A DNA stretch of 64,000 nt from Trileptium ribeirensis (Eukaryota; Nematoda; Enoplea; Enoplida; Thoracostomopsidae): NCBI GenBank assembly GCA_030248225.1, contig JASANE010000631.1, forward strand, positions 1 through 64,000, in the 5' to 3' direction. Positions within the stretch are counted from its first letter, which is position 1; the number at the start of each line of letters is the position of its first letter. A program made the translations under genes and the position numbers. Below the pieces are notes generated by a model. The model was not told the DNA's origin. It made no database searches and saw nothing but the letters and a program-made list of their open reading frames with translations. Of this stretch, positions 1-64,000 are shown in pieces.

Positions 1-2130
1 AATTTGGAATTTAAGTGTCATGGGAATGTCGGAGTCTGGGAAATCTGGAATTCAGTTTTCTATAAAATTTCCGGAATTTGAGAATTTTTATTTTTTGAAA
101 TTCCCAAAATTTGGGAAGCCCCTCAGCGTTATTTGGACCCAATTAAGGTTAGCATTATTTTAATTTGTAACATATAACTCCTGAACAGTTTCATATATTA
201 TAAACTAATGTAAAATAAAACAATTCTATAGTTAACAGTTAAAAATTTATCGTTAAAACATGACCATTGCTTATGTTTTATTTTGGGTATTTGTTACAAA
301 TTTTAATGCTCAAAGCTCGGAGACACCGTTGGTAAGAAGTAACCGGTTGTACGGAGAATAGGGCTCAGCTGAACGTAAGGCCAGGCAGGATGCGCGGCGG
401 GGAGGTGTTAAACGTTTATTAAACAATTGTCCCAATTACTAAAAATAAAAAAATATTTTAAATGTCAAAAAATCAAAAAACCCTCATCACATTCTATCGT
501 TTTTGCTAAAATGTTCCCTAATTTTTTCAATTTTGGCTAGTTTTCGCGAAACTAGTTCCGGAGAAGGAGAGTTTACTGGGCTCAGGCGCCGGGAGAGCAG
601 GTGGTCTCATGGGCGCCAAGCGGGATAGCCCACATGTCAGAAAGTTCGGCGTTGCGCACAGATGGGTAACAGGCCTGCCTTCCATCCGCCAAGGGCCGTG
701 AATGATCAGACACAGTCAAATGCGATTTCCTGTCTAAAGAAAGAGTAAACATCACGCCTATAAAAAAATCAAGGTTCCGGGGGTTGGGGGGGGTTCGAAT
801 TTTCGGAGGAAGGAATTGGGAGTTTGTTGGCCTTCGGTCTGCCCGGGGTCAGTTGGTGATCGGCGTTGATTACGGCCATTTGGGCATTTGGCCGTTTTTG
901 CATTCGACCGCTGGGGCGCAGTGTGGAAGGAGGAGTAGAGCACCTGACAGCAGGTGCATTGCGAAGGAACTCCGATGACTCAGGGCGAGACCATGTCCTC
1001 TCCCGCCAATGAGCATTGTTGGTGCGTATTTTGTGTTTGTAATGGTTCACCCAATTCACTCCTTAGAGTGCTTCTGCCGGCATGGTTTTCCTTGGCGGCA
1101 GGTCGAATGTAAAATTCAGTTCCATTCCTCTTGAAATAACTGACATAAAGCTCAAAACTTGAGCACCAAATATCAAATGTAGCTGTTTATTGAATAATGA
1201 ATAGTACAACAATTTAACTGTTTTAACTTTTTGTCAGACCTTTGCAGTTGTGTTTCATAGTTATTCAGGAGGTATACAAAACCTTTTGTCCCAACACTTC
1301 CATGTAACCTTCCCTAATAAACTTCTCTCAAAAGCGGATGACTGGTTGATGCATCACAGTTCCAAAAAAATTTTTAACCAAAAGCGTTAGGTTTGCTGGA
1401 CAGGCATCGGCAAACTAGAAGCAAATAGCTTGTGTATTACTAAACTTTACGTTTGCGCTTTTTTGCCTAATTTGTGTGTTGAAATTCAAAAGTCCGATAA
1501 TTACACTGCTATTTTAAGGTCGTCACTTACATGACTTTAGGCGGCATGGCCTTAGTGACGCTATTTTGGACGGCCCTCCTGACCCAGTTGGAGGCGGCGT
1601 CATTGACATGGTTTGCGGTGGCTCATTGACATACTTTGCAGAGGCTAACTGAACTCAGCCACGCACCTGTTGCAAGCGGTTATTACAACTGCGCACATTT
1701 GAATGCATTATTCTGCGAGGAACGCACATACCGGACACCAACAATAGAGGCTTGACAACCTGTTAATAAAACGGTCATATCTGTTTAGAGTCGACACGCG
1801 TTGCGAAACTGACTGACAAACAGCTCTAATCCTACTTGAAATGGAGCCTTTTAATCTTCTGCCTGTTATCGTCGCCGTGTTGCTTTGTCGTCCACTCTCC
1901 AGCTAAACGCGGTGTTGACGTAATAAAAGGCCCCCCGTTGTGAAAGTTTTGTCTCCAATAGTCTACAATATATCATCTAGTAGTTTACAGCACATGCCCA
2001 CACTATAAAACATATGGCGTACGAGACACAATCAACTTAACTATAGTGTTAACGTATGCCAATTGTTTTTTTGCCTGACAAACGGAGTCAAGGATACCAT
2101 ACATAAAAATAAAAAGTGCGTAAATAACAT
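1..2130. other. Unassigned DNA, no gene recognised
   Basis: No reading frame here resembles a protein family I know; the longest frames are under 100 codons and overlap each other on both strands around 758-1,059, as expected by chance in GC-richer DNA. The first 120 bases are AT-rich with repeated AAATTTGG/GGAATTT words. I see no RNA gene or terminal repeats. Confidence 0.5.
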
Positions 2131-2257
2131 TTTGGTGTACCTAACACCAAATTAAATAAATTGATGGTGTAGTCTACACCATGCCATTATAGACAGTAAA
2201 CTACCTATGTGCATTATCCTAAAATGCCACCATAAACACAACGGTGTCCAACACACC
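2131..2257. repeat. Cluster A of GGTGT-N5-ACACC palindromes
   Basis: Three 15-bp sites with the pattern GGTGT, exactly five bases, ACACC lie at 2,134-2,148, 2,166-2,180 and 2,243-2,257. The first extends to an 8-bp stem (TTTGGTGT / ACACCAAA); the second is an almost complete palindrome, ATGGTGTAGTCTACACCAT. Function unknown. A second cluster is at 4,235-4,542. Confidence 0.75.
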
Positions 2258-2319
2258 ATATAATGGATGGTGGCAGAGACACCCTGTGGAACAGAACTTC
2301 CACATGTAGCCACACAGGC

Positions 2320-2650
2320 ACACTTTACGAGGTGTGTTCGGACCACGAACACGCTTGCGCACGTGTCTAGTATTTTGGTATAATTTGCTGAGGTCCCCCA
2401 GGAAAATCGGCACCGACGCCTGCTCACAGGTCATAATGCCCAACCTATATTCCCAACATGGTCTAACAAAAAACTTGTTTGATTCAACGTTGTTAAGAAT
2501 AAATCTGAACGTATCTCGTGGCTAGTCAATTTTGAGTCATAGGCAGTCGATTATAGTTATAACCCCACTATTTTTTTGTATCCAATGCGCACCCCACGCG
2601 GTTCTACGGTCCCTGAAAGTTTAACGTCTGATGGTCTGCCCGTGCCCTGT
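2320..2650 (+). repeat. Dispersed repeat, direct copy 1 (partner 12,150-12,480)
   Basis: Both copies share GGTGTGTTCGGACC, GCGCACGTGTCTAGTAT, TTGCTGAGGTCCCCCAGG and CCTGCTCACAGGTCATAATG in the same order, and further downstream a weaker CCTGAAA-GTTTAACGTC block. Copies are in the same orientation about 9.8 kb apart and clearly diverged. No coding potential or terminal structure was recognised; family unknown. Confidence 0.75.
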
Positions 2651-4190
2651 CGAACCCAAATTTAGCTTTTATTATTAATTCTTCGAGCGGCTGACCGGCG
2701 GCTCATGACTTATATCTCACCCTCAAACACGTACTAGATACTGACAACATCTAATGCTTCGTTTACAATAAGATGCGTGCGCATGGTCCTAATTATGTCA
2801 CGCGTTCAAATGGGCTAGCTACTATGTCACGCATGCAGTCCAGCTCGACTCTTAAAATTTTGGGCCAGTGTAACTCTTAGGGGGGAGTGAAATGCATTCC
2901 ATGCCGTTCTCGATATACGCTTAGCCCAAGCCTTAGCCTAAGCTAAGGTCCCTATATGATACATGTACTACGCCTAAGCCTAAGTCGCGGGGCTGCCGCC
3001 CCGCGAACCCCCACTCTAAACAGTTCTTTTTTCTAACGTTATAATGTTCCGCACCTAAAGGTGACATGGGCCAAATTTTGAATAGCCCAGCTACGCAATG
3101 CATTTGTAATCTAGCGTCGAGCCGGACTGTGCTTTTGTCACGGAGCGTTCAGTTGAGCCCTATAACTTAAGCCAGACACTATTTAGTCCGCAAACATTAC
3201 GTTTTACTATACGTATCTAAATAATGCCCCAAAAGCGGCATACAGTTTAAAACGTTAATTGTATATAATTAATTAATAAAACAAACATATAACTTAGAAT
3301 TAGTATGAAAATACTGTAGAACAAAATGCTATTATACTAAGCACAATACTAAATAAAATTTCTCAAATAACAGTCTAGCCGGACGCTCCGTTTGTCACAC
3401 AGTGCCAAGCTAAGCTCCCTGTTTGTCACATTAAGACTAGCTAAGCTATAAAAATGTACCATAGTAGTGCAGCTAAGCTATAGTTCATCCGAACTATCCT
3501 GAGATTCTCGTCCTAAGCCTTAAATTCCCTCCCTCTTGATTTCTATGTCCTTATTTTTCTCCTTTTCTGCAATTTAAATGTGTGTTATGTTACGTCGCTG
3601 TTGTCGTGCGCTGCATTTCAATTGCGATGCGCGTAACACCAATGCTCGTTTTTTGATATTTCGCGAGCGTTGGAGCTACTTAAGCGAGCACGAGCATACT
3701 AGCTGTCGTGCTAGTGACTTCCTATATGAAGGGGAGAGAGACAAATCTGCTATTAATGAAACTGCATAACCAAAAAGCTGAATCCGTGAATGTCAAATCA
3801 AACCCTAAAGGGCCGCCGTGATATAACAAAAATGTCAAAAGTTAGTCATCATGACAAATTAAGGGTTTTGCTCCGGCTCGACATGAGACCAAAGTTTTGT
3901 CAGATCGTATTTAATATTCAAAAAGTAGGTGCGCGTGTGGGTGCACGCTGTGCCATTTTTTCCTAACTTAAGTGTTCGAAGGCTTAGGCTAAAATTTGAC
4001 TCCGATTAATCCTTTGGGCTATCGTCTATGCCAAAAAGAAGCTAATATGGCAAGTTCAAGTACCGGTCCATAAGTCAACGTTCACTAAAACTTATAAAAA
4101 TTTAATGTAACTAATGCTGCGTTTTCGTTATAATTTGCTCACCATGTGCAAGTTTGGTCCCCGTACAGCCTGCGGAAGACCGTTAACGAT
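2651..4190. other. Unassigned DNA with short GCTAAGCT-type repeats
   Basis: No gene recognised. Short words recur (CCTAAGCC, GCTAAGCT, GCCGGAC...TTTGTCAC at about 3,121 and 3,374), suggesting old repeat debris. A short frame at 3,578-3,769 has no recognisable product. Confidence 0.45.
2986..3005. other. GC hairpin
   Basis: CGCGGGGC, loop TGCC, GCCCCGCG: a perfect 8-bp stem with 4-base loop in otherwise mixed-composition DNA, immediately after CCTAAGCCTAAG. No T-run follows, so it does not look like a terminator. Function unknown. Confidence 0.6.
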
Positions 4191-4193
4191 ATA

Positions 4194-4542
4194 GTGTACA
4201 GAACACCAACGCTGTATTCTAAGCAATTTTATGTGGTGTTTAGGACACCATCAGCATTTATGTATGACGTCATGGACATTGCAAATTTCTGACTAGCGAA
4301 AATGAAAGTTCTTTGGCAAGATGCCTTGTTGTTTTTCTGTTATAGGGAGTATATACAGTGCTAGATTTGTCCATGCGCTTCCTATACAAAGCTTTAAACA
4401 GCATTATTTATAGGATACAATCAATTGGCGTAAATATTTTCAAATTTCACTTAACTATTATTTTGCTGCCTTTTTCAAACAACTGTACAATCATAGGGTG
4501 TCGAAGACACCGTAGTGTAATATATACGGTGTCCGCGACACC
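4194..4542. repeat. Cluster B of GGTGT-N5-ACACC palindromes
   Basis: Perfect sites at 4,235-4,249, 4,497-4,511 and 4,528-4,542, plus a one-mismatch site (AGTGT-N5-ACACC) at 4,194-4,208. The spacer is five bases every time but differs in sequence (TTAGG, CGAAG, CCGCG), so these are not simple copies of one unit. Confidence 0.75.
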
Positions 4543-5099
4543 ATTACTTGTGCCGCATAGTATAGCCCTCCGACTACCATGCACTGTGGTATGGTCGTGA
4601 TCACACAGTGGAAAATCTTACGCATAGCTGACGTTTTATTGTAACAGGACCGTCCCGGTCCGTTACGTGTGTTTCAGCAGGAATCTGGCAATAAACTCGC
4701 TTAAAAACACCCTAAAAGCAATTTGAGGGATCGTTAAGTAGATTTTTGTACTAAGGTTCTAGCATCTTAATGCTGGTTGTCCAACTGTAATTCTCTACGA
4801 ACGAATCATCGCATGGTGCCATGGATAAGCTCATAACATTGTTTCGTATATTAACACCTCGCTTATTAATACTATTTGTGTATTTTATTGTTAACATTTC
4901 GGTTATTAATTCCTTCTATGCATAGTCATTGCTAAGTTCGCCGTGTTTTGCAATTGCATGTTTCGTTTGTTATATGCCACTATCTGGAATGCAGTTCGAA
5001 CAGATCAGGGGAACAATCGAGAATAGTCGAAGTTTTCGACCTGATGGGGTTTGGCTTTTTTGCCAGTCATTGGAACCGCCCGGAGCTCGACCACCCGCA

Positions 5100-6960
5100 C
5101 TATAGCATCGTAGTTACAAAATTGTGGCCGTCCGGGAATAGGAGGCCACTGATCTCTCAAGCTAAACCATTAGCTTGATAGTAATTGCAACTAAAAGTAT
5201 CAACGTTACTTAAGTTGAACAATACATGTAGCCATGGTCGGGAATAATACATGTAGCCATGGCCACGAAAACTATAGAAAGCTACAAGCCTAAATTAATG
5301 GAAATTAAGGATACGGTAGTTTCCGATTACTCGGCAATGACGGCCGCTGGCCTCGTTTGTCGGCCCGTAGCGGTCTAACGGTTTAGATTTCAGGAGGATG
5401 ACCCGAGTATTTTCCGGTAGAGAATTTCGCGGGCTTTCCAACAAGGTTAAAAAGTTTCGAATCGCACGAATATTTAACCTTCAATTTAAGGAAAAAACAG
5501 ATTAGAATTGAACGGACAGCCGTTACTTACTCTAAATTTAGCTGTTGATAGTTGCTCGGGATAGGTATAATTTATATATGTATGTATGTATATGTCCAAC
5601 TTCAACTCCTCCTCCTGTGTCTTTTCTCGCCCCCTCGAGCGAGCCCCTTCTTTTCAAACCTGCAGTGTCAACTTACAATGCCCGACACCCCATGTCTGGT
5701 TAGTAGTTTCAGCCGTCATCGTTAAATAATCACGTTTGTGATTATTCGTTCTTGCGAATAAGGCCGCCCTCGATGAAACCGACTATCCTGCCATACAGGC
5801 TTTATCACCGGATAACTAAAGAACGCCAATGGATTTAATCGTGCCCTTTGGTCTGCCATAAGAGGGCCGCTGAAATTTTCACTTGATCGTCATCAGTAAC
5901 TAAAATCGTTTGATTATCGCCCTTGCGACCATTCCGTCTTCTTATCGTAATGTAACCGACGGGAGTTCTATACACTATTGTGTATCCCGTCCATCAAGGA
6001 ATATAATGCGTGCAAACAGATCTCGATCCGTTTAAGCAATACGCCGACATGTAGGTTGCCCCTCCGCTTTGTGACTATTTTGTAATATATGTCTCAGAAT
6101 TTGACATAAATTTTCTTCTATTTTGTACCATTTCCGTATCTAACCCCTAGTCTTAAAGTTACACATACGACCGTTTTACTCGCCTACCCTTGGCGAACAC
6201 AACATTATACGGCGGGCCTTCGTCCGACTTTTCAATAGCCCGCTATAACGCGCTAAACTGCCCCTCAGTTCAGGTTATGACTGATATTGGGTATAAAATA
6301 ATCGAAATTCTATTTTCAATTCGAAAGTGAACAATTCGCCCCTTAGAATAATCACCTAGCCGTTATATCTCTAAATATACCCGGCGGGTCTCCGTCCTCT
6401 CGTCCGTTAACCGGGGACAAATGATTAAAGCGCCCAGACCATCGCCGAAACTCTCTTTACTGTCGCCGATTTAGCACTTTTGTAAATTTTGTTCGCACGA
6501 TGGACGCAACACCCATCATTCAAATCCGCCCCTCATTGTGGGTCCAACGATCCGGCACGGGCGCCAGTCTGCCTAATCGTTGGTGCGTGAGAGCCCGCCA
6601 GAATCCCTATACTAATACATGCAAGTATGTGCGAGCGGGTCGGGTCCCAGTATTGCCCTTATCCCTTAGTGTCTGGTATCATTTGAACCCTTTTTCGTCC
6701 AGGGACCGAATTTCACCCCAGCCCCTCGAGCCATTTCCTTTCTTTTGTATTCTTCTCTCTCTCTAAGCGACTTTCTTGTCGCTCGTTGTTTGTTGTTGTT
6801 AAATATTATCGTGACCTTTTGGTCGCTGTGCGTGTCTTTCTTTTCCTGTTCTTTTTTGTGACCTCTCGGCCCCCTTTGTCTTTTCTTTCTGTTTATGTCT
6901 GTTTCCTCCATCTTAAGTTCTCTCTTCATTGTCTCTCTCGCCTAACTAATAATTTTAAAT
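5100..6960 (-). repeat. Large dispersed repeat, inverted copy 1 (partner 18,633-20,310)
   Basis: Read on the minus strand this stretch matches 18.6-20.3 kb in collinear order: GGGACCGAATTTCACCCC near 6,704-6,721 against GGGACCGGGGTGAAATTC in the partner, GCCGGG-ATATTT near 6,380, AATCGGAAACTACCGTA near 5,312-5,328, and GGCCTCCTATTCCCGGACGG near 5,125-5,145. Divergence is high. I found no open reading frame for a transposase or RT, so the family is unidentified. Boundaries are approximate. Confidence 0.7.
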
Positions 6961-9900
6961 TAATAACAATTTAATGATCAACTTATATAAATATATGTAC
7001 GTATATGTGCGTAACACATACTGGCCAGATATACATACACAAATGAATTTATATACGCATGTATAGCGCGAATGTATATACCAACATATAAATTCTGGGA
7101 GATATACAGGGGTACAGGGGCAACAAAATGCACGTAAAATTTCAGAGTTATATCGAGTTTTAAAATTGGACCGACTGGAGGATAAATTGCAGGAACGGGG
7201 GGGCAGGTTAAGAACCCGAAGAAGCCTCCAGTGGGTTTCGGGAAGGGGTGTTCCTCAGGCTGGTGACTCCCGAGGGTTGTTCCGTCGTTGGCCCCAGGAG
7301 GGTCCCGTCTGACGGCTCGCCATCCCCCCTTGCAGCGTTTGGTGGATAACTCGGTTTTCATGAAATTTCATATAAAATGAACACATTCATCTAGACCGAT
7401 ATATTAAAGTGCTGTATTATTACAAGAGCACTTTGAAAGTATGAGAAAAGCCGACTTTAAGACTAGGAAATTGAAATTTGTAGACAATGGTAGACGATCG
7501 TAGACAACGACTCAGGAAAATATACTATACGAAAGACAAATGTATAACATTGGCACGTCGACGTATGTAAAGTATAGGGAAAACATTGAAATGAGCTGAG
7601 ATAAGTCGGCAGATGTCACATTGGATCAAGACAGCCAGACGTACAGATAAACGTGTAATGTTTGCACGTTTACCTGTGGGAGTGATAGTAAGTTCATCAA
7701 CTTAATGGCTCGTTTAAGATACGTTGTGTGCGCCGTGTCCTTGTCCTAGCTATGTCCCCACAGTCTAGGGTCACTATTAGTGACAATAGTCAGCGTTGAC
7801 TATCTATTTTTTCTTTTACTTAATAGCTAGGCTTTGCGGACAATAGTATAAGCAAAGTAGACTAGCTAGGACAAACAGGATAGTCTGAGCTGACTGTTCC
7901 CTGTCGACCAACTTGGTTTGGTGTTGCTTACTAGATTTTAAGGATTTACATACTTTTACTATTACACAAACAAATTCCAAAATTCGTGCGTTTTGAAGTG
8001 TAGTCAAGATCAGAGGATATGCCGGGTCACTTGTAAGTAAACATGTGATCGCTGGTTCTGTCGAATGTAACCGCTTTATAATTTCTCCGAAGTCTGACAA
8101 GCATAGCTCATTCGGTATAGCAGATTTAAACGTAGGAGGCATGGGTTGTAATCTGTCCTAACCTAACTTTCCAGGCTGCTACGTTCCACATACGTCTCCA
8201 TGTTTTAGTACCGTCCCAAATTACTTGTTATATAATAAGGACAAGGGTTGGAGATGAACAAAGCGTTGGAGTAAATGGTCCACGAAATATTTCTGAAGTT
8301 ACACTGGGCTGAGTTTCAAATTAGGCAACGGTATTTAGAGTAATTGTCAACGTCTGATTACGACCTAGTCGTCGGTGAATACGCTCTCCTTTGGTGGAAA
8401 CTGTCTGCGCTGGAGCGGAGTGTCTGAATAAAAAGTGGCCAGCGTGAACGCAGAGGTGAATCGCCGTCTTGAGCTGCAATTAATTTAACGAACTCAAACC
8501 TCTTAGATATAATGAAATTCAAAAATCATGGTATTAATTTGCAGTGATCGTAAGATGATTTGATTAGCGTCTGCGTTTTCAACCGAGTTTTAACATTTCT
8601 TCTTGTTGTCTGCCAGTGACCTTCGACCCAGACAAGAATTCAGCGATAAAACAATGGATTGAATCAAAACAAAATTTAAACTTCGACCCATATCTGCAGG
8701 TGCAGATCTTTTGGGTCGTGCCGCCGTTGGTTTACGGTAGGCTAGCAAGGCTGATCGACGAACGAATTTTTCGATTGGACCAAAAGTTAAATTTATTAAA
8801 ACAACGTTTCGGACAAAGCCGGTCACGATTGGACGCGAGTGAAATTTCGTGTTTCCAAATATCAAAATTTTATTGAGGTTGGGGGCGCCGCCGTGAAATA
8901 GCAAATCAGTTCGACTTCGGGAGCACGGAGTTCGGTCGACTTTACAGACTGGATCCGTTTCTACAGTTAGTTCATGTTTTAACGGTTTACGCTCTTCACA
9001 TGTTTTGATTTTCTCGACCATGGTTTGTATTGGAGACGGTTCAGAGTTTGGGGCGCGGGCATTGGAGAAGAAGGAATTTATTACATCTTTAACGAGCTAC
9101 CTAGGTATTGGCGATTGCTATTCCGGAGGCATCGGCAGACCCGTAAAAGTCCATTATAGAACGTAACAAGTTATCCCTCTCCTTCTAGTTGATTTTCCAT
9201 GCGCCTCTTGGCAGATCCACCGGTCCCCTGAACAGCTACACATACTGATGCCTGGAATTTACGTGATAGGGTCGAGTTCTGATTTATGTGTGTGGACGAG
9301 CAAATGAGTCTACTAACCGAAGTCCTTCTGGTTTCTCGTGGTCGTAGATGGACCTTAAAATTGTTTGGACGTGACAGATCCACATTTTATTCACATGACT
9401 TACAGGGGCCGAGCTCGGCATGGAGAGTTTTTCCTTGAGCCGACCAGGGTTAAAAGTTTATAGAATGAATATCTGATAGATTTTCGGTATTGTTTTTATA
9501 CTTTGGCTTATTGGCTTGCTTTTAAACTGGTAGCCTAGTGAAGGGTTCGATGCCCATGCTGCGTTTGGAGTCGAGCGGGTTTCGAAATTGCGAGCATGGG
9601 TCCGGGCCGTTACAGGTCCGGCCACGTTCTGCGGAAAGGTAGTCAAAGTTGCACTCGTCAAGGAGTTACGTGGAGTTAAGTAAATTCGGGAGACCAGGGT
9701 TGATATTACAGAACCAAATTCTACGACTGTAGCCACTTGAGCTTAGGGAATCTTACGTTGCTTTAATTTATTTGTTCATGCTTTGTAATGACTTTCTTAT
9801 TATTTTTCTCGTTTATAACAGTTCTGTATGACAAGGTATACACGGGAGTGACCATATTAGCACATTTTATGTAATAAATGCCGGATAATGGAGGGCTGTT

Positions 9901-12149
9901 CCAGGCTGTACACGTCAGTAGGAAGACTTTATGGAAAAAACGCACTGACTGGCCGATAAACCATTAATGTACCAGTCCCTGATCACAACCTTTGGGTATA
10001 TGCAGTACTTTAAAGCTTCGATGTTATGCAGCGTTCTATAAAATATTAGGGAGTGTGTCACTAAAGGAACAAAGTGCGCATGATGCGACCAGAGGATCCG
10101 CGTTCCGGGCGTTCCCGTGGTCCGAAGAGTTAGGCGAGTTTTGAGCATTTTTATTAGAACAATCAATGGCAACGACCGCTTCTTAATGGTCTCGAATTTT
10201 GGTGCATCTCAGTTAGTTTCCGAACCATTCCTCGGCATATATACCTAAGGAGCGCTTGGAACGCAACCTTAGACGAATTACGGACAATACCCAGGTGAAG
10301 TGTATCCTGTTTAGAACAAACAAATTTGGAGTGTGACGTTATCGGATTGAGAGATTACGTTTGTTACTACTTTTATCGACTGTGCATTTAAACTTCATAG
10401 GACCACCCGGGCTAAAATTATCAACTATTTCCTGCCCGAGCTCCTAGTAGAGCAGTGGTCGAAAACTCGTAAAGATTCGCTGTCAAATTTTTAGAATAAT
10501 GTAGGACAAAATTAGTACGCACGGGGCGTTTAGGGCCAATGCAATGCCCAGGGTAGGTGTTTCGGATTCTTCTTCGCTTTGGACGCTGACGTCGCGTGAC
10601 AGCACGTGTTAGCTAGAGCCGTGCTCTAGCGTCAAAATTCAGCAATGTGCTCGCTACATCGCCTTACAGCAATAGTATTATCATGCTGCTATTCAATTTC
10701 ATTTATTCAGATAGAGTAATATTGAGTTTACTCCAGCAGATACAAACCGTGATTCATGGACAGATACGTGGACAGCGGGGTGTGGCTTCTTTTAGAAATA
10801 AACGATTCGTGATAGGAGTCAGGAGCAGTCACAAAGTCTAGCCTAGGTAAATGCCGAGCACGCCCAGAACGTACACTGTAGCCCAACCATAGGACCGTCA
10901 TGACAACCCGCTAAAACTTTAACGACAACAAAATTGCTCGGCTAGGGGATTGCCGACTATGGCATAAGTTCGCGCCCCAGCCAAACTGGGTCTTTGAAGC
11001 ATTAAGTATGGGCAACCCCTCAAAGCGTATAGAATCCCTCCTCCGGCGACTATGATCCAGCTCAGGGTGTAGTCTACCCCCGAAATAAATTTCATCGCCT
11101 TACGGTAATAATTCGTGAACTTTTATGGGCAGGGGGCAGGCCAACTTTTACTTAGAAAAGAACCGTTTCACTGTAGGTACGTCTTCATGTTTTAGTAGGA
11201 CCGACTGGAGGGCTATTTCAAAGTTATCTTAGAAACTAGACTAAGAGACAAGACAGAAGCTTTCCGTTGTTGTAGAATCAGACATTCGCTGGCATCGCCC
11301 GTGCGATGGGGAAAGCCAAGCAAGGCTGTGACGCATGAGACACGGGCCTACAGAATTGAAATGGCAGCCATTTGTAAACAAACAGCAAATCGGATATAAA
11401 GAGCGGTGTGAAATCCTCATAACAATAGAACCCTTGTGCATTAGAGACAGGATCCATGCCGTGTGTAGGAGCCCTTCGATCCAAGCAAAGCTTTCGCGTT
11501 GGGAAAGACAAAGCGCTGTAAGGTGTATCCGCCCTCGCAGTCGGCAATGAATTGCTCCTGTCTCTATGTACTGTAGACGATTGCGCATTCCCGAACGGAT
11601 TGATATATCAGCGTTGAAACCTAAATGATGTCCGTGCCTAGGCGAACTGTATAATAATTCGGGGAGCGACACTCCCTGACCCAAGTATCGCACTAGCTCT
11701 TACCATAGTTCATATTGGTTATATTTCATACATGATCGGTCAACCGCGTGAACACTAGCTAGCAAGATCTAGCACAGGACCCGCTCCTAGGGCGGGATGA
11801 CAGGGAAGTCGCGTTAAGACCATAATGTGGGATTCACGAAACTAGGAACAAACACCTGATTGATTTACCGTTCATGAGCACGTTTGAACTGTATCATTTT
11901 CCATTTAGCGTTCGCATACATGTATTAATTGATACCAAGCTCAACTTAATAATTGTGCGCATGCTTTGAATTTTATGATACTGGTATTATATTGTAATAA
12001 CGGTGACGCAGCTGCATGGCGCAACTTGCTAACACCATGCCCATACGACCCCGGCTATCATAACCTCAAGGACGGACCATGTGTTTTGCAGTTTAGCCAC
12101 TTTCCTTGGTCAGACCCAAGAAGCTACGGAGCTTAACAGGCCGCAGGCG
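6961..12149. other. Unassigned DNA
   Basis: No recognisable gene. Small shared words (ACGTCTTCATGTTTTAGTA near 11,180 and a close copy near 8,190; GGACCGACTGGAGG near 7,168 and 11,200) indicate further diverged repeat copies. Two-way overlapping frames at 11,241-11,693 and 8,590-9,021 look like chance openings. Confidence 0.45.
8616..8876 (+). pseudogene. Possible gag remnant of a gypsy-type retroelement
   Basis: An 86-residue frame begins TFDPDKNSAIKQWIES and later has a K-L-x-L-L-K-Q-R-F segment. The FDP...IKQWI opening and the basic LLKQRF end are spaced roughly as in retrotransposon Gag (Retrotrans_gag) proteins of insects and nematodes, but the central W/A-rich block is not convincing. 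The frame breaks at 8,876 with more open sequence beyond. A chance resemblance is possible. Confidence 0.25.
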
Positions 12150-12480
12150 CGCTTCACGGGGTGTGTTCGGACCCCGCCCGATGGGTTGCGCACGTGTCTA
12201 GTATCTTGGCAGGATTGCTGAGGTCCCCCAGGGAGGTTGACACCGAAACCTGCTCACAGGTCATAATGTCGAACCGATATTCCCTGTCCTAACCTAACGG
12301 AAGTTGTTTTGCCTAGCGTAATTTGAAGTGGAAACGCGTAATAGTTTCAGTTTACTAAGTGAAATTTGAGTTACACTGAGTTCATGCCTGGCCGAAGACT
12401 CTATTCTTTGTAGCCTAAGTGGCCCCCACAGGGTTCCGACAGCCCCTGAAACGTTTAACGTCGGACTATCTGTTTTGTAA
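12150..12480 (+). repeat. Dispersed repeat, direct copy 2 (partner 2,320-2,650)
   Basis: Same ordered blocks as the copy at 2,320, including TTGCTGAGGTCCCCCAGG and CCTGCTCACAGGTCATAATG. Followed near 12,287 by CCTAACCTAAC, two units of the arthropod telomere-type repeat, probably incidental. Confidence 0.75.
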
Positions 12481-13300
12481 TGAGGTAACTTAACTGTGTT
12501 GGTAGCGAGTAACAAATTTTTCCCAATAAATTTGATCTCTGGTGTGAGTGTGACTATTGACGAGTGAGTTTGCTAAATAATCTTGTGGACCTTTTTCGTC
12601 GCAGTGTCGCCATCCAACTACGTTGATATTGGCGGCGGACCGGTCGTGTCAGGGCTTGGGGTATTGCCATCCGCAAGCCGTGGCACGAAGGGTCGGCCCG
12701 TCCAGGTGTACGTCCTTATCACGCTAAGAGTTCAACAACACGGGACACGGCAAATGATTTTCAAGAGTTTAGTTATGGTCGAATACAGCACTAGTCAATA
12801 ACAGGAAATCAGAATTAAACATGAGACAATCATGGTTACAAGCGTAATCGTCTGACACTGCGAACGATCGCGCTGTTGTCTGTTGCTCAGCGGGGAGGGG
12901 AGGGGCAATACGAGCGAAGGCGTTCCCGGCAAGGCCGGACCAAAATCTATGCCCGAAACGTTCAACTAGGCCCGCTGTAGCTCGGGTTATGTGTCTGGCG
13001 TGCTTCGAAGTTCGCCCTAAATAACACGCGGCGGTGTGTGTAGCTCGAGAACTATGCGAGGAAGGGAGTGGATTCGTTACGGCATAGACAGGGCATGAAT
13101 CCGAAAAGCATAGATATACCGTACAAGATAAAACTTAATCGTATTGACAATATCAACTATGGTACAACTCATTACATGGTAAGAACAACTGAGTTATCGG
13201 GGGTCCTCTGGAGGACCACCAGGACCCGCGGGAGGGCCCTCCACCCCCCCCCCGCCCTCCTAGGTTACCTTGGCCGGGCCGGCCGGAAAAACTACAAATT
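12481..13300. other. Unassigned DNA
   Basis: No recognised gene. The right edge (13,190-13,290) is GC-rich with C-runs and a GGCCGGGCCGGCCGG block. Confidence 0.45.
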
Positions 13301-13594
13301 TAACGTCGTTTTGTACCTCTTTTCCCTGTCTCCTGTTTTTTTTTTCGATACCTTATCTATCCTTTACCTGCCCTTTTATACTCTATATCCACATAAATAC
13401 ACACACCATACCCGAAGCGCCCCAACACGCGCGAGCCGAACACCAGAGAAGAGAACCGACGCACAACAGCAAACCGAAACACAAAACCACAAACAAACAA
13501 AACAAACAACAACCAACAAAAACAACAAAACACAAACCACAACCCACGACCCAACCCCCCCCCCCACCAACACCCCCCCCCCCCATATACATAC
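13301..13594. repeat. Low-complexity CA/AAC-rich tract at the retroelement insertion site
   Basis: From about 13,435 the plus strand is dominated by A and C (CAAACAAAACAAAC, then C-runs). Any translation is a Pro/Thr/Asn/Gln composition artefact. Similar ACAACA-rich DNA resumes right of the insertion at 18,716-18,800, showing that the Mag element split a pre-existing low-complexity locus. The last five bases, CATAC, are the target duplication. Confidence 0.8.
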
Positions 13595-13925
13595 TGTTGT
13601 ATCTTTCACGTGGAATTGGTGGAAGATAAACCAGAGACAAGAAAACCAGGATTTATTAAGTAAAATAAACACTGGTAACAAACAAGAATAACAGCGTGAA
13701 GTAAACGTAACTGGAATGCATGAAACAATCAATGAAGGAATGATTGAAACAACAACAACAATAATGCATATCGTCAGTTTACGCTTATATATAGATACGA
13801 AGAATATTCGAGAAGCTTCTTTGAATCATCAGAATGTTCTGGAATACAGGAATGTTCTGGCAGAATGTTCTGGAATGTACGAATATTCTAGGAGCTTCCG
13901 ACGTAATCTACTCTTCTCCATGACA
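13595..13925 (-). repeat. 3' LTR of the Mag-type element
   Basis: 331 bp, TG...CA ends. On the minus strand it carries, in order, heat-shock elements (13,898 down to 13,802), a TATATATAA box (13,793-13,785) and an AATAAA polyadenylation signal (RC of TTTATT at about 13,651-13,656), the expected U3-R-U5 order. Confidence 0.95.
13785..13898 (-). promoter_or_regulatory. Heat-shock-element array plus TATA box (3' LTR copy)
   Basis: GAAtaTTCgaGAAgcTTC at 13,802-13,819 is four contiguous perfect HSF pentamers. Two three-unit sites GAAtgTTCtgGAA lie at 13,832-13,844 and 13,863-13,875, with two-unit sites at 13,850-13,857 and 13,881-13,888. The TATA box lies about 9 bp from the first array on the minus-strand downstream side. 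Same array as in the 5' LTR. Confidence 0.8.
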
Positions 13926-13935
13926 CCTCCCCACC
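13926..13935 (-). other. Polypurine tract
   Basis: Minus strand GGTGGGGAGG abuts the 3' LTR (next bases TGTCATGG), the expected position for the plus-strand DNA primer of an LTR retrotransposon. Confidence 0.85.
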
Positions 13936-13946
13936 AAGCCTGGAGG

Positions 13947-16900
13947 TCACGGCGATGGCGTGTACCTCTTGATTGGCTTGCCTGAACGTTTGGAACGTCG
14001 TGGGTTGTGAGGACCGTATTCAGGAAGAGCCTCCGTGCGACTGTCCTCGGCCATCCAACTTGTCCCTTCGGAAGCGATTGGGTACGTTGACGAATCTTGT
14101 GAGGCAGTAGCCCTGGAAATTGAAGGCTTTGAACGGGATGAGTTAGCATCAGGCGAGAACGGACGAGGCGTTGCTCCGGGCTCGGTATCTTCGTCAGATG
14201 TGTAGCGAGGTTGTAGTTGTTCCAAGTGTCTTCTCCAGGTGGGACCCTTGGGTTGAACACGAACGTCAAATGTACGCGAACCTTTGCGCTTCGTAATCAC
14301 GGCAGGGACCCATCGACCTTCTTTGTCTTGACGTGGACCAAAGTAGAGGGCATAAACGGCATCACCCACCTTGTACGATCGAACAACCTTGGCGACAGCT
14401 TCGGTTTGTTGAGACTTCGTTGCTTCTTTGGCTTGTTTACCTTGTGCTTTGTGAGCTGGAGAAGGAAGCAGCGTATCAATCTTTGTCCGAATTTGTCGTG
14501 AGTTCAGCAATTCGCTTGGAGAATATCCACTTGAGTTCGGAGTTCGTCGGAATTGCATCAAAAATTCTTGAAGTGCTTTTCTCGGAGGAAGGCTGGACTT
14601 CCGTAGCGCTTGCTTGAATGTTTGGACTAGTCGTTCCGCTGATCCATTTGTAGCAGGATGATAGGGAGCGCCTGTGAGATGTACAATTCCTCGTTCCCGA
14701 CACCAGTCTTGGAATTCCTCGGATAGAAACGCTGAAGCGTTATCCGTTACCAAAGTGTGAGGATATCCAAAATGAGCAAAGTCTTCTTCCAGTAAATCAG
14801 TAGTTGCTTTGGCAGAAATTGATTGGGTAGCATGAATGCACGGATATTTGGAGAAGGCATCAGTGACCAGTAGCCAGTTTGACCCCATAAAGTTGATAGC
14901 ATGGTCTAAGTGTAAACGGCTCCAAGGCTTCTCCGGGAGCATCCATGGATGAATGGCGGGCTTGGCAGGTTTGTTTTGGTGTTCGCCACAGGGCACACAT
15001 TCTCGGCAGGTTGCTTCAATGTCTTCATCAATGTTGGGCCAGTAAACTGCTGTGCGTGCAAGCTGCTTCATGCGCTGCATTCCAAAGTGTCCCAAATGCA
15101 ATAATTCAAGGATTTGACGCCGCATGCTTGACGGAATAACCACTCTCGAACCAAGAACCAAACAACCGTTGCAGATTGATAATGATCCGGCAACTTGTCT
15201 GAACCGTTGAATTTCAGAACTTTCATCTGATTTCTTCAGTGGCCATCCTTCACGGGTAAAGCGAACCACAGTTGAAACAACAGGATCTTTTGCTGACTCC
15301 CGAAGTAGAAAATTTTTGTCCGCAGGCAATATTTTTTCAGAAATAGAATTGATTGCACATACCATTTCAGCATCTTCTTTACTTTCCTCCCCGTCAAATT
15401 GGGCGTCTTTTCCTGACGGCAATCGACTGAGAACATCGACATTAGCGTGATCCGTTGTTTTTCGATACTCAATTGTGTAGTTGAATTGATTCAAAAGAAG
15501 TGCCCATCGAGCCAGGCGGTTAGCAGCTAAAAGTGGTACCTCTTTTCCTTGTCCAAAAAGTGCTAGTAGTGGTCGATGGTCGGTGACAAGAATGAACTTC
15601 CGGCCGTACAGGTATTGATAGAACTTCTTCAATCCAAAAACGATAGCCAATGCTTCCTTTTGTATCTGGCTATAGTTCTTTTGACTGTCCGTGAGAGTCT
15701 TTGACACATTGGCAATTGGCCGTTCGCTTCCGTCTGGATATCGGTGAAACAGAACGGCTCCAATTCCAACACTTGATGCGTCGCAGGATAGGCCCAAAGG
15801 AAGATTCTTGTCGAAGTGAACGAGGACTTTTTCGGATGATAGCAGGTCCTTCAGCAGCTTGAAAGCTTGCTGCTGTTCGTCGTTCCAAGTCCACGGCGTA
15901 GTTTTCTTTGTCAATTTGTAGAGTGGTTCTGCAATTGTGGAAAGATTTGAAGGGAGAAATTTTGCATAGAATTGTACAGAACCTTGGAAAGCCTTTAAGC
16001 TTGACACATTTGTCGGGGCTGGCATGTTGAGAACTGCGTCAATCTTTGGTCCCTTTGCAATACCTTCGTGTGATAGCAAATGACCCAAGTATTCGACGTA
16101 GGGCTGAGCAAATTGGCATTTTTCAAGCCGGCAGCGCAGTCCGCGTTCTTCAAGGCGTTGTAATAGGCGTCGGAGATTTTTGAGGTGGTCTTCCGCATCT
16201 TTACCGCTGACGAGAATATCATCAAGATAGACGGCAACTCCTGGCAAATCCGATGTAAGCTGATCCATGATCTGTTGGAAATACCCGGGAGCGGACTTGA
16301 TCCCAAATGGTAGACGCTTCTGCAGGAGCACCCCCCTGTGGGTACTGAGGGCGAGCCTTCTTTGACTTTGTGGGGCCAGCTTTACCTGATTGTAGGCGTC
16401 CGCCAAATCGATCTTTGTGAAACCACACCCACCTCCCAACTTCCGCATTAGGTCCTCTGGCAGTGGCAGTGGATGGCGGTGATCCTCCAATTGAGGGTTG
16501 ACGGTGACGGAATAATCCCCACAAACACGGAGCTTGGCTTTCGTTTGACCCGATAGCAATGCTTTCTTGATTGGTACCACAGGTGTTCCATATTCGCAGA
16601 ATTGTGTTGGCTCCCAGACCCCTTTTGCAATGCCTTTTTCGTAAGCGTCTTCCAACTCCGATTCTATGGCAAATGGAACAGGCCTTGCTTTCCGAAAAAT
16701 TGGTTGGGCATTTTCTTTGAACTTAACTTCTAATTCGAAATCTTTGAGGCATCCAAGTTCGGGTGTCCAGAGATCTGCAAATTCTCTGCACAAGGATTGA
16801 CACTGATTTTGTAGCTTGACATCCGCTTTCAAATGGCTGAAAACTGCATGGCACGGTTGTGATGATTGCAGGATTTGATCCACTGATATACCCAATGTGC

Positions 16901-18188
16901 GGGTGGCATCTCGTCCCAATAGATTTAGTCCAGGGATCTCAGACACGGTGAATTGAACATTGTGCGGCTCTTCAGACCCGGGAGACTTTGTTGCGGCGAC
17001 GAACGTTCCCACTATTGGCAAACGGTGCATGCTGGCTGATTCATACCTCCAGTCGGATTTCTTGAGGCTTGGGCACCCGAGTTCCTCCCAATATTGCCTT
17101 GATATGAAGTTACCCGTTGTGGCAGTGTCGACTTCCATGTTGATAGTTTTCCCATGAATTTTGATTGGGACTTCCAGCTTTGGCGAGGATTCAGTCTTTG
17201 TGAGTGCATTGACGCCATAGATAATTTTGACTGAAGTTGAGGAACCCTTGGCTTTCTTGCGGCAGACCTTCTCCAAATGTCCTTTGATCCCACAGTAGTT
17301 GCATTCGGACTCCTTGTATCGGCAGACATCAGCTTTGTGATTCTGATTCCCGCATCGGTAGCATGCATGTGACTGCTTCTTTGAATCGGCCTCTTTGTCT
17401 TGAGGGGTCCATTTCTTCTTGGGACTGGGCTTCTGGTGGACTTTATGGACCGGCCTGGGCTTGACACCATGCACTGTGTCCTTCGCCACCTTCGCAGCAT
17501 CTTCAGTTTCGATCGCAATTTCAATTGCCCGATTGAAGTCCAGGTCATCGTCCTTGACTTTGAACAGGGCCTTCAAAACAGCTTCATTGTTGATAGAGCA
17601 TATGAACCTTGATCGAAGGGCTTCGTCCTGTGGATCTTTGATTGAGGCAAAGTCGCAGGTTGCAGCATCTTGACGGATCCTTGCAGCCAGTTCTTGAGGC
17701 GTTTCACCTGGTTTTCGGCGCATTTCGCTCCAAAATTTGAATCTTTCGTGAACCACAAACCGCTTTGGATCATATTGAGTCTTCATGAAATTGACAATTT
17801 CATCCATCGTGAGGTCGTTGATTTCTTTGGGCGGATTCTGTTGCCTTGCCAGATTCCCCAGTAGGCGATAGACCTCTTTTGTTTGGTTCGTCAGGAAGAT
17901 TTGGGCCTTTTTGTTCTCCGATACTGAATGGGCACCGGCAAAAGTACGAAAGCGATCCCAATAATCCGGCCACAGTTCGCTGCTGGAGTCGAAGGGCTCG
18001 AAGTCGGGGATGTTGGGCATGGGCGTGGATGACGTTCCCGCTGCTTGTACCCCTTGATTTCCTGATTGAATTGCTTTGAGCATGGCCGACATCTGTTCCT
18101 GGTGTTGACGCTGTTGTTCCTCCATCTGGGCCTGCTGTTGGGCAAGTTGTTGTTGCATGAGGCTAATCAGCTTCGCCGTCTCTGACAT
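13947..18188 (-). CDS. Gag-Pol polyprotein, Mag-type Ty3/gypsy
   Basis: One uninterrupted 1,413-residue frame. An N-terminal Gln-rich coil (about residues 8-33) leads into a Gag capsid-like region. Two CCHC zinc knuckles follow (CYRCGNQNHKADVC about 275-288; CNYCGIKGHLEKVC about 297-310). The protease region is near 352, where the usual DTG reads VDTATTGNFIS. RT has YLDDILVSG (about 654), preceded by LPFGIKSAP. RNase H has LSCDAS, QKEALA and TDHRPL. Integrase has its HHCC finger (HLGHFG...CRECVPC, about 1,040-1,075) and the core acidic residues in LHLDHA, VTDNASAF and TNGSAERL. The C-terminus is basic. It copies the element RNA into DNA and inserts it. The Met at 18,188 is the first in frame after the leader. 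The DTA in place of DTG is the only odd catalytic motif; DTA-type proteases occur in some Mag relatives as far as I recall. Confidence 0.95.
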   Translation of the reverse strand: MSETAKLISLMQQQLAQQQAQMEEQQRQHQEQMSAMLKAIQSGNQGVQAAGTSSTPMPNIPDFEPFDSSSELWPDYWDRFRTFAGAHSVSENKKAQIFLTNQTKEVYRLLGNLARQQNPPKEINDLTMDEIVNFMKTQYDPKRFVVHERFKFWSEMRRKPGETPQELAARIRQDAATCDFASIKDPQDEALRSRFICSINNEAVLKALFKVKDDDLDFNRAIEIAIETEDAAKVAKDTVHGVKPRPVHKVHQKPSPKKKWTPQDKEADSKKQSHACYRCGNQNHKADVCRYKESECNYCGIKGHLEKVCRKKAKGSSTSVKIIYGVNALTKTESSPKLEVPIKIHGKTINMEVDTATTGNFISRQYWEELGCPSLKKSDWRYESASMHRLPIVGTFVAATKSPGSEEPHNVQFTVSEIPGLNLLGRDATRTLGISVDQILQSSQPCHAVFSHLKADVKLQNQCQSLCREFADLWTPELGCLKDFELEVKFKENAQPIFRKARPVPFAIESELEDAYEKGIAKGVWEPTQFCEYGTPVVPIKKALLSGQTKAKLRVCGDYSVTVNPQLEDHRHPLPLPEDLMRKLGGGCGFTKIDLADAYNQVKLAPQSQRRLALSTHRGVLLQKRLPFGIKSAPGYFQQIMDQLTSDLPGVAVYLDDILVSGKDAEDHLKNLRRLLQRLEERGLRCRLEKCQFAQPYVEYLGHLLSHEGIAKGPKIDAVLNMPAPTNVSSLKAFQGSVQFYAKFLPSNLSTIAEPLYKLTKKTTPWTWNDEQQQAFKLLKDLLSSEKVLVHFDKNLPLGLSCDASSVGIGAVLFHRYPDGSERPIANVSKTLTDSQKNYSQIQKEALAIVFGLKKFYQYLYGRKFILVTDHRPLLALFGQGKEVPLLAANRLARWALLLNQFNYTIEYRKTTDHANVDVLSRLPSGKDAQFDGEESKEDAEMVCAINSISEKILPADKNFLLRESAKDPVVSTVVRFTREGWPLKKSDESSEIQRFRQVAGSLSICNGCLVLGSRVVIPSSMRRQILELLHLGHFGMQRMKQLARTAVYWPNIDEDIEATCRECVPCGEHQNKPAKPAIHPWMLPEKPWSRLHLDHAINFMGSNWLLVTDAFSKYPCIHATQSISAKATTDLLEEDFAHFGYPHTLVTDNASAFLSEEFQDWCRERGIVHLTGAPYHPATNGSAERLVQTFKQALRKSSLPPRKALQEFLMQFRRTPNSSGYSPSELLNSRQIRTKIDTLLPSPAHKAQGKQAKEATKSQQTEAVAKVVRSYKVGDAVYALYFGPRQDKEGRWVPAVITKRKGSRTFDVRVQPKGPTWRRHLEQLQPRYTSDEDTEPGATPRPFSPDANSSRSKPSISRATASQDSSTYPIASEGTSWMAEDSRTEALPEYGPHNPRRSKRSGKPIKRYTPSP

Positions 18189-18267
18189 CTTGATAGTTGA
18201 TCTTCTTCAATCCGAATTGACGTTGGTCGCAGGTGACTCGAGTCGTTGTTCGTAGTTTTGAAGCAAG

Positions 18268-18285
18268 ATCCTACTCAGTGCGCCA
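18268..18285 (-). other. Primer-binding site
   Basis: Eight bases inside the 5' LTR the minus strand reads TGGCGCACTGAGTAGGAT. It begins TGG (complement of CCA) and implies a tRNA with G as discriminator base, compatible with a serine tRNA, though the isoacceptor cannot be fixed without the host tRNA set. Confidence 0.7.
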
Positions 18286-18293
18286 ATTATCCC

Positions 18294-18627
18294 TGTTGTA
18301 TCTTTCACGTGGAATTGGTGGAAGATAAACCAGAGACAAGAAAACCAGGATTTATTAAGTAAAATAAACACTGGTAACAAACAAGAATAACAGCGTGAAG
18401 TAAACGTAACTGGAATGCATGAAACAATCAATGAAGGAATGATTGAAACAACAACAACAACAATAATGCATATCGTCAGTTTACGCTTATATATAGATAC
18501 GAAGAATATTCGAGAAGCTTCTTTGAATCATCAGAATGTTCTGGAATACAGGAATGTTCTGGCAGAATGTTCTGGAATGTACGAATATTCTAGGAGCTTC
18601 CGACGTAATCTACTCTTCTCCATGACA
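18294..18627 (-). repeat. 5' LTR of the Mag-type element
   Basis: 334 bp; same as the other LTR except one extra ACA. This is the copy that drives transcription. HSE array 18,504-18,600, TATA box about 18,487-18,495, AATAAA on the minus strand at about 18,350. Confidence 0.95.
18487..18600 (-). promoter_or_regulatory. Heat-shock-element array plus TATA box (5' LTR, active copy)
   Basis: Duplicate of the 13,785-13,898 array. Five groups of inverted GAA/TTC pentamers (one of four units, two of three units, two of two units) sit in U3 immediately upstream of TATATATAA on the minus strand, the layout of metazoan hsp promoters. HSF binding is inferred from the consensus; inducibility is not shown by sequence. 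Confidence 0.8.
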
Positions 18628-18632
18628 CATAC

Positions 18633-20310
18633 AATACTCATGAGCACACGCTATACATGAGACACATAGGCGACCTGAGCGACAGAAATGTCGCTCAAGT
18701 TCACACCAGAAACACGCAGAACAACAACAACAACAATAACAACTGCACAACCACACAGCAACCACAACAACAACGACAAATACAACACAACCACAGCGAC
18801 GACAGCAGCGACAACCGACCAAAGAAGTCGGTTAGATAGAGAGAAAAAGAAAAATAAAAAGCGGAAAAGAAAGGGCACGGGAAGGGAGGCGGGACAGAGG
18901 GTTCCTGAGGGATTTTCGAGGGACCGGGGTGAAATTCGGTCCCAGGACGAAGAACGGGGCCGAACGATACCAAACACAAGGGGGGTAGACGCAGTGGCGG
19001 GTCGGGACCCAGTTTTGGGTTCCGATATATGTAGTAGTGTGCAGGGTTTCAGCGGGCTTTCCCGCGCTAAAGGTTGGGCGGAGCGACGCCCGCCGGGCAT
19101 CGTTGAACTCGCCTTGGAGAGGCGATTCAAACGAGGGTGATTTCCCTGCCTTAACGGCAGAGGTTACAGGGGCACTAAAATCACGACAGATAGAGAGAGT
19201 GTAGATAGTGGTGGGGAGCTTTGGTTGGCCGTCCCGGGTTACCGGGGCAACGCCGGGCATATTTGGAGAGGTCTAGACGTGGTGAATACAATAAGGGGCG
19301 ATTTGCCTACTTTCGGGTTGGCGATAAATTTTCGGTTGGTTTGTACCCACTTTCAGTCGGTGTGCCGGATTGGGAGCACTTTAACGGGTTATAGTGGGCT
19401 AGCGAGGAGTCAGGCGGAGACCCGTCGGACATTCGTTGTGTTTGCCACAAGCAGGCGAGTAGAGTGAGGGTTCGCATGCGAATTTAGGGTCAAGGGTCAA
19501 ATACGGAGTTGGTACGAACGGACGGAATTTTATGTCTAATTTTCGTGGCACATAACAGGAAAATAAGTTATATAGCAGCGGGATGACTGGTCAGGTCGAG
19601 ACCCGCCTGGCCTCGTCAGATGTCTCAATCGGTAAACTACTTAGAAACACGTATACTTTCAATCAATGATCCGACGGTTACAAGAAAACCCAATTGCTAG
19701 GGCGCTGGTCAAGCCGTTTTGGGGCGTTCAAGATGGTATAACAAGGGAGGATTTGTCCGGTAGGGGGCGGGAAAATAGAAGTATCGGGACGGGAAAACCA
19801 ATTAGCACACACGTACACACATATATATATCGCTATATGTCCACATATATATATTTAGGTCATATCTTCGTGGAACCATGGTCACCAGCCAAACCTAGCG
19901 TAAGTATTGGCTGTTAATTTGGAATTTCACCTACTTGTCCCTAGAATATCTCAGGAAATCCTCCAGCGATTTGTAATGTCTTGAGCTCGTTCAAAAGCCC
20001 TAAAAATTCTCTATCGAAAAGTGCTCAGGGCATTATTGAGAAATATCAACCGTTGGACGGCTACGGGCCGATAAACAGGCCCGATACCCGTTATTTCTGA
20101 ATAATCGGAAACTACCGTAACCCGTTTGTTTCAGATTACTTTAGCGACCATTAAGATGTAGTTCGCTTGAACCAGGTAAAGTTGATAGTCTTGATTTTGG
20201 TTACTTTCCGACCCCTTAAATCGTCAGAGGCCTCCTATTCCCGGACGGTCTAAATTTTGAAATCTCCATGGGGAAATAGAGAGAAGTAGTCGAGTTCCGT
20301 TCAAATCCCC
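18633..20310 (+). repeat. Large dispersed repeat, inverted copy 2 (partner 5,100-6,960)
   Basis: Collinear with the reverse complement of 5.1-6.96 kb (see that entry). Left part is AAC-rich, then a GC-richer body (18,870-19,470) with CGCCGGGCATATTTGGAGAG near 19,250, then AATCGGAAACTACCGTAACC near 20,102. No recognisable protein. Frames of 142-159 codons at 18,651-19,260 overlap on both strands and are low-complexity. Confidence 0.7.
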
Positions 20311-21785
20311 TATCTTAGCGCCCGTTAAAGGCTCTTTTCTATTCTTTCTAGATTTGTACCTTCACCCTACTCAAACGTCCTACTTGTCTGGTTGAACTCG
20401 GCCAGCATGACACGCGATGATAAAATATAAACATGCAATGGCAAAAATCATATCAACGGCAAAACATGTCAATAGCAAGCAAGGCAAACATATTAACGGC
20501 AAGCAAAGCTATTAGAGATGACCATGACACCCTGCAACATATAAAAACTTTATTCCCGTAACCTCGGTCTGGTTCGATTTGAGACGCCTTCAGGCCATTT
20601 TGACGCCGAAATCCCCTAAAAGAAACGTAACGGGCCGGAACAGGCCTGTTACAATATAACATAATTCATATGCATCGCGTCAACTTTTTGTTTTATTACC
20701 TCGGGTGTTATGAACAATTTTTACGCCTTACTTTTGGTGTCCGATTTCCCCGCACTCGAATCATGCCTCACAGACCCTATTCACCAGGAAAACCGCCATA
20801 TATTGGCCTTTAACCTTGGTAGCCCCGCGCGTTACAGAGACCGAATTTCGAAGCATGGCAGAGCACATCGCTTAACCCTTAGCTGAATCTGCTATCGTTA
20901 ACATTGGGTGTCACGGGATAATAGTTTTGGTCCGGCATTTTCGGGAACGCTCTCGCTCGTGTCGTCCTGCTCCTTTTTGAAAATAGACTGTGGATTATCA
21001 ACAAGGATAACTAGACTACCGCTGTTCATAGCCCGTATTGCCGCATGTTTTTCTTTTAGTGCCCTCTCCTGGCTAGTACTGTATAGAACTTCAAATAAAA
21101 TCTTGAAAATCACTCACTGCGTCCCGTGTTGTTCACTCTCAGGCGCAATATGTACGACCGTTCGGACTGGTCAACTTTACGCACCCTGGCTTGCAGGTGA
21201 GAATATCCCAAGCCTCGATGTGTAGGATTCGCCACCAAAGTTGATATAATGGTCGAGAGAATACGAGAGGAATCCACGGAGTTGTCAATAGAAAACACTC
21301 GCTTATACCTAGTTGCTAATCATGCCTAGGTCGAACACAAATTTCCATCTGAAATGCATGCTAAGCTTCCCGCAACCATACGATGAGCACTAGCTTTCAA
21401 AGATATAATTCTAGCTTCAGTTCCAACTACACTTAAATTGTTCTCAGGTATTGCGTGGTAGCTTACGTGTCATTCAATATAAGAAGTGTGCACCGTGTCA
21501 GACAATTGTCCCAATAGTCAGCCGAGACTATAGCGGACAAGGTGACTGTAAGACGTCACAATAACTGTTTTGTCGCCCGAAATACATAGTTACATTTCAA
21601 AATTTCCTCCTATGTAAAGCGTTACACTTTAGGACAAATGGAGTATAGAAACCCTAATTTGAGTTTCCACAATATAGGGTTAAATTTATAGTTTTTGATT
21701 ATCCAAACACAGAAGTGTACTACTACCGCTGTTATAATGACTGTGAAATGTAGAGGTTCGTAAGCAAAACATTCTTGCGACAGGA
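20311..21785. other. Unassigned DNA
   Basis: No recognised gene. 20,455-20,510 contains a short imperfect tandem (words GGCAAAACAT, AGCAAGCAAGGCAAACAT). Otherwise nothing beyond chance frames. Confidence 0.45.
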
Positions 21786-21895
21786 TGTAAGGACAGCCCA
21801 CTTCTTGATGTGTTATCATCTTAATATTGTGAAAAAATATAATTTTGTTTACGATTCTGTCGCTGGAATGATATTCGTTGCCTAAAAGCACACAT
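21786..21895 (+). repeat. 5' LTR remnant of the CsRn1-type element
   Basis: Starts TGTAAGGACAGCCCACTTC; matches the copy at 25,977 through GCTGGAATGATATT and then loses similarity, so the 3' boundary is uncertain and the copy is probably truncated. Confidence 0.7.
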
Positions 21896-22040
21896 TATAA
21901 TTAAACAACTTCTCCCAAATCTGGAAATAGCCTCAGTGAACAATACTGCAACTACTTCGGCTAGTGTAACATATTCCTGCAAAATTGATGAACTATCTCA
22001 TTGTGTTGCGCGGGTGACATAAACGGAAAATAATTTAACT

Positions 22041-22286
22041 TTGTCGAAAATGAACAGTAACCAATATTATCATCCAAATTATCCAAATCACAGTCGAAAA
22101 ATCCTTTTCACGTTACTCACGCGAACGCTCAGCATCTCCCCGTTGAAATATAATCCGAACGAAAGTTGGTGTTGGTTTCACTGTCAATTTGGTGAAAACG
22201 CTCATCGCTGTTTTGAGCCGTGGTCGTGGTCAAAAGGTTTAAAAAACGGACGGGAAAAGAGACAGCGTAGGAATTTTTCTAGTTGA
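22041..22286 (+). pseudogene. Gag C-terminal remnant with CHCC-type motif
   Basis: Residues CWFHCQFGENAHRCFEPW match the CsRn1-clade pattern C-x3-H-x9-C-x3-C, with the last Cys changed to Trp. In this clade the motif replaces the CCHC zinc knuckle and binds nucleic acid. The frame is followed by a basic stretch and a stop at 22,286. Confidence 0.75.
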
Positions 22287-22545
22287 CGGAGCTACTCAAA
22301 GCTTTCTGCCCAAAAGTTTTGTTCGGCAAAATTTAAAAACTTCTTCGGCAAAATTCATTGCAGTGACTGACACGCCAGTAAATACATATGGTAACAGAAC
22401 ATTGCAATTGCAGATTACTGAATTAAAACAATCATTCACTTGGACGTTCATTGTCGCTGACGTAACACAGCCAATTTTAGGTCACGATTTTTTAAGCATA
22501 AACAACATTTTTCTTGATTGTCCTAGTCATAAACTTAGCTGACAT
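22285..22545 (+). pseudogene. Retropepsin remnant
   Basis: Read on from VDGATQSF through VTDTPVNTYGNRTLQLQI to WTFIVADVTQPILGHDFL, the sequence tracks the gypsy protease from its active-site region to the ILGHDFL/ILGADFL block. The catalytic DTG/DSG triad has become DGA. Stop at about 22,542. Confidence 0.75.
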
Positions 22546-22755
22546 CGCCTTGGTGAACAACATAGCCCAAAGTCCTTGCAACAACCAAACATCAAAAGAA
22601 AATCTGGCTCAATATCTACAATACAAGATAAACAAGACGTTTATCGATGCAAGTTAAGCAAATTCTGACACATTATAGTGAGTTATTCGGCAGTTTTGCG
22701 GGTAGTAATACATTTGCATATTTTGTTGAACACTAGATAGTCACATCTGGCCCAC

Positions 22756-23367
22756 CGTTTTTTGCACGTCCACGCAAAATTTTTGGTGATCAACTTTCAA
22801 TCGCCAAGAACAATTTACTTCAGTTAGAAAAATAAGAAATAGTTTATCGAGGTGAGTCTCCATGGGCTACTCCTTTGCACATGGCCCGAAAACAACGTGA
22901 AAAATCCATGGTGACCCTGTGGTGACTATAGGGCTCTCAACCATATTACGGTACCCGATCGATATTCAATGCCCAATCATTTCGATAGCACAAATGATCT
23001 TGAAAACTGTCAGATATTTTCTAAACTTGGTTTAATAATGGCACACCATCATAGCCCAATAGCAAAACCCGACCAACCAAAAACAGCAGTAACGACAGCT
23101 TTTGCCTTATTTATTCACAAATGGATGCCTTTCTGATTACTAAATGCTGCTCAAACATTTCAGCGTTTGATTGACACTGTTTTGCAAGATATGCCATTTG
23201 CCAAGGAATATATTGACGATATAATTGTAGCAAGTGAAAACATTGGGCAACATCAAAAGCATCTGACTGCCGTTTTGGAAAGACTAAAAACCAACGGTTT
23301 ACGTTTGGAGCGTGAAAAATGTAAATTTTTCAATGATCGAACTTCATTTATTGGAATTGAATTAAGC
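22756..23367 (+). pseudogene. Reverse transcriptase, first part
   Basis: Begins near PFFARPRKIFGDQLSIAKN, the conserved entry to gypsy RT, passes several stops, and is open again from 23,167 with AKEYIDDIIVAS (catalytic IDD) and LRLEREKCKFF. It stops being RT-like at 23,367, where a foreign 382-bp segment begins. Confidence 0.85.
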
Positions 23368-23406
23368 TGTAGCATCTCACTACGCTACCATATATAGCGT
23401 TGTGTT

Positions 23407-23480
23407 TATATATATACCATATATATGGTAGCGCACTAGTCTTGTAAGCTAGAAATCCGGTTCGAATCCCGGCTGGTCCA
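23407..23480 (+). tRNA. tRNA-like segment 1 (degenerate)
   Basis: D-arm region GGTAGCGCACTAG, anticodon-like loop CTTGTAA, T-loop TTCGAAT and 3' GGCTGGTCCA. One G of the T-stem is lost and the 5' acceptor strand is replaced by TATATA repeats. Not a functional tRNA. Confidence 0.5.
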
Positions 23481-23650
23481 ATGTATGACCGCTCGTGGAT
23501 CTCTTCAATTGGTAAACCTGACGTATTCCCCTGCACGGAGTTTCTTCACACAGCTATAGCTCCACGCACGCTCGCTCCGCGACTCCGCAGGGGAGTTATG
23601 TAGCATCTCACTACGCTACCATATATAGCGTAGCTGAACACGCTGTGATC

Positions 23651-23721
23651 GGGACCTGTGCTGTAATGGTAGCGCAGTAGTCTTGCAAGCTAGAGATCCG
23701 GGTTCCAATCCCGGCTGGTCT
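23651..23721 (+). tRNA. tRNA-like segment 2
   Basis: GGGACC start pairs with GGTCT at the end; D-arm GGTAGCGCAG; loop CTTGCAA (a TGC anticodon if functional); perfect T-stem CCGGG/CCCGG around loop TTCCAAT. The anticodon stem is only four clean pairs and the segment is embedded in a repeat, so a SINE head is likelier than a host tRNA gene. Confidence 0.5.
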
Positions 23722-23753
23722 AATGTATGACCGCTCGTGGATCTCTTCAAAGC

Positions 23754-24420
23754 CGCAAAGGTTTTAAACCATTACCTGACAAAATCAAAGCTGTTGTAGA
23801 TTTAGAAACAGTAAAAACTGTCTGTTGAAACGTTTTGGGTATATCCGGATTTTACTATATGTTCGTGCCTAAGTTTTCTGAAATAGCTGCACCACTCACG
23901 GATATGTCGTGTAATGTGCAAGTTTATTCAAAAGCACTTCTTTTATGGTCAGAAAGCGCAACAAGGTTTGCTCAACTAAAAATTGCATTTGCAAATAGTG
24001 TAACCCTTGCTTTTCCAAATAAACCGGCAGTATTTGAACTAACAATACGCTTCACAAACGACTGCTGGAGCTGTATTACATCAGGTTGTTAATGGAAAAC
24101 ATCAACTCCTGGCTTTCTTTTCGTGGAAATTTACTGTTATGGAGAGCAAGAAGTCCGCTTTTGATCGAGAGCTTTTAGCCATTTATGAGTCATTAAAAAA
24201 TTCTTTGGCTTTTGGGTTTAACTTTCATAATCAAAACTGATCATAGGCCACTAGTGCATGCTTTACAAATGAAAGCACCTACCCCGCAGCAGGCAATGAC
24301 GATTATTGTATATTTCAGAATTTAATTGCATCATCCAACACGTATCAGGTGCTGACAATATTGTCGCAGATGCCTAATCACGCTCTGTTGCGGCAGTTCC
24401 ATGAGAGTTAGATTACTCAT
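23754..24420 (+). pseudogene. Reverse transcriptase end and RNase H remnant
   Basis: Resumes with GFKPLPDKIKAVV, then ISGFYYMFVPKFSEIAAPLT and LLWSESATRFAQLKIAFA, the RT thumb/connection of gypsy elements, then frame-shifted RNase H pieces (LLAFFSWKFTVMESKKSAFDRELLAIYES). Stops and shifts throughout. Confidence 0.8.
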
Positions 24421-24450
24421 GGGTACACTCGCAAAAGAGTGATCTAAAGA

Positions 24451-24702
24451 TTGCAACGTTTTTCCGAAACAACAAATTTGCCTCTAAAACATCATAAGGT
24501 TCATGATGAAATCATAATTTGGGACGGAAACTCTGTGCGACCGTACGTGCCTCTAGAATTTAGACGCCAGATTTTCAACCAAATCTATACTTTATCTCAT
24601 CCCGGACAGAATGCAACATTGCGTCTCATTGCAAGCAGTTATATTTGGCCAGAAATGAACAAAAATGTCCGAAATTGGGCAAAATTCTGTAAATAATGTC
24701 AA
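24451..24702 (+). pseudogene. Integrase zinc-binding domain
   Basis: The open frame contains LEFRRQIFNQIYTLSHPGQ and IASSYIWPEMNKNVRNWAK followed by CK, stop, CQ: the HHCC finger with H-x3-H replaced by a single HPG and the second Cys lying beyond a stop codon at 24,694-24,696. Confidence 0.8.
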
Positions 24703-24709
24703 CCAAATC

Positions 24710-25326
24710 TCGTATTGACGAAATCACTACGAGCGCACGATTTCATACAATTCCTATTAATATTGTAGGCCCACTGCCATCATCAAAAAGCTACAACTAT
24801 TTTCTTACTATAATAGACAGATTCACTAAATAGATGGAAGTAGTTCTCGGAAGCGACACAGCCATAGAGACTGTAGCTAATGCACTAATTAATTCGTGGG
24901 TTAGTCGATTTGGAGTACCAAAAAATCTGATTCGTGGGATCAGCATCTTGGAGTGACCTCATGCTTAATCTTGGTATAACACGCAAGCGTACAACCGCGT
25001 ATCGTCCTGCCTGCAACGGAGCAGTGGATCGTTTATACCACACCCTTAAAAACGCGATTAGAACACATTGTGATAAACCGTTCTGGTCAGAAAAATTAAC
25101 CTTGATATTGCTCGATTTTCGCACTTCAATTGATAATAACGGTTATTCACAGGCAAATAGGCGTTATGGTGCCAATTTAGATTTGCCGGCACAATATTTT
25201 GTGGGAGACGAACCGCAATATTCGTTTTCCACATCTGATTACGTTTATACACTTTTTGTAGGAGTTAAGTTTTTCAAAGCTCCGGAGCGTCGCTACAATG
25301 GTCCGTACTTCATACCGAAATATTAA
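24710..25326 (+). pseudogene. Integrase catalytic core, decayed
   Basis: The second half is open (24,934-25,326): TRKRTTAYRPACNGAVDRL resembles the end of the core where the catalytic Glu sits in NG-x-x-E; here it is Asp. SEKLTLILLDFRTSIDNNGYS and NLDLPAQYF follow the usual integrase order. The first two catalytic positions are in the broken part. Confidence 0.8.
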
Positions 25327-25400
25327 AAAACTCCAACCATATTTGGGTAAGGGATTTGTTTCCAAAGTCAAGTCTCCACTGACGGTACATTGGGCCATAC

Positions 25401-25867
25401 ATGGTTATTGAACTCACTGATAAAACACTAACCGTTAACATCAATGATAAAGCTCAAAAATTGTCGATAGACCGAGTAAAGCCAGCATTCATCACTGAGA
25501 CTCAAGATAGTTCAGATGATATATTACCACACACAACTCATAAACAAGTTCTAATTAATACACATGATATTAGTAAAACCTTATCACAAGTGGTAGATAT
25601 GTCTGATAGCGCCACATTCCAACTACGAACAATCATTTTTGCAAAGTTCAAAGGTTTCCCAGCATGGCTTGCCAGAGTTGTAAGCGTAGAAGTTACGCCA
25701 CTGGAAAAATTAAGCAACCCTTGAATACCATACCCGTTCAATTTTTTCACACAGACAGATATTCATTTGTGCGAACTCAGGGCGTAACTGAGTTTGTTCA
25801 CAACATGCGTTCAAAATTGTATAATTTCAATAGAGCAATGGTTTTAGCCAAAGATTTTATAAATTAA
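25401..25867 (+). pseudogene. Integrase C-terminus followed by a PWWP-like domain
   Basis: VIELTDKTLTVNI...LSIDRVKPAFI is the standard end of gypsy Pol. The same frame continues about 55 residues of linker and then IIFAKFKGFPAWLARV, which fits the start of a PWWP domain (family pattern F-A-K-x-K/R-G-x-P-x-W-P-A-R). A frameshift near 25,690-25,715 moves the rest to another frame: IPVQFFHTDRYSFVRTQGV matches the V-x-F-F-G-T-x-x-Y-A-x-V block, and FNRAMVLAKDF the closing helix. Stop at 25,865, about 100 bp before the purine tract and LTR. PWWP domains bind methylated histone H3K36 nucleosomes and DNA, so a targeting role is inferred. Independent host-exon origin is less likely because the frame is shared with the integrase end. 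Confidence 0.75.
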
Positions 25868-25976
25868 AAAAATCATAAATCAGCATGGCTTTATCGAAAA
25901 ACAAGACATAAAAATAAACTAAAGGTACTTTTTCAGATGATAAGAAAATCAATCGCTCCTCGAATTGCAGGGGGAT

Positions 25977-26130
25977 TGTACGGGCAACCCACTTCTTGAT
26001 GTGTTATCATCTTAATATTGTGAATAAAATAGAATTTTGTTTTCGTTGTTTCAATTGTATTTTCTGCTACGATTTTTTTTTGCTGGAATGATATTTCCTG
26101 CGTAAAAGGACTCATTACGTCACTAATAAT
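25977..26130 (+). repeat. 3' LTR of the CsRn1-type element
   Basis: TGTACGGGCAACCCACTTC start after GCAGGGGGAT. Carries a segment (TTCGTTGTTTCAATTGTATT) absent from the 5' copy, then GCTGGAATGATATTTCC. End placed approximately. Confidence 0.7.
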
Positions 26131-28740
26131 GTGGTGTTTTATCATAATCATGATTTAACTGAAACTTATCGGTTATACATTTTTAATGCTGCAGCTTCAT
26201 GGACACGGGACAGGGCTAATTGTTAAACAGCCCGATGTCTTCATAGGTTGTGTTACTGTTTTAACATTCATGGCGGCATTGAATCGACACAGGGCATGAT
26301 GTAAAAGCTCTAATGATGCTCTCATAATCTATAATAAAATTTAAATTTCGGCTCGGGGACTACTTCAGCTGATATATAAAGCGTACCACTTTTTACGATA
26401 AAAACGGCAAAGTATTTTGGGACATTAAATTAAATTTATAGAGCAGAGTTTACATGATTACAGGCTTTAGTTTATAGTATTACTAAAAGTGTTATTGTGT
26501 GAGTTTATTAATTTGAGGGTTGAAGAACTAAACCATATTTAACACCAATTTGAGGCCGTGCAAAAGCAATCGCCATAACTGGCGCGCGATAAATTTTATT
26601 TATGAGCATATTATCGCAATATGTTGCACATTTTTATATACATAAATATTTCTTTAGTATTGAGATGTTTTTACCGATGAAAATATATAACAGAAAAACA
26701 TGAGTTTCTATATTATTTGACGTTTGCTAAAATATACCCAGTACTTGCAAACTTTTATGGTTGAATTGTTAGCGTCATAGTGAGATTTCTTTATTAAAAA
26801 GCAAATTTTAATGTCAAAAAGGGTTGTTTTCACCAAAACCTAATTAGCGATAGACATATAACAATTTGCTACGCATTTGAGATGTAGTATTATCTCATTC
26901 CCTCACAGAGATTTATCGGTAAATCTAAATAGCATACCATTGCAAATATAACTATTTTCAGCAATATTAAAAACCACACTAGCCCTCGCTTGCGGTTCCG
27001 GCAAAAAGCAAAAACCATATCGTAACCGGAATTCCGGTTTAAACATTTCGTTTTAAATTTTTTTATATTTATGCTCCATCTGTCTTCCAAACATACATTA
27101 TACATACTGTGTGCTCAAGTTCCAATACCACCTAACGAAAGCAAATATTACCTCAGCAAATTGTCATGTAAATGTAAGAACCTTGTTGGAATTGTTCTTG
27201 GTAGTAAACTTATTTATTGAAACTGTGCGGAGCAGGTATCATTTATTGCATTTGTTCAGAAAATGATAGCCTACCTGGGATTATTTTTTCAGAACCGGTT
27301 AATAAACAGCTTCAGGTTGCCTACGGAATATCATGTACTAAAATTATGTGTGGTACAGGAAGGCGATATGATGTAGTAAACGAGTTGTCTAGATTACACT
27401 ACATACATTGCAGGTAAATTGAGTGTGATACAGTTTACACAGGGCTATATAGTGCAAGACATGCTTTGCGCTGGCGGACCAAAAATGCCAAAACAGCATC
27501 TTGTTTTGATATTGTTACTTTCTCCAACATCTTCAAATTCTCAGAAAGATAGAAATGTCATCACAATACGTAAAGTTCAACGTAAAATTTATTTCTAATA
27601 CATTTAAATCGGCAATACCGTCATTTCTGCTTTCCTTCGTTGAAACTATACCCATGTTTCTAGAACCGTAGCAATACCTATGCATAAACTTCGAAGACCA
27701 GTTTCCGGCTCCGGAGCCGGTTCAAATTAACAGTTTGGGTTGCTGGTTCTGGTTTCACTAGATTTAGGTTCCAGTTATTACCTGATAAGTGTATACATGG
27801 CTTGGTAATTTATTATTTTTTCTGATGCTACATGTGTTATATAATGCATTAATGGATTTGAACCGTTACAAATATTCAAATCACTGGACGCGGTTAGTTG
27901 ACTGCAATATATGAATCTTACTGGGTTGTTTTGGCTTCTGATGATAGAGATCAGAGACTTACTAGGAGTAACTACAAGGGGAGGCCGTAACCAGAGTTTA
28001 AGGCTATGCGATTTGCAAATAATGGAAATTTTAGTGAAAATTGCAAGAAATTGACAAAAGTTGAGCTAAAATTTAGCAACATTTGAAAAAATTGGCAAAA
28101 ATGGAGGAAACGAAAATTCTGATTGTCAAAAATAAAATTTTACGGATGAGAGAGAGGAGGAAAATGTCATTTAAGGGTTACTCGGAGTATATGAGGGTCA
28201 GCCCCCCTTTCTCCTTTAAAAATCTCAATTTAGTAACAACAACACAAGAGCACCATATGTTAAAGGGTTTAAAATGGTTTAAAGTTGACCGTAAGCAAAG
28301 ACAGAGGTTGATATTTGAAAGTGGCGTTAGGGTGCGGGAAATTTCGGACCAATTGCCAAAATCAAGGAAGATTTGGAGTAAATTGCCATCTCGTCAAACA
28401 AATCATGAAGATTGTTTATATTGACAGTATTTTCGTCTGCCGAAAAAAAGGAGGACGTTCCAACCCCATCAAGGCCTCGTTGGCGCCGGCGCTGACAGGT
28501 GGCGAACCGGATTTATAGAAATAAATTTGTCTACCATCACTGATTTGGCTGTGCATAGTTTATACGCCTCCGGTACAGTTTTGTAGAGTTTGTGATACGT
28601 ATAATAGTTGGAGTGCCATAACTCTTCAGTATTATAAGTCTTCAGGGTACAAGAGGTTTTAGGTTGGTGTATACATCAAACACACGACTGTCACGGTTGA
28701 GTACATATAATGACAACTATAGACGAAACTACGCTCACTC
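26131..28740. other. AT-rich unassigned DNA
   Basis: No gene recognised, apart from an exon-like segment listed separately at 27,293-27,413. Includes short self-similar runs of AAATTGGCAAAAAT type at 28,030-28,110. Confidence 0.45.
27293..27413 (+). other. Exon-like segment, gene unknown
   Basis: Preceded by a good acceptor (TTATTTTTTCAG) and followed by CAG/GTAAAT, a plausible donor. One frame is open throughout with a Cys-containing translation (KQLQVAYGISCTKIMCG and onward to LHYIHC). I recognise no family. Splice-like ends plus one open frame of 40 codons can arise by chance. Confidence 0.25.
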
Positions 28741-28798
28741 AGTTTCACCCTCGCTCGTGAGATACTAGTATATATCGAACTGTTGTATAATATATTAT

Positions 28799-28905
28799 CG
28801 AAACGGAGTGAGCGAAGCGCGCGGAGTTTCCACGAATAGCTATGCTAGCGCCAAAAACGCGTAAAAATTTCTTTTTTTTCGTCCGTCTGTGATAACGTAT
28901 AAATA
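28799..28905 (+). repeat. Dispersed repeat (second copy 45,129-45,235)
   Basis: Shares GAAACGGAG-GAGCG, GAGTTTCCACGAATAGC and CGTCCGTCTGTG with the copy in RPL37A intron 1. The left flank 28,735-28,770 contains the same CGCTC/GAGCG words in inverted order. No coding potential. Confidence 0.7.
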
Positions 28906-28999
28906 TTTTAAAAGGTTCTAAAAACGACGTATATGGCAGATAAGGTTCGCTTCATCTGACTTTATCAGTATCAATATTGTCATACGTCGCCGAAAACTT

Positions 29000-30013
29000 C
29001 GTATTTTACATATTGTTTCACAATTTTGTGTATTAAAATTCCACGTTTAATTCACATAATCGTTTGCATGCACAATTATTCTTAACAGTGTCAATGCTGC
29101 GTTAAGTTTGATTTTACAGCGATAATAATCGATGAACATGCAGGACCATATTTGGGTACCTTGCGTTTCACTAAGAATTGGTTGTTATTGCAACAGTAGC
29201 GTCAGCGAAGTTCCACATCATTTCACTGTTCCGTGAAAAGTTTTAATAACAGACAGTGGTCTTGCAAAGCAATATTTTTAACAATAACATAAGTTTTACA
29301 ATTTCTTTCATTTTTAAGTACAACTGAGAATAAACACTTTTACTTTAAGAACTGTTTTTAATTTTTTTGTTGTAATTCTTAAAGCTATCAAAATGGTGAA
29401 ATTATCAGTCACTCCAGACATTGTGTTTTTGTACATTGTGAATGGTACAATTTTATCAAAATATTGTTTATTCTGCGGTTGCAAAATTAATAATAACATT
29501 AAACATCAAGTTCATACACTTACAGCCATTAAGATTCTGTGACTTTTCTATTCAATTAATTATAAACGGCTAAATAAACCAAAAATTTTGGTAGCTATAA
29601 CGTACTCCAACCAACTGTTTTTGGTTAGAGTCAATGAGACTTAACTTTAAACTACTGAAGTGTATCGCATCTTCGTAAATTTATATATGTGTCACTTTGG
29701 CCGCTTAACGCTAGATGTAATCTGCTGTAGCTACGTACATTTCTAAATTTATTAAGTATCCAAGGTGACTCTGGAAACAGATGTTACAGGCATGCTATAC
29801 AAGCAAAACGGAGATATTACTATTTCAATGCTATATGTTTCATTGTCGTATATAAGAAGATTTGAAGTTTGTAACGCATATATTGAAGTTTGTCTATGCG
29901 GCCTACTTTTTATTAGCCGTCACTACGCTGTTTTGTTATAAAACAATATTGGCTTAAGATAATGTTATGTTGGAGAGCTTAGTATTTATGCTCGTAAATA
30001 TTCAATTATACAC
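29000..30013. other. AT-rich unassigned DNA
   Basis: No recognisable gene, RNA or terminal repeat. Confidence 0.5.
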
Positions 30014-30824
30014 AAATTGGTAGCAACCGTACGTTTGCTTTTTTATATTTTGCCTAATGCTTACGACGTGTGCACTGGTTTTTTTGCAGTCTCACATGAA
30101 GCATTTGTTTAGCAAAAAATTCAAATTTGCAATGTTTTTCTGGCAGTCTTAATACTAAACATGTCAATGCAATTTCACAACTGCTAATGGCGCTGCTCAT
30201 TAGCTATAACAACTGGTGACGATGTAGGGGGAAAGATATAACTTGCTTTATTGACTATTATTTCATAATGTTTTTATAACCGATATTTATTAAATGCATG
30301 AGCGGTGAAGTGTACAAGATAATGTTGAAGCCATATAAAACATGTATAAATGAATTGCCGAAATGAATATATATTTAAATAGAGTCGCAAAATATACATG
30401 AAAAGCATATGCATGTAAATTTGTATATCATGTTGTAAATTGTACATGATAAAACATTCCGATAGACTACACACGCGTTCTTGACGTAATTTGTGGGTTT
30501 CAAACAGCTATTTGTCTCGGCCGTGACAATATTTTGGAAATTATATCTACGTATATCAAAATAGGCTATACGTTATACATGCCGAAACAGGGTTTCAGCG
30601 GGACTACCCCCACCCCTTTCAACCCCCACCCTCCCCGAGGCCCTGTCTACCCCCGTGAGAGTACCACCCTACCCCCCTGCATTTCCGCAAGCTCCGCCAA
30701 GGCAGTTTTTAATATTTCAGGAAAAATAGGGTGAAAATTTACCGAAATTATTGTAATATTTGGTCTCGGTGGCGGGGGCGTTAACTTTTGTCAGAACCTT
30801 CCCCTGGACGATCTCCTCTTCCCC
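30014..30824 (+). repeat. 811-bp tandem duplication, unit 1
   Basis: Starts AAATTGGTAGCAACCGTACG and ends GGACGATCTCCTCTTCCCC, immediately followed by the next unit. Contains a C-rich block at about 30,595-30,690. No protein recognised. Confidence 0.9.
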
Positions 30825-31626
30825 AAATTGGTAGCAACCGTACGTTTGCTTTTTTATATGTTGTCTAATGCTTATGACGTGTGCACTCGTTTTTTTGCAG
30901 TCTCATATAAAACATTTGTTTAGCAAAAATTTCAAATTTGCAATGTTTTTCTGGCAGTCTTATGTCAATGCAATTTCACAACTGCTAATGGCGCTGCTCA
31001 TTAAAACTGTAACAAACTGGTGCCGATGCAGGTGGAAAAGATATAATTTGCTTTATTGAGTATTATTTAATAATGTTTTTATAACAGATATTTATCAGAT
31101 GCATGAGCGGTGAAGTGTACAAGAGAATGTTGGAGCCATATAAAACATGTACAAATAAATTGCCAAAATGAATATATATTTAAGTAGAGTCGCAAAATAT
31201 ACATGTAAAAGCATATGCATGTAAATTTGTATATTGTGTTGTAAATTGTATATGATAATACATTCCGTTATCCAAGTAGACTACGCGCGCGTTCCTGACG
31301 TAATTTACGGGTTTCAAACAGTTATTTGTCTTATGTCGTGACAATATTTTGGAAATTATATCTACATATATCAAAATAATCTACGTTATGCATGCCGAAA
31401 CAGGGGTTCAGCGGGACTACCCCCTTTCAGCCAACCCCCCCCGGCCCTGTGTACCCCGTGAGAGTAATACCCTACCCCTGCGTTTCCGCGAGGTCCGCCA
31501 AGACAGTTTTTTAATATTTCAGCAAAAATAGGGTGAAAATTTGGCAAAATTATTGTAATATTTCGTCTCGGTAGCGGGGGCGTTAACTTTTCTCAAAACC
31601 TTCCGCTGGACGATCTCCTCTTCCCC
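30825..31626 (+). repeat. 811-bp tandem duplication, unit 2
   Basis: Repeats unit 1 from AAATTGGTAGCAACCGTACG to GGACGATCTCCTCTTCCCC with substitutions and small indels (for example loss of about 11 bp in the segment near 30,960), so the duplication is not recent. Confidence 0.9.
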
Positions 31627-31715
31627 CGCCGCACCCGGCTACTCCCATGAGACCTCGAAGTATAGGTAATAAAAAGCGGATATTTTTATTCTTAACAAGA
31701 TCGTAATGGGTATAT

Positions 31716-31949
31716 TCAATCCCCTGAATTGAATGACACTAAAATAATCACTGTATCGCAATATTGACGGTTTTCAGGCATCGTGTATAAATCGACAGCG
31801 TACCCAAGGCGGATACGGCCCATATATTCTCCTTTATGATTCCACGTTGAATAACTATAATTTAAAATACAAAATACTGTGCTAAAACCGGCCAGATAGA
31901 CAATTCCGAGTATAAATAAACAAAGTTTTTTTTGATACAGCGCCGTCAT
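31716..31949 (-). CDS. Hypothetical 77-residue frame with a signal-anchor-like helix
   Basis: The frame begins MTALYQKK followed by a hydrophobic stretch LCLFILGIVYLAGF and a hydrophilic remainder, the N-terminal layout of a type II membrane protein such as a Golgi enzyme. No family is recognisable in the remainder, no convincing splice donor follows, and the start context is weak. It could be a first exon or a chance frame in AT-rich DNA. Confidence 0.2.
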   Translation of the reverse strand: MTALYQKKLCLFILGIVYLAGFSTVFCILNYSYSTWNHKGEYMGRIRLGYAVDLYTMPENRQYCDTVIILVSFNSGD

Positions 31950-32307
31950 ATGTTTGCCGTTTTGCCTTTTAGAAACTCCAATATTGCGACCACCTTCATG
32001 ACGAATTTCAAACTCATCCCCGGATGCGACGATATCGAGATGATACTATGTTTTTAATTGGCCACGGCAAACCTGGACCACGTGCTTGTAGTTTGCCGTG
32101 GCTACCGTTAGGGACTTAAGAATGTTCTCTGCAGCGGTTCCTGAAAATGCAGAACGTTCCTGATGGCTGCTTTCTCTAGGCCGAAAACGGGAAACCATTT
32201 GATTAAGAAATCTAATTATAATGAATTAGTGAAGAAACGTGTCAATAGTTAATTAATCCATTCATGCGCAAAATAATTTGTGTATCGTAAAATGTTTGAC
32301 AATCTCA

Positions 32308-32380
32308 TGGCGACGCCAGGAATCGAAACCTGGCTGTATATTTGAAAGCGGTGCGTGCAAACCTATGAGTTGCATAGAAG
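32308..32380 (-). ncRNA. tRNA-like element, degenerate
   Basis: On the minus strand a perfect T-stem CCAGG/CCTGG encloses a TTTCGATT loop and is followed by CGTCGCCA. Upstream CGCACCGCTTTCAAAT resembles the D-to-anticodon part of tRNA-derived SINE heads. No 5' acceptor partner GGCGACG is found, so it is a SINE head or tRNA pseudogene. Confidence 0.4.
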
Positions 32381-32399
32381 TTGTAGCTAGCTTGTTTCT

Positions 32400-35300
32400 G
32401 CAAGGAACCTCGCAAAGCGAACCAATAACAGCGCAGCTACACACATATCTACCAAACGCAGTGAACACCATGCATTGTGTGATCGCTAATATGGTATCGC
32501 TGAGTATGAAAGGGCATGTCGTCTACGAAACGGTCTTGCTGAAATTAGCTGCTAACACTGTTATGCACAAACCTTTCCAGATTAAAAGTGTATCAAAATT
32601 TTTAAACCGCATATGCCAAAGCCTGGATCGAAGGATGGCAGCTCTCCCCAACCCCAAACCCCAGTTGCGTCGTTCTGCGGTCCGCCCGGCCACGGCGCGA
32701 CGAACATATTAGGATTCGGTCATCAACTTTCTCAACACACCCTCTCACACGACCTCTCCCCAAGGGCCTTTACCTTTCTGATACCTCTTACGTCAGCATG
32801 TATGTTTTAAACATATCTCTTCTCATTTTGATACTAATGATGATAAGTATACATGTATTGGTGGCTATTAACCGCGACAAGACGACTAATCGCGGATTAC
32901 TATGATACAGGATTTATTTTATATATATGAAAATCAAATAATAGTGTTTACATAATAACAGTAAAGGTTTAAGCATCGAACGCAACACATAAATATTTAT
33001 GGTCCTATTCATGAGAGTAAAGGGTCAAAACAATTGTTGGTCATATCGTAACAACCGATATAAATTTCAACGTATTCCTCGTAATATAAAATTCCTACAG
33101 AGGCGCAGCGTCCTTGGAAGATACACTTAGGAAGCACGAAAGGAAGAGATCAAAGGTTAAAAGTGAGTAAATAACTAATTAATAGCTATAATAGACAAAC
33201 CAATCCATAAATACCACGCACGGCCTAACTTAGCGTAAGTAACGGGTGTCTCCCTTTTAGTTTAACCGATAGTAGGATTATATTTCGCATTGGGTTAAAC
33301 CCTCGGGCAAAGTAGGTAGTTTTGGTCTCGTTGAATAGGTTGTGAAATTCCGTACATAAAAGTACTCGGGCCTCCGAGCCGAGAAACTATTATTTTTGTA
33401 TTGTTATTGTTTCAGCTTATCGCTCCACTATTATATTTTATATAGATCGGCGTAACCACTACGACTCCGGCTATACTGCTTACAATAAGCACTGGTGAAG
33501 CTGACACTACCAATCATGGTTACTCCCCGCTCAACTTTAACGCTGTTCACTTCTTGGCGAGCGGTTAGTGGTTTCTCATTCCCGGACTGTTATAACTGTG
33601 AAGCTTCGATGGCAATTGTGGGCCGCTATTTTGGTTCCGAGAGCTCCAAACACTTCCGAAAAAGCCTAATACCGCTTCTTCCATATTCTCCTCAAGTTAT
33701 ATGCCTGCAAGGTAAATGAAAAAATAGACAATTCTACACAAGTGCACTTGAAATAAACCACAAAGAACATAGGCAACGATACATAGGCATAAAACAAAAG
33801 AGGCTTGAAATTGCACACATAATGCGCAAGATAAGCCGTAACATATATACACAAATTAAATATAAATGTTAATAATAACCGGAAAGACGTTGCGGACACG
33901 ACCATGGCACCATGCATCATGCTATTTCCAATTTGCCTAAATAAGTCTAATACAAACTATACCAAATTTTCTACTGAGTAGTATTCCCGGCCTTATTATG
34001 ATCAAGTTCTCATTCATATCCTATTGCCTGCTGAATGTTGGGACTCCGAATCTTGATGAAGACACGCCTTAGAGATCGGAACGGCCCTGGTACAAACATT
34101 GGTATCCAGTAAACAATCAGTCATTGTGCACTGTCATTCTTTACTCGGTAATATGTGCGTTATCGTCAACCTCCAACAGTTTGATTACTGTCATTAACGG
34201 ACACTTGTACAACGAGTCCTCAACCAGGGTTAGCGTGACGAGAGATTCATATGCAACAATATTCAAATATAGTTGTTAAAGCTCTTCAAAGCGCATTATA
34301 TTTAATGACCTGGAACCTAGAGCGAGCGGTATTGCACATAGCAATGCCAGTGTCTACAGCAATGTACACGCCTAAAGAACAACACCAACATCCGAATGAC
34401 ATAGAGTTGTGGCAACTCGCACGTGACAGTCACCGACAATTCCAATAACCAAAGAATAGCAAACAAAGCACTCGATGCGAAAAACGCACTCACATTTTTT
34501 TCGGATCACGAAAGCAGGTTTAGGTCGTTGGTAATAAACATGAACTTTGTAGCTGTTTAACGGTCATACCACTATTCTGCACCAATACATAGATTGGATC
34601 TGTGAAGAATACCAGTTTTAGCTGAATACGGATTTGAAACTGTGACTGTTTAGGAAATGATGTATAACAAAACGCACAGAAAAGATTACATGCTATACAA
34701 AGAAAAACATTGGCTTTTGCTGTTTTTCTACGTTGTCCAAATCTGTTGTGCCTTTTATTGCTTTTGGCTACGTTTCAGCTAATGTTATCATGCCGCAAAT
34801 CCTAACGAATTTAATCATTCACTTTCGAATTATTTCAGCGGCGTTTATATTACTGTTATTACATAGCTATTGCGCAGGAGCATTTTTCGTATTTAATTTT
34901 TGTTGTGTGAGGCTTTCACCATGCTACCAGGAGGGTGTAGGGGTCTAGTAGGCTACCAAGGGGTTTCCGGGTTAAAATTCCAAATTTTCCAATTTTTTCA
35001 TAAAATATATATGGCTCCCTGGGTTTTTACTTTTCAAAATTTATAAATTTTATTTAATTTAAATAATTTGCCTGAATTCCTTTTTCAACTCTTAGCTATG
35101 TGTAGTTAAGATTTTCTATTCTTTGTACTGATCAGTCTAGTTTTGATTTCATCGAGTATAGTCGTGGTTTGAGCGAGAGTAATAGTTTTAATTGCTATTA
35201 TCGTTTTTCGTATTGCGGTTACCTAGCTAACTTTATGTCATTGTTGCAGTTTTACCTGGTACTGGCGTGGAGCTTTAGCAGGAGTGAATACAGAGTGGAT

Positions 35301-35600
35301 TATTAGCATTATTTTTTATTCTTTTGGCTTACCTTACGGAGATTGATCTCTTATCCAGCACTTAACGCAAAGAATTGCAGTTAGAGACATTTGGTGAATT
35401 CAGTGCCAATTATCATAGTTGTCCGACTGGATAGGTGCTTATACTCGGCCCTTAGCCCAGTGGACAAGCGCATCTAAGGCCAGGAAACGCCTATACTCGG
35501 GTTTCCTCGCTAGTAGCTTTTTACGCAGCGGTCCTTATTAGTGAGCGTAAAGAATACGCGGAGCGGTGGCTTGAGTTTTATGGTGCAGAGTGAAACAAGA
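32400..35600. other. Unassigned DNA
   Basis: No recognised gene. One exon-like segment at 33,101-33,162 (acceptor ATTCCTACAG, donor GTGAGT) is open in two frames; one reads LEDTLRKHERKRSKVK. A repeat shared with 37,060-37,230 (GGCTACCAA-GGGTT, then AAATTTT-rich) lies at about 34,925-35,050. Confidence 0.4.
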
Positions 35601-35660
35601 TGCCAATGTATAGGACGGCCGAGATTGACGATACAAACAAGTATAGGATTACCTTATAGG

Positions 35661-36190
35661 CTAGTACCCTATGTCACAATGACACTTTAGCGGGTGCGTC
35701 TCAACTATTTTTGAAAGTGGATACAGTGGTAACGCTCTCAGGCAGCGCATTCCACATGGGATAATCCTCCAATTGAAAGAGTGGCGCCGAATAATAGTGC
35801 GTGCGTGACGAACAGCCAGCTTCATGCTATGTCCGCGCTGTTTTCCAGTAGTTGACTGAGCAAAGAAATTGTTTGGATCTATGACAATCGTACCGTTTAG
35901 CAGTTTATATGCATAGACAAGATCAATTGTTTGTCGTCGTTGGGCAAGAGTAGAGTGATTTGCTTCAGTATAGTCGTGCGCTAGTCGCAGGCATCTTAAT
36001 TGAATCGCTTCAAGGTTGTGAACGAGCGTGATGTGTGATGGCGACCAAATAACATATGCAAATACGAGCAATAGGCGGACAAGGGCCTTATACAGCGGCT
36101 GGCAGCAACAGCTCGACGTATTAATCCGATTGGTTGCTTTCTTTCTCTGAGTATACCATCGGGTGAGTTCGTGACGTGGGAGACCAAGTA
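35661..36190 (-). pseudogene. LINE 3' end (CR1/L2-like RT C-terminus)
   Basis: The frame 35,661-36,071 reads FAYVIWSPSHITLVHNLEAI, then DLVYAYKLLNGTIVIDPNNFF and SFNWRIIP, the conserved C-terminal region of non-LTR reverse transcriptases (the Y-A-x-x-W-x-P motif, LE-x-x-Q-R, K-L-L-N-G). The part upstream (RPLSAYC) is in a shifted frame to 36,187. The catalytic core is missing: a 5'-truncated, decayed insertion. Confidence 0.75.
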
Positions 36191-36250
36191 ATTAATTGGG
36201 AACTAGAGAGCAGGTGCCCACTACTCAATAGTTATAGATCAGGCCTAGCT

Positions 36251-36535
36251 AGCCGTCTGGAAGCGGCAACGTTAAAATAACGGCACGTAATTAACGTAAA
36301 TCTAAGATCCTAGGATAAGGTGCTTAAATAAGCTTGCGGGTTTAGCCGTCCGGAAGGTTTCGTACAAACCCACAAGGGAAAATCATAGTGTATCAGGATG
36401 CTTCAGTAAGCCGTCCGGATACTATTAGCTCTAAGGAAACTACTAGTATAAATCTAAGACCGAGGTTAAGGTAGTTAAATAAACGTACGGTCTAGCCGTC
36501 CGGAAGGCTTCGTACAAACCTCATAAGAGGAAAAG
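36251..36535 (+). repeat. 155-bp tandem repeat with AGCCGTCCGG words
   Basis: AAATCTAAGA...AAGGT-GTTAAATAA...TAGCCGTCCGGAAGG-TTCGTACAAACC occurs at about 36,297 and 36,452. AGCCGTCCGG is at 36,344, 36,409 and 36,494, with AGCCGTCTGG at 36,251. Two further AGCCGTCCGG occur at 39,521 and 39,581. Confidence 0.8.
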
Positions 36536-36949
36536 TAACCAATATATACCTACCCTAACGCTACCTTATCAAATAACTGTTTAGAATAATAGTGCGCTCA
36601 CAACTTGAGTTTGAGAAAAAAGCAAGGCTTGGCAAGTAACAACCTTATCGAGAGTCAAGGAACGACGAGTGGCTAAAAGTATCGTGGAACTAAACAAATC
36701 GGCGGCACGGATATTAAGTGTGGCCACTAACAATCATTGCAAAACTAAGCTGCGATTCTTTGAGTTAATATTTCTTGTGCGTGTTGCTAACTTTTAAATA
36801 AACATTCTAACATTTTTATTGGGGTTGTCAATAGAGCAAATCGAAGTAGCCACCCTGCAGCTTTGAGATATAAGATGAGGAGTCAAAGCTAAAACACTTA
36901 CCACTATTATTTCACCGGCATTCTGCTGGCCACGCGTACGAACACCACA

Positions 36950-37260
36950 TCTTCGAGTGATGAACCCCCTCCCATTTTTAATAACTGATAGCCGTCATAA
37001 TAAAAATACACTGCAACGCATACCCCCAACAAAACAACATAAAATAACATTTTGCTTAAAACTGTCGGGCGGGGGATCCCAGGCTACCAAAGGGTTCTTG
37101 GTCCCCAAAACCATCAAAAACCCCAATTTCCCCCTTCAGACCAAATTTTGGGTTTTCACAAAAATTCATTTATTTATCGCCCCCTACCCTCTTATGTTTC
37201 TGATTTCCTTATTTTTCATCCTAAGTTCGTTTTCAGCCTAATTTGCGTAAAAATGTTTTC
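36950..37260 (+). repeat. Dispersed repeat related to 34,925-35,050
   Basis: Both contain AGGCTACCAA-GGGTT followed by a T/A-rich CCAAATTTT stretch and TTTTCA-AAAA-TT. Frames of 71-94 codons on the plus strand overlap in two phases and look non-coding. Confidence 0.45.
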
Positions 37261-37607
37261 ATTTTAAGGATTTGCTAACATACGGTTTGTTCGTTTTTAG
37301 TTTTTGTTTTCCAGTTTTGGTTGTGTCGCGTTCGATAACGCAAAAAATGTGTTAAAGTTTGAATTATTATGGGGCATTTACATTAAATTGAGTGCAGGCT
37401 GGCTTAGCTTAGTCCAGTAGTCAGGCGCCACTATCACATTGTCCTACAACAGTGAGAGCCAACTATAAAGAAATAAATAGCACCTTAGTGACGCCGTTAG
37501 GTTTTGCACGCGAGTGAGCTCGGGCTCAGCTATCTGCCTTTTATAGTCTGAGCTCACTATATCATGAAAAACTACATTAGGTATAAATGTTTAAGCTTGG
37601 GCTTCTG

Positions 37608-38688
37608 TCAAATTTTGAATTTCCAGGTTGGAAAGGTGCTATGTTTTGTATTTTGCTAAAGTTTGAACTTCTCTCGCTAAATAGCATCCAAAATATAAAT
37701 TAACCGCGTTGGACGGCTGCCAAAATTTGAAATTCCCGCACTGGACAGCCGCCAATTTTTATATTATTCTAAATTTTTAATATCCCACGCTGCATAGCTA
37801 CTAAAATAGAAATTAACCGCGTTGGACTGCTGCCAAAATTTGAATATGTCGCACTGCGAAAATTTGAATTTACCGCGTTGGACAGCTGCCAAACTTTGAA
37901 TTTACCTCGTTGAACAGCTACCAAAATTTGAATTTCCTCCACTGGACAGCCGCTAAATTTTGTATTTTACCAAAATTTTATTTTCCCGCACTGGACAGCT
38001 ACTTAAATTGAAATTAACCTCGTTGAACAGCTGCCAAAATTTGAATTTCCTCCACTGGACAGCCGCTAAATTTTGTATTTTACCAAAATTTTAATTTCCC
38101 GCGCTGAATAGCTACCAAAATAAAAATTAATCGCGTTGGACTGCTGCCAAAATTTGAATTTACCGCGCTAAAGAACTGCCAAAATTTAAATTTACCGCGT
38201 TGGATAGCTGCTAAAATTTTAATTTGCCGCGTTAGACAGCTGCCAAAATTTGAATTTCCTCCACTGGACAGCCGCTAAATTTTGTATTTTACCAAAATTT
38301 TATTTTCCCGCACTGGACCGCTACTTAAATTGAAATTAACCGCGTTGAACGGCTGTCAAAATTTGAATTGTCCGCGCTTGAGAGCTGCCAAACTTAGATT
38401 GTCTACGTTGGAAAGCTGCCAAACTTTGAAATTCCCGCGCTGAGCAGCCGTCAAATTTTGTATTTGAGCGCCGGGCAAGTGCCAAAATTTAAATTTTCAG
38501 CATTGGATATCTGCCAAAATTTGAATTTCCCGCCCTGGACAACTGCCAAAATTTGAATTTCCCGCGCTGGAGAACTGCCAAAATTTAAATATACAGCGTT
38601 GGACAGCTGCCAAAATTTGAAATTCCCGCGCTGGACAGCTGCCAAAATTTGAATTTACCGCGTTGGACGGTTGTCAAAATTTGAATTG
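37608..38688. repeat. 32-bp minisatellite
   Basis: Roughly thirty imperfect units of the form GGACAGCTGCC-AAAATTTGAATTT-CCCGCGCT. A higher-order block (CTCCACTGGACAGCCGCTAAA, TTTTGTATTTTACC, AAAATTTTATTTTCCCGCAC) recurs at about 37,930, 38,045 and 38,252. Units contain CAGCTG and GCGC palindromes. Apparent minus-strand frames rich in FKFWQL are translations of the array and not genes. Confidence 0.92.
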
Positions 38689-38699
38689 TCATTAAAATA

Positions 38700-39500
38700 A
38701 TAATAAATCTATTACATAATATAAAAATTACAATATCTGTCGTATTATAACTATTTATAACAATCAAGCGAGACGGGTAAATTTGTTCCACATGGATTCG
38801 CCTAGCTATGTGCACATTATGTAGAGCTCTCTGTAACCTCAGGATAAAACTGATAGCCAGCCTTGACTGTGCCAATGTTCCATACAGTCACGTTTCACTG
38901 TAGGACAAACTAGAGACAAAGCGCACTAAAGTTATCGTAAATGCCCCATCATTAGATGTGATCTAGCGATCCTAGAGAAGGCAAAAGTGAGCCGTGCCAC
39001 GTTAGCAGTTGTGGATTGGTATATAGTGACTGCTATTCGTTTTTCACTGTTTTTGGCTCTTGTGGTTCTGGTTTCTAGTACGGGGATGAACCTCGGATAA
39101 GAAATTGCGCAAAAACAATTGTGTTTGTTTTTCGTGGTTTTAAGGTTCAGATTTCGTTTTCATTGATTTATGCTATGTCTGTTACACAAGGTATAAAGAA
39201 CCCATGGCTGTTTCACAATTATGTAAATTAATTCCAAATATTACCTAGATAGTTAGTACTATTTATTCATTATAATAATGTAGGGTCAGGCTTAAAGAAC
39301 TAAACCTTAGGTATTATAGTGGCATATATATAATCTACTAATAGAACGGTATCCCAATACATAAATTATTAGCATATTAAAATAACGAGAAATCAGCACT
39401 GAGTTGAGTGGGAATAGTTGTGGGATTAACCTTGTGAGAAAACCCGGGGCGAGTAAGGGGAGCGGATTCGGACCACCAGTTCTTGAGAGCCCTTCTCTCA
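38700..39500. other. Unassigned AT-rich DNA
   Basis: No recognisable gene; it ends in a CCCGGGG-containing segment at about 39,440. Confidence 0.45.
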
Positions 39501-40072
39501 TCATAACCACCTGTTGTGTCAGCCGTCCGGAGAGACAAAGTTTCAACTGTGGTGTGAATATAACCAACCTACTTCGTAATAGCCGTCCGGGGGTTACCCT
39601 ACCCCAGTCAATCGAAAAAATATAATATGCTGATCACGACGTCGTGTAACAGTGGGGCAGTGTAAGAGATAAATAAGAGTGGTTAGTAATTTCGAAAATC
39701 CAAAAATCAACGCCAAATCCCAAAATCAGGCAGCATCAAAAATAGAAGTTATATATACCGTAGTAAAAATTAACAGACCTCATAATTGCGAACTTTTAAG
39801 CAAACCCCGTTTGAAATCTAAAATATTAAATGCCACTTCAGAGAACACCATCTAGCACAACAACCTATAAAGAATCGGCAATAAAAACAAAGAAAGCCGA
39901 CCAAGGCTGAGAAAATACGTAAACAACATCAATCATACAGAACCTAAAAACGACAGCAAATTCTAGTGTAATGGAATAATTCGGAGAGTCAATCAAAAAA
40001 TTCGATCCATGCCCGCCTAAACCAAAAGAATAAGGATACAAAGAGAATTTACGACAAACGTCTACGCATCCG

Positions 40073-41336
40073 TTGCAGGAAGAAACGAGCGCAAACGAGC
40101 TGTTCGCAACAGCCTACAACTTGAATAAAGAAGTTCAAGAAGTTATACAAAAATCGCAGCGACAACACCAGAGACAACTGCAGTTCCTAAAGAAACATGC
40201 AACTTTACGGAAGAAGTCGAGCAATTCTGTCAAAGCTGGGATCAAAACGAATCAGAAATTCTACCGCCACAATCCAAAAGAAATTCGGAAAACGCAGAAT
40301 AAGAAATTTGGAGTCAAGTATCAATAGAGAAAGAAAAAAATCGAAAAATCAACGACGCTCAACATAATCAAATCCAAATATCGAATCAATACCAACAAAA
40401 TCAACGGCCAAAGATCGTAATTGAAGATAAATAATGTTACGGTCCCAGCAGTCTGGGTGAAGATGGCATCGATGACGAGCAACAGAAACACCGAGTCCTG
40501 AAAGCAAAAACGCGCGGAAAAGCAGAATACTTTGAAATGCTAACACTAGAGAATCTCGAAGAATTTACGTCATTACAACGAACTGGTCAAGAAATTCAAA
40601 TAGATTCGACGTGCCAAAGACATTGACGAATCATATGAACAAGCTGTAAAGCCTGCGACAAGCGGGAGCGGTTAAAGATTTCGTAGACGAGTTACGAGTG
40701 TATTCAGGACGACACCTAACCACGAAAGGCATATCGGAGTAATCGTTGAAGACGTAATGAAATCTGCGCTGATTACAGGATTAAAGAACGAATTATGCTC
40801 AATGAAAGAAGAGACCTTCGCAACATTGACAGAGAAGCCTGGATCAACAATATAGAATCGACAGAGCCAACCGAGCACAAACAAAACAATATCGAACATC
40901 GGCCAACAAACGTGGTGACAAATCACCAAAGTACAAATTGGTACAAAGGTCACAAAATGGTACAAAGGTCACAAATCCAATGGCTTTCGCACCGGTGGAG
41001 CAACCAATCAACTCAAGTACGCCAACCACAACAGCAACAAATCGCACAACCGTGGGCGATGTCGGTACTGGTACTGCCGACACAGAGCTTTCAACAACCG
41101 GCGCAACTATATTTTGGACAGACGGAATGCAACAAGAAATGTACGCGGTGCAGGTACCACAACAAATAACGCAACAGCAAACCAATTGGCAACAACAAAG
41201 AATACCGGTGGCAAATCAACAACAGCAAAATCGACAAACGTTGATGAATGAAATGCCACCAAGGTTAAACAAATGCGAGAAATTGGGCCACAAAACAGAA
41301 CATTGCATCCTAAGGAACGCAGGACAAAGCAAGTAG
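40073..41336 (+). pseudogene. Gag remnant
   Basis: A Lys/Gln-rich frame at 40,073-40,327 is followed after shifts by a Gln/Asn-rich frame at 40,938-41,336 ending in NKCEKLGHKTEHC, a CCHC knuckle lacking its first Cys. Position directly before the protease supports Gag. The middle part (40,330-40,790) has no long open frame. Confidence 0.6.
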
Positions 41337-41524
41337 GAATGTGAACGGGGAATCAACAACAAAACCACATCCGATACAGCGTAGTACCGAATTGTTTGAA
41401 TCCACAGAACGAAAGAACGGATGATTAATCGACAAGATCAAGTGGAGTACAATTAAGAAAGAACATTCAAAAGAACCAAAGAACGTCGAAGACATATCGA
41501 CGGAAGAAAACACAATTCGGAGCA

Positions 41525-41728
41525 GTGAATCAAGTAGATGGAACAGAAGAACACGAACCGAGTAGTGATCCAACGGTGCTGTCAAGATACTATATCGATG
41601 TGTACTTGGATAGAACCAAAAAACTCCGTGGCCGTGTCGATACTGGATCACAAATAACTATCATTAGTGATGAACAGTACGAAGCGCATTTCAGCCGCTT
41701 CCGCGCAAGAAAACGGTATGCCCGGTAG
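41525..41728 (+). pseudogene. Retropepsin fragment
   Basis: YYIDVYLDRTKKLRGRVDTG followed by SQITIIS: the retropepsin N-terminal strand and an intact DTG catalytic triad. The rest of the fold is not open. Confidence 0.8.
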
Positions 41729-42302
41729 CATTCAATAGAGACTTAACAGAAAGAGCTAGAAAAACTTAACAGTTCACCTACAAAAAATTCGATTCATCAT
41801 GATACAAAACTTCACAAAGATCGCGATATATGGCCATGATTTCCTAGCAGCCTTCGAATTAGTAATGGATTGTGGGCAATTAAGATTATTATTATGAATG
41901 GGAGACTGCTACCTCACAAGAGAGATCAAGAAGATGCAAATAGGATGAAAGTCAGAAAAAGAGCAAAAGCAATAATCAAGTCATGGACCGTTTATATTCA
42001 AACAAAGAATCCGCAAATGGTGTCGATTGTAGATACAGAAATACATGGAAGAAAGAAGGAACAACGACGGTTCAACATCGAGCAATTTCAAGAACAAATA
42101 GCATGTCAGACGGAGCACATGAATGGTTGAGAACTACCGGCCGAAATCACCAAGAGGAAGGAACGGCATATTTGGCAACAGTGCATAATAAACAAAACGC
42201 CTGTTCCAAATCGGATTTCGGTATCGGTATCGCTTACGCAAGTAGAACAGCATATCTATACCACAGTCGACAAGCCAGTGACCATTGCGACGCCTATAGT
42301 AT

Positions 42303-42903
42303 ATGGACCCAAATGAGGCGAGCAAACAAGTAAAAGAAATGCTCGATCAAGGAGTGATAAGAAGATCGTACGGTCCGTGGGCTTCACCAAGTGTACTGAC
42401 AAACAAGAAAGATTGCGAAATACTTCTCAACGCTAGACCTCAAGTCCTGTTTCTGGCTAGTACCGATGAATGAAGAGGATACAGACAAGACAGCAATTAT
42501 CTGTCACTATGGGCTATTCGAGTTAAAAGCAATGCCTTTTTTTACGATTGACGAATGCACCTGCAACATTTCAAAGAATGATGCAACTAGTCTTGGCAGG
42601 CGTCCTGATGGAGTCGTGCTTATGCTACCTAGACGACATAATATTTTCAGCGCCGTTCTGGGACCATTTGTACGACATCAACCAAATACTACAACGTCTT
42701 AGAGAAGCAAAACTTAAAGCGAAATGTTCGAAATGCGTATTCCTAAAAGAAGAAATTCCGTTCCTGGGAAACATCATATCGAACCAAGAGATATCCACAG
42801 ACCCAGGGAAGATTGAAACGATTCAGAACTTATCGAAACCAAAGACGGTGACTCAACTAAAGAGTTTCCTCGGCCTAACCGGAACCCTTAACAACTGGAA
42901 CGT
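42303..42903 (+). pseudogene. Reverse transcriptase, 3'-truncated
   Basis: Opens with ASKQVKEMLDQGVIRRSYGPW and ASPSVL, breaks, and resumes as LTNAPATFQRMM, CYLDDIIFSA (catalytic YLDD), EIPFLGNIIS and LKSFLGLTGT. Sequence after this is LINE-derived. Confidence 0.88.
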
Positions 42904-43222
42904 GATATTAAGCTGCTAGAAAGTGTTCAACGTCGGGTAATGAAATTAATAAAGAAAATTAGTTTCATGGACTACCATGCTCGGCTACCGTTGCTAGGTA
43001 TCTTGTCACTGCAGAAGCGGTTCATTAGGGCTGATTTAATCCTGCACAAAATGCTATACGGGATTGTGGATTTCGATTGGAGTCATATAGTCGAGTTGTC
43101 ATCCGTCGTTGGTCTCCAGCGCTATTTCCTGTGTCTACCCATACCTCGCCATAACAACCGTAAATTTCAATACGCCATGTGTGTTGTTAATGTGTGGAAC
43201 GACCTGCACGAGCATCTAATTG
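42904..43222 (+). pseudogene. LINE tail fused to the truncated gypsy RT
   Basis: DIKLLESVQRRVMKLI, then LGILSLQKRFIRADLILHKM and VVNVWNDLHEH: the C-terminal end of a CR1/L2-like LINE ORF2, open over about 106 codons. It starts abruptly within the gypsy RT and ends at a dispersed repeat, so it is a 5'-truncated insertion or a deletion junction. Confidence 0.75.
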
Positions 43223-43665
43223 AGCGAAGCGTTTTTATTTTCTGTCTGGGAGTAAAAAGGTCCATGTCCGTCCATTCGTTCGTTCGTTCGGTCCGACGGA
43301 TCTCAAGAACCACTGAACCGATTTAAAAAAACGTTTTTGTTTGAAAGCCTATCATGTCAGAGTGTACACCTGATATTTGGGATTAAAAAATTTTGAGTGG
43401 TTAATTAGTAATTAGCTAATTAGTTAAGCTTATGCAGCTAAAATAGAGAATTTTGCAATATTTGTGTTATTTATTGAAATAGAATCGTTTCGATCAAACT
43501 ATTATAGGGTTTTTTGGGTCGAAGAGTTCAAATATAATATTTTTACCAATTATAAAGCCCTATGCCCTATGCAATGTAGTTACAACAACATAAAATTGAG
43601 TACATTCGTAATGCCACAGCCCAAGCTTGCTCACAAATGTAGGTCCACTACCGACTAGTTTCAGT
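43223..43665 (+). repeat. Dispersed repeat family R1, copy 1 (copy 2 at 58,037-58,505)
   Basis: Near-identical over about 440 bp: GAGCGAAGCGTTTTTATTTT, GGTCCGACGGATCTCAAGAA, AAAGCCTATCATGTCAGAG, ATTATAGGGTTTTTTGGGTC and AAGCCCTATGCCCTATGCAA, ending near GTACCGACTAG. High similarity implies recent amplification. No protein is recognised; possibly the 3' region of a LINE or a non-autonomous element. Confidence 0.9.
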
Positions 43666-43669
43666 ATCA

Positions 43670-44950
43670 TCCACCCTGCTTTTCAATTCTCGTCTCCACA
43701 GTTCTGAAATCTTCCGCCGCTTATGACACCCGGTCTGCCTGACGTTTGTTGTCCTTCTGCCATTTATGATTGAACTGGAACTGCTGCTATGGATGAAGCC
43801 GCATTTTTCTGGCCCGTACGAGAGCTGTATATTTCGCCAACTTTCACACAGCGGAAAGCTGGGCCGGTGACAATTACCGATGAGCAAAATATGACCAAAA
43901 ACGCCCGCATAGCTCGAGTGGTTACGGAGATACTGCCGTTTTCGTGTATTTCTGGTTTCACGGGCTCTATAAAAACGTGTTTGGGCCCTAATCCTGATCC
44001 TGTACCCTAGGATTACTTTACGCAAAAGCTTTATATAACGCCCTTGCATGCTGTATAAAGTGAACCTGATTTGGTTGAAATATCTCGCTGGGTGCTGAGA
44101 TACAGATATTTTTGTCACACATAACTCATAACTGGATTGATGGAGTTTAGCAAATATTTTTATTTAATAGAATCTAATTGTGCGCATAAATTTGCTTGCA
44201 CTGCTACATTGATTTCCTGCCTAAAATTTCTCCAAACCGTAGCGAATTAAAAACTGCTGTATTGGTCATGTGGAGTCCACACTTATTGGTGTTAAGGTCA
44301 TTATGCATTGTCCTATCGAGAACTACACCTTTATAGGCCAGATATTTTCGAGTTTTATTTCACTGTTCAAAAATAACAATAGTGAGATCTTAAGAATTTG
44401 TATTACACGAGTCCCTTCCTTGTTGGGGTGGTCGACAGCCTTACGTATATGGTATTTACTCGTTAAAAACAATCGTTTCTTTATAATTATTGTCGATACC
44501 TTTAATCGGTATACACATTAAAAAGTTTTAAAAATGCTAAATTTTGGCAACAAAACTGTGAAATTTTGTCATTATTTCACTTTGGTTCTGCGTAGGGCCG
44601 GAATTAGTCTATGTTTCAAAAACGAAAGTAGATGTATTGCGTGGTATGTGTCAAATGCGGCAGCGCTATAAACTTCAAGTATATCAGTTTTTTGGATATT
44701 GGAGGAAGAACTAAAGAATGTGATGACGGTAAAATTGCCTTTAATGTATTCCCGATAGTTATTGTCTATGTGATGTTTTGAAATGACCTCATGAACTCAA
44801 TTTGGTAACGGAGAGCAATTCAAATAATAACGGAGAGCAAACTAGACAAACTCGCCCCGTTTTAGCTCGCCACACGAGTTACCAGTACATTGCAGCATTT
44901 GGATTTGAAAATAGTTTTAATTTCATACTGTACGACAATTCATAATTTTT
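43670..44950. other. Unassigned DNA upstream of RPL37A
   Basis: Frames of 73 and 156 codons overlap antisense at 43,648-44,118 and share no recognisable domain. If RPL37A has upstream 5' UTR exons or a promoter, they lie in this stretch, but I cannot place them. Confidence 0.4.
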
Positions 44951-45003
44951 TCAGGCTATAGTTGGATATAATATATTACGCTGATCTACTAGACAAAATA
45001 ATT

Positions 45004-45006
45004 ATG
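45004..45006 (+). CDS. RPL37A: RPL37A coding exon 1 (start codon only), predicted
   Basis: Exon 2 begins exactly at codon 2 (GCT, Ala), so the start codon must lie upstream in another exon, as in the human RPL37A gene. AATTATG followed by GTAAGT at 45,007 is the only ATG in front of a consensus donor that I found within the preceding 4.2 kb. A possible acceptor (TTTTTTCAG) ends at about 44,954, which would give a 51-bp exon with 5' UTR. The assignment is inferred. Confidence 0.5.
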
Positions 45007-45128
45007 GTAAGTTTTTGTACACATTATTATTGCTTTGTATAACTAAAGTTTGTGAACAAGCGTGATGGATTATTTGTCATGAACTTCTTCTTTTAGACAG
45101 ACGCACCGCTTACAAATTTTAAATACTC

Positions 45129-45235
45129 GTTGAAACGGAGCGAGCGGCGTTTCCACAAATAGCTTTGCTAGCAGCAAAAATCGTGAAAAAATTCCTTTTT
45201 TCTCCGTCTGTGGGGGTCATAACTCATCGCTGGAT
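45129..45235 (+). repeat. Dispersed repeat (second copy of 28,799-28,905)
   Basis: GTTGAAACGGAGCGAGCGGC, GTTTCCACAAATAGCTTTGC and TCCGTCTGTG match the earlier copy. Followed by ATAACTCATCGCTGGATGGA, akin to the AACCGATTT motif of other repeats here. Confidence 0.7.
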
Positions 45236-46236
45236 GGACGGATCTTCACAAATTTTTTTATTTGATCATAAATTGAGTCTATTTGTGCCATGTCATTAGA
45301 CTTTTTTAATTTTGACCATTTGGATATCTATATCGCCCGACTTATATCTCGAGATAGGTGTTATTTAACTACAAACTCGGGAGCTACAAGGAGTCAAAGT
45401 TTAAAATTACCCGCAAAAAAGTGAAGATTTCAAAAGTATTCAGTCTGAATTATTTTAAATGCTGAAAACCGTGGACTGGTGTAATACTACAACTTCTTGT
45501 ACCTAACCTAACTGAAGCCTGTGTGCTTTACAGGGTGGAGGTATCACACCGCAGAATTTTTAATTTTTATGGCGGGTGGGCGACAGTTTGTTAATGTCGG
45601 CGTTGTTAGCGATCTAACACAATTATTATAAAACAGATTAAAATACCTGTATATATTTTACATATTATGATGTTTAAAAGATATATCCAATTTATGTTGA
45701 TAAAAATTATATTTTTGGTACAACTAGTGCAAAAATGTCGAATTAGAAAACAAAACTCGCGTTATATATATTTTGTGACGTTTCTCGGGAATAGTTCGTG
45801 CCTGAATAATTATGCAATCACTAAAAACCTGGTTTAGGCAAACATTTTGACTGCGGCATACCAGGTTATATTGTCGTCCAGAAACGTAGTTTTGTTCTAT
45901 TTCGGGTTGTGTCTTAGTTTTGTGGTTGAATACCACGGGAATACTTTTATTTAAGCATTAGAGCGTCAGATTTTCCAGTCACAGAACTCTTATGATGTAG
46001 GAATAGAATTTTGAAGAAACAAAAATACCTAGGATCATATGGCTTTCCAAAGTAGCTGGCGAAACGAACGAGTCCTGCCAGATCGAATTAGGAGCACATA
46101 AGGGCGAGAATTTTGGTTTCACCAGGATGAATTGTGGGACTCTCTAACTGAACTGGGAGTATTGAAAAACGCGAAAATAGGGTAAATAGCTGATCAACAG
46201 TAAATATTAAATTTTAATGAATATAATATAACAACA

Positions 46237-47800
46237 CATCGATCCTGTGCTTGAAGCACCATTTGCGGGAATGGGTTTATTCGCCATTGTTTGTGGGGAA
46301 TGTGTCGAAATGCGAACTCCACATCCGTTGCCACTTGACGCTTCCATGTTAGAAATGAGCGACCTCTGGGGCGGTGCCAGTTATCCGGTGGGGCGGTGAT
46401 CAGCAGTCGGTTTGGCAGCCGCGCGATGTTCATCCTCAGAACGTGGCCCAACAGTTTTAAACGCCTTTCCTTAACAATAATGTCCACACCTTTTCGATGG
46501 CCAACTATGTCTTTGATGGCATCCGTTCGGGCGTGATTGAGCTTGGTTACTCCAAGGATTCGGCGACGGCAGTAATTTTCGAAGGTCTCCAGCTGCGTTG
46601 TATTAGCGACTTTTGAGGTCCAGGTCTCGCTGGCGTACAGAAGCACGGGTCGAACAGCAGCGTTGTATAGTTTCACTTTTGTGTCTAGCGTTATTGCGTC
46701 GGAAGACCAGACGCGTTGTAAGCCACAGAAGGAAGCGCGGGCTCTTGATACGCGATTTCACCACTTCATTTTCGTAATTTCCCGAACCAGTGAAGAGACT
46801 ACCAAGGTAGAGGAATTCATCCACGAATTCAATTTCGCTGCCATTAAGCCGTACAGCTTCCCGAGGTCTGGGGATGCAACAGGTCATGATTTTAGTTTTC
46901 GATTCATTTATTTTGAGGCCGACACGAGCTCCGTTGTGGTTGAGTCTATGCAGAAATTCCTGTACTTGTGCGATTGTCTGACAGGCGAGAACGATGTCAT
47001 CTGCATAGGCGCCGTCGGTGAAGATGTTATTTCCGCCAAAGGGGATGCCATCACCAGGACGAATAGACATTTTTGTTACACAGTCAACTGCGTAGTTGAA
47101 CAGTAGTGGAGATAATATAGATCCTTGTCGTACGCCTGTTCGCACTTCGAAAGGATCAGATGTCCGGTTGTTGATTCGTACGACAGAATGGGATGGTTCG
47201 AACAGCAGTTGGATCATTTTTATCAATTTCTGAGGCATACCGTCAGCAGCCAATAGCTTGTATAAATTCGGTCGGTGTACTGAGTCGAACGCCGCCTTGA
47301 AATCGACAAAAGCTATTGCAACAGGCTCGCAAAATTCATGACGCGTTTCCAACAGCATTCTAAGGGACAGTATATGATCCACAGTTGAACGTCCCGGTCT
47401 AAATCCACACTGCTCCTCTCGGGTGAATTTTTCTCTTTCTTTTTTGAATCGGTTGGCAACAATTGCTTCGAGCAGTTTGAATGCAATATTGAGCAGCGAG
47501 ATGCCGCGATAGTTGCTGCACTCCGATTTGTCTCCTTTTTTGTGAAACGGAAGCACGATTGCTGTTCTCCACTCGCTTGGCAGTTCTTCGTTCATCCAGA
47601 TGCGTCTGATAAGCGGCAACAGCATTTGTATTACATCGTTTCCGCCGTATTTAAACATTCTGCTGGGATTCCATCCGTTCCAGCGGCACGACCATTAGCC
47701 AGACCTTTTATCGCTTTGTGTATTTCATCAGTTGTGGGCGAATCGCAGTCGACAGCTTCATAGAAACCGCTGACTTCGAGGTTTGCGGCAGAGCTGGTTT
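46237..47800 (-). pseudogene. RTE LINE ORF2 (reverse transcriptase) remnant
   Basis: Starts with LANGRAAGTDGIPAE, shifts frame into a 351-codon frame (47,658-46,603) with YRGISLLNIAFKLLE, QCGFRPGRSTVDHI, FVDFKAAFDSVHR, GVRQGSILSPLLF and AYADDIVLAC (catalytic YADD), then shifts again near 46,665 to KLYNAAVRPVLLYASETW and RRRILGV. Order and motifs fit the RTE clade (SR2-like). RT polymerase residues are intact but the endonuclease is missing and the frame is broken, so it is inactive. Confidence 0.9.
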
Positions 47801-47844
47801 ACGGCAGGGCCCCCTGGATTGCCCGGGGCAGGTGAATCAGGTGA
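46237..47844 (-). mobile_element. RTE-clade LINE, 5'-truncated, with target-site duplication
   Basis: The 14-bp duplication ATAATATAACAACA flanks the insertion (46,223-46,236 and 47,845-47,858). The element lies antisense in RPL37A intron 1. Only the RT and C-terminal part of ORF2 remain, with at least two frameshifts. Confidence 0.85.
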
Positions 47845-48132
47845 ATAATATAACAACATTCTATCGATGTTTGGCAATTAGGTTTTTAGCCCAACGGCTA
47901 AAATTTAGGGTTTTTAGTTCTATAAGGAAATTTTGGTTCTATAAGGAAACACTGGCATATCTTTATTTCGCAGAGAAAAATTGACCTATTTTTAGTCGTG
48001 CAGAATAATACCATGGGGGCTGAACTGGGGAAACAATAAAATTCTTGGAGGTGGCCTGAACTGGGGCCCCTAGTGGGAGGCCGAAACACCTGAGAGGGCT
48101 CTCCGCGGGAAAGCCAGGTTTATCATTTTATG

Positions 48133-48445
48133 TGGCCTGTCCACAGTGGCGGAGATTAGATCCCCTACTTTACACAGCCCTCCATGTCGGTTCCCCACTT
48201 GAGCAAAACCTCCCATGTTCAACTAAATCCAAAAAAATTTCATCTCTGAAAATTTATATATGTTTTTTGTAAGTAAAATGATTTTAAACATTAATTACCA
48301 CTATTTCTAATGCTAAAATGTCATTTTATAGCTTGAAAATACAAATACGGCAGTAAAACTACAAGAAAACATGGAAATATTTAACATATTTATATAATCA
48401 AAATTTCCACACTCCCAAATTTTCTTAGGGCTGTAGACAGGACAG
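48133..48445. mobile_element. MITE-like element, copy 1
   Basis: TGGCCTGTCCACA at the left and TGTAGACAGGACA at the right form an imperfect terminal inverted repeat; TTTAT occurs next to both ends, a possible target duplication. The internal AT-rich sequence (TGTTCAACTAA, TTAATTACCA) matches copy 2. No coding capacity. Confidence 0.65.
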
Positions 48446-48500
48446 TTTATGAGGCACGAGCAATTTTAGATGTTTCAATAAACACATGTATATACATATG

Positions 48501-48867
48501 CTGGCCTGTCCACAAGGGGGACCCCACTTTCCAAAAAATCCCTATGTTAGTGAGATTTTCCCCCATGTCCGCCCCCCCACTCGGCCGAAACCCCCATGTT
48601 CAACTAATTCTAAAAATTTTTATGTCTTAAAATTTACGTTTTTTGTTTGCAAATTGTTTTTAAACGTTAATTACCAATATTTATAATGCTAAAATATCGT
48701 TTTTAACTTGAAAATAAATTCATGGCAGTAAAAATGCATGAAAATAAGGAAATGTTTAGTATTTTTAAGCAAAATTTATCCCCCGACTTTTAATTTTCCC
48801 CCTAGAGTGAACATGGGGCCCCCGAAGTTCCCCCTCCCCAATTTTCGGAGGGCTGTGGACAGGCCAG
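48501..48867. mobile_element. MITE-like element, copy 2
   Basis: 367 bp with a perfect 13-bp terminal inverted repeat: CTGGCCTGTCCAC at 48,501-48,513 and GTGGACAGGCCAG at 48,855-48,867. Interior aligned with copy 1. No clear target duplication. Superfamily unknown. Confidence 0.75.
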
Positions 48868-49195
48868 ATATACGTTAGGTCTTAAAAGGGTAAGTACATC
48901 TTTTCGATAATCACGCTATACTGGAGCAATTCCCGGGTTCTTTTGATACCGTATTTAAGCGCAGAATTGTTAACATTTTGATGTCTAGCTCTTGATTTAA
49001 AATACCGTCGAAACGGATATTAAGTTAGAGAAAGCGAATTATGGTTCTCGATTCAATAATTACCGTTGCGTCCTAACTAGCCGAAAGGATTACTCTCTTT
49101 TACATTCAGAATTGCTAAAAATTTAGTATAATTCAGAACTGTTTAATTTGTCTCAGTATAATAAGCAACACCGGTGAGTGAAATATCTATTTCAG

Positions 49196-49324
49196 GCTAA
49201 ACGAACGAAAAAGGTCGGCATCGTTGGCAAGTACGGTACGCGTTATGGCGCTTCCCTACGAAAAACGGTTAAAAAGATGGAAGTAACTCAACATTCAAAG
49301 TATACTTGCGTTTTTTGTGGCAAA
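49196..49324 (+). CDS. RPL37A: RPL37A coding exon 2
   Basis: 43 codons, phase 0 at both ends, starting [20 protein letters not shown] and ending KYTCVFCGK, which is the N-terminal half of eukaryotic ribosomal protein eL43 (L37a) including the first C-x2-C pair of its zinc ribbon. Preceded by acceptor TATTTCAG and followed by GTAAGT. eL43 is a small basic protein of the large cytosolic ribosomal subunit that binds rRNA through this zinc ribbon. No stop or shift. Confidence 0.95.
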
Positions 49325-49540
49325 GTAAGTCTGAGTGTGGTATAAAATGGTTTATGAAATGGAATTGTTCCGTCCACATCTTGATTAGGTAGAGAAATAT
49401 ATAAAAATTCGTTATTACGCTTGCTAAATATTATTTTCACTTGACCATTACTAGTAGCATGTCCTATTGCCAAGATTATCCGAGCCTAGTGTGACGTTGC
49501 GGAGATTATGTGCTGCAAGGGTGAGAGCTTTTAAATTCTG

Positions 49541-50084
49541 TCTGTATGTGTGTTGTCGGCCATAACTCGGGAACGACTTAACCGATTTTCATGATCTTCG
49601 GCTTATTCGACCCGGCATAGTCGATTTACAGTGTACATCCCCGAGTTTGATTTGAAGTCTGGTTCCCGGGATCAGAGCTCAAAATGAGTTTTTACCTCAT
49701 TTTTGTTTGCTTCATGGAAGCAATGTTATTTTTATCATAACTTCGGAATTTTTTTCTCTGGCTGGTTTTATTTCATAGTAAAATAATAAATGCCGATGCC
49801 TCTTTTTTGTTTTTCGATTAGGGCTCCGGTTCTGGGGGTTGAGTTATGGAACCCTCGTGGTTCCTCGACTTAAAATTCGAAAAATTGTTCTGACGTCCTG
49901 GGCGCTAAACAGTTTCACTTGGGGTTTTCAGGCATGTGAAACTCATTACCGGTGTTGGCTTTGCTCTGCAACACATGGTTCGTTGGGTACGGCGGTATGG
50001 CGCCCCATGGATTGGGGTCAGAGTTAAAAATGACGATTTTTACCCCATGTTAGTATCCTTCACGGAAGCAGGGTTGTAGCGAAG
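49541..50084 (+). repeat. ~355-bp tandem array, left part
   Basis: Each unit has GTTATTTTTATC-TAACTT, CTCTGG-TGGTTTTATTTCA, GATAAAT-CC-ATGCCTCT, CCCTCGTGGTTCCTCGA, GACGTCCTGGGCG, AGTTTCACTTGGGG and GTGTTGG-TTTGCTCTGC. The first segment (49,541-49,720) carries AACTCGGGAACGACTTAACC. The array continues at 55,093 beyond the LTR element and at 57,144 beyond the hAT. Confidence 0.85.
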
Positions 50085-50225
50085 CGAGTCCTAATGGATA
50101 TGAAACTTTTCAATATCTGCAAAAATGATCTTGTGTAATAGTAGGACTTCACTTACTACACAAATACATTAAGCACCTAACTTAATGTTACTAAGATAAT
50201 TAAGAGTACGGCAAGTATGATGGTT
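50085..50225 (-). repeat. 3' LTR remnant of the env-bearing element
   Basis: About 140 bp match the start of the right LTR (ATGAAACTTTTCA, CTTGTGTAA, TAATTAA). Similarity then stops, so U3 of this LTR is missing or replaced. 50,226-50,607 is unassigned. Confidence 0.7.
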
Positions 50226-50607
50226 AGATGTGTTGAGACCATTCAAATTTTAAATAAATTTATTATTTACTGATTTACTAGTTAAAAATTGAATATCCAA
50301 GTTACAGGTTAGACTGGCTGGTATTAGATAACTTTACTAGAATTGAGTTCTCATGAATTGAATTAATACGGGATGTTCAAATTTTTACGTGTTTGTGATA
50401 TGTTTAATTCAAAATTACGCGAATGCACAACACCAAACAGGAAAATATTTGAAGAACTCAAGGTGCTTTTGCAAGCTGTATAAATATTTTTGTAATATGC
50501 GGCTACGAATTGTAACTGAAGTCATACATTCAAAAATTCAAATACTTTACCGGGTAACTGAAAATGATACTGCAATCACAATTTTACTGGATAATATTTC
50601 AGCTGCC

Positions 50608-51150
50608 TTAACATAAATTCTGTCTCAATTTTTTCATTTGGCGTAAATAGTACATTTGCCTTGCCAGTGAATCCATGGATGCTGGAAGGTATGGCAACTT
50701 CCGATCTAGGGGAATCGTAACAACGCAGTCTAAACGAAATGTGTTAGTCCCCACATCTCTCAGCTGGTGCGGTACTCCGTCTATCAGCAACTGGTGTTTC
50801 TGGAAGTTAATACTTGCAGTTCCTATTTGTTGTAAAACGTCTACGCCTATGATCACAGAATGAGTGCAATCATCCGAGACGAAGACGTGAAAATCAAAAA
50901 TTCGATTACCGATGCCCAGAGCAACTTTGATGGCTCCTTTCATCCGGATATTATGGCCGGTTATATCAACTGTACAGGTCCAAGGCACTGACACTAAATC
51001 ATCTAAAAATCCTAGGTTATTGAAAGTTTCGGAAGACATTGTTATGTTACTACCGGTATCCAAAACGCCGGTAAACTGTTTTCCATCTAATGCTACCTTA
51101 ATTTCTGACGCCATTTTTCCAACCATGAACACGGTTTCAGCAATAGCCTT
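50608..51150 (-). pseudogene. Retropepsin of the env-bearing element
   Basis: An open frame of 174 codons with GVLDTGSNITMSSETF (catalytic DTG) and HSVIIGVDVLQQIG, matching retropepsin N- and C-terminal landmarks. In gypsy-type elements the protease follows Gag and precedes RT; here it lies after the envelope region and no RT follows, so the element has been rearranged or internally deleted. Confidence 0.85.
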
Positions 51151-51854
51151 TTGGATATTATTATGTTGGTGTGATTTTCCACGACAAAACGGTGGTTCAC
51201 ATATCTCAATGGTTGAATGTTGCGGGTGTACAGGGACAAATAAATTACCTCATGAAAATATCCTCGGTTCAGAGTCTTATCATATGTAATATACTGGGGC
51301 AACGACAGCCTAACAGTAACATTTGTATTCTTATTAATAAACCTTACCTTAACCACCCGCATAAGCGGTAGGATATTCTCCTCGCGTATGCGCGGTATTT
51401 CTAGTATAATACCAAACCTGGTGTCTACATTGTCCATTAAGACTGGGTACGTCCTAACGAAGTGATAAAATAGACTTGGATCATGTACGTATACTATGTT
51501 ATGCAATGTAATTTCATTTTGTACTAACAGCCTGATCTGTAAAGCTGTCAGTATGTCAACAGAAAGCGTTCCGCTGTTACTAGCTAGCAGCATGGCTTTA
51601 GTTATATTGCGGAACTCATTCAAAAAGAAATTAGTTTGAGCCATAAAGTGTGTCCACGCTACGCGCTTCTTGACAGTACACTCTAATAATACTGTGGTTT
51701 GTTCGATATAGCGGACAATATCATGCTTTATTGCAAAAATTCTCTCTAGATTTACTGTTAATTGTTGAATCTTCTCCGAATATTTAATGTCTTGCTCTCC
51801 AAAAACCCGGACAGAGTTTTTTAACGCAGTAATTTTTGGTGTTAAGTGCGTCAT
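51150..51854 (-). pseudogene. Envelope F-like protein, C-terminal ectodomain part (broken)
   Basis: An open frame with a heptad-type helix (DIKYSEKIQQLTVNLERI) and FLNEFRNITKAMLLASNSG, similar in layout to the post-fusion-peptide region of baculovirus F / insect errantivirus Env. It is in a different frame from the N-terminal part and separated from it by stop codons. No transmembrane anchor remains before the junction with the protease at about 51,150-51,230. Non-functional. Confidence 0.7.
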
Positions 51855-51859
51855 TTGTA

Positions 51860-52369
51860 TACTGTTGGCTATCCCATGCCGATGCCTGCTACTGATGCGA
51901 CACCTTCCACGGCCACATCAATAAAACGTTTTTGCCTCCTAGGTTGCAGAAACGTGCACGCAAACGGCTTATCTATTCATATACTTTGCAGTAAAGCATC
52001 ATAGAAGCTAGGATCGATCGACCCCTGAAAATTTTGACTGAATTTGTTCAAAGCTTTTCGTGATTCTTCATGCAATATTTGATCACCAGTGCAATTATAG
52101 TCTTTTGGGTTGACTGAAAATCGCACTACATTTTTACAGGCGTCATGTTGTTTGTGCCTAGCATGCATCAGTATAGGTACATGCACGGAGGCCGTCATTA
52201 CCAGCCCTTCCGGGACAAACCCAATCCCAAACAATGGAAACAGATGGGGATGAAGTTTATTCAACGTTTTCGTTAATACTAGTTCTTCTGGTGATATCAA
52301 GAACAGGAACATTAATGCAAGAAATAAATACGAAAGCTTAAATGGTTTGGTCTTAGTAGAAAAACTCAT
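51860..52369 (-). pseudogene. Envelope F-like protein, N-terminal part (broken)
   Basis: The 130-codon frame (52,369-51,977) starts with a basic n-region and the hydrophobic segment LSYLFLALMFLFLI, a signal peptide. After an in-frame TGA at about 51,974 the same frame holds a basic RRQKR site (51,923-51,940) followed by a hydrophobic segment, the arrangement of a furin-type cleavage site and fusion peptide; a further stop follows. These breaks prevent a functional envelope. Confidence 0.7.
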
Positions 52370-52388
52370 TTTAGCAGACGAACTGTAT

Positions 52389-52690
52389 TTATAAGTAGCG
52401 GGGTCCCCTTGCCCCTCTTGCTTGAGGGTGGGCTCCTTTAGTGAAACAATGCCTACTAACTGGGGATGACTTTCTCAACAAGCAATGAGTTCTGCTTACT
52501 AAGAACCTCAAGTTGGTTGCGCAATTTCTCAATCTCATGCCGTTCTTTATTATGATTACAAGGTGCCTGTAGCGGCGCAGTTGCAAGCTGCCCAACAGTA
52601 GTGGTAGCCACAACGCTAGTATTTTTGGACGACTTGCTATAGGCCCTACGCCTGGAATATTTGTACCATAAACCGATGGCAACGGTCGTG
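52389..52690 (-). other. Unidentified frame between gag and env
   Basis: A 97-codon frame shares the phase of the preceding nucleocapsid and follows its stop codon. Another phase contains HEIEKLRNQLEVLSKQNSLL, a short coiled-coil-like stretch. No family recognised. Confidence 0.4.
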
Positions 52691-52706
52691 AAAAATTGTC
52701 TCGAGT

Positions 52707-53075
52707 CTACATATTAAAATTGGAAATTGGGTTTTTTCCGATTGGTATTTTTTGATTACCCCTCAACAGGCAACTCATGGCCATGTGGCCCATCCGTCCA
52801 CAGTTATAACACTGTGCACCCCTTTTTGATATGTTGCTATCATTAAACGGTCTATCGTTAGGCCGTCTGTTTCGATTTGGGCCAAAAGTAGGCAGACGAG
52901 GACGGTTATCCCGCCTCGGTCCGTTATTCCTAACTCGTTGTAATGTATTTGCAATTTCTTTTTGATTTTTATCCAGTAGCTCCATGCCTTGAGCTACTTT
53001 CTGTAATGTTTGATCACGGGCTAGTGTGTTAGTTGTACTAGCAAAGCTCACTGGTGTGGCCTCAGGTCCGCACAA
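52707..53075 (-). pseudogene. Gag nucleocapsid part
   Basis: A basic, Arg/Asn/Pro-rich segment leads to CYNCGRMGHMAMSC, a canonical CCHC zinc knuckle, and a stop. It is the continuation of the Gag at 53,380-54,030, from which it is separated by a nested LINE tail. Confidence 0.88.
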
Positions 53076-53084
53076 TATATTAAG

Positions 53085-53409
53085 GATTTGGTCATGGTTT
53101 ATAAAATATTAAATGTCCTAACGGTTTTAAACCCAACTGATTTTTCCACAATTCACTATGGTATTACTAGGTCTAACGAAATTCGATTATATATACCAAG
53201 AGTGCACTTTTCGTTATCCCAAAAAGTATTTGCATATCGTGTTATTAAATTTTGGAATATACTTTGCGATTCAACGATCAACTCTCGACCTGTCTACATT
53301 TTTCTTTTTTCATGTTGTTTTTTGTTGTTTTTGCGTTATTCATTGGTCATTATATTTATGTGTACGTGACCATTATGCATTACACTGAATAAATTTGTTT
53401 GTTTGTTTG
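53085..53409 (+). mobile_element. LINE tail nested in gag
   Basis: Opposite in strand to the host element. DLVMVYKILNVLTVLNPTDF, IPRVHFSLSQKVFAYRVIKF and WNILCDSTI form the C-terminus of a CR1/L2-like ORF2. The 3' end is AATAAATTTGTTTGTTTGTT, a short TTTG microsatellite typical of such LINE tails. Gag coding stops and restarts at its ends. Confidence 0.8.
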
Positions 53410-54030
53410 AAAAAAGCGCTGCGCCAGATCTTCAGCCTGGCGCAGTGTATTAGGCATATCACGAAAGACATGCGATTTTATCTCAGATCGAAGGCCACTG
53501 AAAAATCGACTGATAATTTTCCGTTGCAAATTTTCATCAGTCTCATATGGATATATGCTCCTACAGGCCTTCTTAATTGCCTTGAGATAGGCGGGCAGTG
53601 ACTCGCCACTCAATTACTGGCTCTGTTGAAGCGCCGCTTCTTGGAACAAAGACCACTCTGGTGCCAACAAAGTGTTCTTTAGCGCCCGGGCCAGATCATT
53701 GTAATTTCTGTTAGATGCATCTGGTATCCGGTCATATGTGTCCTTAGCTCTGTCCCTTAGACATGCCGGCAGTACTTTTAACTTCATGTTATCATCAATT
53801 CTTCTAGCATCACAAACCGAGGTAAAATTTTCAAGCCAAGAGTTTGAATCTTGGCCAGTAAGATCTCCTCGGAATTGCTTAATCGTAAATTCGTTCTCAT
53901 TCCCCAACCGAACTCGCTGTGAAATTTCGTCAAAATCATTATAAAGATCTTTTAAACCATTGTGTAGCCGTGAGGCTAGATCTTTTATAACATGGTCAAG
54001 CTGACCAATATTTTTCACCAAAGTATCCAT
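53410..54030 (-). pseudogene. Gag capsid part of the env-bearing element
   Basis: Starts MDTLVKNIGQLDHVIKDLAS, then FRGDLTGQDSNSWLENFTSV and LPACLRDRAKDTYD (capsid-like helices), an in-frame TAA at about 53,612, then SGESLPAYLKAIKKACRSIY, IISRFFSGLRSEI and AEDLAQRFF. It would form the particle shell. One stop codon plus the nested LINE inactivate it. Confidence 0.85.
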
Positions 54031-54210
54031 AAGCTCAATATCAGCTTCTGTCTCAAAAATGTATTTTCGTCCTCGTCGTCTGTCGGCTCTAAATTAACCA
54101 AATGTGCGATACGTAACTTATAAATAGCCGTATTTGTACGAATTTGAGACACTCTACTTCTTGTAATTCAACCAAGTTCTTTTTATTCCGATCAATGAAA
54201 TCGAGTCTCG

Positions 54211-54232
54211 GTGGGACATCCAGCTGTAGCGA
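54211..54232 (-). other. Primer-binding site, tRNA-Gln type
   Basis: Minus strand TGGATGTCCCACCGAGACTC next to the right LTR. The complementary tRNA 3' end would read CGAGTCTCGGTGGGACATCC plus A, with a T discriminator and a T-arm like metazoan glutamine tRNAs. Confidence 0.65.
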
Positions 54233-54234
54233 AG

Positions 54235-55087
54235 CGAGTTATAATAGGTATGAAACTTTTCAGTTTCTCCAAAAATGACCTTGTGTAACGGTAGCACTCA
54301 GAACTTAGGACTGCACTTACTACACAAATACAATAAGCACCTAACTTAATATTACTTGGATAATTAATAGTAGTGCAATAATGTAATCAATTGTTTGAAT
54401 TGACAAGGATCCAAATAGTAAATTAATATTAAGAGCAAGCTATGAGGTACAAGATGGATCCGTCGATCCGGCCTAAGCTTTGCTTTAAGCTTAGCTCAAC
54501 CCAGTCAATAAAATTTATCGGAGCACCCCTGTGCTCTCAAGTAAACAAATTTTCGGAGCACCCCTGTGCTCTGATTAGAAAATTTTAGGAACAGCCCTCT
54601 GCTCTCAAGAAGACATTTTTCGGAGCAGCCCTCTGGTCTCAATAAATCCCAAAATTTGGTTTAACTCGTAATCAGCGCTATGGCTTAGCTTGTAATAACT
54701 ACTGCCTAGCTAGAACAGTGTTAGATAACAAGGTGCCGTATGGCCGTTAAGCTAAGCAAATATAATTAATATTAAAGTGATTACTTACCCTGAGCACCTC
54801 AATTGCTACTGACTGCGAACTAACTGCGGCAGCTAACTCTGCAGTCGATGGCAACAACTGCCTCGCTAATCGAAACAACAACAATTATAATTTAGTGTTA
54901 AATTTACAGCCGCGTGCGGCACCTTGTTATTACAACCAAAAAACTCAAACAATGTGCATATGTTACAGTGCCAATCATGGTATTCATTCGAAGTAAATAG
55001 TGTAGGTCGCCAAGTGCCACAACAAAAGCTGTGGCAAGCTAACATTGCAGTGCACTTAAGATAGGCGTGATTCGGGCACTTTCTTAT
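54235..55087 (-). repeat. 5' LTR of the env-bearing element
   Basis: About 850 bp. Contains four hairpin units at 54,521-54,640, the first two being GAGCAC-CCCT-GTGCTC, spaced about 35 bp. The outer boundary is set by resumption of the 355-bp array at 55,093. Confidence 0.65.
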
Positions 55088-55092
55088 AAGGT

Positions 55093-55574
55093 TATTTTTA
55101 TCGTAACTTTCGAATTTTTTCTCTGGTTGGTTTTATTTCATAGTAAAATGATAAATCCCCATGCCTCTGTTTTGTTTTTCGATTAAGACTTCGGTTCTGG
55201 GGTTTGCGTTATTGCACCCTCGTGGTTCCTCCACACAAAATTCGAAAATTGGTTCTGACGTCCTGGGCGGCTAAAAAGTTTCACTTGGGGGTTTTCGTGA
55301 ATGGGGAACTCGTTGCTCGAGTTGGTTTTGCTCTGCGATGCATGGTTTCATGGGTACGAGGGTAAGGTGCGCCACGGTTCGGGGTCAAGGGTTAAACTGA
55401 GAGTTTTTGCTTTATTTTAGTACTCTTCTTGGATGCAAAGTTATTTTTATTTTCACATTCGGCTTGTTTCGCTGGTTGGTTATAATTCACAGTAAAATGA
55501 TAAATGCCAGTGCCTCTTATTCGTGTTTTCGATTAAGGCTCCCGTTTGATGTTATGGGGTTTGGGGTATAGAAC
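55093..55574 (+). repeat. ~355-bp tandem array, middle part
   Basis: One full unit (about 55,093-55,440) and the first half of the next, which is cut by the hAT element after TATAGAAC. GGTTCTGACGTCCTGGGCGG and AGTTTCACTTGGGGG confirm identity. Confidence 0.85.
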
Positions 55575-55999
55575 TAGGGTTGCACCGGATATCCGGTATC
55601 CGGCCGGATATGGCCTATCCGGTATCCGGCCGCATTTTTTGTTATCCGGGCCGGATACCGGATAATTCGTATATGCATCACTCACACTTTCTGGAGTTGC
55701 GGGCCGCAGGAATACATGCATCGATGACATGCATTAGCGAAGATTAGTCGACGAGATGCAAAGGTGGCCTGCTATACGGTGTTTTGTGGTACTTTGCGAT
55801 GTTCGACTTGATCTATCTATATACGTAGATATCAGATACTACTTAGGGACCGACCTGCTGCCGCTGACTCCCGAAAGCAGCAAATACATCCAATCCAAAG
55901 GACTTCGGCGCGAACGCCTCGAAGCCGCCGTTACAAAACAGTGTAGTATAGCGCTTACCATAGGAATTTAGCAGCAATCGGCTTCTTCCCCGGTTGCGG

Positions 56000-56449
56000 T
56001 CACCCACTAGCAGTATGCTCGCCGTTGATGATGACGCCTGGAACAAACAAAGACACAGCGGCAGCAGCAGATGTGAATGGCATTGGAGCTGGAGCAGAGC
56101 TCGTCGATGCTATTTCTTCCATGTAGTCGTGCAACTTGCTGCCCTTAACTTTCTTAGTTGCTGGCTCTTGGGCAGAATTATCTTCGGCATCGGCGCTGGT
56201 CTCTCTTGCGCCATGAAGCATACCCAACAGCTTGCAGGAATGCTCTTGAGCGGCATTTTTTGGAAAAAAAACCGTCTTTATATCTTGGTACTAATACTAA
56301 TACTGTCCGAAATTCGTTCAGCGGTATGTCCGCCTGGAAAGTATCGCGTGTGCAACACGACATTGGTACGTTCGAAGTTGTCAGAGATGGCATGTGCAGT
56401 GAGACTGATAAATTGATCATTGTTGACGCTCGAAGTCCATGTGTCATTC
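56000..56449 (-). pseudogene. hAT transposase fragments after the N-terminus
   Basis: In frame with the N-terminal part but after a TAA stop: WTSSVNNDQFISLTAHAIS and TRYFPGGHTAER, the start of the hAT RNase-H-like catalytic region. The frame breaks at an A-run (about 56,262-56,271). Then PATKKVKGSKLHDYMEEIAS resembles the linker just before the C-terminal dimerisation domain, so most of the catalytic core is deleted. 55,665-56,000 holds only scrambled C-terminal pieces. Confidence 0.75.
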
Positions 56450-56451
56450 AT

Positions 56452-56988
56452 TTAGTTTGTGAAACTAACACCGTTTGAATCCTGTAGTCGTACTTTGATC
56501 GTCGCTACGACTTTTTCATAGATATCTGGGATGAGATTTTCGGTAAAATACTTTCGGCTTGGAACATCATAGCGAGGTTCAAGGCACGTTAAAAGTCTTT
56601 TGAAACAGATATTTTCAACGACTGAAAACGGTTGACTATCGACCACAATCATTTCGCCAACGCGCAGATGAACACGCCTAGCTTTATCACTGTTAATATC
56701 CCAGAGCTGTCGGCGCGTTAGTGCATCGACTATTGTTTGCTGGGACCTCGGGTGTGCCGGCATGGGTCTTTTTCCCTCTTCTCGCTCTTTCGCCGCCTTC
56801 GTGCTCATAGCTTCAAACTGGTTGAAAACCTGGTGGTGCTGTTTTAGATGGTTTTTCAAACCAGAAGTCCCGAAATCTTTGGGGGTCTTTCCCCCACGGG
56901 AAATCATTTTACTGCAACTTTTGCACTTTGCATACGTATCGGTTGAGTTATTAACTTCATAAAACTTCCATATTACAGAACTAGCCAT
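56452..56988 (-). pseudogene. hAT transposase N-terminus with BED zinc finger
   Basis: From the Met at 56,988 (chosen because upstream codons enter the terminal repeat): SSVIWKFYEV, CKSCSKMISRGGKTPKDFGT and LKNHLKQHH form a BED finger (C-x2-C ... H-x4-H), which binds DNA ends. RSQQTIVDALTRRQLWD, PFSVVENICFKRLLTCLEPR and IPDIYEKVVATI follow the usual ZBED/hAT order. It ends at a stop before the catalytic domain. Confidence 0.93.
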
Positions 56989-57151
56989 TTTACTTTTATA
57001 TTCCGCACTAAAACTAAAATAGTTTAGAGAGAATATTTTTGTCACATTTGACAATTATCCGGCAACCGGTATCCGGTGTCCGGCCGGATAATGAAAGCCG
57101 GATATCCGGTATCCGGCCCAATCGTGTATCCGGTGCAACCTTATATAGCAC

Positions 57152-57430
57152 CCTCGTGTTTCCTCGATTCAAAATTCGAAAATTTGTCCTGGCGTTCGGG
57201 GCGGATGAAAAGTTTCACTTCGGTGGTTTCGGGCATGGGAAATTCATCGCCGGTGTTGGTTTTGCTCTGCGACACATGGTTCTATGGGTACGGGGTTATG
57301 GTGCCCCCATGGTTCGTCAACCCACATTCCTAATCTTATTGTGATGTCCTGACAGGCTGATAGATTGGACTTGGCTGTTTTCGTGAATTGGAAGACTTAT
57401 TGCCGGTGTTGGTTTTGTTCTAACTTGTGC
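57152..57430 (+). repeat. ~355-bp tandem array, right part
   Basis: Continues the interrupted unit with CCCTCGTGTTTCCTCGA, AAGTTTCACTTCGG and GGTGTTGGTTTTGCTCTGCG, then a partial unit (GTGATGTCCTGACAGG, GCCGGTGTTGGTTTTG). Confidence 0.8.
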
Positions 57431-57503
57431 GGTATTTTGTGATATCCGCATATAGCATATCGACGTATGCTATCGAGAGCTAATTGGCTGTGCACACAAA
57501 ATG

Positions 57504-57797
57504 CGTAGGTTTACCTATGCCGCACTACGTTCAGCAATATCGATAGAGTTACTAACTATATCTTGTGTTCGAACAGAAGTTTGGCGATTTTTACTTTGCA
57601 GAAATTCGGTTCTCTAATGCCTATAAAGCTTGTTATAGATTATTTAGTGTGTGCGAACCAATTAAATGTTACAAGCAAATCGGTCCCATAGCTAAGATCT
57701 TAATGTTCACGGAACTTCCGTAATTCAAATTCGGCAAAGCTTAGGTGTACCTATGCTTCACTAGGCTCTGCAATCTCGATAGAGTTACTAGTTAATA
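57504..57797 (+). repeat. Short direct repeat pair
   Basis: GTACCTATGC-CACTA-G-TC-GCAAT-TCGATAGAGTTACTA occurs in related form at 57,504-57,562 and 57,739-57,797, offset about 235 bp. Confidence 0.7.
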
Positions 57798-58036
57798 GTG
57801 AGTGTTATAGTTTAGATAGACTGCCACAGCTGTTTTGAGCACCAACTTACAAAATGAGCTAAATATCGGTAAAGTTGTTTGAATAGTTGAGAACATATAA
57901 ATTGTTATTGCGTGTTTGGGCATTTTGCAAGCATATAGAGGTTAAAGAGAATCCATATATATATATATAACTCGAGGTGTTGCAGAGATATTGTTGTTTT
58001 CGTTTGTTCTGTGTCTGTCCGTGGACCCGTTCATAA

Positions 58037-58505
58037 TTGAGCGGAGCTCGGCGAAGCCGAGCGAAGCGTTTTTATTTTCTGTCTGGGAGTATAAAGGTCG
58101 ATGTCCGTCCGTTCGTTCGGTCCGACGGATCTCAAGAACCACTGAACGGATTTTAAAAAACTTCTTTTTGTTTGAAAGCCTATCATGTCAGAGAGTGCAC
58201 CTGATATTTGGGATTAAAAAATTTTGAGTGGTTAATTAGTAATTAGATAATTAGTTAATTTTATGCAGCTAAAATAGAGAATTTTGCAATATTTATGTTA
58301 TTTATTGAAATAGAATCGTTTCGATCAAACCATTATAGGGTTTTTTGGGTCGAAGAATTCAAATATAATATTTTTACCAATGATAAAGCCCTATGCCCTA
58401 TGCAATGTAGTTACAAGAACATAAAATTGAGTACATTCGTAATGCCACAGCCCAAGCTCCGTTCACAAATATAGTTCCAGTACCGACTAGTCAGATTTTA
58501 CCCAC
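58037..58505 (+). repeat. Dispersed repeat family R1, copy 2 (copy 1 at 43,223-43,665)
   Basis: Same sequence as copy 1, with an extended left end AGCGGAGCTCGGCGAAGCCG. A TATATA run lies just upstream (57,955-57,968). Confidence 0.9.
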
Positions 58506-58612
58506 CCTTGCAGTGTTGTCATCCCTAACACAACCTAATTTGCGTGTGACAAAACATAAAACAGATTGTCTAAAGGCGCAGGCAACAACGTATATCCAAA
58601 TAAGTGACGCCG

Positions 58613-58708
58613 ATGGCTGAACCTAAACGTTTGAAAAAAATCTTGGTAGAATGGGGGTGGCGTCTAGAGGATGACGCCTTTGTAGTCAACATGCCGAAAT
58701 ACCTGTAA
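58613..58708 (+). CDS. Small open frame, function unknown
   Basis: 31 codons beginning MAEPKRLKKILVEWGWRLED and ending at TAA. The composition looks coding-like, but there is no recognised family, promoter or splice context, and it sits inside RPL37A intron 2. Probably chance. Confidence 0.15.
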   Translation: MAEPKRLKKILVEWGWRLEDDAFVVNMPKYL

Positions 58709-58719
58709 CACTTATCGTT

Positions 58720-60876
58720 CTAATTGCCGTAAAAGCAATATATGGCCAACCAACTAAAGAAGGGTTTTATGTTGGAAATCGGTGTTTCCGACTGTAAACC
58801 CACTGAACAGCATTGAAATACTCGTGCCATACTCCATATACCAAACCATTATATTCGCCGTACATAGGGTATTCGCCATTCTAGTCGGCACAATCGTCCA
58901 GAACAGTTTGTTCTATATTTCAGGATTCGTCTAAGCCCACTTTCCAGTATTTCAAGGATTAGCAGGATATGAATTTAGCAGATAGAAATATGGCGAACTG
59001 TTGTCTTATTTTGTCTGCAGTTGTCCTCGGTACGGCAATTTGTAAGCATTATTTAATGTGTCAGAGACGGATCAAGATTGCCGTGTCACTTCGCGACACC
59101 GGGTTAAGGTGTGTGACCCGGTACTGACATGGTCTGATTCAGAAGCGAAAGCACACTCCTCTGCACTGTACTCACCATAACAGGACAGCATCGTTTGCCT
59201 TCCAATTTGTCTGCTGTGCTCTTTTTCTTGGACCAATCTTAGTGACGAATCCTCTAAGTTCGCAGAAGAAACCTATCAGAACAGTGAGGTTACATCACAT
59301 ACGTATCCGATTCATACGCAAATTGTTCTAAACTGCTTTTAATTCATGTAAAAACGCATTCCAACGATGACAGCCGGGTTACAAAATGGTCTGCGAAATA
59401 TCCATTTTTTGAGGTACGGCGAATATCATTGAATTTTTAGAACATAATATCACAAGCAGTTTGTTGCTATCATGAGAAAAAAAACTGGTAAATTTGATAG
59501 AAATTTTACAAAAAAGTTGAAATGCACCTGTGATGTTTTGCCGCGAAAACCCGTCAGCTTCCATGACTACCAGACCTATTTTCTAGGATCTAGCAAGATT
59601 TGTTCTACGGCCTCATAATTCCAGGTTATTCCAGGACGCTACACTATATTTTGGAAATTTGATTTGTAGTCCGTAAACCCTTGAAACTTCTGAAAAGGTA
59701 TAATAGTCATATTGGGCTCTGGATGACGAGAAACCGTCGTAGCGTGCTTGACAACATACTATTCATTCTTAATGTGAAACCTCGTAATAACATGCCGAAA
59801 TTTGAAAAATCGATATTTCTGGAAAAGGGTCGACGAACCATACTTACTCACATCGGGTTAGGCAGTCATTCCACAAACTGCTATTCAGCAAAGGTGTAGA
59901 TCTCGATGAACTGATTGTGGTCTTTTTTCTATACCACGTTTCTGTTTCGAGATATGGGGTGCAAAACACTGGTATATACTCGTGTTGCCATATTTGGCAA
60001 AACGGTTTTAAAACAGTTGTTTTTGATATATTGACTATTGAGATGGGGTCAGAGTCCTTAACCATCATATAACGAGCACTCATCATATGTTTCATTGCTA
60101 CTCAACACAGTCGAAATTCATCCATCCGAAGTGCCGCCAGACAAAAAATTAATTTTCACGAGTTTTCCCAGCGCGTCCTCATCGATATCAGGAATTCCAT
60201 TCGGCCCGTTTCAATTAGTGCTTCATTTTTCCTAACAGTTGTACACCAGCATTGCAAAGAAACACAATGCGTGTCTCATATACCCATCGGAGAAATGAGA
60301 GACTTACAAAGAAAGTGGTGGATAATGGAAAACATCAAGTCGTGGTTAGGATCTATCAGATGCTTTGTAGCTTAGTCGTAAATCGGATACGGAATTTATG
60401 GTTCACGATGTTCGACAGATCTAATGAGATATTTTGAAATATATTCATTATCCTTATGTTTGTATGTTCATTTATTAGAAGCAGCGAAAATTAGCCGCTG
60501 AGTATATAATAATCAAAATATGACCTTAATATCCTTGCGGAATTGGCTATTTGTGTGAAAGTAACACTGTGTTTCACATTCCTGCTTGATATAAAAAACT
60601 TTATAATTCTGTTCTACAAACTTTTTTATAGCCCTCATGTCATTCTACTTGCCCGAACTACGAACCCATATTTTAGTGATTTTTAAATAGCGATAGTCTC
60701 CACCAGAAAACCGTGCCCGTCGTTTGCAAAGTCAAAACGTTAATGTATGCAGTTTACAATCTTAGCTAGCCCGGAGACATCAGAAATAACGTTTATTATT
60801 GAGCTACATACATAAAGTACTGCATAATGTTTTAAGTAAATTCAGCTGATCACATCTTAAATTTTTAATATTGTAG
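58720..60876. other. Unassigned part of RPL37A intron 2
   Basis: No gene or repeat family recognised; frames below 85 codons. Confidence 0.5.
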
Positions 60877-60959
60877 GATTCTATGAAAAGAACATGTGTT
60901 GGGATATGGAAGTGCAAAAGCTGCAAGAAAACAGTCGCTGGGGGCGCGTACGTTTATAG
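60877..60959 (+). CDS. RPL37A: RPL37A coding exon 3
   Basis: 27 codons plus two bases: [20 protein letters not shown] followed by AGGAYVY. This is the second half of the eL43 zinc ribbon (C-x2-C in WKCKSCKK) and the strongly conserved KTVAGGA motif. The acceptor is ATTGTAG. The split codon AG/C joins to exon 4 to give Ser, as in many animal eL43 proteins. GTATGG follows as donor. Confidence 0.95.
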
Positions 60960-61443
60960 GTATGGCTTTTGCTAGCTCCATATTTCAAAGGTGTCTTCAG
61001 TTAGTGATGTGTAAGGACCTTAGCCGATATGTTATACGTATACGTCGTCGTATGCAGAAATTATCAGCGACTTCGGAATATCCGGATATCCTGATGTTGG
61101 TTTTGTAGCCAGGTGAAAAATTTAAATAGTGGCTTCTCTCAGAAATAATCTGATTTATATAATTTTGCCAAGTTTTTTGTCAAAACTTGTCTTTCTTACA
61201 GAGTAGTCTAAACAGCATTCTTTAGGATTGTGTAAGCGATTGTTTATCGCCCAAATTTGCTTTCGAACAGCGCTTGATTTTTTTGTTTGTTTTGATTTTT
61301 TTGCAATTATGTTTATGGTACATTTTTAGTGTTGACAAATGTTTGAAAAATAATGCTACTGGATTTACTAAGCTTTGTAATTTAATCCATTGGTGTATTG
61401 TGTTGATTCGATTTGACTTTACTGAAAAAATAATCTGTTTCAG
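60960..61443 (+). other. RPL37A intron 3
   Basis: 484 bp, GTATGG ... TGTTTCAG. I looked for a C/D-box snoRNA, common in ribosomal protein gene introns, and found no paired C and D boxes. Confidence 0.9.
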
Positions 61444-61507
61444 CACAACTACGGCTGCCACTGTGAGAAGTACTATTCGGCGACTTCGCGAAGTTCTAAA
61501 AGACTAG
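61444..61507 (+). CDS. RPL37A: RPL37A coding exon 4
   Basis: Completes the split Ser codon and adds TTTAATVRSTIRRLREVLKD then TAG, the conserved eL43 C-terminus. With exons 1-3 this gives a 92-residue protein, the same length as human RPL37A, with no disabling change, so the gene is probably functional despite its TE-filled introns. No clear AATAAA is visible in the first 200 bases downstream. Confidence 0.95.
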
Positions 61508-62410
61508 AAAATTTGAGAAATATAAATAGTGTTAACGTTAATTTTTATAACTATACCAGTAATGTAATCTGTTAAACCTTGTTGCAAGTCGGTATGTTGA
61601 TGAGCGATCTCATAATTTTAGTAATTCCAAGTTAAATAACTGTTCAGTTATTGCCTTATAAGTAGATGAACGGAAAAGGCACCACAATATAGTAATTAAA
61701 TTTTGCTTGTCGAGTGCCTGGAAATGTAGTTAATCAATTTTTCAGCTATCTAAAAGTTGAAATGAGTTTTGACTAGAACCGAGAATATAACGACATTACA
61801 ATCCGTAGAGTCCCAGTAAAACGAATTTGAACAAGCGTATAAATAGTTTGAGCAAAAATAACCAACTAAGTTGCAGTCGGCTAGGTATCGTATAGAATGA
61901 GATCACTAATGACTGTCGAGTGAAGTGTTCTTTTACGTATTAATAATCTATTGTGCTTTATTGATGAATGTAGGTATTCATAACGAATTGATTTGTACGA
62001 CTAGCAGTACCCCGTAGCAAACTACTAATGCCTGGAGACAAGCATTATGATTCTGCCTACTTTAATAAAAGACCAGTCATTACCTCTGGCGAGTTTCTGC
62101 TACCATGTTCCTTCATCTGAAAGGTTTGTTGAACTCCTAAGGCGTGGTCTTTTTGTATTATCCCTTTGAAAGACACTGATAATACAAATAATGACATACG
62201 AAATGTAGCGGACCAAAATTTATTTGATTGATGTAGTGCACACAATTTTGAATTCACCTTTGAACCGTACAGTCACTGGTCGTTTTGGGTATCTTCCAGC
62301 AACCATCCAGAGAACCAAATTATTGAAATTTGGTTTGTTCGTCGATAGCGAATAAATGTAGTTAACATCTCGATTTCCACCTGTAACGCAAAAAGATTCG
62401 GCGACCCAGG
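61508..62410. other. Unassigned DNA downstream of RPL37A
   Basis: AT-rich; includes the RPL37A 3' UTR of unknown length. An ATTAAA at about 61,698 is a possible polyadenylation signal. The right part (about 62,250-62,410) may be LINE 3' UTR. Confidence 0.45.
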
Positions 62411-63190
62411 CTACAGCTCGGTAAGACAACCGGCAGCATGGAGGCGTGACTTGAAAGCGGTGATGGATGGAGCTGACACCACGGAGCCCGGTACCTGATT
62501 CCAGCCGTTAATGACACGATATGCGAACGAATAACGGGCACAGTCAAGTCTGGGATAGAGCATAGGTCGCAATTTGTATGCATGTCCTCGTCAGTTATCA
62601 TGGGGAGCGAACTCGAACCAATTACCGGTTGGGAAATAAACTACTGCGAACAGCGCTAAAGATCATGATCAAACCCGCTCGGTAGCGCCGAGTAGAAAGC
62701 GTCTGCAGTTTCAAAGCTCGTAAACTGTTTTCATACGAAATGTCTGACAAGCCCAATACCGTTTTTGTTGCACGACGTTGTACACGTTCAACAAGTTGAA
62801 TGTCTCGTTGATAATGAGGACACCACGTGCTTAAAGCATATTCTAGAATAGACTTTAGGATCGTCTTGTACAAAAGAAGAAACATTTCTTTATTGAGGAA
62901 CCTTAATGATCTTTTGATACACCAGAGGATATAATATGCCCGGCGTACTAAATCAGCGCAATGTAGAGGCGATTTCAAATCTGATGAAATAATAGCTCCC
63001 AGGTCCTTTTCTGGGCGTTTATTTGGTATTGTTTCATCTGCAAGTGTGTTTGTATGGCATGGATTTGTCCTTCCAAAATGGAGGCAAGACGACTTATGTA
63101 CACTAAATGACATACACCACATTGATGCCCATGCCCCAAAAGCATCTATCTCTATGTCTTTTGCGAATGAATACCAGTAAAGAGAAAATC
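62411..63190 (-). pseudogene. LINE 3' end (CR1/L2-like ORF2 C-terminus)
   Basis: The long frame reads DAFGAWASMWCMSFSVHKSS, KDLGAIISSDLKSPLHCADL, ILKSILEYALSTWCPHYQRD and LVERVQRRATKTVLGL. After a frameshift near 62,600 the end is YPRLDCARYSFAYRVINGWN and FKSRLHAAG with a TAG at 62,411-62,413. These are the thumb and C-terminal motifs of CR1/L2-like reverse transcriptases. The catalytic core is absent: 5'-truncated at about 63,190. Confidence 0.85.
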
Positions 63191-63199
63191 CCATGATGT

Positions 63200-64000
63200 T
63201 TATTTAAAAACCAGCCTAAGGAACTTAAAACTTACGTACTCTCAATCGTTTTAACTTTAATAGTTTTACACAGACAGCGCACTCAAAAGATATGGTAAAT
63301 GATAAAACTACATGGGCAACAGCTCGGAGGAAGGACCCCTTGCTCCGGCACCTGAGCCTCATTAGTTCGTCCCTGTGCGCTACCGACCTTAATAGGCTTA
63401 CGTACATGGTGGTCAGCTTTATCTGTCATTAGTACTGGAAAAGGGAGAGCTCGGGGAAGAGCAAAGAAATGAAGCTGTATGTAAGAAAAGCCCCTCTAGT
63501 GAGACCCTCATCGCGTACTGAATAGTTTCCTTCGAGGAAAAAGGGTGACCCAACAAGGTGATCGGAACATATCCATGCTGTATGCCGGAAAAACACCCAA
63601 AAAAAGGAAACGGGCATTAAAACGGATCTCGTGTGCTGCTCGCAGGACTTTCGGTTCACAAAGGCTCAACATACATCATGCAGGTTTTCGATCGAGGACG
63701 CACCATTTCGCTGGTGAGTCCAAATAATGTAGGTCAACCTAACGCTTCCTAGTAACATAAGCCTTGTGTTTTAAGGCGCAAAGGGGTCGTGACGTTTTGC
63801 CTTGACTAGTAGCCCCCACGAGCACATAGTCTAGATGCAGAATTACCGATTTAAACCTATGATTAACTATTTGACCGCAAGCAGTACAGACCTCACTGCT
63901 GTGTCCTGCGCCACCCGACGGTCAGGGCAAACCAGGCTTCTGTCCCACAATGCTTGGGAGGAAAACCAGGTCGCATCGCGAGCGTGCCCTGGGACGTCGC
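63200..64000. other. Unassigned DNA
   Basis: Overlapping short frames only; no recognised gene or repeat. Confidence 0.45.

Follow-up and report, generated by a model that had tools for sequence, protein, structure and literature searches.

Results

A broken element with a split PWWP domain

The window, a stretch of 64,000 nucleotides from the nematode Trileptium ribeirensis (contig JASANE010000631.1, positions 1 to 64,000), holds an old, broken copy of a CsRn1-type Ty3/gypsy element (Table 1). The LTR pair is a direct repeat with 12 mismatches in 112 aligned bases, plus gaps; the protease, reverse transcriptase (RT), RNase H and integrase pieces occupy separate frames; and the larger part of gag seems to have been lost, the remnant keeping three of the four CHCC ligands. 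The best match to the tRNA-Trp primer site in this copy covers 9 of 16 bases and is not convincing. The insertion in the RT region is flanked on both sides by the same nine RT residues. Elsewhere in the window, the minus strand carries an uninterrupted 1419-aa gag-pol-like frame of a different gypsy-type element (13947-18206), and 30013-31626 is occupied by an array that repeats about every 805 bases, its paired stretches being 92-100% alike.

Table 1. Parts of the Ty3/gypsy element in the window.
Feature	Position	Strand	Basis or remark
5' LTR (recognisable part)	21786-21897	+	direct repeat of 25977-26117
Gag remnant	22023-22283	+	read from translation; no Pfam match
CX2HX9CX3W, the CsRn1 CHCC motif minus its last Cys	22170-22223	+	in Gag remnant; motif as defined in PMC2582038
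Protease fragment	22243-22539	+	PF08284 RVP_2, E 4.6e-5
Reverse transcriptase fragment	23137-23394	+	PF00078, E 5.9e-14
Insertion in RT region, SINE-like (approximate bounds)	23400-23750	+	repeat pair 23368-23508 / 23599-23750
tRNA-Ala-like stretch in RT insertion	23652-23722	+	
RNase H fragment	24043-24237	+	PF17919, E 3.4e-10
Integrase zinc-binding domain	24448-24693	+	PF17921, E 1e-11
Integrase core, C-terminal part	24931-25323	+	33% identity over 88 aa to P0001 integrase; no Pfam match of its own
End of integrase C-terminal (GPY/F-type) domain, RYIGPY...DRVKPAFI	25383-25493	+	translation; aligns with relatives
Linker, variable in the family	25494-25628	+	pooled dN/dS ~0.95 (non-independent pairs; see text)
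PWWP first half; aromatic-cage positions 1 and 2 present (F, W)	25629-25709	+	PF00855
PWWP second half, other frame, then C-terminal helix region; third cage position present (F)	25727-25864	+	PF00855 profile 38-67 over 25727-25816
Polypurine tract AGGGGGA	25969-25975	+	one base 5' of 3' LTR
3' LTR (recognisable part)	25977-26117	+	direct repeat with 21786-21897

The frame at 25383-25721 runs without a stop from the integrase end (RYIGPY ... SIDRVKPAFI) into IIFAKFKGFPAWLARV, and another frame supplies the second half of a PWWP domain, VQFFHTDRYSFVRTQGVTEF ... FNRAMVLAKDFIN, also read as VQFFHTDRYSFVRTQGV...FNRAMVLAKDFIN, up to a stop at 25865-25867. The two halves were searched separately and never joined, and for each of them PF00855 was the sole Pfam match at E <= 1: the first (25590-25721) covers profile positions 2-29 (E 0.013) and the second (25706-25864) positions 38-67 (E 0.026). 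Longer overlapping pieces gave E 0.014 and 0.0049, the second also grazing Ribosomal_L33 (E 0.1). By themselves the halves reach 15.5-17.8 bits, under the curated PF00855 cut-off of 25.6; the same family is nevertheless matched in the right order and at contiguous profile positions, which makes chance very unlikely. Among PDB sequences the first half found DNMT3B (5e-5) and next the PWWPs of LEDGF and HDGF; a single-sequence search of the PDB with the second half found no PWWP. An initial annotation of this DNA had proposed a PWWP at the C-terminus of the polyprotein, after SIDRVKPAFI and across frames, and the collinear matches of both halves to PF00855 bear it out. We confirm that the window copy carries both PWWP halves between the integrase end and the polypurine tract. 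The copy is dead, and decay has reached its PWWP motif as well; what doubt remained about the domain is removed by the family data below, from copies in the same genome, 28 aligned frames and public proteins.

One relative, L010, shares 56% identity with the window piece 25383-25864 and switches frame close to the same point. This could reflect a defective sub-lineage that was spread in trans or an inherited break; in the latter case the break may have been passed down within a sub-lineage. A programmed frameshift as the family's normal mode is not supported, as there are many relatives in which a single frame spans the region.

Copies in the same genome

The assembly (687 Mb, 20,229 contigs) was searched with a 113-aa piece spanning the integrase end and the first PWWP half, which gave 558 first-look candidates, 150 of them scored; all 150 rows, the window's own included, have E 1.9e-5 or better. 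Counted from the table of matches, 135 of the 150 have a single match that takes in both the integrase end and the PWWP (from residue 15 or earlier to residue 100 or later), and 35 of those 135 lie in uninterrupted frames of at least 1000 aa, so that intact-looking copies exist in this genome. The non-window rows among the 135 are 31-82% identical to the window piece. Six rows end by residue 51; tblastn located the PWWP downstream in five of them (L049 and L051-L054, E 7e-21 to 2e-37), and at L050 it found the integrase end and no PWWP.

Forty C-terminal stretches were fetched, and 28 (at least 150 aa, integrase end to stop) were kept for alignment. The initial annotation had allowed that other copies might lack the domain, or that their profile scores might be insignificant. 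Neither is the case: besides the 135 rows, all 28 natural C-terminal frames match PF00855 at E <= 0.01 (best 8e-18), the first member of the alignment scoring 65.1 bits against the cut-off of 25.6. Scanning the genome with the PF00855 profile returned 777 candidates, of which 150 were scored, every one above the cut-off (41.4-66.5 bits). Among the best 30 of these loci, 20 are preceded on the same strand by an integrase end at a distance of 50-170 bases, and the other 10 adjoin none. Since all these copies were found with a query or profile containing the PWWP, the counts do not give the share of the genome's CsRn1-type elements that carry it.

The ten loci without an adjoining integrase end (L073, L079, L081, L085, L091-L095 and L099) form a separate subject. 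Eight of them were scanned and scored 54.5-62.3 bits, with no further Pfam family over its own cut-off. L073, L085, L099 and L093 are alike beyond the PWWP as well (blastp 1e-8 to 3e-85, though not for every pair) and represent a repeat-like protein whose PWWP is N-terminal and which includes a region that we take to look transposase-like. The other short-frame PWWP loci could belong to this second family or be host exons.

Relatives in public collections

A profile of the C-terminal part was run against 5.8 billion proteins; 7994 candidates were scored and 34 proteins listed. Fusions of integrase and PWWP, which the initial annotation had proposed to seek in other genomes, do occur beyond this one: six listed proteins (P0003-P0008, from the sources jgi, ena and lgn) join an integrase end to a PWWP, and all six exceed the PF00855 cut-off (43.9-53.4 bits). 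Two of them are pols: P0005 and P0006 each combine the PWWP with RT, RNase H and both the zinc finger and the core of integrase. The integrase core PF00665 is found without PF00855 in 16 further proteins among those listed, and also in P0001, which is the best RT match (49% identity). No match was found in viral contigs, searched with the window piece and with the 28-frame alignment, in phages, searched by protein, or in genome contigs, searched with the 28-frame alignment; a padded search with the window piece gave 65 candidates, none of which scored.

Fold, aromatic cage and constraint

The initial annotation had also called for structure prediction, and the model of a relative, P0004, does show a PWWP fold at residues 218-309, a beta barrel with a C-terminal helix, standing beside the integrase C-terminal domain; for the model as a whole, mean pLDDT is 57.5 and pTM 0.30, with low confidence outside these two domains. 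The closest solved relatives of the family PWWP include those of LEDGF and the HDGF family, and the fold matches of the model include PWWP-DNA complexes. Together, the profile and fold results rule out a chromodomain or a duplicated integrase SH3 domain misread as a PWWP.

The cage columns, which we take to be those of LEDGF M15/W21/F44 and which are placed here through alignment, are invariant at two positions in 28 of 28 rows and hold Phe or Tyr at a third in 26; at the first cage position, Met or His occurs in 2 of the 28, and Met is the residue found there in LEDGF. The domain is very basic (pI 9.5-10.6). Amino-acid change in the PWWP is restrained relative to the linker, as judged by dN/dS from 34 of 378 pairs that are non-independent and several of them near saturation; on these sequence comparisons the PWWP is under constraint.

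At the end of the protein, a loose tail pattern, [KR][KR]-V/L-x-F, recurs in 23 of the 28 aligned frames. It presumably resembles the RVxF docking motif of protein phosphatase 1. The motif is also clear in 5 of 12 PWWP-less proteins (P0009, P0016, P0019, P0021 and P0024) and may, as an alternative to RVxF docking, be the old gypsy tail.

Lineage and origin of the fusion

The primer-site sequence used for matching is one that we take to be that of tRNA-Trp. Sixteen 5' regions of PWWP-bearing copies, several of them close kin, were fetched: eight match this sequence at 14-15 of 16 bases, and in the other eight the best match is 9-11 and the site may fall outside the fetched stretch. The CsRn1 Gag motif CX2HX9CX3C is present in 15 of the 16 gag regions. 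Both the CHCC Gag motif and the tRNA-Trp primer site are given as CsRn1 marks in PMC2582038. The filing under CsRn1 made in the initial annotation is supported by these two marks.

For the integrase tree the alignment was taken up to KPAF, with the PWWP columns excluded. It comprised 33 PWWP-bearing rows (29 from this genome, leaving out those with fewer than 140 aa upstream, and 4 public) and 12 PWWP-less rows (P0001 and 11 of the 16 listed PF00665 proteins without PF00855). One branch parts the 33 from the 12, with support of 100/99. P0004 clusters with the rows of this genome (89/95), and the three other public PWWP proteins stand near the base at an unsupported position, which suggests that the PWWP was gained before the expansions in this genome. 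The tree fits a single gain of the PWWP among the sampled elements. In a tree of the PWWP itself (84 columns; host rows LEDGF and two NSD2 domains only; L081 left out), the integrase PWWPs group together (95/81), separate from the second repeat family, LEDGF and NSD2.

Discussion

These results show that a CsRn1-type Ty3/gypsy lineage carries a genuine PWWP fused to its integrase. A local accident, with a host PWWP exon or retrocopy beside one dead integrase, would suit a copy as broken as that in the window, whose PWWP halves alone stay under the Pfam cut-off; but the same order and linkage recur in 135 of 150 rows, and six public proteins of other origin share the fusion. Those data and the 28 of 28 frames lead us to reject a fusion with a local host fragment, which we regard as vanishingly improbable.

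We suggest that the domain is a reader that steers integration. The protein runs from the GPY/F C-terminal domain through a linker, predicted to be flexible, to the PWWP and a short basic tail. In the intasome, the PWWP domains would bind nucleosomes with methylated H3K36, the aromatic cage taking the methyl-lysine and the basic face the nucleosomal DNA, and the pre-integration complex would thereby be tethered to transcribed gene bodies. We infer the reading of H3K36 methylation from known PWWP chemistry and from LEDGF (PMC4176367 and PMC8149907). Steering by such a reader fits the conserved cage, the basic character and the constraint. Taken whole, the explanation that a singly gained, constrained integrase PWWP tethers integration to H3K36-methylated gene bodies is, in our judgement, probably correct.

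Binding to DNA or to other marks is known for some PWWPs. It is conceivable, if rather unlikely, that the domain acts as a general anchor on DNA or nucleosomes, stabilising the intasome or retaining it in the nucleus without specificity for H3K36 methylation; its very basic composition and the PWWP-DNA complexes among the fold matches would agree with this. The conservation of the cage, however, would seem to exceed what DNA binding needs, and favours methyl-lysine reading over mere DNA binding. The PWWP also belongs to Pol, a protein with several roles, and might act after integration or in the particle, evading silencing or handling RNA or the particle itself, with no part in target choice. 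We think this most unlikely. The domain sits at the integrase C-terminus, which is where chromodomains are understood to exert their targeting; moreover, a reader fused to the integrase-binding part of LEDGF redirects HIV, according to PMC4176367 and PMC8149907. Returning to an H3K36 reader that steers integration, we note that a PWWP occurs in another repeat family of this genome too, one unrelated to the first, which raises the possibility of a convergent strategy. We incline to the view that the lineage homes to gene bodies by its own H3K36 reader in cis, and that H3K36 reading is perhaps convergent among the mobile elements of this host.

Among the matches listed from one open-access library, none described a Ty3/gypsy integrase that carries a PWWP, and no paper there was found that brings PWWP and CsRn1 together. 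These naturally occurring fusions, for which the PWWP-less relatives serve as controls, make the effect of a reader domain on the insertion landscape directly testable.

The described CsRn1 clade (CsRn1, PwRn1, AgCR) shares with the PWWP elements the CHCC Gag, the GPY/F integrase end, the order PR-RT-RH-IN and the tRNA-Trp primer site (8 of 16 fetched 5' regions here), and differs from them in the PWWP that follows the integrase end. Among Ty3/gypsy elements, the integrase-reader fusions known to us have chromodomains, which are associated with silent chromatin. PwRn1 and the AgCRs have no chromodomain according to PMC2582038, and none was found by Pfam (E <= 0.01) in the 28 aligned frames, which matched PWWP families only. 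Chromoviruses, too, fuse a chromatin reader to the integrase C-terminus; in the PWWP elements, by contrast, the reader is a PWWP and the mark to be expected would be H3K36 rather than H3K9 methylation. The PWWP fusion may be the counterpart of the chromovirus chromodomain with the opposite address, and, if so, it would send integration to active genes and not to the silent chromatin of chromodomains. The likeness to HIV-1 integrase and LEDGF/p75 is that an integrase is supplied with a PWWP; HIV borrows its host protein in trans, whereas here the PWWP is in cis, on one polypeptide. If our reading is true, the tether that HIV borrows from its host has been built in by a retrotransposon lineage.
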